A stretch of DNA of 37,876 nucleotides, taken from positions 1 through 37,876 of the forward strand of contig PAOQ02000015.1 of assembly GCA_002708105.2 (NCBI GenBank). The letters are read 5' to 3'. This document shows positions 1-37,876 of the stretch, one piece after another. Numbering within the stretch: position 1 is the first letter of the stretch; each line of letters opens with the position of its first letter. The stretch is from a bacterium (lineage in GTDB: Bacteria; Desulfobacterota_D; UBA1144). The notes under the pieces are model-generated. The model saw nothing but the letters and a program-made list of their open reading frames with translations. It was not told the origin of the DNA and did no database searches. The position numbers and the translations under genes are program-made.

Positions 1-329
1 ATCCTGATTCTGCTGCAGAGGTTTCCTTAAAAGTGTCCCAAGGTCATTATGATAGGGGAATACTTATTTGTGCCTCAGGTTCTGGGATGAATATTGTTGC
101 TAATAAGTATCCAAACGTTAGGGCTGTTGTGGCTAATGATGTAAATCTTGCTATTATGTCCAGAGCGCATAATAATTCTAATATTATTACCCTTGGTTCA
201 AAATACGTATCTTCTGACGTTGCAAAGAACATAGTTGAGTTGTGGTTAACGACAGACTATGAGGCTGGAAGACACGATATAAGATTAAATAAATTAAAGC
301 AAATCGAAAATATCAATTTTGCGGAGTAA
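1..329 (+). CDS. rpiB: Ribose-5-phosphate isomerase B, 3' part (5' end outside window)
   Basis: Interconverts ribose 5-phosphate and ribulose 5-phosphate in the non-oxidative pentose phosphate pathway, which supplies ribose for nucleotides. The reading frame is open from base 3, upstream of the GTG at 33, with residues PDSAAEVSLKVSQG leading into the family core, so the true start lies outside the window. Visible family features are the ILICASGSGMNIVANK loop (usual form CGTGIGMSIAANK), which carries the catalytic-region cysteine, and the HNNSNIITLGSKY segment. The stop at 327-329 lies one base before the secE ATG, so the two are probably co-transcribed. The GSGMN variant of the phosphate loop is slightly unusual but conservative. 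About 109 C-terminal residues are present of a family size near 145-150. Confidence 0.93.
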   Translation, partial: PDSAAEVSLKVSQGHYDRGILICASGSGMNIVANKYPNVRAVVANDVNLAIMSRAHNNSNIITLGSKYVSSDVAKNIVELWLTTDYEAGRHDIRLNKLKQIENINFAE

Positions 330-330
330 T

Positions 331-510
331 ATGAAAAAATTTTTTGATGATATTAGATTAGAATTAGGTAAAATCTCTTGGATAAATAAAAGAGAGAATG
401 TTAAATCAACTGGTGGTGTAGTTCTTGTTACAATTATATTAGGATTGTTCTTACTGTTAGTTGATTATATTTTTTCTTCGATAACAGAATTTTTATTAGG
501 TGGTAACTAA
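331..510 (+). CDS. secE: Preprotein translocase subunit SecE
   Basis: Small essential subunit of the SecYEG protein-export channel in the inner membrane. The 59-residue protein is of the short, single-span type. It has an amphipathic N-terminal helix with the conserved ELGKISWINKRE segment (family form ELKKVxWPxRxE) and one hydrophobic membrane span at about residues 28-48. I chose the ATG at 331 over an in-frame TTG at 319. The ATG sits one base after the rpiB stop and has a GGAG at 323-326. The TTG would add only four residues and overlap rpiB. The stop abuts the nusG start, the usual secE-nusG order, so the pair is probably translationally coupled. Confidence 0.93.
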   Translation: MKKFFDDIRLELGKISWINKRENVKSTGGVVLVTIILGLFLLLVDYIFSSITEFLLGGN

Positions 511-1068
511 ATGGCAGAGAAGTGGTATGTTGTTCACTGTAATACAGGATCAGAAGATACTGTAAAAAGATATATAAATACACAAATGCAAATGGATAAC
601 TGTGTTGATTTGATAAAAGATATTCTTGTTCCTACTGAGACAATAGAAGAGCAACTTAAAGGCGGAAAAAAGAAAACAACAGAAAAAAAGTTTTTTCCTG
701 GTTATCTACTAGTTAAGACTGAGTTGAACGAGGAGTCATGGCATTTTCTGAGAAATATTCCCAAGGTAATAGGTTTTGTTGGCGGCAAAATTAAAGACGG
801 TAAATTAATCGCAGACTCTGTTCCAACTGTAGATGAATCTGAAATTAATAAGATGAGGAATAAAATTGAAGAGGGTACTCTTAAACCTACTCCAAAAGTC
901 GTTTTTGATAAAGGTGAATCTGTTAAAGTAATAGAAGGACCGTTTGAGAATTTTACAGGAGTCGTAGAAGAAGTTAAAATGGAGAAAGGAAAAATTCAGG
1001 TTTTAGTCGAGATTTTTGGTAGAGCGACACCTATAGATTTAGATTTTAACCAAGTGGAGAAAATATAA
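511..1068 (+). CDS. nusG: Transcription termination/antitermination factor NusG
   Basis: Binds RNA polymerase through its NGN domain and modulates pausing, Rho termination and coupling to the ribosome via S10. The 185 residues match the usual bacterial length. The NGN domain covers about residues 1-110, with WYVVHCNTGSE at the start and the conserved FFPGYLLVK segment. A KOW motif occupies about residues 133-165 (GESVKVIEGPFENFTGVV). The ATG directly follows the secE stop with no spacer, and the rplK ATG directly follows the nusG stop, so initiation probably depends on coupling rather than a separate ribosome binding site. Its partner S10 (rpsJ) and the RNA polymerase subunits are encoded in this same window. 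Confidence 0.97.
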   Translation: MAEKWYVVHCNTGSEDTVKRYINTQMQMDNCVDLIKDILVPTETIEEQLKGGKKKTTEKKFFPGYLLVKTELNEESWHFLRNIPKVIGFVGGKIKDGKLIADSVPTVDESEINKMRNKIEEGTLKPTPKVVFDKGESVKVIEGPFENFTGVVEEVKMEKGKIQVLVEIFGRATPIDLDFNQVEKI

Positions 1069-1488
1069 ATGAAGAAAGTTCAAGGCTCATTAAAATTATT
1101 ATGTGAAGCAGGTAAGGCTTCACCAGCTCCACCTATCGGACCTGCGCTGGGTCAGAAAGGAATCAATATAATGGAATTCTGTAAAGCATTTAATGCACAA
1201 ACGGATAAATTAGAAGGACTTCTTCCAGTAGTAGTAACAGTTTATGTTGATAAATCTTTTTCCTTTGTTGTTAAAACACCTCCAGTGTCATATTTAATTA
1301 AAAAGGCAGCTAAAATAGAAAAAGGTTCTAGCACTGTTCCACTAGTAAAAGTAGGAAAAATATCAGAATCTCAATTAGAAGAAATAGCGAAAACAAAGAT
1401 GGAAGATATAAATGCAAACGATATTGATGCGGCAAAGAAAATCGTAGAAGGTACTGCAAGGAGTATGGGAGTAGAAATTAAGGGGTAG
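1069..1488 (+). CDS. rplK: Large ribosomal subunit protein L11
   Basis: L11 sits at the base of the ribosomal stalk and binds the GTPase-associated region of 23S rRNA; it is needed for factor-dependent GTP hydrolysis and the stringent response. The 139 residues have the family hallmark [19 protein letters not shown] at about residues 18-36, including the two prolines of the N-terminal domain linked to thiostrepton action. The C-terminal rRNA-binding domain ends with the typical [12 protein letters not shown]. The N-terminal [11 protein letters not shown] replaces the usual KLQIPAGKAN, a mild divergence with an extra cysteine. It directly follows nusG and is followed after 8 bp by rplA, as in most bacteria. 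Confidence 0.97.
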
Positions 1489-1496
1489 GTAAAGTT

Positions 1497-2228
1497 ATGA
1501 AGATATCAAAAAATAAAAAATCCATTTTAGAAAATGACAAAGTTGATAAAAATAAGTTTTATTCACCGAGTGAAGCTATTGAAATAATTAAAAGCTTAAC
1601 AACCTCGAAGTTTGATGAAACAATTGATTTATCAATTCAATTAGGAATTGATCCAAAAAAATCTGATCAACAAATTAAAATTGCAACTGTTCCTCCTAAT
1701 CCACTAGGTAAGAAAGTCAAAGTTCTTGCTATATGTAATGGTGAATATACTAAAAAAGCCGAAGAGTCAGGAGCAGATTATGTTGGTGCTGAGGATATTA
1801 TTCAAAAAATAACTACTGACAAATGGACAGACTTTGATGTTGTTGTTGCTATTCCTGAAATGATGCCAAAAATTGCAAAGCTTGGTCAAGTTTTGGGTCC
1901 AAAAGGTCTTATGCCAAGTCCAAAAATGGGTACTGTAACAAATGACATAGAAAAGGCTATAAAAGATGCAAAAGCGGGAAGAGTAGAGATTCAAAATGAT
2001 AAGTTGGGATTAGTTAATTTCCCTTGTGGCAAAAAATCATTTGAATTTGATAAAATTATGGATAATCTATACTTTTTAGTTCAGTCACTAAATAAATCAA
2101 AGCCTTCATCTTCAAAGGGTAATTATCTAAAGAAGGTAAGTGTTTCAAGCACAATGGGCCCAGGATTTAAAATTGACGTTTCATTGTTAAAAGAAGAGCT
2201 AAAAAAATATAATGGAGCATTGAGTTAA
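1497..2228 (+). CDS. rplA: Large ribosomal subunit protein L1
   Basis: L1 forms the mobile stalk at the ribosomal E site and in many bacteria also represses its own L11-L1 mRNA. At 243 residues it is slightly longer than usual, with an N-terminal tail of about 12 residues. RNA-contact residues of the family are visible: [16 protein letters not shown] near residues 38-53, [18 protein letters not shown] in the middle, and [11 protein letters not shown] at the end. The normally conserved VRGTVxLPHGTGK loop reads [12 protein letters not shown] at about residues 61-72, losing the HGTG core. The start ATG at 1497 lies 8 bp after rplK. The stop is 7 bp before rplJ, leaving no room for the regulatory leader that usually lies between L1 and L10. 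Confidence 0.95.
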
Positions 2229-2235
2229 TAGTATA

Positions 2236-2751
2236 ATGTTAGGAAAAGAGCAGAAAGAACAAATCGTTAATAACTATAAGAGCTCATTTTCAGATACTCC
2301 TTCTTTCTTATTAGTGAACTTTAGGGGTGCAAAAGTATCTGAATTCGAGCTTTTAAGAAAAAAGCTTAGAGATAACAATGCTGTTGTGACAGTTGTAAAG
2401 AATAATTTGTTAAAAAAAGCATCTCAGAACACTGAGTTTGAGTCAATATTTCAGGACTCAGTTGGTGAAACTGCGATAACATTTTTGGAAGATAATTATG
2501 TTGAAGTAACAAAGACTTTTGTTGAGGTAGGAAAAGATCATCCAAACCTTGAAATTAGAATAGGATTTATAGAAGGTAAATCTGTAGATAAATCCGAACT
2601 AGAGAAGATTTCCAAATTACCATCTAGGCAGGCTTTGATAGGTCAGTTTGCATCTATGTTGAATCAGCCATTAATTAAATTTATCAATGTTTCTAAGGCG
2701 GTTCCTAGAAATTTAGTTAATATATTAAATAACTTGAAAGATAAAAAATAA
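2236..2751 (+). CDS. rplJ: Large ribosomal subunit protein L10
   Basis: L10 anchors the L7/L12 dimers to the ribosome, forming the stalk that recruits translation GTPases. The 171-residue length fits the family. The N-terminal rRNA/L11-contact domain contains LLVNFRGAKVSEFELLRKKLRDN and VVKNNLLKKA. The C-terminal helix for L7/L12 binding follows a conserved LPSRQALIGQFASMLNQP segment (family form LPSREELLAxLxGxLxxP). It starts 7 bp after rplA, and no strong Shine-Dalgarno precedes it. Its last codons contain a near-consensus sigma-70 -35 element (TTGAAA, 2734-2739) that belongs to a promoter facing rplL. Confidence 0.96.
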   Translation: MLGKEQKEQIVNNYKSSFSDTPSFLLVNFRGAKVSEFELLRKKLRDNNAVVTVVKNNLLKKASQNTEFESIFQDSVGETAITFLEDNYVEVTKTFVEVGKDHPNLEIRIGFIEGKSVDKSELEKISKLPSRQALIGQFASMLNQPLIKFINVSKAVPRNLVNILNNLKDKK

Positions 2752-2762
2752 ACGTATATAAT
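2734..2762 (+). promoter_or_regulatory. Sigma-70-type promoter for rplL (and rpoBC)
   Basis: TTGAAA at 2734-2739, a 17-bp spacer and TATAAT at 2757-2762 match the sigma-70 consensus at 11 of 12 positions with optimal spacing. The -35 lies inside the end of rplJ and the -10 in the 37-bp rplJ-rplL gap. A start site near 2769 would give a leader of about 20 nt carrying the TGGAGG ribosome binding site at 2777-2782. It would raise L7/L12 output relative to L10 and would also feed rpoB and rpoC. Confidence 0.72.
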
Positions 2763-2788
2763 ACGAGTTCAATATTTGGAGGATTCTT

Positions 2789-3175
2789 ATGCCCGAACTA
2801 TCAAAGCAAGATGTAATATCTTATTTAGAAAAAGCTAGTTTATTAGAAATTTCTGAGCTAGTTAAAGACATAGAAGAAAAATTTGGAGTTGAAGCCGCTG
2901 CACCAGTAGCAGTTGCCGCAGCTGCAGCACCAGCTGCCGGAGGAGATGCTCCTGCTGCTGAAAAAACTGAATTTAACATAACTTTAGCAGAAGCTGGTTC
3001 TGAAAAGATTAAAGTTATTAAAATTGTTAGAGAAATTACTGCTCTTGGATTAAAGGAAGCAAAAGAGCTTGTAGAATCTGCACCTAAGCCACTTAAAGAA
3101 GGGGTTAAAAAAGAGGAAGCAGAAGAAATTAAGAAAAAACTTGAAGAAGTTGGCGCTAAAGTTACTTTAGCTTAG
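2789..3175 (+). CDS. rplL: Large ribosomal subunit protein L7/L12
   Basis: Multicopy acidic stalk protein that recruits EF-G, EF-Tu and other GTPases to the ribosome. The 128 residues show the three-part family layout: an N-terminal dimerisation/L10-binding helix pair (about residues 1-33), a flexible hinge rich in Ala, Pro and Gly (about 35-57), and a compact C-terminal domain (about 58-128). The C-terminal domain carries [20 protein letters not shown] and ends in EVGAKVTLA. Translation starts at the ATG at 2789 behind a strong TGGAGG at 2777-2782, one of the best ribosome binding sites in the window. Its own promoter lies just upstream, consistent with the need for several L7/L12 copies per ribosome. 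Confidence 0.97.
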
Positions 3176-3214
3176 TTTTGATCTACATTCTATTTAATCC
3201 AAGGAGAGTACTGT

Positions 3215-6200
3215 TTGTACAAAGATAATATACTTTTAACAAAAAAGAGAGTTAACTTTAGCGGTAAGTCTGAAAATAGGACTGATACGCCTGATTTATT
3301 AAGTGTTCAAAAAGAATCATTTGATAATTTAATACAGAAAGGTCTTGATCCAAACAATAGGTTAAACGTCGGATTAGAGAAGGTATTTAAATCATCCTTT
3401 CCAATTGAGGACTATAATAAAAGAGCAACTTTAAATTATGTCTCATACCGTCTCGAGGACCCAAAGCATTCAGAGTCTGAATGTAAATTGAAAGGTTATA
3501 ATTATCAATCTTCAATTCATGCAACATTTCAGCTTGTTACATGGGAATTTGATTTAGATGAAGCTGGAAATAATATTCTAGAGACAAGAAGATTTGGTAG
3601 GGCAATTGAACAAGAGGTCTATTTTGGAGAAATACCAATTATGACCACTAATGGTGCATTCATTATTAATGGAACAGAAAGAGTTATAGTAAATCAACTT
3701 CATAGATCGCCCGGAGTTTTTTTTGATTCACAAAAAGATTCTAAAAATTTAACTACTGCTAATAAGACTTCATTCACTGCAAGAATTGTTCCTCAAGATG
3801 GAAGATGGTTAGATTTTGAATTTGATTCTAAAGATGTTTTACATGTTAGGATTGATAGGAAAAAGAAGTTTCATTCGACTTTATTACTGCTAGCTCTTGG
3901 TGAATCGATTGAGAACATACTCGATTCATTCTATTATAAAGAAAAAGTTAATTATAATCCCACCGATGGTTTTACTAAAGATATAAATTCTACATTGTTA
4001 CCATACCAAAGAGCAGCAGTTGATATAACTGATCCTTCTGGTGAAAGGATTGTAGCTGCCACAAGAAGATTCTCAGAAAGAATAATTGATAAAATAAAAT
4101 CTGCTAAATTAAAATCACTACCTATTAATGAAGATGATTTAATTGGTATGTATTTAGTTAAAAGTTTTAAAAAAAATAGCGAAGACCCTGAAGCTGTTGA
4201 GAACTCACTGATAGAGGAAATAACCGAGGATACGATTTCTTATATTAAGGAAAATAATGTAAGTAACTTTCAGATATATTATGTTGATAATAGTTCTTTT
4301 ACCAGCTCTTTGGTCTTAACTTTAAACGAGATGATTTCTAAGACTAAGGTTATAACAAAAGAGCATGCTATTTCAGAGATATATAAAAAGTTTAGACCTA
4401 CTGATCCACCAACAGATAAAATAGCTGCTACTTTCTTTGATAATATGTTCTTTAATGAGGACACTTATAGACTTTCTAAAGTTGGAAGAATGAAGATTAA
4501 TCATAAGCTTAATCATACTGTTTCAAATACAAAGCTTCATCTAGATCGTTTAGATATTATTGAGTCATTTAAGTACCTTCTATCTTTAAAATCTGGTAGG
4601 GGAGAAGTGGATGATATTGATCATTTGGGAAATAGGAGAGTTAGAACAGTTGGTGAGTTAATAGAGGATAGATTCTTTACTGGAGTAGAAAGATTAACCA
4701 GAACTACAAAAGAAAAAATGAATTATGGTCAATTAGAAGATTTAACTCCACAAGAAATTGTTATTCCAAAAAGTGTCACATCTGTTGTGAAGGAATTTTT
4801 TGCTACTGGTCAGTTATCTCAATTTATGGATCAAACAAATCCTCTTTCTGAGATTACTCATAAAAGAAGGATTAGCGCTCTAGGTCCTGGTGGTTTAACA
4901 AGAGAAAGAGCTGGTTTTGAAGTCAGAGATGTTCATTCTTCTCATTATGGAAGAATATGCCCAATTGAAACACCAGAAGGCCCTAATATTGGTCTTATTT
5001 CAAGTTTAAGTACATATGCAAAAATAAATGAACATGGATTTATTCAAACTCCATATAGAGAAATTAATAACGGCAAAGTTACAAATAACATTAAGTTTTT
5101 AAATGCATTAGAGGAAGAAAATTTTGTTATCGCTCAGGCAAATTCAGAGTTGAATAGCGATGGAACTTTTTTAAATGAAGTAATCTCAGTAAGAATAAAA
5201 GGAGAATTTCAAGTTGTTCCAAGTAAAGATGCCCAGCTAATGGACGTATCTCCTTCACAGCTAGTATCGGTTTCAGCATCACTTATACCTTTCCTGGAAC
5301 ATGATGACGCAAACAGAGCATTAATGGGGTCAAACATGCAAAGACAAGCGGTACCTCTTCTTAGAGCCTCCGCACCATTAGTTGGCACTGGATTTGAAAG
5401 AAATATTTCTCGTGATTCTGGTGTTACAGTGCTTGCAAAGAATTCTGGATATGTTGACTACATAGATTCATCCAAGATTGTTATAAAAAGAGATAAATCA
5501 TCAGAACAGGGCGATGTCTCAGATATTTACACATTGATTAAGTTCGAAAGATCTAACCAAAACACATGTTGGAATCAAAAGCCAATTGTTAAGAAAGGTC
5601 AGAGAGTTAAGGCGGGAGATATTATTGCTGATGGTCCTTCAACTGAATATGGTGAACTTGCCCTTGGAAAAAATATTACTGTAGCATTTATGCCATGGGG
5701 TGGCTACAACTTTGAAGATGCGATACTAATAAGTGAAAAGCTTTCAAAGAAAGATACTTTTACCTCTCTACATATAGAAGAGTTTGAATGTATTTCTCGT
5801 GAGACAAAATTAGGTAAAGAGGAAATCACAAGAGATATTCCTAATGTTAACGAAGAACATCTCTCTTTTTTAGATAAAGAAGGTGTAATACAAATTGGAG
5901 CAGAAGTTAAACCAAATGATATTTTAGTAGGAAAAATTTCTCCAAAAGGTGAGACACAATTATCTCCAGAGGAAAGACTTTTACGAGCAATTTTTGGTGA
6001 CAAGGCTGGTGATGTAAAAGATACGTCTCTTAGAGTTCCTCCTGGTGTTAATGGAATAGTACTTGATGTTAAGCATTTAATTTCGAGGATTGGAGACAAG
6101 CAAGATAAATCTCGCTCTGGTTCACCTGAAGTTTTAGAATTAATTAGAGAAAAAGACCAAGAAGTTAATATTGTTCAAGTAGAGACAAGAGCAAAATTAA

Positions 6201-7390
6201 AAAAGATTTTTATTTCAAAAATTTCACATAATGCAGTTAGAAATGGGAGAAAAGTAGTTCTGAAGAAAGACGCTGTTATAGATGAAGATAACTTTAATTT
6301 AGTTCCTTATGAAAAGATAATTACTATTGAGTTTGATGACAAAGCAAAATTTCTCAAAGAAATTGAGGATATTTTAAAAATTTCTGAGGAAAAAATACAA
6401 AGTATTGAATCTCAATATTCAGAACAAATTGAAAAAATTTCTAAACCTGATGATCTTCCACCTGGTGTTTTAAAAGTAATAAAAGTTTATGTTGCCGTAA
6501 AAAGAAAGCACCAAGTTGGTGATAAAATGGCAGGAAGACATGGAAATAAAGGAGTTGTGTCAAGAGTTTTACCTGAAGAAGATATGCCTTATATGCCGGA
6601 TGGAACACCGGTTGATATGGTACTTAATCCATTAGGTGTCCCTTCAAGAATGAATGTTGGTCAAGTTTTAGAGACACATCTTGGTCTTGCTTCCAAGTCT
6701 TTAGGCTTACAAATTGAAGAATATTTATCCAAAAATCATTCAGATGTTGAAGGGTTAAAAAGTCTTTTAGAAAAAATATACCCTAATAACTTAGATTATA
6801 TAGAAAATGTAAAAAAATTATCTAAAGAAGATATGCTAACTTTAGCTGATAGATTAACCGAGGGTGTTCCAGTTGAAACTCCAATTTTTGAAGGAGTTAA
6901 AGAAACAGAAATCCGCTCATTATTAAAAGATAATCATTTACCAGAGGATGGAAAATTAATATTGTTTAATGGTCAAACAGGTGAGCCTTTTGATCAAAGT
7001 GTAACTGTAGGAATTATGTATATGATTAAATTGCATCATTTAGTAGAAGAGAAAATTCATGCCAGGGCTATTGGACCTTATTCTCTAGTTACGCAGCAAC
7101 CGTTAGGGGGTAAATCCCACTTTGGTGGACAGAGGCTTGGTGAAATGGAAGTTTGGGCGTTGGAAGCTTACGGAGCTGCAAATACTCTTCAAGAGTTCTT
7201 AACCGTAAAATCCGATGATGTTATAGGTAGAACAAGATTGTTTGATTCAATTGTTAAAAATAAAGTAGCCTTTGAACCAGGCATTCCTGAATCCTTTAAT
7301 GTACTAACTAATGAGCTTAAATCTTTAGGCTTAAATGTTGAACTAGGCGACAAAAAAGAAAAAGTCGCAGGAGAAGTATCTAATGATTGA
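3215..7390 (+). CDS. rpoB: DNA-directed RNA polymerase subunit beta
   Basis: Catalytic beta subunit of RNA polymerase, 1391 residues, in the proteobacterial size range. The rifampicin-binding cluster at residues 535-556 ([20 protein letters not shown]) keeps D539, H549 and S554, equivalent to E. coli D516, H526 and S531, so a rifampicin-sensitive pocket is expected. A lineage-specific insertion separates RVPPGVNG (near 940) from [14 protein letters not shown] (near 1081). The C-terminal clamp region includes [10 protein letters not shown] and [16 protein letters not shown]-like sequence. The predicted start is TTG at 3215: AAGGAGAG at 3201-3208 is correctly spaced and [12 protein letters not shown] matches the family N-terminus. 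No upstream ATG fits as well. The stop overlaps the rpoC start by 8 bp. Confidence 0.97.
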
Positions 7391-10300
7391 TATGGGAGTT
7401 TTGTTTGATAAGCCTAGGAATCCTGGGGATATTGATTCTATCAGAATCAGCATTGCTTCTCCAGATCAAATAAAGGATTGGTCGTATGGAGAAATTAAAA
7501 AACCAGAGACAATTAATTATAGAACTTTTAAACCTGAAAAGTATGGGCTTTTTTGTTGTAAGATATTCGGTCCCGTTAAAGATTTTGAATGTTTATGTGG
7601 AAAATATAAAAGATTAAAACATAGAGGAATAACATGCGAAAAGTGTGGTGTTGAGGTTATTTCTAGTAAAGTAAGAAGATCAAGAATGGCTCATGTTGAG
7701 CTATCATCCTCAGTTGCACATATATGGTTTTTAAAAAGTGTACCTAGCAGGATTGGAGCAATCTTAGACATAACTTTAAAGGATTTAGAAAAAGTTCTTT
7801 ATTTTGAAGCTTATGTTGTTACAGATCCTGGAGATTCAGATTTAAAGAAAGGAACAGTTATTACAGAAGAACAGTATAGAACATACATTGATGAAAATTT
7901 TTTCTTGCTAGTTGGAATGGGAGCTGAAGCTGTTAGGACAATGCTTGAGGATATTAATTTAGAGGAGCTTTCAGTAGAGTTAAAGGATGAGCTCAAAGCT
8001 ACTTCTTCACCATTAAAAAGAGTTAAGATTTCCAAAAGATTGAGAGTTGTTGAGGCTTTTAGAAATTCTGGAAATAGACCGGAATGGATGATTCTAAAAA
8101 GGCTTCCAGTTTTACCACCAGATCTAAGGCCACTAGTTCCATTAGATGGTGGCAGGTTTGCTACATCAGATTTAAATGATTTATATAGAAGAGTTATAAA
8201 TAGAAATAATAGACTTAAAAAGCTTATGGAATTAGGTGCGCCGGATATTATTGTTAGAAACGAAAAAAGAATGCTCCAAGAATCTGTTGATGCATTATTT
8301 GAAAATGGAAGAAGAGGGAGACCTGTTTTAGGACATAATCATAGGCCTTTAAAGAGCTTAAGTGATATAATAAAGGGAAAGCAGGGAAGATTTAGGCAAA
8401 ATCTATTAGGTAAAAGAGTTGATTATTCTGGTAGGTCAGTAATTGTAGTTGGACCTCAATTAAAATTACATCAGTGTGGTCTTCCAAAAAAAATGGCACT
8501 AGAGTTATTTAGGCCATTTATATATCAGAAGTTAGAGCTTTGGAATCATGCAGCGACAATTAAAATTGCAAAAAATCTTGTTGAACAACAGGCCCCTATA
8601 GTTTGGGATGCCTTAGATGATGTAATAAAAGAACATCCTGTAATGCTTAATAGAGCTCCAACTCTTCATAGACTTAGTATTCAGGCCTTTGAGCCAGTAT
8701 TGGTAGAAGATAAGGCAATACAGCTTCATCCATTAGTCTGCCCAGCTTTTAATGCTGATTTTGACGGTGATCAAATGGCGGTACATGTACCTTTGTCAGT
8801 CGAGGCTCAAACTGAATGCAGAACCCTTGTCATGTCAACAAACAATATACTTTCACCAGCTCATGGGAAACCAATAATTCTTCCATCACAAGACATAGTT
8901 TTAGGAATTTATTATATGAGTAGAGAGGTTCCAGGTTTGCCATCAGAGGGAAAAGCCTTTAGCTCAATTGAAGAATTAAGATTTGCATATGATTTAAATG
9001 AAATTAGCATTCATACCAAAATTAAAATAAAAATTAATGGAATTGTCGAAGATACTACAGTGGGTAGATCTTTAATATTTGAGGTTATGCCTCCGGAGGT
9101 CCCTTTTCATTTAGTCAATAAATTGATGACCAAAAAGGCAATCGAAGATTTAATTGATACCACTTTTAGAGTCTCCGGTGGAAAAAGTACAGTATTGCTC
9201 GCAGACAGATTAAGAACACTTGGATTTAAACATTCTACTACCTCAGGTATTTCGGTTTCAATTGCTGATATGACGATACCAAAAGAAAAAGATGAATTAT
9301 TAAACGAGGCAAATGCAAATGTTCAGAATATTCAAGATCAATACCTTCAAGGTTTGATTACAGATGGTGAGAGATACAATAAAGTTATCGATGTCTGGGC
9401 TAGAACCGGTGATTCAATTGGCGATATTCTTATGAATAAAATTTCAAAATCAAAAGAAATAGAAAATGGCCAGATGCAACCAAGCAACAACCCTATCTTT
9501 ATGATGGTAGAATCAGGAGCCAGAGGAAGTCAATCTCAAGTACGACAATTAGCTGGTATGAGAGGCTTAATGGCAAAGCCATCAGGAGATATTATAGAAA
9601 CACCTATAACATCAAACTTTAGAGAAGGCTTATCAGTGCTTCAATATTTTATTTCGACCCACGGAGCAAGAAAGGGACTCGCTGACACCGCACTTAAGAC
9701 TGCAAACGCTGGTTATCTAACCAGAAGATTGGTTGATGTGGCCCAAGAGATGATGGTTAATGAATTTGACTGTGGAACATCAGAGGGATTAGAGGTGTCT
9801 CAGCTAGTTGAAGGCGGTGAAATCGTAGCTAGTGTCGGAGAAAGAACGTTAGGAAGAATATTAGCGGAAGACGTAGTCGATCCAATAAATGGAGAGCTAA
9901 TAGCGCCGAGAAATCAGGAAGTTGATGAAGCTATTGCGAAGAAAATCGATGCAGTACCTGGTTCTTTAAGGGTTAGCATTAGATCAGTCTTAACATGTTC
10001 TACAAAAAGTGGATGTTGTTCATTGTGCTATGGAAGAAACTTAGCTAGTGGTCAAATTGTTAATACTGGAGAGGCTGTTGGAATTATTGCTGCTCAATCT
10101 ATTGGTGAGCCAGGAACACAGCTTACAATGAGAACTTTCCATATTGGTGGAGTTGCAAAAGTCGATCAGTCAAGACATGAAATAAAAAATTCTGGAAAAG
10201 TACGCTACATTGACATGAACTTTATCTCTAATAAAAAAGTAAATATTTGTACTAGTAAGTCTGCAGAGATTGTTGTTGAAGACATCAATACTTCCTTAGA

Positions 10301-11441
10301 GTTAGAAAGATATCCTATTACTATTGGGGCAAAAATATATCTAAATGATGGAGACAAAGTTAAGCAGGGTGACCTTCTAGCTGAATGGGATCCAACTATA
10401 TATCCATTTATTGCCGAAGAAGATGGGCATGTTGAATATAAAGATTTAGAGCCAAATGTTTCATATAAAGAGACTGTTGACCAGTTTACTGGGCTTTCAG
10501 TTAGAGAAGTTATACAATACAAAGATCAAAAACTAACCCCAGCTTTAGTATTAGTTGGAAAGAGTGGTACAAGAATTGAATACCCACTTCCTAAGGGTTC
10601 AGAGATAAGAAAGGATGATGGTGAGAAGACTTCTCCTGGAGACTTTATTGCTACGCTTGCAAACCAAAAAACACAGACAAAGGATATCACAGGAGGGCTC
10701 CCAAGGGTTGCTGAGCTATTCGAAGCAAGACCACCTAAAGACCCTGCGGTTATTTCTGAAATAGAAGGAGTTGTTTCGTTTGGTAAAGATATTAAATCAA
10801 AAAAGAGAATTATAGTTACACCTGATATAGGAGAACCAAAAGAATACATGGTTCCTAAGGCTAAGCATATTCTCGTTAGAGAAGGAGAAAGAATTACTTC
10901 GGGGGATCAAATTGTTGATGGAGCACCGGACCCTCATGATATATTAAAAATTAAAGGTGAAGTTGAATTAGCTCGTTATATAGTTGATGAAATACAAGAC
11001 GTATATAGACTACAAGGAGTTAGAATTAATGATAAGCATATAGAGGTTATCACTAGGCAAATGCTAAAAAGAGTAAAAATTGTAGACAGTGGAGATACTA
11101 CGTTATTGGTTGGTGAAGCCGTTGATAAAAATGAATTTATTCGAACAAATGAAAAAATTATAGCGGAAAATGGAAATCCTGCTCAGGCAGAACCATTGTT
11201 GTTAGGTATAACTAGGGCCTCATTGAGTACAAAAAGTTGGCTTTCTGCTGCATCGTTCCAGGAAACTACAAAAGTTCTTACAGATGCTTCTTGTGAAGGC
11301 AGAGTTGATAATTTGAACGGATTGAAGGAAAATGTGATAATGGGACGTTTAATTCCTGCAGGTACTGGATTACCAATATATTCTAATACTGATGTAGAAG
11401 TTAATGCTCCAGAGATTGAAACTCCGCCTACTACAACATAG
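7383..11441 (+). CDS. rpoC: DNA-directed RNA polymerase subunit beta'
   Basis: Largest catalytic subunit of RNA polymerase, 1352 residues. The N-terminal zinc site is complete (C70, C72, C85, C88, the same numbering as E. coli). The Mg-binding catalytic loop [12 protein letters not shown] is at 457-468 with D459, D461 and D463. The second zinc site has C797, C872, C879 and C882. The trigger loop after [12 protein letters not shown] (near 920) is interrupted by an SI3-type insertion of about 180 residues before [16 protein letters not shown] (near 1101), a proteobacterial trait. The ATG at 7383 has AGGAG at 7369-7373, 9 bp upstream; a second in-frame ATG at 7392 is less well spaced. Overlap with rpoB implies translational coupling. 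valS follows after 5 bp with no visible terminator. Confidence 0.97.
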
Positions 11442-11446
11442 TTCAA

Positions 11447-14089
11447 ATGGATGATAACCAGGATTTTTTATCAAAAAAATATTCACCTAAAGAAATAGAA
11501 CATAAATGGCTTGATGATGTGACAAGCGAAACAACATTTCAAGATAATGATTCCAATCCTTTCTCAATTGCTATACCTCCACCGAACGTCACAGGAAATC
11601 TTCATCTTGGCCATGCACTAAATACTACAATTCAAGATATTTTAATTAAATTTTATAATTTAAATGGAAACGATACGCTATGGTCTTTAGGAACAGATCA
11701 TGCTGGAATTGCAACTCAACTGCTTGTAGAAAAAAGTTTATCAAAGAAAGGGATTAATCCAAAGGAGATTCAAAGAGATGAGTTGTTGAACCATATATGG
11801 AATTGGAAGGAGGAAAATGGCCAAGATATATTAAATCAATTAAAGGTTCTGGGATTAAGCTGTAATTGGAGCAATCCAAAATTTACATTAGATGATGATT
11901 TGTCTAACTCAGTTCAGGAAGCCTTTGTTTGTCTTTTTGATAAAGGGTTGATTTATCAAGAAAAAACCCTAATAAACTGGGATAAAAAATTACAGACTGC
12001 AATATCTGATTTAGAAGTAGTATCAGAAAAAAGAAAAAGTACTTTATATTATTTTAAGTATTTTATAGATAATTCCGATTCTGAAATTATAGTTTCTACT
12101 ACAAGACCCGAAACAGTTTTTGGTGATGTAGCTGTTGTAGTCAATCCAAAGGATGAAAGATACTTAAATTTCATAGGGAAAAAAATAAAAAGCCCATTTA
12201 ATGATAATCTATTGGAAATAATAGCAGATGATTACGCAGATATGTCTAAAGGTTCTGGGGCAGTAAAAATTACACCTGCTCATGATTTTAATGATTATGA
12301 AATTGGTAAAAAATATAATTTACCTATGATTAACATCTTGAATGATGATGGAACTTTAAATGAGTCTGTACCAAGTAAATTTCAAAAACTTAGCGTAGAA
12401 GAGGCAAGAGAAAGAGTAGTTTTATATATGGAAGAAATTGGGATTTTAATAAAAAATGAAGAGATTAAGAACAATGTACCAATTGGCGATAGATCCGGAC
12501 AAGTCATTGAGCCATTGTTAAAGAATCAATGGTTTCTTAATGTTAAAGAAATGGCAAGTAAATCAATTGATGCCGTAAAAACTGAAAAAGTACAGTTTAA
12601 GCCGAAATTTTGGGAGAATACATTCTTTGAATGGATGAACAACATACAGCCATGGTGTATTTCTAGGCAAATAATTTGGGGGCACAGAATACCAGTTTGG
12701 CATTCATCAGATGGCAGATTTGTTGCTGCAAAAGATATAGAAACAGCAAATAAAAAGTTTTTTGATAAATTCAATGAAGAGGCCGAGCTTCATCAGGATA
12801 AAGATGTGTTAGATACTTGGTTTTCATCATCACTTTGGCCTTTTTCAACTTTGGGTTGGCCGAAGAAAACAGACGATTATAAGAAATATTTCCCTACATC
12901 ATTACTCGTTACAGGATTTGATATTATATTTTTCTGGGTTGCTAGGATGATAATGATGTCCATTGAACTTACGGGACAAATTCCTTTTAAAGTAGTATAT
13001 ATTCATAATTTAATAAGAGATAAAAAAGGCCAGAAGATGAGTAAAACCAAGGGGAACGTTGTGGATCCGTTAGATTTAATTTCTGAATATGGAACAGATG
13101 CTTTAAGATTTTACTTGTCATCAAATATTTCTCCACACAGTGATATAAAACTTGGTCCAAATTCTCTAGAGCCTTATAAAAATTTTATGAACAAAATTTG
13201 GAACGCTGGAAAGTTTATCGGACTTAATAATAAATCCGAGAAGAATATAAAACTATCAAAAGATACGTTTTATGATGCATGGATAATTGATAGATTTAAT
13301 TTGTTGTTAGATAAATATAAAAATCATATAAAAAATTGTGAGATAGAGAAAGCCTCTTATGAAATTTACCATTTTTTTTGGGATGATTTTTGTGATTGGT
13401 ATATTGAGATTGCTAAGATTTCTTATAATCAAAATTCAAATAATCAGTCATTAAATACAAAAGCAAGAATGCAAGAGTTGTTCGTTAGTTTTTTAAATGT
13501 CCTTTATCCATTTGCTCCGTTTATTTCTAATGAGTTAAATCAAAATTTATCTGCTAATAAAGATGAAATAAATTTCAGATCATTTCCCAATAAGATTAAA
13601 ACTAATTATGAAGGAAATTTTGTTGATGAATTAAAATTACTAAAAGATTTTACTATTGGAATTAGATCTTTAAGAAAGAATCTTATGATAAAACCAAGTA
13701 AGAAAATAGTCTGTTATTACAATCTAAATGTTGAGGAGTACTCTTCTGTACCCTATATAAAAGATATAATAAAAGAGCTCTGTAATCTCGAATCCTTACT
13801 TGATGTTAGGGATATTAGAATAGATGGTAAGTTGATTTCAAATCATACGAACTCGGGTACTCTCTCAATTCTAAGAGATAATGATATAGATTTTTCTCAA
13901 CAAATTAGTAAATTATCTAAAGATATGAAATTATTAGAAAAAGAATCAACTTTATCTAAATCTAAATTATCAAATAAGGGCTTCCTTGATTCTGCTCCTG
14001 AAGAAATTATTAAAGAAGAAGAGGATAAGTTGAATGAAGCTTTAAACTCAATTAAAGAAATTGAGAATCTTATATCCCAATTAAATTAA
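11447..14089 (+). CDS. valS: Valyl-tRNA synthetase
   Basis: Class I synthetase that charges tRNA-Val, with a CP1 editing domain that clears mischarged threonine. The 880 residues match bacterial ValRS. The HIGH motif reads HLGH (53-56) within PPPNVTGNLHLGHALNTT, and KMSKT is at 530-534. The editing region contains STTRPETVFGDVAV. The C-terminal coiled-coil arm (about the last 65 residues, with the usual SNKGFLDSAPEEII motif) that distinguishes ValRS from IleRS and LeuRS is present. It starts only 5 bp after rpoC with no obvious ribosome binding site, so it is probably read from the rpoC transcript. The stop lies 6 bp from the convergent purF stop. Confidence 0.96.
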   Translation: MDDNQDFLSKKYSPKEIEHKWLDDVTSETTFQDNDSNPFSIAIPPPNVTGNLHLGHALNTTIQDILIKFYNLNGNDTLWSLGTDHAGIATQLLVEKSLSKKGINPKEIQRDELLNHIWNWKEENGQDILNQLKVLGLSCNWSNPKFTLDDDLSNSVQEAFVCLFDKGLIYQEKTLINWDKKLQTAISDLEVVSEKRKSTLYYFKYFIDNSDSEIIVSTTRPETVFGDVAVVVNPKDERYLNFIGKKIKSPFNDNLLEIIADDYADMSKGSGAVKITPAHDFNDYEIGKKYNLPMINILNDDGTLNESVPSKFQKLSVEEARERVVLYMEEIGILIKNEEIKNNVPIGDRSGQVIEPLLKNQWFLNVKEMASKSIDAVKTEKVQFKPKFWENTFFEWMNNIQPWCISRQIIWGHRIPVWHSSDGRFVAAKDIETANKKFFDKFNEEAELHQDKDVLDTWFSSSLWPFSTLGWPKKTDDYKKYFPTSLLVTGFDIIFFWVARMIMMSIELTGQIPFKVVYIHNLIRDKKGQKMSKTKGNVVDPLDLISEYGTDALRFYLSSNISPHSDIKLGPNSLEPYKNFMNKIWNAGKFIGLNNKSEKNIKLSKDTFYDAWIIDRFNLLLDKYKNHIKNCEIEKASYEIYHFFWDDFCDWYIEIAKISYNQNSNNQSLNTKARMQELFVSFLNVLYPFAPFISNELNQNLSANKDEINFRSFPNKIKTNYEGNFVDELKLLKDFTIGIRSLRKNLMIKPSKKIVCYYNLNVEEYSSVPYIKDIIKELCNLESLLDVRDIRIDGKLISNHTNSGTLSILRDNDIDFSQQISKLSKDMKLLEKESTLSKSKLSNKGFLDSAPEEIIKEEEDKLNEALNSIKEIENLISQLN

Positions 14090-14095
14090 TTTATT

Positions 14096-15475
14096 CTATT
14101 CTTCGGGGCTAATTGGGTAATCACCAGTAAAACAATGATCAGTAAATTGAGGAGATTTATCATTTCTTTTTTTATATCCCATAGCTTTGTAAGTTCCATC
14201 TAAAGATAAGAAGAATAATGATGTCGCTCCAATTAATTTGGTCATTTCTTTTATGCTATTTTTTGATGCTATAAGTTCTTTATAGTTTGGAGTATCAATC
14301 CCGTAAAAGTCTGGATGAGTAATTGGGGGGCATCCAATACCAAGATGAACTTCTTTGGCACCTGCATCGAAAATCATCTTTACAATTTTATTAGCTGTGG
14401 TTCCTCTTACTATTGAATCATCTATTAAAACTACTCTCTTATTTTCTATGCATGATTTATTTACACTATGCTTTAGCTTTACTCCTAGTTGTCTTATGCT
14501 CTGGGTTGGCTCGATAAAAGTTCGACCCACATAATGACTCCTGATAATTCCTAGTTCCAGTGGAATTCCTGATTTTTGTGAAAATCCAATTCCAGCCGAA
14601 ACTCCAGAATCTAGAACGGGAACAACTACATCAGCTTTTATTTTATTTTCTAGAGCAAGTTGTTCACCTAAATTTTTTCTGTATGTGTAAACTGTTTTTC
14701 CATCAATAATACTGTCCGGTCTTGAGAAATAAATTCGTTCAAAAATGCATGGTCTCTCTTTTAACTTAGGAAAAGGCTTTGTGCTTTCGATTCCATTTTT
14801 TGTAATTATTATCATTTCTCCATTTTCAATATCTCTTACATATTTTGCACCAATTATATCGAGGGCACACGTTTCTGAAGCTAAAACTGGAGAGCCCTTT
14901 AGGTCTCCAAGCACTAGTGGTCTTATTCCATATGGATCTCTTACTCCAATAAGCTTCTTATTTGTCAGGATAACTAATGAATAGGCTCCTTTTATTTCAT
15001 GTAGTGCATCAATTAACTTATCTTTGATGAGTTTTTGTCTCGATCTTGCGACTAATTGAAGAATTGTTTCCGTGTCCGAGGTAGATTGAAAAATTGCTCC
15101 ATCACCTATAAGTTCTTTTCTTATGGTTTTTGCATTTATCAAATTTCCATTATGGGCACAAGCAAAACCTCCAGCAGCTAAATCTGCAAAAAGAGGTTGT
15201 ATATTTTTAGATACTGATGCACCAGTTGTAGAATATCTAACATGCCCAACAGCATTTCTACCAGGAAGCTTTGCAATTGCCTCTGGTTTATTAAAAGTTT
15301 TTCCTACTAGTCCTTGTTCTCTTACAGCGTTAAAGTTTCTTCCATCAAATGTAACAATTCCTACTCCTTCCTTCCCCCTATGTTGTAAAGCATGAAGGCC
15401 TAATGTTGTAAGGAGTGCCGCTTCATCAGCATTAAAAATTCCAAAAACACCACATTCTTCATTTAATTTATCCAT
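14096..15475 (-). CDS. purF: Amidophosphoribosyltransferase (first step of purine synthesis)
   Basis: Transfers ammonia from glutamine to PRPP to give phosphoribosylamine. The 459 residues comprise an N-terminal Ntn glutaminase domain with nucleophile Cys8 (EECGVFG, preceded by a seven-residue propeptide) and a phosphoribosyltransferase domain with the PRPP loop VVLIDDSIVRGTT at 348-360. The propeptide class often carries a 4Fe-4S cluster. Here C243 and C448 remain, but the third ligand position is Asp389 (HPDFYGID) and the CxxC partner is Thr445 (TDHCFTGDYP), so a cluster is not expected. This pattern resembles alphaproteobacterial PurF. The ATG directly follows the purL stop, so purL-purF form a coupled minus-strand operon. 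The gene converges on valS. Confidence 0.95.
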   Translation of the reverse strand: MDKLNEECGVFGIFNADEAALLTTLGLHALQHRGKEGVGIVTFDGRNFNAVREQGLVGKTFNKPEAIAKLPGRNAVGHVRYSTTGASVSKNIQPLFADLAAGGFACAHNGNLINAKTIRKELIGDGAIFQSTSDTETILQLVARSRQKLIKDKLIDALHEIKGAYSLVILTNKKLIGVRDPYGIRPLVLGDLKGSPVLASETCALDIIGAKYVRDIENGEMIIITKNGIESTKPFPKLKERPCIFERIYFSRPDSIIDGKTVYTYRKNLGEQLALENKIKADVVVPVLDSGVSAGIGFSQKSGIPLELGIIRSHYVGRTFIEPTQSIRQLGVKLKHSVNKSCIENKRVVLIDDSIVRGTTANKIVKMIFDAGAKEVHLGIGCPPITHPDFYGIDTPNYKELIASKNSIKEMTKLIGATSLFFLSLDGTYKAMGYKKRNDKSPQFTDHCFTGDYPISPEE

Positions 15476-17653
15476 TTACTTGGGAAAACCACCATTCCAT
15501 ATTTTATATAAAGCATCAATTTTTATATTTAGTGCTTCATTAATATTCAATGAATCACCACCAACTTCTCCAATTACTTTAACATTTATATTGTTCTTTG
15601 TGCCAAATGTTTTTATTCTTTTTATTTCATTTTTCGGAGCACTAACTATATAGCAACCTTGTGATTCTGCAAAAAGAGTTAAGTCATTTTTTATATTTAA
15701 TTTTGCTCCTATTTTATTTTCCGGTGCAAAGCATGATTCAGCAACTGCCACTAAAAGCCCACCCTCTGATATATCATGTACAGAATTTATTTTAAACTTT
15801 CTAATTATTTTATAAATAAAGGTATTTATCTTTTCATGCTCTTTTAGGTTTATAAGAGGAGGTCTATTGATTCTTTTAATATTTAAATATTTAATCACTT
15901 GTGATCCACCAAAATCGCTTTTTATGTTTCCAATTAGTATGATTTGGTCACCAGATTCTTTGAACCATTGGTTTTTCGCAAGGCTATAATTTTCTAAAAT
16001 TCCTACCATACTAATAGTTGGAGTTGGCTTTATGGCTTTATTGTAAGTCTCATTATACAAGCTTACGTTTCCGCTAACTACAGGGGTTTTAAAAGTTCTG
16101 GAAGACCTAGAAAGTCCGTCAATAGCTTCAGAGAATTGCCACATAATCTCTGGTTTTTCTGGATTTCCAAAATTAAGACAGTTTGTTATTGCTAGAGGCT
16201 TACCTCCACTAGCTATAATGTTTCTTGTGGACTCTGCTACTGCAATTGATGCACCTATTGATGGGTTTAATTCGCAATAATTAGAATTACAATTTGTGGT
16301 AAGTGCAACAGCTTTTTTTGTACCTTTAATTCGAATTACTGAGGCATCTGACCCAGGTCTAATTAAAGTATTTGTACCTACCATGTAGTCGAATTGTCTA
16401 TAAACCCATTCCCGGGAACATATATTTTCATCTTTTAATAGTTTTTTCAATAAATCTTCAGTGTTGAATTTTATTTTAGCTATCTCTTTCAAAGTGAGAA
16501 ACTTCAAATTATTCGCAGACTTCGGTTTTTTAATTTTTCTTTTATACATTGGACAGTCATCAGTTAAAATTGAAACCGGAAGATTCACAACGATTTTTTT
16601 ATTACTTTTAATTATAAATTTTTTCTCTTTAATTACTTCACCAATTTTATTTGAATCCAAGTTCCATTTTCTAAATATTGTTTTGATTTTATTATTATTT
16701 TTATTATTTAATACTAGGAGCATTCTTTCTTGGGATTCTGAAAGGAGCATTTCATAGGGTGTTATGCTAGAGTCTCTTTTGGGTATCTTATCTAAATCAA
16801 TTGTAATTCCATTGTTTGACCTAGAAGCCATTTCGGAAGCAGAAGAGGTTAGTCCAGCAGCTCCCATATCCTGAATACCAACTATCCCTTTAAGTTTAAA
16901 CATCTCAAGGCAAGCTTCTAGAAGTAATTTCTCTTTAAAGGGGTCTCCAATTTGGACTGTAGGTCTATCAAGGTCTTCTTCAGATTCAAATATATCAGAC
17001 GCCATAATCGCGCCTTTAACTCCATCCTTTCCTGTTTTAGCTCCTAAATAAAAAACTGGATTACCAGGACCGTCTGCTAAACCTTTAAAGATCTTATCTT
17101 TCTTTGTTATTCCAATCGCAAATGCATTTACCAAAGGGTTTCCATTATAGCAATCATCAAAGTAAACTTCTCCACCTATGGTTGGGATACCCATACAGTT
17201 GCCGTAACCCGCTATGCCGCTAACAACTCCATTTACAATTCTTTTTGTATCTTTTTTTCTAGGATTTCCAAATCTTAAGGAATTCATTAAAGCAATAGGT
17301 CTTGCTCCCATTGTAAAAATATCTCTTAAGATTCCTCCAACACCGGTAGCAGCCCCTTGATATGGTTCAATAAATGATGGGTGGTTGTGACTTTCAATTT
17401 TAAAAACTAAACATTGATTATCGCCAATATCTATTACCCCTGCATTTTCTCCTGGACCCTGAATAACACATTTACCTTTTGTTGGAAGTTTCTTTAGGTA
17501 GAATTTTGAACTCTTATATGAACAGTGTTCCGACCACATTGCTGCTATTACACCTATTTCATTTTCATTTGGCTCTCTTTTAAGCTTACTTACTATTAAT
17601 TTAAACTCTTCTTTAGTTAAGCCATTCTCAAGTGCGAATGATAGACTATCCAT
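15476..17653 (-). CDS. purL: Phosphoribosylformylglycinamidine synthase subunit PurL (small type)
   Basis: ATP-dependent synthesis of formylglycinamidine ribonucleotide in purine synthesis. The 725-residue length marks the multi-subunit form, which works with separate PurS and PurQ rather than the ~1300-residue single-chain enzyme; purS and purQ are not in this window. The N-terminal helix carries [11 protein letters not shown] with catalytic His43. [18 protein letters not shown] and [16 protein letters not shown] follow, with the duplicated AIR-synthase fold and a second-half AVAESTRNI and [11 protein letters not shown]. The start ATG at 17653 has no Shine-Dalgarno, and a TATTAT/TATAAC-like -10 lies only a few bases upstream. 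It is the first gene of the purL-purF pair and is divergent from mnmA. Confidence 0.96.
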
Positions 17654-17661
17654 AGATTGTT

Positions 17662-17690
17662 ATAATACATAATGAATTTTATTAATTCAC
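17662..17690 (-). promoter_or_regulatory. Possible purL promoter, very close to the start codon
   Basis: On the minus strand, TATTAT (17667-17662) is preceded at 17 bp by GTGAAT (17690-17685), a weak -35. The start codon at 17653 is 8 bp beyond the -10, which would give an almost leaderless message. It is listed because the same geometry recurs at era, aspS, ssb and purD. On its own the match is modest. Confidence 0.35.
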
Positions 17691-17720
17691 TTTAGATTTT
17701 CAAATTCAGTCTGGTAAAGT
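17691..17720 (+). promoter_or_regulatory. Possible mnmA promoter
   Basis: TTTAGA (17691-17696), an 18-bp spacer and TAAAGT (17715-17720) lie immediately before the mnmA start codons. The expected start site, about 7 bp after the -10, falls at or next to the second in-frame ATG (17728), so if the promoter is real that ATG would be the start of a leaderless mRNA. The match is weak and supported mainly by its position in the divergent purL/mnmA gap. Confidence 0.3.
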
Positions 17721-17721
17721 A

Positions 17722-18801
17722 ATGAACATGAAAAAGAAAATAATAGTTGCAATGAGTGGGGGGGTTGATAGTTCAACTACTGCAGCATTATTAAAAGAGC
17801 AAGGATATGATGTTTCTGGTATAACTATGCAATTATGGGATTATGCTGAAGAGGAGACTGGCTGTTGCTCCTTAAGCGATGTATTGGACGCTAGACAGGC
17901 CGCTAATCAAATTGGAATTAAGCATACAGTAGTTGATTACAAAGATGATTTCCAGAAATATGTTGTTAAAGATTTTATAGATAAATATTATTGTGGACAA
18001 ACTCCAAATCCATGCATTATGTGCAATGAGCATATGAAATTTAATTTTTTATTAAATAAATCTCTTGAAATGGGTGCTGATTATTTAGCCACGGGGCATT
18101 ATGCAAAAATATCGAAGAATGATATTGGAACTTATTTTTTGGAAAAAGGAAGAGATAAATTCAAAGATCAGTCTTATTTTTTATTTACATTGACACAAAA
18201 AGAGCTTTCAAGATTAATGTTCCCGCTCGGTGATTTCACAAAAGATCAAGTAAGGGAAATATCCGAAGGGTTTGAGCTCTCAGTTGCTACCAAGAAAGAT
18301 AGTCAAGACGTCTGCTTTATCGCGAAAGATTATAGGAGTTTTATTGAAAATAATTTGCCAGGTTTTTCTGCTAAAGAAGGATTTATAAAAGATTTAAATG
18401 GTGAAGTACTCGGTAAACATTTAGGTATTCATAATTTTACAATTGGTCAAAGAAAAAAACTTGGAATAAATTCCTTAAAAGCTATGTACGTGGTTAGTAT
18501 TAATTTTGATAATAATGATGTAATTGTAGGAAACAAGGAAGATCTATACTCTAAAGTTTTGTTTGCAAATAATTTAAATTGGACTGTAAACCCTAATGAT
18601 TTAATCGAAAAGAAAATTGAGGCAAAAATTCGGTACAGAAGCCCTGAGTCTTTAGCAAGTATAAGATTCATTGACAATAGACTTCATGTATTATTTGATC
18701 AAGCGCAAAGGTCGATAACGCCTGGTCAAGCTATTGTTTTTTATCATAAAGATAGAGTTTTAGGTGGAGGATGGATTGATGAAGTCGGTAGAGAAAATTA
18801 G
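17722..18801 (+). CDS. mnmA: tRNA 2-thiouridine synthase MnmA (TrmU)
   Basis: Thiolates U34 in the wobble position of Lys, Glu and Gln tRNAs using ATP and sulfur delivered from a cysteine desulfurase relay. The 359 residues contain the ATP-pyrophosphatase P-loop SGGVDSS at 12-18. The catalytic cysteines are C98 (NPCIMCNEHMKF) and C198 (SQDVCFIA). The C-terminal part has the TIGQRKKLGI and PGQAIVFY segments typical of the family. Two in-frame ATGs (17722 and 17728) are possible starts; the second gives the more usual MKKKIIVAMSGG. No clear Shine-Dalgarno is present. The 3' end overlaps mtaB by 23 bp, pairing two anticodon-loop modification enzymes. Confidence 0.95.
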   Translation: MNMKKKIIVAMSGGVDSSTTAALLKEQGYDVSGITMQLWDYAEEETGCCSLSDVLDARQAANQIGIKHTVVDYKDDFQKYVVKDFIDKYYCGQTPNPCIMCNEHMKFNFLLNKSLEMGADYLATGHYAKISKNDIGTYFLEKGRDKFKDQSYFLFTLTQKELSRLMFPLGDFTKDQVREISEGFELSVATKKDSQDVCFIAKDYRSFIENNLPGFSAKEGFIKDLNGEVLGKHLGIHNFTIGQRKKLGINSLKAMYVVSINFDNNDVIVGNKEDLYSKVLFANNLNWTVNPNDLIEKKIEAKIRYRSPESLASIRFIDNRLHVLFDQAQRSITPGQAIVFYHKDRVLGGGWIDEVGREN

Positions 18802-20056
18802 CTTCCTAACATATGGATGTAAGGTTAATCAATTTGATAGTGACAGAATAGCTGCTTCAATTGGAGATAGATTCAAAATAATAGAAGACAATAACTCGTC
18901 AGACCTATGTATTGTTAATACCTGTACGGTTACTAATAATTCTGATAATCAAATAATAAATGATATAAAAAAATTAAAGAGAAATAATCCGAAATGTAAG
19001 ATATTAGTTACGGGTTGCCTTGCGCAGACAAATCCTGAATCTTTGGAAACAGTTTCTGAAGTAGACTATATAGTTGATAATGCTAACAAGTACTTAATAC
19101 CAAAAGTTTTATCGGAACCCTATATTCCAAAGAAAATCATATCGAATATATTTGATATAGATAAATTTAAAGATTTTAAAATATCGGAAAAGGAAAAAAG
19201 GTCGAGAGCTTTTCTTTCAGTCCAGGATGGATGCAGTTTTAGATGTGCTTTTTGTATAATTCCCTTTGCTCGCGGTAAATCAAGGAGTATGGAAACTGAG
19301 TCTGTAATTGAAAAGATTAATAACCTTTATGATTTAGGCTACAATGAAGTTGTTATTTCTGGAATTCACTTATCTAGTTATGGAGTTGATATAGGAACAA
19401 ATTTATTAACACTTCTGAAAGAGATAGAGAACAACACGGATATTCCAAACATAAGACTAAGTTCGATTGATCCAGCAGACACAGGAGATGACATTGTTGA
19501 TTTTTTTATAAAATCAAAAAAAATATGTCCTTCTTTTCATATATCTCTTCAAAGTGGATCAGAAAAAGTATTACAAATGATGAAAAGAAGATATAAGTTA
19601 GAAAAATTTTCTAAAATTATTAGAGCAATTAAAGAAAACAATAAAAATGCTTGTATTGGTACAGATGTAATAGCGGGATTCCCTGGGGAAACAAATGCTT
19701 TATTTGATGAGACCTTGAACTACATAAAAAATTCTCCTCTTGACTATTTGCATGTATTCCCATATTCAGATAGAAGAGGGACAAAAGCTTCTAGAAGTAA
19801 TTGTAAAATTAGCAATGAAGTAAAGAAAATAAGGGCTAAAGCTCTAAGAGAGCTTGGTCAAAGCAAAAAGACGAATTTTTATTCTTCTTTTATAGGTAAG
19901 AAGCTTTCTGCGATTATTGAAAGAAATAATCATGCAAGAACGCGAAACTACATTGATGTTAATATTGATGACACAGTTTTATTGAAACCAGGGGAATTAG
20001 TCACTTTGGTAATTGATAAAGTTGAAAATGGTAAGGCTTTTGGCCATTACACCTAA
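18779..20056 (+). CDS. mtaB: tRNA t6A37 methylthiotransferase MtaB
   Basis: Radical-SAM enzyme that converts t6A37 to ms2t6A in tRNAs reading ANN codons. The 425-residue protein has the UPF0004 domain with three cluster cysteines (C14 in TYGCKVNQFDS, C49 in NTCTVTN, C80 in TGCLAQ). The radical-SAM CxxxCxxC motif is at C152, C156 and C159. A C-terminal TRAM-like RNA-binding region follows. YGCKVNQ(F/Y)DS and a length near 425 favour MtaB over MiaB (NTCxxR type) and RimO. I chose the ATG at 18779, with GGAGG at 18766-18770, over an upstream in-frame GTG at 18764 that lies within that ribosome binding site region. The stop abuts the convergent aspS stop with no spacer. Confidence 0.9.
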   Translation: MKSVEKISFLTYGCKVNQFDSDRIAASIGDRFKIIEDNNSSDLCIVNTCTVTNNSDNQIINDIKKLKRNNPKCKILVTGCLAQTNPESLETVSEVDYIVDNANKYLIPKVLSEPYIPKKIISNIFDIDKFKDFKISEKEKRSRAFLSVQDGCSFRCAFCIIPFARGKSRSMETESVIEKINNLYDLGYNEVVISGIHLSSYGVDIGTNLLTLLKEIENNTDIPNIRLSSIDPADTGDDIVDFFIKSKKICPSFHISLQSGSEKVLQMMKRRYKLEKFSKIIRAIKENNKNACIGTDVIAGFPGETNALFDETLNYIKNSPLDYLHVFPYSDRRGTKASRSNCKISNEVKKIRAKALRELGQSKKTNFYSSFIGKKLSAIIERNNHARTRNYIDVNIDDTVLLKPGELVTLVIDKVENGKAFGHYT

Positions 20057-21823
20057 TTAAGATTCATCTTTATCAATTAACTCGATTCCGAGCTCCTCTA
20101 GTTGTTTTTCAGAAAAAACTTTCGATGGAGCCTCAGTAAGTAGGCATGAAGCTTTTTGCGTTTTAGGAAAAGCTATAATGTCCCTAATTGATGGGGAGTC
20201 TGTTAGATACATCATTAATCTATCTAATCCAATAGCTAATCCCCCGTGTGGTGGAGTTCCAGACTCCAAAGCATTTAATAAATACCCAAAGTTATCTTCA
20301 TATTCTTCTTTCTTAATACCTAATATATTAAATATTTTTTCCTGTAGTTCCTTTTTATGAATTCTAATACTTCCACCACCAATTTCAGTTCCATTTAAGA
20401 CTATATCGTAGGCTTTCGATGAAAGAGCTTCGATTTCTGATTCGTCAATCCTCTCATCTTTTGGCATTGTGAAAGGGTGATGTGTTGAGGTAAGATTCCC
20501 ATCAACTTTTAGAAATAAAGGAAAATCTGTTATCCATACAAATTCAAATGAATTTTCTGAGATCAAATTTAAATCCTTTCCGAGTTTATTCCTTACTGCA
20601 GACATATAATTGTTTACATTATCTTCGTTTCCTGCGCCAAAGAAAATTATATCTCCAGTATTGAATTGTAATTGATCTTTAAGTAATACAATTTCTTCTT
20701 CAGAAAAGAATTTTAATATTGGTGATTGAAGCTCTGATTCAAGTACTTTAATCCAAGCCAAACCTTTAGCCCCATGTTCTTGAGCGAATAGAGTTAAGTC
20801 GTCAATATTTTTTCTAGTTAAATTTGAGTCTTCTACTTTGATGCACTTGATAATTCCTTTAGAATTTACAACATCTCTAAATACTTTAAATTCAGTATTT
20901 TTAAAAATATCAGTAATTGTTTGAAGTTCGAGACTGAATCTTAAGTCTGGCCTATCATTCCCATATTTTTCCATTGATTCACTATATGATATTCTTTTAA
21001 ATTCTGGGCTTAAATCTATATCTTTAGTTTCCTTGAAAATCTTTTTTAAAAGTTTTTCTACAATCGAGATAACGTCATTTTCATCTACAAATGACATTTC
21101 TAAATCAATCTGTGTAAACTCTGGTTGTCTGTCTGCCCTTAAATCTTCATCTCTAAAGCATCTAACAATTTGGTAATATCTATCAAAACCCGAAGTCATT
21201 AAGATTTGTTTTAATATTTGAGGAGATTGAGGCAATGCAAAAAAAGAATTTTGATGTATTCTGCTTGGGACTAAATAGTCTCTAGCCCCCTCAGGGCTGG
21301 ATTTAGTTAGGTAGGGGGTCTCGATATCAATAAATCCATATTTATCAAAGAAGTTTCTAGCAATCATCATCACTTTACTTTTTAAAACAAAATTACTGTT
21401 TATATTAGGCCTTCTAAGGTCCAGATATCGATATTTTAACCTTATGTTTTCATCTGCATTTATTTCTTCTTCAATTTGAAAAGGTAGTGGTACAGATAGA
21501 TTTAGAACTTCTGCTGTATTAATAAGAACTTCGATTTTCCCCGTATCAATATTTTTATTGATAGTATTATCAGTTCTTAGCCTAACAATGCCAGAAATCT
21601 GAATTACAAATTCGTTTCGAACAGTTTCAATAATTTTATGAACCTCTGAGGAGTTCTTTGGATCTGATACGATTTGGATGATTCCTGATTTGTCCCTTAA
21701 GTCGATAAATATAACTCCACCATGATCTCTAATTGATGAGCACCACCCAGAAATGGTTATAGAATCACCTTCATTTCTTTCATTGAAAGTTGCACAATAG
21801 TCGGTTCTAAAACTAGTTTTCAT
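20057..21823 (-). CDS. aspS: Aspartyl-tRNA synthetase, probably non-discriminating (Asp/Asn)
   Basis: Class II synthetase charging tRNA-Asp. The 588 residues include the N-terminal OB-fold anticodon domain, the bacterial GAD insertion (about residues 290-400), motif 2 ([18 protein letters not shown]) and motif 3 ([21 protein letters not shown]). The OB fold reads [14 protein letters not shown] with His34, where E. coli has Leu in RRDLGSLIFID. His here is associated with the non-discriminating enzymes that also make Asp-tRNA-Asn for GatCAB, so the cell may lack AsnRS; no gat or asnS gene is in the window to test this. The gene shares a 65-bp divergent control region with era, and its stop abuts that of mtaB. 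Confidence 0.96.
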
Positions 21824-21835
21824 GATTGAAAATTA

Positions 21836-21864
21836 ATCTTAACCCCATTTGTTAAACATCACAA
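21836..21864 (-). promoter_or_regulatory. aspS promoter
   Basis: On the minus strand, TTGTGA (21864-21859), a 17-bp spacer and TAAGAT (21841-21836) form a fair sigma-70 promoter. The start codon lies 12 bp beyond the -10, so the predicted untranslated leader is only about 5-6 nt. No Shine-Dalgarno is visible. The element overlaps the era promoter on the opposite strand, so polymerase binding at one site may exclude the other. Confidence 0.55.
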
Positions 21865-21876
21865 GAAGAGTATAAT
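21849..21876 (+). promoter_or_regulatory. era promoter
   Basis: TTGTTA (21849-21854), a 16-bp spacer and a perfect TATAAT (21871-21876) precede the era ATG at 21889. A start site near 21883 would leave a leader of about 6 nt, and the sequence between the -10 and the ATG contains no Shine-Dalgarno. The -35 lies within the spacer region of the divergent aspS promoter. Confidence 0.62.
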
Positions 21877-21888
21877 CAATTCAATCAA

Positions 21889-22770
21889 ATGAAAGAATTT
21901 AAATGTGGTACAGTCTCAATTATTGGAAAGCCAAACACAGGCAAATCAACATTAATAAATGCCTTAACTGGAAGAAAGATTTCGGCAGTCTCAGATAAAC
22001 CAAATACTACAAGAAATAAAATATTAGGCGTCTATAACTCAGAGGACTGCCAAATAATTTTTTTAGATACACCAGGGATACAAAAATCTAGTAAATTTTT
22101 AAACCGTATAATGGTGCAGTCCTCATATCAAGCTATAGGTGAATCCGATGTTGTATTGGTCATTGTAGACGGATCAAAAAGATCGACCTTTGATAATGAT
22201 GAAATAGCACCCAAGATAGTTGATAAGAAGCCGGTTATAGCTATAAACAAAATTGATTTAATAAAGAAGAGTAAAATATTAAATATTGTTAATGTACTAA
22301 AAGATAAATTCCTATCGGTTGACTCATTTGTTCCAATAAGCGCTTTGGAGAAAGAAGGGCTAGATATTCTTATATCAGAGTTTAAAAAAGTATTACCAGT
22401 AGCAGACAAGATTCTTCCAGATGATGTTGTTACAGATCAACCTGAAAAATTTTATATTTCTGAAATAATTAGAGAGAAAATTTTTAACACATTTTATCAA
22501 GAGGTTCCATATAGAACAGCAGTAGTTATTGAACAAATAATTGATAAGAAAAAATTAACTTCAATTCAGGCTTATATAATAGTTGAGAACTCGCATCATA
22601 AACAAATTATAATTGGAAAAAGTGGTTCAATGATTAAGAAAATAGGAATTGAAAGCCGAGAAGATATAGAAAATTTTTTATCCACAAAAGTTTTTCTTGA
22701 TTTGAGAGTTAAAATAGATTCTACGTGGCTAAAGATTAAAGAAAAGGCTTTTAATTATTCAAGTATTTAA
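21889..22770 (+). CDS. era: GTPase Era (small-subunit ribosome assembly)
   Basis: Essential GTPase that binds the 3' end of 16S rRNA and helps mature the 30S subunit. The 293 residues show the G domain followed by a KH domain. G1 is GKPNTGKST (13-21), with Thr instead of the usual Val at position 17. G3 is DTPG, G4 is NKID and G5 is SALEKEG. The linker ISEIIREKIF and the KH segment VENSHHKQIIIGKSGSMIKKIG match Era rather than EngA or MnmE. It does not neighbour rnc or recO, as it does in many genomes. It is transcribed alone from its own promoter, and its stop abuts the convergent crotonase stop with zero spacing. Confidence 0.96.
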   Translation: MKEFKCGTVSIIGKPNTGKSTLINALTGRKISAVSDKPNTTRNKILGVYNSEDCQIIFLDTPGIQKSSKFLNRIMVQSSYQAIGESDVVLVIVDGSKRSTFDNDEIAPKIVDKKPVIAINKIDLIKKSKILNIVNVLKDKFLSVDSFVPISALEKEGLDILISEFKKVLPVADKILPDDVVTDQPEKFYISEIIREKIFNTFYQEVPYRTAVVIEQIIDKKKLTSIQAYIIVENSHHKQIIIGKSGSMIKKIGIESREDIENFLSTKVFLDLRVKIDSTWLKIKEKAFNYSSI

Positions 22771-23580
22771 TTATTCCCCGGTAAATTTAGGAGTTCTCTT
22801 TAGTTTAAAAGCATCTTGAGCCTCTATATAGTCTGAGCTATTAGCAGCTTTAATAATAGTTTTTTTAATCTTTTCATATTCATCTTTATCTACCTTCTGG
22901 CTACTTTCAAATGTATTTATAGATTTTTTTATTGATGCAAGTGATAAAGGTGCATTTTGAGAAATTTTTTCGCCAAATTTTATTGATTCATTTAAAACCT
23001 CATCTTTGTCAATTATAAAATCAAAAAGATTCATTTCTAATGCATTATCAGAATTAAATTTATCACCTGTAAAAAAAATTTTCTTTGTATTTGATACTCC
23101 AATTTTATTAATAAAATTTCGTAAACCAAAATAGTTATAAAAAATTCCTAACTTCACCGGAGGCATGCAAAAGATGCTTTCTTTTGAAAAAAATTTAAAA
23201 TCACAATTCAACATTACTTCTAAGGCACCGCCAAATATGCTTCCATTAATTGCCGCAATAATTATTTTTGGACTTTCACTTATAACTTCAGATATTTTCA
23301 TTAAAGGGTGTTTATCTTTGCTTTCATCTAAAATATGAATATTAAGAAGTGATTCTTTTGAATCCATGTTATCAGAGGAGATATCGTATCCTGATGAGAA
23401 AATTTTTTCACATTTTGATGTAATAATGACTACTCTAATTTCTAACAAGTCCCTTGTTTCATCGATTAAATTAGAAACAGTTGTTAGCATTTCTTCGTTA
23501 AAAGCATTTTTTTTATCAGGTCTATCAAAAGTAATAATTCGAATATTATTAATATCTTCAAATTTAACAAACTTACTCAT
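22771..23580 (-). CDS. Crotonase-family protein, ScpB (methylmalonyl-CoA decarboxylase)-like
   Basis: Enoyl-CoA hydratase/isomerase superfamily, 269 residues. The oxyanion-hole segment FGGALEVMLNCD is near residues 116-127. Recalled comparison with E. coli ScpB/YgfG shows specific likeness: MPPVKLGIFYNYFG versus MTPVNLGVPYNLVG, and C-terminal SSDYIEAQDAFKLKRTPKF versus SEDYQEGMNAFLEKRKPNF. Tyr148 lines up with the ScpB active-site Tyr140. The ScpB His66 position is Tyr65 (SSGYDI). The second catalytic Glu of true hydratases is missing (Lys143 in that region), so simple hydratase activity is unlikely. Methylmalonyl-CoA decarboxylation or another acyl-CoA reaction is plausible but unproven. It is a single gene, divergent from the FmdB-like pair with 42 bp between them. 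Confidence 0.8.
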   Translation of the reverse strand: MSKFVKFEDINNIRIITFDRPDKKNAFNEEMLTTVSNLIDETRDLLEIRVVIITSKCEKIFSSGYDISSDNMDSKESLLNIHILDESKDKHPLMKISEVISESPKIIIAAINGSIFGGALEVMLNCDFKFFSKESIFCMPPVKLGIFYNYFGLRNFINKIGVSNTKKIFFTGDKFNSDNALEMNLFDFIIDKDEVLNESIKFGEKISQNAPLSLASIKKSINTFESSQKVDKDEYEKIKKTIIKAANSSDYIEAQDAFKLKRTPKFTGE

Positions 23581-23622
23581 ATCCGTTATAGTAATCTATT
23601 ATATTTTTAAAGCGAGTTTGAT

Positions 23623-24168
23623 ATGCCATTATATGAATTTGAATGTAAAGACTGTATGAAGAAATACAATAAAGATATTACTGCTTTGTCTGAATCTTTG
23701 GATAAAGAGACTGCCGAGAAGGTTATGAAAAGAAATAAGAATTTTCTTTATATTGAAGTTCAGCGTATTAAAAATGAAAAAACAATTTTTTCTGTTGGAA
23801 AAGAGGGTAATAAAGGTATTAGAAGATACAGATATAAAATGGCTAAAGATAAATTATTATTTTTAGAGTTAAAAGATTTTAGATTCACGGAGTTATTTTT
23901 TCAAGATGAAGAAATACCCTCTACTGTTGACTGTCCGTCAAACAAAAAATGTAAAAATGTAGTTAGAATCTTTTCGCCCTTTAAAGCAATTTTTGAGAAA
24001 AGGGGTGGACTTAAAGATAGAGCTCCACAGCCTGGAGACCCTGTTCAATGGCATAAAGATTACAAGGTTATGAAAGATGAAGAGCAAGCCTCGAACTGGG
24101 TTGGGCAAGACCATTTGGACCAATACTTTGGTAATTCACAACATGATGGTTCTTATGGGTCCGAATAG
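23623..24168 (+). CDS. FmdB-like zinc-ribbon protein with large internal insertion, copy 1
   Basis: Function unknown. The N-terminus MPLYEFECKDC is the first knuckle of an FmdB-type zinc ribbon (C8, C11). In ordinary FmdB proteins the second knuckle follows about 20 residues later. Here about 90 charged residues intervene, and a candidate second knuckle C104-x5-C110 is followed by NVVRIFSPF, matching the family's EVRRLISP strand. A polar tail of about 60 residues rich in Asp, Gln and Gly ends the protein (181 aa). No signal peptide or membrane span is seen. The next gene begins with the same 27 nucleotides and shares the layout, so the two are tandem paralogs. The ribosome binding site is weak (GCGAG at 23612-23616). 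Confidence 0.8.
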   Translation: MPLYEFECKDCMKKYNKDITALSESLDKETAEKVMKRNKNFLYIEVQRIKNEKTIFSVGKEGNKGIRRYRYKMAKDKLLFLELKDFRFTELFFQDEEIPSTVDCPSNKKCKNVVRIFSPFKAIFEKRGGLKDRAPQPGDPVQWHKDYKVMKDEEQASNWVGQDHLDQYFGNSQHDGSYGSE

Positions 24169-24176
24169 GAGTTCTT

Positions 24177-24716
24177 ATGCCATTATATGAATTTGAATGT
24201 AAAAGTTGTAAAGAAAATCTTTTTAAAGCTCTTGCAATGATTGAGAAAAAGATTGATAAGAAGACTCTGGCAAGCATTATTAAAAAATTTAAAAATATAA
24301 ACGGAATACAGGTTGTAGATTTAGTTTCAGAAGAATTGATTCAATCTTTAGGTGCAAGAGAAGAGCAGGATCTTGAAATTGATTTATATATTGATGAAGG
24401 GAAAAAGATGGTCTTATTTTATGTCCCTTCTTTTAGATTTTCAGAGTTAATTTTTGATGAAGAAGATGAAAAGAATCTTGAAACTAAGTGTTGTAAAAAA
24501 GGTGATATCGAGAGAGTAATTTCCTCATTTTCATATACTTCTGATTTGTCTACCGATGCTCCAAAACCTCCAGGTTTAAAAGACTTGCCTCCAGAAATTC
24601 GTGGGAGAGTTAATTTTAGTGAAATGATTGAACCAAAGGATCAACCAGCAAACATCAAAGCTGATAATCGATACAAGCATCAGTATATGGATAAGTCCAA
24701 AACTAAACTACTTTAA
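24177..24716 (+). CDS. FmdB-like zinc-ribbon protein with large internal insertion, copy 2
   Basis: Function unknown; paralog of the preceding gene. It begins MPLYEFECKSC (C8, C11), followed by a roughly 90-residue charged region containing PSFRFSELIFDEEDE (compare KDFRFTELFFQDEEI in copy 1). The second knuckle is reduced to adjacent C105-C106, then GDIERVISSF. Intact zinc binding is therefore uncertain. The tail is Pro-, Lys- and Asp-rich; a short DAPKPPG resembles RAPQPGD in copy 1. At 179 residues it is nearly the same length as copy 1. It starts 8 bp after copy 1 with AGGAG at 24167-24171, so the two are co-translated. Outside the N-terminus and the second-knuckle region the copies have diverged strongly, which suggests an old duplication. 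Confidence 0.8.
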   Translation: MPLYEFECKSCKENLFKALAMIEKKIDKKTLASIIKKFKNINGIQVVDLVSEELIQSLGAREEQDLEIDLYIDEGKKMVLFYVPSFRFSELIFDEEDEKNLETKCCKKGDIERVISSFSYTSDLSTDAPKPPGLKDLPPEIRGRVNFSEMIEPKDQPANIKADNRYKHQYMDKSKTKLL

Positions 24717-24733
24717 AGATATTCTTTTGATAA

Positions 24734-24961
24734 TTATCTTGGGTTATCTTCTACGTATTTAATAAACTTGATTAAGATTCCTTTCTTATCATCTGGAATA
24801 TCTTTGTAAGATTGCTTAAATTTAAGCTTAATCATCAGCAGAATATGAGCATAAGGATTCCTTCCTTTAGGATGATTCTTGTTGACAGGCAATTTGTCCT
24901 TCAACCTATCTCCTGTTTCCTGTATTATTGACCAAAGTTCTTTGCGATTTTCTTCATTCAT
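24734..24961 (-). CDS. Small conserved-looking protein of unknown function, coupled to hisE
   Basis: A 75-residue soluble, basic protein that I do not recognise. It is probably all-helical: an N-terminal helix MNEENRKELWSIIQETGDRL, a central turn with NHPKGRNPYAHI, then helices with KLKFKQSYKDIPDDK and ILIKFIKYVEDNP. No cysteines, signal peptide or membrane span are present. Its ATG overlaps the end of hisE by 8 bp on the same strand, a spacing typical of translational coupling, which argues that it is a real gene. The 3' end faces FmdB-like copy 2 with a 17-bp gap. The pattern of aromatic and Gly/Pro turns suggests a folded small domain, not random sequence, but no function can be assigned. 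Confidence 0.65.
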   Translation of the reverse strand: MNEENRKELWSIIQETGDRLKDKLPVNKNHPKGRNPYAHILLMIKLKFKQSYKDIPDDKKGILIKFIKYVEDNPR

Positions 24962-25292
24962 CTAAAGTATAATCTTTCTTTTTTTTGCCGATCCTTCTTT
25001 CGAGTTCGAAGTAAATATCGTCTAATTTAACGTTATGATATGCGAGTCCAACCATCATATGGAAGAGCAAGTCAGCGTATTCATAAATTATCTTATCTTT
25101 CTCGCCGTTTTCAGATGCCTCAATTGACTCATCACATTCTTCTTTAATTTTTGACAGTATCTTGTCTAATCCATCTTTAAACAAGCTAGATACATAGGAG
25201 TCATTATTGCTTTCATCTTTCTTTCTTTTTTCGATTGTAGCAAAAACTTCATTTAAAACATTTGATTCATTTGATATTTTCTTGTCATCCAT
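24954..25292 (-). CDS. hisE: Phosphoribosyl-ATP pyrophosphatase
   Basis: Hydrolyses phosphoribosyl-ATP to phosphoribosyl-AMP, the second step of histidine synthesis. The family core is clear: SYVSSLFKDGLDKILSKIKEECDE, then EYADLLFHMMVGLAYHNVKLDDIYFELERR, with the acidic residues of the MazG-like metal site (EECDE and EYAD). The ATG at 25292 gives 112 residues. A TTG four codons upstream (25304) is also possible but less likely. It stands alone, without hisI or other his genes, followed only by the small overlapping unknown gene. A TATATT at 25308-25303 on this strand lies 10 bp before the ATG and may be the -10 of a short-leader promoter. Confidence 0.9.
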   Translation of the reverse strand: MDDKKISNESNVLNEVFATIEKRKKDESNNDSYVSSLFKDGLDKILSKIKEECDESIEASENGEKDKIIYEYADLLFHMMVGLAYHNVKLDDIYFELERRIGKKKKDYTLDE

Positions 25293-25310
25293 TACAGTAT
25301 TCAATATACA
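25282..25310 (+). promoter_or_regulatory. Possible rpoZ promoter
   Basis: TTGTCA (25282-25287), a 17-bp spacer and TATACA (25305-25310) precede rpoZ. The expected start near 25317 leaves a leader of about 20 nt that contains the AAGGAAGG ribosome binding site. The -35 lies inside the hisE coding region and the element overlaps the divergent hisE start region. Confidence 0.42.
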
Positions 25311-25336
25311 TTAAACTGAAAGGAAGGAAATAAATA

Positions 25337-25537
25337 ATGGCTAGAGTTACTATCGAAGATTGCTTAGAAAAAGTTGAAAATCGTTTCGAGCTTTCTGTTG
25401 CTGCAATGAAACGTGCTAAAAACATATATAATGGAGCTAAATCTTTATCTGATGAAAAGAATAAACCTGTTGTTTTAGCTTTAAGAGAAATAGCTGAAGA
25501 GAAAGTAGTGGCCGTTAAAAAACCTATTAAAGAATAG
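25337..25537 (+). CDS. rpoZ: DNA-directed RNA polymerase subunit omega
   Basis: Omega helps fold and hold the beta' subunit and, in many proteobacteria, forms part of a ppGpp site. The 66-residue protein begins [27 protein letters not shown], the standard family N-terminus (MARVTVxDxxxKVxNRFELV), and keeps [15 protein letters not shown]. It is shorter than the E. coli protein (91 aa), lacking most of the C-terminal tail. A purine-rich ribosome binding site, AAGGAAGG, precedes the ATG by 8-9 bp. The usual partner spoT/rel is not next to it. The downstream neighbour is a Nudix gene 34 bp away on the same strand, and the upstream hisE is divergent. Confidence 0.92.
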
Positions 25538-25571
25538 CTACGTTTAGCCTTCTTTTTTTAAATAGTTAAAA

Positions 25572-26177
25572 ATGTCAAGACCAACCCTTGTTGAAAATCT
25601 TACCTATCATTTTACTAATAATTATAAATTCACTTCTATTAATACAGATAAAAATACTGTTGAGTCTTCAGTGTCGATTATTTTACGAAAGATTGATTTG
25701 AATTATGAAGTTTTACTTATAAAAAGAACAGTGAGGAAAACAGATAAATTTTCTGGTCATATGGCCTTTCCTGGCGGAGTGAAAGAAAAATTTGATAAAA
25801 ATAGTTTATCTACGGCTAGGAGAGAAACAAAAGAAGAGGTCGGGTTGGACTTGGAAAAAGACAGCGTTTATATTGGAAGATTTAGTGATTACCGTCCTGT
25901 AAATCCAGAGGCAAATAGATTTATCGTTAGTCCATTTATTTTTTATCTAACCAATTCAAAGGTTCATCTTAAAAAGTGCCCGGAGGAAGTTGATGATGCT
26001 GTATGGATTCCGCTGGATATATTATTGCTAAATTTAGAGAACAGTAACCGTAAAGGACTAAGATACGATAAGCCTTATAGTGATAATGTATTTGAATATA
26101 AAGGATACAAAATATGGGGAATGACAGGGAAAATATTGTATGCTTTTTTATTAGAGATTGAACGTTATACAGCTTAG
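25572..26177 (+). CDS. Nudix hydrolase, CoA pyrophosphatase (NudL) type
   Basis: Predicted to hydrolyse coenzyme A or acyl-CoA to 3',5'-ADP and phosphopantetheine. The 201 residues carry the UPF0035-type signature SGHMAFPGGV (about residues 61-70) followed by the Nudix helix ARRETKEEVGL, with the metal-binding REx2EE core intact. The order VLLIKR, SGHMAFPGG, Nudix box and the C-terminal YKGYKIWGMTGKIL are typical of this branch (WGLTARIL in relatives) and set it apart from ADP-ribose or MutT hydrolases. No clear Shine-Dalgarno precedes the ATG; a TTAAAT lies 8 bp upstream. Substrate preference cannot be fixed from sequence. Confidence 0.85.
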   Translation: MSRPTLVENLTYHFTNNYKFTSINTDKNTVESSVSIILRKIDLNYEVLLIKRTVRKTDKFSGHMAFPGGVKEKFDKNSLSTARRETKEEVGLDLEKDSVYIGRFSDYRPVNPEANRFIVSPFIFYLTNSKVHLKKCPEEVDDAVWIPLDILLLNLENSNRKGLRYDKPYSDNVFEYKGYKIWGMTGKILYAFLLEIERYTA

Positions 26178-26186
26178 AATTTATAT

Positions 26187-26214
26187 TTTACTTTAATCAT
26201 TTAAGTGATAGAAT
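26187..26214 (+). promoter_or_regulatory. ssb promoter
   Basis: TTTACT (26187-26192), a 16-bp spacer and TAGAAT (26209-26214) end 6 bp before the ssb ATG at 26221. The expected start site is the A of the ATG itself or a base or two before it, predicting a leaderless mRNA. The intervening bases are all A, with no Shine-Dalgarno. Confidence 0.55.
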
Positions 26215-26220
26215 AAAAAA

Positions 26221-26634
26221 ATGGGTAGTGTTAATAAAGTTATTCTTCTTGGTAGGCTTGGTGCTGATCCAGAAGTTAGGTATACCCAAGATCAAACACC
26301 CGTAGCTTCTTTTAATATTGCGACTTCGATAAGTTTTAAAAATAAGTCTGGTGAGAAAGTTGATAAGACTTCATGGCATCGATGTGTGGCATGGAGGAAA
26401 ACAGGAGAGGTGATAGGGCAATATTTTAAAAAGGGGAATCAAATTTATATTGAAGGTTCTCTTGAGAGCAGATCTTATGAAGATAAAAGTGGGGAGAAGA
26501 AATTTATTACCGAGGTTGTAGTAAATAATTTCCAATTTGTTGACTCCAAAGGAGGAGGTTCAGCTCAAACTGATGATAACTTCCTTGATGATTTTGACAT
26601 TGAAAGTTCATCCAGTGACGACGTACCTTTTTAA
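26221..26634 (+). CDS. ssb: Single-stranded DNA-binding protein
   Basis: Coats single-stranded DNA in replication, repair and recombination. The 137 residues form an N-terminal OB fold (about 1-105) beginning MGSVNKVILLGRLGADPEVRYT and containing SWHRCVAW and GNQIYIEGSLESRSYEDKSGEKK. A short acidic Ser/Asp linker follows, ending in the DDVPF tip that docks partner proteins. The linker is much shorter than in E. coli SSB (178 aa). The glmU ATG directly follows the stop, so ssb-glmU-glmS form an operon of functionally unrelated genes. Confidence 0.95.
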   Translation: MGSVNKVILLGRLGADPEVRYTQDQTPVASFNIATSISFKNKSGEKVDKTSWHRCVAWRKTGEVIGQYFKKGNQIYIEGSLESRSYEDKSGEKKFITEVVVNNFQFVDSKGGGSAQTDDNFLDDFDIESSSSDDVPF

Positions 26635-28014
26635 ATGACTAGCAAAATTAATATTGTTTTGCTTTGTGCTGGTAAAAGTTCAAGGCTAAGATTTAATCTA
26701 CCTAAGGTAATACTTCCAATTAATGGCAAAACTCTTTTGGAGCGGAGTCTATTTAATCTGAACAAGCTTTCTCCCTCTAAGATAGTCGTAGTTGCAGGAT
26801 TTAAAAAAGATTTGGTGATCAATCTCGTTAATCAACTTGATTATCCAAATATTGAATGCGTAGAACAAAAGGAACAGTTAGGTACTGGTCATGCATTAAA
26901 GAAAGCATCTAGTTTATTGGATGAAAACTCAGTTTCACTTATTGTTAATGGAGACACACCCTTTATTGATTTTGATACTATCAAGTCGGCGCTTGATGAT
27001 TACAAAAAGAATAAGTCTGTTTTTACTATTGCCACTTCAACACCAGCATCTCCTTTTGGATACGGCAGAATCCTTAGGGATAATGAGAAGCAAATTTTAG
27101 ATATAGTTGAGGAAAGAGATTGTAACAGTCAGCAAAGGTTAATTAAAGAAGTTAACTCAGGGTTATATTTAATATCAACTGAGGAACTAAAAAAATATAT
27201 TAATAAAATAAAGAAGAACAAGAATTCAGAATATTATTTAACAGATCTTGTAAATATATTTGTACGAAATGGAATGAGAGTGGATTCAATTCCAATAAAA
27301 GATGAAAGGAAGTTTATTAATATAAATACTTTTGATGATTACCGTAAAGCACATGATCTTGATAAAATGTTTATTTACGAAGAATGTATTAAAAAGAATA
27401 TATTTTTAGCAGATCCTAATTCTTTCCAAAAGGACCTAGAAGTAAAGTTGTCAAAAAATATTTATATAGGTGCTAATGTTATTTTAAAAGGAGATACTGA
27501 AATAAAAGAAAATGTTCGAATAGAAAGTAATGCCTATATTTCTAATTCCTACGTTGGAAAAGGAGCTTTAATTAAGCCATATACCTCGATTGAAAGTTCA
27601 CAAATTGGTCCAGATGCACAGATAGGACCATTCTCAAATTTAAGACCAGAATCAAATATAAAAAACAAAGCTAAAATTGGAAATTTTGTTGAGGTAAAAA
27701 AGTCTGAAGTTGGACCTGAATCAAAGGTTCCTCATTTATCATACATTGGTGATACAAAAATGGGATCGAAGGTGAACATAGGCGCTGGAACAATTACATG
27801 CAATTATGATGGTTTCAGTAAGCATAAAACGAATATAGGTGATAATGTTTTTGTAGGAAGCGATACGATGCTTATAGCTCCGATAAAACTAGGTAAGGGG
27901 TCAACTACTGGGGCTGGTTCAGTTCTTAGTTCTGATATCCCAGAACATTCATTAGCAGTGACAAGAATAAAAGAAAAACATATTAAGAACTGGAAGAGAA
28001 AGCCGAAAAAATAA
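26635..28014 (+). CDS. glmU: Bifunctional GlmU (GlcN-1-P acetyltransferase / GlcNAc-1-P uridyltransferase)
   Basis: Makes UDP-GlcNAc, the precursor of peptidoglycan and lipid A, in two steps. The 459 residues comprise an N-terminal nucleotidyltransferase domain (LLCAGKSSRLRFNLPKVILPI; LGTGHA at 82-87; VNGDTPF) and a C-terminal left-handed beta-helix acetyltransferase domain from about residue 265. The proposed catalytic His is H367 in PHLSYIGDT, and NIGAGTITCNYDG follows. The usual LAAGxGTRM motif appears as LCAGKSSRL, a mild variant that keeps the Gly-Lys and Arg. It has no spacer after ssb and 2 bp before glmS, placing two consecutive UDP-GlcNAc pathway enzymes side by side. Confidence 0.96.
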   Translation: MTSKINIVLLCAGKSSRLRFNLPKVILPINGKTLLERSLFNLNKLSPSKIVVVAGFKKDLVINLVNQLDYPNIECVEQKEQLGTGHALKKASSLLDENSVSLIVNGDTPFIDFDTIKSALDDYKKNKSVFTIATSTPASPFGYGRILRDNEKQILDIVEERDCNSQQRLIKEVNSGLYLISTEELKKYINKIKKNKNSEYYLTDLVNIFVRNGMRVDSIPIKDERKFININTFDDYRKAHDLDKMFIYEECIKKNIFLADPNSFQKDLEVKLSKNIYIGANVILKGDTEIKENVRIESNAYISNSYVGKGALIKPYTSIESSQIGPDAQIGPFSNLRPESNIKNKAKIGNFVEVKKSEVGPESKVPHLSYIGDTKMGSKVNIGAGTITCNYDGFSKHKTNIGDNVFVGSDTMLIAPIKLGKGSTTGAGSVLSSDIPEHSLAVTRIKEKHIKNWKRKPKK

Positions 28015-28016
28015 TC

Positions 28017-29798
28017 ATGTGCGGAATATATAGCGTTTATTCAGGAAAAAGCATCGGATTTAAATCCTTTTTTTTATCTTTGAAAGAATTAGAATATAGA
28101 GGATATGATTCTGCTGGAATGTCTTATTTATATAAAGATAAATTCGTAACGTGTAAGACTACAAAAAAAATTAAGATGTTAGAGAAGAAAGTAGACAGAA
28201 AAATAAAATCATCTCTAATTCTTGGACATACAAGATGGGCGACACATGGAAAGCCATCTATAAAAAATTGTCATCCCCATTCTTGTCGAAGAATTTTATT
28301 AGTGCATAACGGCATTGTTGAGAACTTCCAGCAGCTTAAAAAAAGTAAATATCTAAGAGGAAAAAGTTTTAGTACCGATACAGATTCTGAAGTTATTGTT
28401 CAATTGGTAGAGTATTTCTATGAAGTAACAAATAATTTATCTGAAGCAGTTTTTAAAGTTGGGAAAATTTTAAAAGGGTCAAATGCCTTCCTGTGTGTTG
28501 ATAAAATGAAGCCAAAAACACTTGTTGCTTATAAAAACAAAACACCTCTCTTCTTCGGCTTGAAGACTAATAAGGAATTAATTTTTTCTTCTGATACAAA
28601 TGCTATGAAGAGTGACCTTGATAAATATTATTTTTTAAAAAATGAAGAGATAGTTGAGATTCATAATAGTGATTTTAAATGTTTTAATTCTAAATATAAC
28701 GAAGCCAAATTAAAGTTTGTAAAATTTAATAAGGACTCTACATTGCCAAAAATCTTAAATAACAAGAATAAATCAGTAACCTATCAGGAAATAATTTCTC
28801 AAAAGGAATTAATTCCAAAGTTGTTTAAAAATAAGAAAGATATTTTAAGTAAAATAAAAAAGATAAAAAGACCAGATGAGATTGTTATAATTGGCTGTGG
28901 TTCCTCATATAATGCAGCAATGCTTGGTAAGTATAATTTTGAACTTATTACTGGAATTCCAACCTCAATTTATAGACCCTCAGAGTTTACTTTTTTTAAT
29001 AAAAGATCAAAAAAGGTGTTATACATATTTATTTCCCAGTCAGGAGAGACTGCCGATACTTGTGATTTAATTGAAGCAAATAAGGATTATTTTAGTAATT
29101 CAGTATCTATAGTCAATAATTCAGATTCGAGATTAGTTAAAAGTACAAAATATAATATAGATTTATCCTTAGGTATCGAAAAGGGAGTTGCTGCTACAAA
29201 AACATTTACCGGTCAAATTATAGCTTTATATATTATGGCTTTTAATTATTCGACTAATTCAAAGGATTTTTCTTTAGGTAATGACTATAAGAATTTTTTT
29301 AATAATGAACTACCAGTCCAGAGAATTGCAAAAAGATTTCATAAAGCGAAGAATTTTTTTATTTTAGGAAGAAATTATACATATCCAATAGCATTAGAGG
29401 CAGCACTAAAAATTAAAGAAATATCATATATACATTCTGAAGGATCGCTTTCATCTGAAATGAAGCATGGTCCTATAGCACTCCTAGATAATAATTTTCC
29501 AATCTTATATTTACTATCTGATAATAAAGAAACTGTTTTAAAAGAAATAACAAATTTATATGAAGCACATACAAGATCAAAAAAAATAATTCTTTTTGGC
29601 ACATCTAAATCAATTAAGATGATTGATTTAGAATTTTTGTCTAAAATTGATTATATATCCGTTCCTGATAAATCTCATGGACTGCTTCCAATATACTTCA
29701 CTTTATTAATTCAATTATTTTCATATCATTTAGCAAAATATAAGAATTTACCGATAGATCAGCCAAGGAATTTAGCTAAGGTAGTTACAGTTGCATAA
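28017..29798 (+). CDS. glmS: Glutamine-fructose-6-phosphate aminotransferase
   Basis: Forms glucosamine 6-phosphate from fructose 6-phosphate and glutamine, the entry step to amino sugars. The 593 residues contain an N-terminal Ntn glutaminase domain with nucleophile Cys2 (MCGIYS), GHTRWATHG and HNGIVEN, followed by two SIS sugar-isomerase domains. SIS1 has IIGCGSSYNAAMLG and ISQSGETADT. SIS2 has NYTYPIALEAALKIKEISYIHSEG and SSEMKHGPIALLDN, and the protein ends with the typical PRNLAKVVTVA. The chain is unusually lysine-rich, in keeping with the AT-rich genome. No GlmS ribozyme or riboswitch is visible upstream, since only 2 bp separate it from glmU. Confidence 0.96.
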   Translation: MCGIYSVYSGKSIGFKSFFLSLKELEYRGYDSAGMSYLYKDKFVTCKTTKKIKMLEKKVDRKIKSSLILGHTRWATHGKPSIKNCHPHSCRRILLVHNGIVENFQQLKKSKYLRGKSFSTDTDSEVIVQLVEYFYEVTNNLSEAVFKVGKILKGSNAFLCVDKMKPKTLVAYKNKTPLFFGLKTNKELIFSSDTNAMKSDLDKYYFLKNEEIVEIHNSDFKCFNSKYNEAKLKFVKFNKDSTLPKILNNKNKSVTYQEIISQKELIPKLFKNKKDILSKIKKIKRPDEIVIIGCGSSYNAAMLGKYNFELITGIPTSIYRPSEFTFFNKRSKKVLYIFISQSGETADTCDLIEANKDYFSNSVSIVNNSDSRLVKSTKYNIDLSLGIEKGVAATKTFTGQIIALYIMAFNYSTNSKDFSLGNDYKNFFNNELPVQRIAKRFHKAKNFFILGRNYTYPIALEAALKIKEISYIHSEGSLSSEMKHGPIALLDNNFPILYLLSDNKETVLKEITNLYEAHTRSKKIILFGTSKSIKMIDLEFLSKIDYISVPDKSHGLLPIYFTLLIQLFSYHLAKYKNLPIDQPRNLAKVVTVA

Positions 29799-29812
29799 AA
29801 GTTTATTATAAT
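29784..29812 (+). promoter_or_regulatory. purD promoter
   Basis: GTTACA (29784-29789), a 17-bp spacer and a perfect TATAAT (29807-29812) end 7 bp before the purD ATG at 29820. The expected start site coincides with or is one base from the ATG, so the mRNA should be leaderless. The -35 is inside the last codons of glmS. No Shine-Dalgarno is present. Confidence 0.62.
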
Positions 29813-29819
29813 TCTTTAC

Positions 29820-31094
29820 ATGAATGTTTTAGTTGTAGGTTCAGGCGGTAGAGAGCATGCAATATGTTGGTCAATTTTAAAAAGTCCAAAAGTTACTAAA
29901 GTTTTTTGCGCCCCCGGTAATGCAGGGATTGGTGAGATAGTTGATATTGTAAACATTGATGCCACTAATTTAGATGCCTTATTAAACTTTGCATTACAAA
30001 AAAAAATAGATTTAACAATAGTTGGACCTGAACAACCACTTTCTATTGGAATAGTAGATTTGTTTAGAAGTAATGGATTATTAATTTTTGGACCAGATAA
30101 GAATTCTTCACAATTAGAATCTAGTAAAGAATTTTCAAAAATTTTTATGATTAATAATGATATACCAACTGCAAGCTTCAAAAGTTTTTCTGATTATATT
30201 TTAGCAAGTAAGTATTTAAAAGAGTCAAAGTATCCACTGGTTGTTAAAGCCGATGGATTAGCGGCAGGAAAGGGTGTAAGGGTTTGCTATTCACATGACG
30301 AAGCATCCGAGTTTTTAAAATTTATAATGGAAGATAAGATATTCTCAACTTCTGGTGATAAAGTTGTTATAGAGGATTTTTTAGAAGGGGAAGAAGCTTC
30401 CTTCTTTGTTTTTACTGATGGAAAGTCAATTTTGCCTTTGGATTCCTCGCAGGATCATAAAAGACTCTTAGATGATGACCTTGGTCCAAATACTGGCGGA
30501 ATGGGTGCTTATTCACCTGCACCTATAGTTGATAACGAAACACGGAAAAATATAATGAATGAAATTGTTGATCCTGTATTTAAAGGGTTCAAGAAAGATG
30601 GAATTAATTACTCAGGTGTTTTATATATAGGACTAATGATAAAGAACAAAAGGCCAAAAGTTGTCGAATTTAATTGTCGTTTTGGCGATCCTGAAACTCA
30701 GCCTCTTTTGTATCGACTAGATTCAGATGCTTTTGATCTTTTTTATATGACTGCTAAAGAGAATCTTGATAATTACGAATTAAAATGGAAGAAAAAATCT
30801 TCTATAACCGTAGTTATGGCGGCCAAAGGATACCCAGGTAAATATGATAAAGACATTCCAATAAAAAATTTGCTAGATTTTAAGCAAAAAGGAGTTACTG
30901 TTTTTCATGCGGGAACTTCAAAAATCAATGGAGAAATTAATATAAATGGTGGAAGAGTTTTGGGTGTAACTGCGGAAGGTGATAATTTAAAAGAAGCGAT
31001 TTCCCTAGTTTATGATTCTATAAGAATGATAGATTCCGATAATTTGGTTTATAGAAAAGATATTGGCAAGAAAGGCTTGATAAATTTTTACTAA
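29820..31094 (+). CDS. purD: Phosphoribosylamine-glycine ligase (GAR synthetase)
   Basis: Second step of purine synthesis: joins glycine to phosphoribosylamine using ATP, directly following PurF. The 424 residues show the ATP-grasp layout of the family: N-terminal MNVLVVGSGGREHAICW, VGPEQPLSIGIVD, the ATP-grasp segment VVKADGLAAGKGV, SQDHKRLLDDDLGPNTGGMGAYSPAP, and the metal-binding VEFNCRFGDPETQPLL. The C-terminal GGRVLGVTAEGDNLKEA is also typical. It is a single gene behind its own promoter, separate from purL-purF in the same region. The str operon promoter begins 6 bp after its stop. Confidence 0.97.
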   Translation: MNVLVVGSGGREHAICWSILKSPKVTKVFCAPGNAGIGEIVDIVNIDATNLDALLNFALQKKIDLTIVGPEQPLSIGIVDLFRSNGLLIFGPDKNSSQLESSKEFSKIFMINNDIPTASFKSFSDYILASKYLKESKYPLVVKADGLAAGKGVRVCYSHDEASEFLKFIMEDKIFSTSGDKVVIEDFLEGEEASFFVFTDGKSILPLDSSQDHKRLLDDDLGPNTGGMGAYSPAPIVDNETRKNIMNEIVDPVFKGFKKDGINYSGVLYIGLMIKNKRPKVVEFNCRFGDPETQPLLYRLDSDAFDLFYMTAKENLDNYELKWKKKSSITVVMAAKGYPGKYDKDIPIKNLLDFKQKGVTVFHAGTSKINGEININGGRVLGVTAEGDNLKEAISLVYDSIRMIDSDNLVYRKDIGKKGLINFY

Positions 31095-31099
31095 CTCTC

Positions 31100-31127
31100 T
31101 TGACATACTAAACAAGTGTGGCATATT
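31100..31127 (+). promoter_or_regulatory. str operon promoter (rpsL-rpsG-fusA-tuf)
   Basis: A perfect TTGACA (31100-31105), a 16-bp spacer and CATATT (31122-31127) lie in the purD-rpsL gap. A start near 31134 gives a leader of about 17 nt that includes the GAGGA ribosome binding site at 31143-31147. It is the only promoter I can see for the co-directional run of nine ribosomal and elongation-factor genes to the window end. Confidence 0.6.
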
Positions 31128-31151
31128 TCAAGGATTAATTATGAGGAAATT

Positions 31152-31529
31152 ATGCCTACAATAACTCAACTAGCTAAGAATGCTAGATTTACTGAGAAGA
31201 AAAAAAGTAAGTCTAGAGCTTTGCAAAATAATCCCCAAAAAAGGGGTGTTTGTACTCGTGTTTATACTACTACACCAAAAAAACCAAACTCAGCTTTGAG
31301 AAAAGTTGCAAGGATTAGGCTAACAAACGGGATTGAAGTTACTGGCTATATCCCAGGCGAAGGACACAAGCTCCAAGAGCATTCAGTAGTTCTTATTCGT
31401 GGCGGAAGAGTCAAGGATTTACCTGGAGTTAGATATCATATAGTTAGGGGATCATTAGATACTTCCGGTGTTGAAGGTAGAAAGCAATCCAGATCAAAAT
31501 ATGGGACAAAGAAACCGAAAGCTAATTAA
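31152..31529 (+). CDS. rpsL: Small ribosomal subunit protein S12
   Basis: S12 lies at the decoding centre and controls tRNA selection accuracy. The 125 residues begin [13 protein letters not shown], the universal N-terminus, so the ATG at 31152 is the start; GAGGA at 31143-31147 precedes it. An in-frame upstream ATG adding 12 residues is unsupported. The decoding loops [13 protein letters not shown] and [13 protein letters not shown] have the wild-type lysines whose mutation gives streptomycin resistance, so no resistance allele is present. It is the first gene of the str operon. Confidence 0.97.
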
Positions 31530-31546
31530 TAAGGATATTTTTTGAT

Positions 31547-32017
31547 ATGGCAAGAAAAGGACCAATAAAGAAGAAGATACCAAGCCCTGATACAAGATAT
31601 AATAAGGTTGCTATATCAAAGTTTATTAATTCATTAATGGTTGATGGAAAAAAAAGTACAGCTGAATCAATATTTTATGACTCATTAGATATTATTAAAA
31701 ATAAAACAAAATCTGATCCCGTAGAAGTTTTTGAGGAAGCTTTTAAAAATATCCAGCCCACTGTTGAAGTTAGATCTAGAAGAGTTGGTGGTGCAACCTA
31801 TCAAGTACCAGTTGAAGTTAGCTCCTCAAGAAAAAATTCTTTAGCTATAAGATGGATTTTAACAGCTGCTAGAAAAAGAGATGGAAAAAGTATGGCAATA
31901 AAACTAGCCTCAGAAATACTAGATGCAAAAGATAATAAAGGCGGAGCAGCAAAGAAGAAAGAAGATACTTTAAAAATGGCTGAAGCGAATAGAGCTTTTT
32001 CACATTATCGTTGGTAG
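31547..32017 (+). CDS. rpsG: Small ribosomal subunit protein S7
   Basis: S7 nucleates assembly of the 30S head and contacts E-site tRNA; in E. coli it also represses part of the str mRNA. The 156 residues match the family: MARKGPIKKKIPSPDTRYN, VSKFINxLMVDGKKSTAE-type helix, ALENIxP-type segment (here AFKNIQPTVEVRSRRVGGATYQVP), and the C-terminal MAEANRAFSHYRW. The order rpsL-rpsG-fusA is standard. The gap after rpsL is 17 bp. Confidence 0.97.
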   Translation: MARKGPIKKKIPSPDTRYNKVAISKFINSLMVDGKKSTAESIFYDSLDIIKNKTKSDPVEVFEEAFKNIQPTVEVRSRRVGGATYQVPVEVSSSRKNSLAIRWILTAARKRDGKSMAIKLASEILDAKDNKGGAAKKKEDTLKMAEANRAFSHYRW

Positions 32018-32027
32018 GTTTTAATAA

Positions 32028-34100
32028 ATGAGTAAAGATTTAAATTTAGTTAGAAATATTGGAATAGTTGCACACATTGATGCCGGAAAAACAACTACAA
32101 CAGAGAGAATACTTTTCTATACAGGTAAGAGTTATAAAATTGGAGAAGTCCATGATGGTGCGGCTACTATGGATTGGATGGAGCAAGAAAGAGAAAGAGG
32201 AATAACTATTACCTCTGCTACAACAGCTTGCAGTTGGGATGGCATTGATATTAATATAATTGACACCCCAGGACACGTTGATTTTACTATAGAAGTTGAG
32301 CGTTCATTAAAAGTGCTAGATGGAGCATGTGTAGTATTTGATAGTGTTGGCGGAGTTGAGCCTCAATCAGAAACTGTTTGGAGGCAGGCTGATAGATACA
32401 ACGTTCCAAGAATGTGTTTTGTTAACAAGATGGATCGTACAGGTGCCAATTTCCAAAGAACTGTAGATCAAATAAAAGGACGATTAGGGTCAAATCCAGT
32501 AAGGCTTCATATACCTTATTTTAAGGATGATTTATTTGAAGGAATTATAGACTTAATAGAGATGAAATTAGCAATATGGGATGGAGAGTCACTAGGTGCT
32601 AAATTTAATTTAGTTGACATACCAGAGGAAATATTAGAGGAAGCAGAATCAACAAGAGAAAACATGCTAGAGCTACTAGCTGATAATGATGAAAGTATAA
32701 TGGAAGACTATCTTGAAGGTAAGGAAATAGATAGAGAAAGAATAATCGCTGCAATAAGAAAGCAAACTATAAGTTTGGAAATTGTTCCAGTTTTATGCGG
32801 CTCAGCGTTTAAAAACAAAGGTGTACAGCTATTATTGGATGCAGTTAAAAGATATTTACCTTCTCCCTTAGATATTCCACCTATTAAAGGTACTAATCCA
32901 GATGATGAATCAATAGAGATGGAAAGAATCCCAAGTGATGATGAGCCACTCTCAGCTCTTGCATTTAAAATCATGACAGACCCTTTTGTGGGAACAATTA
33001 CATATATAAGAGTTTACTCTGGTGTTTTAAATTCTGGTTCTGCTGTATTTAATCCAACTAAGAATAATACAGAAAGAGTTGGAAGATTACTTAAAATGCA
33101 TGCTGACAAAAGAGAGGATATAACTTCGGTAGGGGCTGGCGATATCGCAGCAGCAGTTGGACTTAAGAATACATATACTGGTGAAACATTATGCGATAAA
33201 GGAAATCCCGTAATTCTGGAAAGTTTAAATTTTCCCGATCCTGTCATATCTGTAGCTATTGAGCCAAATACAAAGGCGGATCAAGAAAAATTAGGAATGG
33301 CACTTAGTAAGTTGGCGATAGAAGATCCATCATTTAAAGTAAAGGTTGATCACGAAACAAACCAAACAATTATTGCAGGAATGGGCGAGCTTCATTTAGA
33401 AATAATCGTCGATAGATTAAAGAGAGAGTTTAGTGTCGAAGCAAATGTAGGTGCCCCTCAAGTAGCATACAGAGAAACTATAAGAAAAGAGAGTGAGGCA
33501 GAACAAAAATATATAAAACAGACCGGTGGTAAAGGGCAATATGGTCATGTTAAGATTAGAATCGAACCGCTCGAGACTGGTGGTGGTTTTAAGTTTGTTA
33601 ATGAGATTAAAGGTGGAACGATTCCTAAAGAATTTATTCCAGCTGTTGAAAAAGGTGTCCAAGAAGCGATGCTTGGAGGGGTTGTAGCAGGGTATGAAGT
33701 AGTAGATGTTAAAGTTACTTTGTACGACGGGTCTTTTCATGATGTTGATTCATCAGAAATGGCTTTTAAAATTGCTGGTTCCCTAGCATTTAAAGATGCA
33801 GTAAGAAAAGCTGGTGCAGTCGTTCTAGAGCCTGTAATGAAAGTTGAAGTAGTTGTTCCTGAAGATTTTATGGGAACAGTTATAGGAGATTTGAATTCAA
33901 GAAGAGGGAGAATTCAGGGCACTGAGTCAAGAGGAGAACTTCAAGGCGTGCAAACAGAGGTTCCATTATCTGAAATGTTTGGTTATGCAACTGATGTACG
34001 CTCCTTGACAGAAGGCCGTGCAACATTTACAATGGAGTTTTCAACTTATAGTGATGTGCCACAGCATATTTACGAAAAGATGAAATTAGAAGAAGCGTAA
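32028..34100 (+). CDS. fusA: Elongation factor G
   Basis: GTPase that drives tRNA-mRNA translocation and, with RRF, ribosome recycling. The 690 residues carry G1 [12 protein letters not shown], the switch motif RGITITSA, G3 DTPGHVDFT, and G4 NKMD. Domain IV contains [11 protein letters not shown], typical of canonical EF-G, and domain V ends near [11 protein letters not shown]. All hallmarks favour canonical EF-G over EF-G2, LepA or TetM-like proteins. It lies 10 bp after rpsG and 27 bp before tuf. Confidence 0.97.
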
Positions 34101-34127
34101 TGTCAATAATTAGGAGGGACATATAAA

Positions 34128-35321
34128 ATGTCTAAAGAAAAATTTGAGAGAAATAAACCTCATTGTAATATAGGAACAATTGGTCACGTGGACCACGGTA
34201 AAACTACTCTAACCGCTGCTATTACTATGACTTTATCAAAAGCCGGTGGTGGAGAAGCTATGTCATATGCTGATATAGATAATGCTCCCGAGGAAAAAGA
34301 AAGAGGAATTACAATTAATACTGCTCACGTTGAATATGAAACTGATACTAGACATTATGCTCACGTTGATTGCCCAGGTCACGCAGATTATGTAAAAAAT
34401 ATGATTACAGGTGCTGCTCAAATGGATGGTGCTATTTTAGTTGTAAGTGCTACAGATGGCCCTATGCCTCAAACAAGAGAACATATTTTGCTAGCAAGAC
34501 AAGTTGGTGTACCTAAACTTGTAATCTTTTTAAATAAGATTGATCAATTAGGTGGAGACACTGAATTAGTAGAATTGGTAGAATTAGAAGTTAGAGAGTT
34601 ATTAACAGAATATGGATTTGATGGAGATAACACGCCAATAGTTTCTGGTTCTGCATTGGCTGCAGTTGAAAATGGTGACGCAAAAATCGGTGAAGAAGCT
34701 ATTACAGAGTTAATGTCCAAAGTTGACGAATGGATTCCTCAACCAGAAAGAGCATTAGATAAGCCTTTTTCTTTAGCTATTGAGGACGTTTTCTCGATTT
34801 CAGGTAGAGGAACTGTTGTTACTGGAAGAGTTGAAAAAGGTAAAATCAATTCTGGTGATAAAATTCAAATTGTTGGTATAAAAGATACTACTGAAACAAC
34901 CGCAACAAGTTTAGAAATGTTTAGAAAAATTTTAGATTATGCAGAAGCTGGCGATAATGTTGGAGTACTTTTAAGAGGGGTTGAAAAAGACGACGTCGAA
35001 AGAGGACAAGTTTTATGTGCTCCTGGTTCTATTAGTCCACATAAGAAGTTTGCAGCTGAAGTATATGTTTTAAAGAAAGAAGAGGGTGGTCGTCATACTC
35101 CATTCTTCAAAGGATATAGACCTCAGTTCTATTTTAGAACTACTGATGTTACAGGATCTATTGAATTAGGCGAAGGAGTAGAGATGGTAATGCCTGGCGA
35201 TAATACTACAATGGACGTTGAACTTATTGTTCCAGTCGCAATGGAAGAAGGATTAAAGTTTTCCATTAGAGAAGGCGGAAGAACGGTAGGTGCAGGAGTA
35301 ATTACTAAAATAACAGAATAA
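34128..35321 (+). CDS. tuf: Elongation factor Tu
   Basis: GTPase that delivers aminoacyl-tRNA to the ribosome. The 397 residues show G1 GHVDHGKT (19-26), [37 protein letters not shown], and G4 NKID, plus domain 2/3 segments such as [12 protein letters not shown] and [24 protein letters not shown]. The N-terminal [15 protein letters not shown] has Cys13 where most bacteria have Val or Leu. A strong AGGAGGG precedes the ATG, the best ribosome binding site in the str operon, in keeping with the very high expression of EF-Tu. It is the last str gene; rpsJ of the S10 operon follows after 18 bp with no terminator between. Confidence 0.97.
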
Positions 35322-35339
35322 AATAGAGAGATAAAAATT

Positions 35340-35660
35340 ATGGAAACCGCACCAAAAGTTAGAATTAAGCTTAAATCCTTTGATCATAGATTATTGGATA
35401 AGTCTACTTTTGAGATTGTTGATACGGTAAAGAGAACCGGTGCCAAGGTTGCAGGTCCAATTCCACTTCCAACCAATATATCTAGAACTTGTGTTCTAAG
35501 AGCCCCGCATGTTTACAAGAATTCTCGTGAACATTTTGAGATGAGAACGCATAAGCGCCTTGTTGATATTCTCGAACCTACACAGCAGACAATCGATTCG
35601 TTAATGAAGCTCGATTTAGCTTCCGGTGTAGAGGTAGAAATCAAATTACAAGGTGTATAA
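35340..35660 (+). CDS. rpsJ: Small ribosomal subunit protein S10
   Basis: S10 is a 30S head protein that also acts as NusE, contacting NusB and the NusG C-terminal domain. The 106 residues contain [27 protein letters not shown], and [19 protein letters not shown], ending [19 protein letters not shown]. The C-terminal wording resembles alphaproteobacterial S10. It heads the S10 operon directly downstream of tuf. There is no long leader of the type used for L4 autoregulation in E. coli (only 18 bp upstream), so such control would need a different site. The stop abuts the rplC ATG. Confidence 0.96.
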
Positions 35661-36455
35661 ATGTCTGAAGAAAAAGAAGTAATTGAGAAAACAGATTCAG
35701 TTGAAGAATCTAAACCAGATCTAGATTTAGCTCAGGAAAGTCCTGCTGAACCTATTGCAAATGATGTTTCTGAAGAGTCTAAACAAAAAGATGATTCTAA
35801 AAATGAAGATAGCAAAAAGGAAATAAAATTAAGTGGACTAATTGGAACAAAAATTGGTATGACTCAAACTATTACAGATGATGGTAAAGTTATTCCAACA
35901 ACTGTAATAAAGCTAGGACCATGTTTAGCGCTAGAAAAGAAAATCAAAAACCATAAAACTTCCCTCAAAATTGGATACGAGGATGCAAAGCCAAGATTAT
36001 TATCTAAATCAAAACTTGGTTATTTATCAAAACTGAAAGTTAAGCCTATAAAATATGTTAAAGAGTTTGATTTGCTTAATCCTGAAGTTGAGATAGAGCC
36101 TGGAGACGAAATAAAAGCAAATATATTTAAAGAAGGTGATATTGCAGATGTTACATCTAAGTCTAAAGGTAGAGGCTTTGCAGGAGTTATAAAAAGACAT
36201 AATTTTGCAGGACTAAGACATACTCATGGTACACCACAAAATCAAAGATCTGGCGGATCTATTGGTGCATGTGCTTATCCAGGGCGTGTTTGGAAGGGTC
36301 AAAAAATGGCTGGAAGATATGGCGGAAAGAAATCAACAATACAAGGTCTTAAAGTTTTAGGTATAGATTTAGAAGATAATTTAATTTTAATTAAGGGCTC
36401 AGTTCCTGGTTCGAATGGCTCTGTAGTCTATGTTAATCATACGAGGAAAGGTTAA
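35661..36455 (+). CDS. rplC: Large ribosomal subunit protein L3 with acidic N-terminal extension
   Basis: L3 nucleates 50S assembly and reaches the peptidyl transferase centre. The protein is 264 residues versus about 205-215 usually. Residues 1-57 are an added, strongly acidic, low-complexity tail rich in Glu, Asp, Ser and Lys. The L3 core begins near residue 58 ([12 protein letters not shown]), and the long loop contains [21 protein letters not shown]. The Gln that PrmB methylates in E. coli L3 is Ala here. The ATG at 35661 directly follows the rpsJ stop. No in-frame ATG, GTG or TTG with a ribosome binding site lies just before the core, so the extension is probably translated. The stop overlaps the rplD start by one base. 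Confidence 0.94.
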
Positions 36456-37075
36456 TGAATATCAATATAGTTAACAGTAAAAATAAAGAAGTAGGAAAGT
36501 TTGATTTAGATTTTGATGATAATTTAGAGATCAATAGAAATGCTATTAGTCAGGTTGTAAAATGGCAACTTTCTAAGCGTAGATCAGGTTCAGCTTCAAC
36601 TAAAAACCGTGCTCTTGTAAACGCTAGTAATAAAAAACCATTTAAGCAAAAAGGTACTGGAAATGCTAGGGCGGGATCTAGAACCTCTCCTATTTGGCGT
36701 GGTGGTGGAGTTATATTTGGGCCACAAACAAAAGATTGGTCTATAAATGTTCCAAAAAAAATAAGGAAGCTTGCATTATTACATAGTCTTTTATATAAAA
36801 TTCAACAGGAAACAATAACAGTAGTTGATTCAATAGATCTTAAATCACATAAGACTAAGGATCTTATTGGACTACTAAAGCCTTTTAACTTAAATGATAA
36901 AACACTAATTATTTCAGACATTGATAATGAAAATATTAATCTGGCTTCAAGAAATATTAACAAACTTAAGTTGATTAAATCAGCTGGTGTTAATGTTTAT
37001 GATTTACTAAATTATAAATCTATCTTAATAGATAAAGAAACTCTTACAGCACTTATAGAGAGGTTGAATAAATGA
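36455..37075 (+). CDS. rplD: Large ribosomal subunit protein L4
   Basis: L4 lines the nascent peptide exit tunnel and, in E. coli, regulates the S10 operon. The 206 residues fit the family: the loop KPFKQKGTGNARAGSRTSPIWRGGGVIFGP carries the conserved Lys/Gly tip near the macrolide site, and the C-terminal Rossmann-like half has KTLIISD and NVYDLLNYKSILI. The ATG overlaps the rplC stop (TAATG) and the stop overlaps the rplW start (ATGA), so translation is coupled on both sides. Confidence 0.96.
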   Translation: MNINIVNSKNKEVGKFDLDFDDNLEINRNAISQVVKWQLSKRRSGSASTKNRALVNASNKKPFKQKGTGNARAGSRTSPIWRGGGVIFGPQTKDWSINVPKKIRKLALLHSLLYKIQQETITVVDSIDLKSHKTKDLIGLLKPFNLNDKTLIISDIDNENINLASRNINKLKLIKSAGVNVYDLLNYKSILIDKETLTALIERLNK

Positions 37076-37362
37076 AAAAATATGTTTCAGATATTATTAT
37101 AAAGCCTCTAATAACAGAAAAAACTCAGCTTATGAGTCGTGAAGAATGCTACGTTTTTGAAGTAAATCCTAAATCGACTAAAAATGAGATTAAAGATGCA
37201 ATTCAAAAATTCTTTGATGTAAAAGTTAAAGATATTAGAACATCAATAAAGCCTGGGAAGAAAGTTCTTAGAGGTGGAAGACCGGTAGGTAAAAGGTCAA
37301 AACAAAAAAAGGCATTTATAACTTTAAAAGAAGGAAAAATAGAAATAGTTCAAGGAGTTTAG
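37072..37362 (+). CDS. rplW: Large ribosomal subunit protein L23
   Basis: L23 sits at the tunnel exit and docks trigger factor and SRP. The 96 residues contain [40 protein letters not shown] (the conserved trigger-factor-binding FEV and helix), and the basic segment [17 protein letters not shown]. Length and order are standard for the S10 operon. It overlaps rplD by 4 bp and is followed after 1 bp by rplB. Confidence 0.96.
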
Positions 37363-37363
37363 T

Positions 37364-37876
37364 ATGGGAATCAAAAAATATAAACCAACAAGTCCTGGAA
37401 GACGTTTTATGACATCAGCTGATTATGATGAAATTACTACTAAATCTCCATATAAGCCTTTAGTAACTTTTTCTCATAATAAAAAAGGTAGGAATAATCT
37501 GGGAAGGATAACTTCAAAAAGTCGTGGTGGAGGCCATAAACAATTATATAGAATTATAGATTTTAAAAGAGATAAGTTTGATGTTACCGGCATTATAAAA
37601 ACAATAGAATATGATCCAAATCGAACAGCAAGAATAGCCTTAGTTAATTATATGGACGGTGAAAAAAGATATATACTTGCACCTTTGGGAATTAAAATTG
37701 GTGATAAAATAGTTGCTTCATCAAAAACTGAAATTAGTAACGGGAATTCCTTGGAGCTTAAAAATATTCCTGAAGGCACAATTATACACAACATAGAACT
37801 ATCACCAGGCAATGGTGGCAAGCTGGCAAGATCTGCAGGAACGTATGCTCAAGTTCTTGGTAACGAAAATGATTTA
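37364..37876 (+). CDS. rplB: Large ribosomal subunit protein L2, 5' part (3' end outside window)
   Basis: L2 binds 23S rRNA near the peptidyl transferase centre and is needed for subunit association. My translation gives 171 codons open to the window end, beginning [17 protein letters not shown]. It includes [32 protein letters not shown] and the start of the C-terminal domain at [19 protein letters not shown]. These are unmistakable L2 segments. AAGGAG at 37352-37357, within the end of rplW, precedes the ATG with good spacing. About 100 C-terminal residues, including the catalytic-centre His region, lie beyond the window. Confidence 0.95.

Follow-up and report, generated by a model that had tools for sequence, protein, structure and literature searches.

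The window, by which we mean the whole 37,876-nucleotide stretch analysed here, belongs to a metagenome-assembled genome of Candidatus Dadabacteria (0.91 Mb, 88% complete), a group in which genome streamlining is known for the marine members (PMC8115339). It carries two adjacent genes, copy 1 (c1) and copy 2 (c2), which start with the same 27 nucleotides, as the earlier note had stated and as a check of both reading frames and of the identity confirmed (Table 1). The two genes are separated by 8 nucleotides, and an AGGAG sequence, the likely Shine-Dalgarno site of c2, overlaps the c1 stop codon. From this arrangement we infer that c1 and c2 are likely co-translated. A promoter and terminator scan returned matches at chance level only, and no obvious signal peptide or membrane segment was seen by eye in either protein. 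The gene that diverges from the pair, previously described as ScpB-like, encodes an enoyl-CoA hydratase/crotonase-fold protein, which is compatible with that description if methylmalonyl-CoA decarboxylase was meant.

Table 1. Features of the paired genes and their surroundings (positions in the window)
Feature	Position	Strand	Basis
Enoyl-CoA hydratase/crotonase-fold neighbour, divergent from the pair	22771-23580	-	Pfam match
c1, interrupted FmdB-type zinc-ribbon protein, 181 aa	23623-24168	+	ORF, profile matches
c1 first knuckle, C8-x2-C11	23644-23655	+	Invariant in all c1
c1 insert, residues 12-84, predicted alpha2-beta4	23656-23874	+	Insert-less relatives, excision test, AlphaFold, insert profile
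c1 second ribbon half (FRFTELFF...CPSNKKC...VVRIFSPF)	23875-23982	+	Ordinary FmdB match after excision
c1 second cysteine pair, C104-x5-C110	23932-23952	+	Cysteine comparison of relatives
c1 signature tail (FKAIF..RAP.PGD..WH.DYK..KDEE...WVGQDHLDQYF)	23983-24165	+	Tail profile
AGGAG across c1 stop codon, likely Shine-Dalgarno of c2	24167-24171	+	Sequence reading
c2, interrupted FmdB-type zinc-ribbon protein, 179 aa	24177-24716	+	ORF, profile matches
c2 first knuckle, C8-x2-C11	24198-24209	+	Cysteine comparison of relatives
c2 insert, residues 12-84, predicted alpha2-beta4	24210-24428	+	AlphaFold, profile comparison, insert profile
c2 second ribbon half (SFRFSELIF...TKCC...IERVISSF)	24429-24530	+	Ordinary FmdB match after excision
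c2 second cysteine pair, adjacent C105-C106	24489-24494	+	Cysteine comparison of relatives
c2 signature tail (SYTSDLSTDAPKPPGLKDLPPEIRG...EPKDQP...)	24531-24713	+	Tail profile
75-aa ORF between pair and HisE	24734-24961	-	
HisE (PRA-PH) half of HisIE alone, 116 aa	24954-25304	-	

Both proteins begin with the MPxYEYxCxxC start of the FmdB family, and their N-termini match TIGR02605 (FmdB) as well as PF09723 (Zn_ribbon_8). In the uncut proteins the PF09723 match is confined to residues 1-16 (c1: 22.0 bits, E 1.7e-4; c2: 23.3 bits, E 6.6e-5), with both scores below the curated cut-off of 34.4 bits. The cysteines lie at the positions given in the earlier note (8, 11, 104 and 110 in c1; 8, 11, 105 and 106 in c2). 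In a contiguous ribbon the second CxxC follows within about 20 residues, whereas 92 residues separate C11 from position 104 in the window. The earlier description of about 90 charged residues between the knuckles was correct in length and character (37-40% charged), but about 19 of these residues are ordinary FmdB sequence; the true insert comprises 73 residues (12-84).

Excision of residues 12-84 in silico raised the PF09723 score of c1 to 34.9 bits (profile positions 1-39 of 41) and that of c2 to 33.2 bits, just below the cut-off (positions 1-41 of 41). Excised relatives scored 31.3 to 46.5 bits, and the c2 protein of one of them (L029) fell from 37.2 to 30.4 bits if 6 extra residues were left in place. 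In profile-profile comparisons the excised cores matched ordinary FmdB proteins with E values of 2e-23 and 5e-26. The inserts gave no match to ordinary FmdB in these comparisons, and the insert alone matched none of the zinc-ribbon families. The second half of the ribbon is also recognizable without excision: the best TIGR02605 stretch of uncut L029 c1 is its second half (residues 88-120), uncut L029 c2 gives two matching stretches, and three uncut relatives (L016 c1, L029 c1 and L029 c2) exceed the TIGR02605 cut-off. Among c2 copies, a contiguous ribbon occurs only in the insert-less c2 of three genomes (G036, G044 and G047), which has the same tail and occupies the same place. That the pair might be unrelated to FmdB and carry a similar N-terminus by chance, a reading that the 16-residue match of the uncut window proteins would allow, is virtually excluded by the excision and profile-profile tests, by second halves of relatives that match FmdB by themselves and by the natural insert-less relatives; the N-terminal match, whose failure the earlier note had named as grounds for refutation, proved real and extends to both halves.

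c1 and c2 are thus FmdB-type zinc ribbons in tandem, and in each a 73-residue insert directly follows the first CxxC. Because the window proteins lack a contiguous double knuckle and score below the full-protein cut-off, we do not class the pair as ordinary FmdB. With that family (TIGR02605 CxxC_CxxC_SSSS, PF09723) it shares, beyond the common start, the xFxEL strand, the second cysteine pair, the V/I-RxxSxF strand and a polar tail, and the excised cores match almost the full extent of the family. The pair differs in having a predicted folded domain between the knuckles and in being a fixed tandem of two paralogs, whose signature tails are long and conserved. In keeping with the earlier note, no described family with this layout was found in Pfam, NCBIfam or the PDB. 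Several members gave a weak secondary match (best E 0.001, far below the cut-off) to DUF1178 (PF06676), which we take to be another FmdB-like ribbon family. Ordinary compact FmdB genes exist elsewhere in Dadabacteria, with a match above the cut-off in 54 of 58 genomes. Two loci of family f4 (L073 and L074; G023 C6 and G029 C20) encode another type of FmdB protein, 165 aa in length, in which the ribbon is uninterrupted and the long, acidic, conserved and probably helical tail ends in DETLYEL.

The boundaries of the insert, from the CxxC to 3 residues before the FxEL strand, are fixed independently by the insert-less c2 relatives. AlphaFold2 models built with 19-20 relatives predict two helices and four strands in the same HHEEEE order in both inserts. 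The pLDDT was 94-96 for residues 11-60 and 91-95 for residues 61-80 of c2, and about 72-90 in the c1 insert (about 83-90 for residues 11-60); it was low for the tails of both copies. The middle region, for which the earlier note had considered disorder, is therefore predicted to be folded in both copies. The c1 and c2 inserts matched each other in profile-profile comparison (E 9e-7, probability 91%). Few residues are invariant across both. Given the relatedness of the inserts, the domain was most likely acquired before the gene was duplicated; gene conversion between the copies is a less likely alternative.

A Foldseek search with both models returned no match at E <=0.001 (best E 0.017). The top neighbours of the c2 model were CACHE/PAS-like sensor lobes (KinD 4jgo/4jgp, TlpC 5wbf, TlpA 6e09, CqsR 9nia) at E 0.017-0.09 and a probability of mostly 0.8-0.99, with several KinD and CqsR chains superimposing at about 2.7 A over 58-59 alignment columns. 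Such lobes were also among the top matches of the c1 model. However, the insert is smaller than these lobes and shows no sequence match to them, and CACHE/PAS-like domains are normally extracytoplasmic, unlike the pair proteins as judged by eye. Pfam profiles found nothing significant in the inserts (sCache_3_2 at E 0.23 in one member only), a PDB profile search with the insert gave no relevant match, and no solved relative by sequence was found in the PDB. A roadblock/LC7 fold was also considered, but the fold search gave no support for it.

The insert profile found exactly two matches per genome, the pair genes, in 18 of the 19 Dadabacteria with matches, and one in G036. No credible match was obtained in about 368 outside genomes; a hit in G282 (E 6.9e-4 among 387 genomes) equals the chance expectation, and its translation is not FmdB. 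Across the genomes searched, the insert profile thus gave no sign of a mobile domain shared with other proteins. The C-terminal tails, the best-conserved parts of the pair proteins, behave alike: each occurs once per Dadabacteria genome, and neither was found in about 248 outside genomes. Within the genomes searched, the tail profiles thus gave no sign of docking motifs shared with other proteins.

In the tree, c1 and c2 form separate clades (support 100/100), and the tandem paralogy proposed in the earlier note is supported. A single duplication took place before Dadabacteria radiated, after which a distinct conserved tail became fixed in each copy. Within the genus of the window, dN/dS was <=0.14 for the insert and <=0.04 for the tail (0.01-0.02 for the c1 tail) where estimable, values that are rough with many dS saturated. 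The insert-less c2 falls in family f5, with weak tree placement of these short rows. As other f5 members carry the insert, it was probably either lost or the N-terminal half was replaced by an ordinary FmdB. The insert is thus dispensable in c2 of some lineages. We regard this account of the anatomy and evolution of the pair with high confidence.

The tandem pair is present in 53 of 58 Dadabacteria genomes; in three of them (G049, G054 and G042) contig ends or a frameshift interrupt it. This recurrence throughout the phylum answers the concern that close relatives might lack the pair, and shows that the pairing is not a chance observation. In the remaining five genomes (G011, G025, G041, G048 and G052) HisIE is missing as well, and the enoyl-CoA hydratase is either absent or truncated by the start of a contig; as these neighbouring genes are affected too, assembly gaps are likelier than true absence. 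In a survey of 389 genomes, matches outside the phylum covered the ordinary FmdB ribbon only, and in a wider contig scan all loci among the matches listed fit Dadabacteria by title or similarity; rare occurrences in other groups may exist. Insert, tails and pair layout are phylum-specific in everything searched. A viral origin was also considered; viral contigs contained no relative, and a viral fold library gave nothing useful. Most of the families sampled share the order crotonase / pair / HisIE, and many also have era and aspS close by; these neighbours give no pointer to function. Note that in the G042 locus (L076, C57 11400-12700) a frameshift within the insert breaks c2 into overlapping frames of 59 and 102 aa; the break may be genuine or an error of assembly. 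Note also that record CACLTT010000006.1 (L046) holds the Dadabacteria pair and gene order under the label uncultured Candidatus Hydrogenedens; this organism name looks wrong.

Zinc ribbons of the FmdB family are found widely, but their function is obscure. Functional papers on them are scarce, and a search of the literature for interrupted ribbons gave nothing relevant. In Burkholderia cenocepacia, Tn-seq insertions in the FmdB gene BCAL0878 fall in the 3' half only, a pattern indicating a putatively essential N-terminal ribbon (PMC8770471). The pair shows which parts of such a protein are modular: a domain can be accommodated inside the putative metal site and dropped again in one copy, and the second cysteine pair can change its spacing with the paralog-specific tails remaining fixed.

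We propose that the two ribbon halves come together around a single metal, from which the insert would project as a lobe of its own, and that c1 and c2, made together, would act as cytoplasmic partners. The ribbon may then provide a contact surface for nucleic acid or protein, and the tails may dock paralog-specific partners. The CACHE/PAS-like insert could serve as a sensing or dimerisation lobe whose state would reach the ribbon via the flanking strands. The overall explanation, split-ribbon paralogs acting as partners with the insert as a separate lobe, we consider about evenly balanced between right and wrong. The likeliest of the roles considered, that of a paired cytoplasmic zinc-ribbon adaptor or regulator, is put forward tentatively and falls short of probable. 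A ligand-sensing function of the insert, as opposed to scaffolding alone, is unlikely. The most elaborate version, a long shot, is a phylum-specific two-subunit sensor in which a PAS/CACHE-like domain between the halves of one zinc site would couple ligand binding mechanically to metal-site geometry, with c2 specialised by altered ligand spacing. As versions with and without the insert both occur in nature, the domain lends itself readily to testing.

Alternatively, the insert may only lengthen or dimerise the ribbon, and the pair may be a structural or assembly factor, for example one associated with RNA or the ribosome. This possibility, somewhat on the unlikely side, would fit the strong conservation of the tails relative to an insert with few invariant residues, as well as the ability of c2 to lose the insert. 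Zinc ribbons are, moreover, common in translation and transcription proteins. On the other hand, profile searches gave no ribosomal or RNA-binding family match above noise.

The second knuckle distinguishes the copies and the families. In c1 it reads CPx4C in 12 of 12 sequences listed from f1, the streamlined marine family holding the window, and CPxC in every sequence listed outside f1. In c2, families f3, f4 and f8 have CxxC, most members of f2, f5 and f6 have CxC, and f1 shows CxC, CxCC, CPCC or CC. Four or more cysteines are kept in nearly all copies compared; L025 c2 has just three, and L014 c2 is without C11. The earlier note had read the c2 motif as erosion. Given the intermediates and the near-constant retention of four cysteines, we interpret it instead as re-spacing of the fourth ligand. 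The cysteines, with their variable spacing, suggest that the pair proteins may bind metal.

The variety in spacing could also mean that the cysteines are redox or disulfide centres and not structural zinc ligands, a reading we consider decidedly unlikely. The change of the second c2 pair to CxC and CC would agree with it, and proposed FmdB variants with CxxU or UxxU selenocysteine motifs, reported from marine metagenomes and in a review, hint at thiol chemistry (PMC2398784, PMC13188914). However, nearly every copy retains the first CxxC within an FmdB ribbon context, zinc-ribbon profiles recognise the proteins after excision, and the genes linked to the pair include no redox partner.

Very improbable is a decay of the site, in which metal binding is being lost in the streamlined marine lineage, first in c2, and function is fading. 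CC in c2 and CPx4C in c1 do occur only in the family of the window, and C11 is gone from L014 c2. Against this, CPx4C is invariant among the f1 c1 sequences listed, at least four cysteines usually remain, insert and tail show dN/dS values of 0.00-0.14 (many dS values being saturated), and the genes are kept in genomes of about 1 Mb. A two-gene unit that outlasts genome streamlining in marine Dadabacteria is a good candidate for a core function.

Downstream of the pair, the window encodes the HisE half of HisIE alone, at a site where other genera mostly have a fused HisIE protein of 215-244 aa. In G001, G002, G003 and G008 a separate contig carries HisI; a search of G000, which is incomplete, did not find it. 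The 75-aa reading frame between the pair and HisE has no Pfam match and is kept in 5 of 5 compared loci of the window's family.
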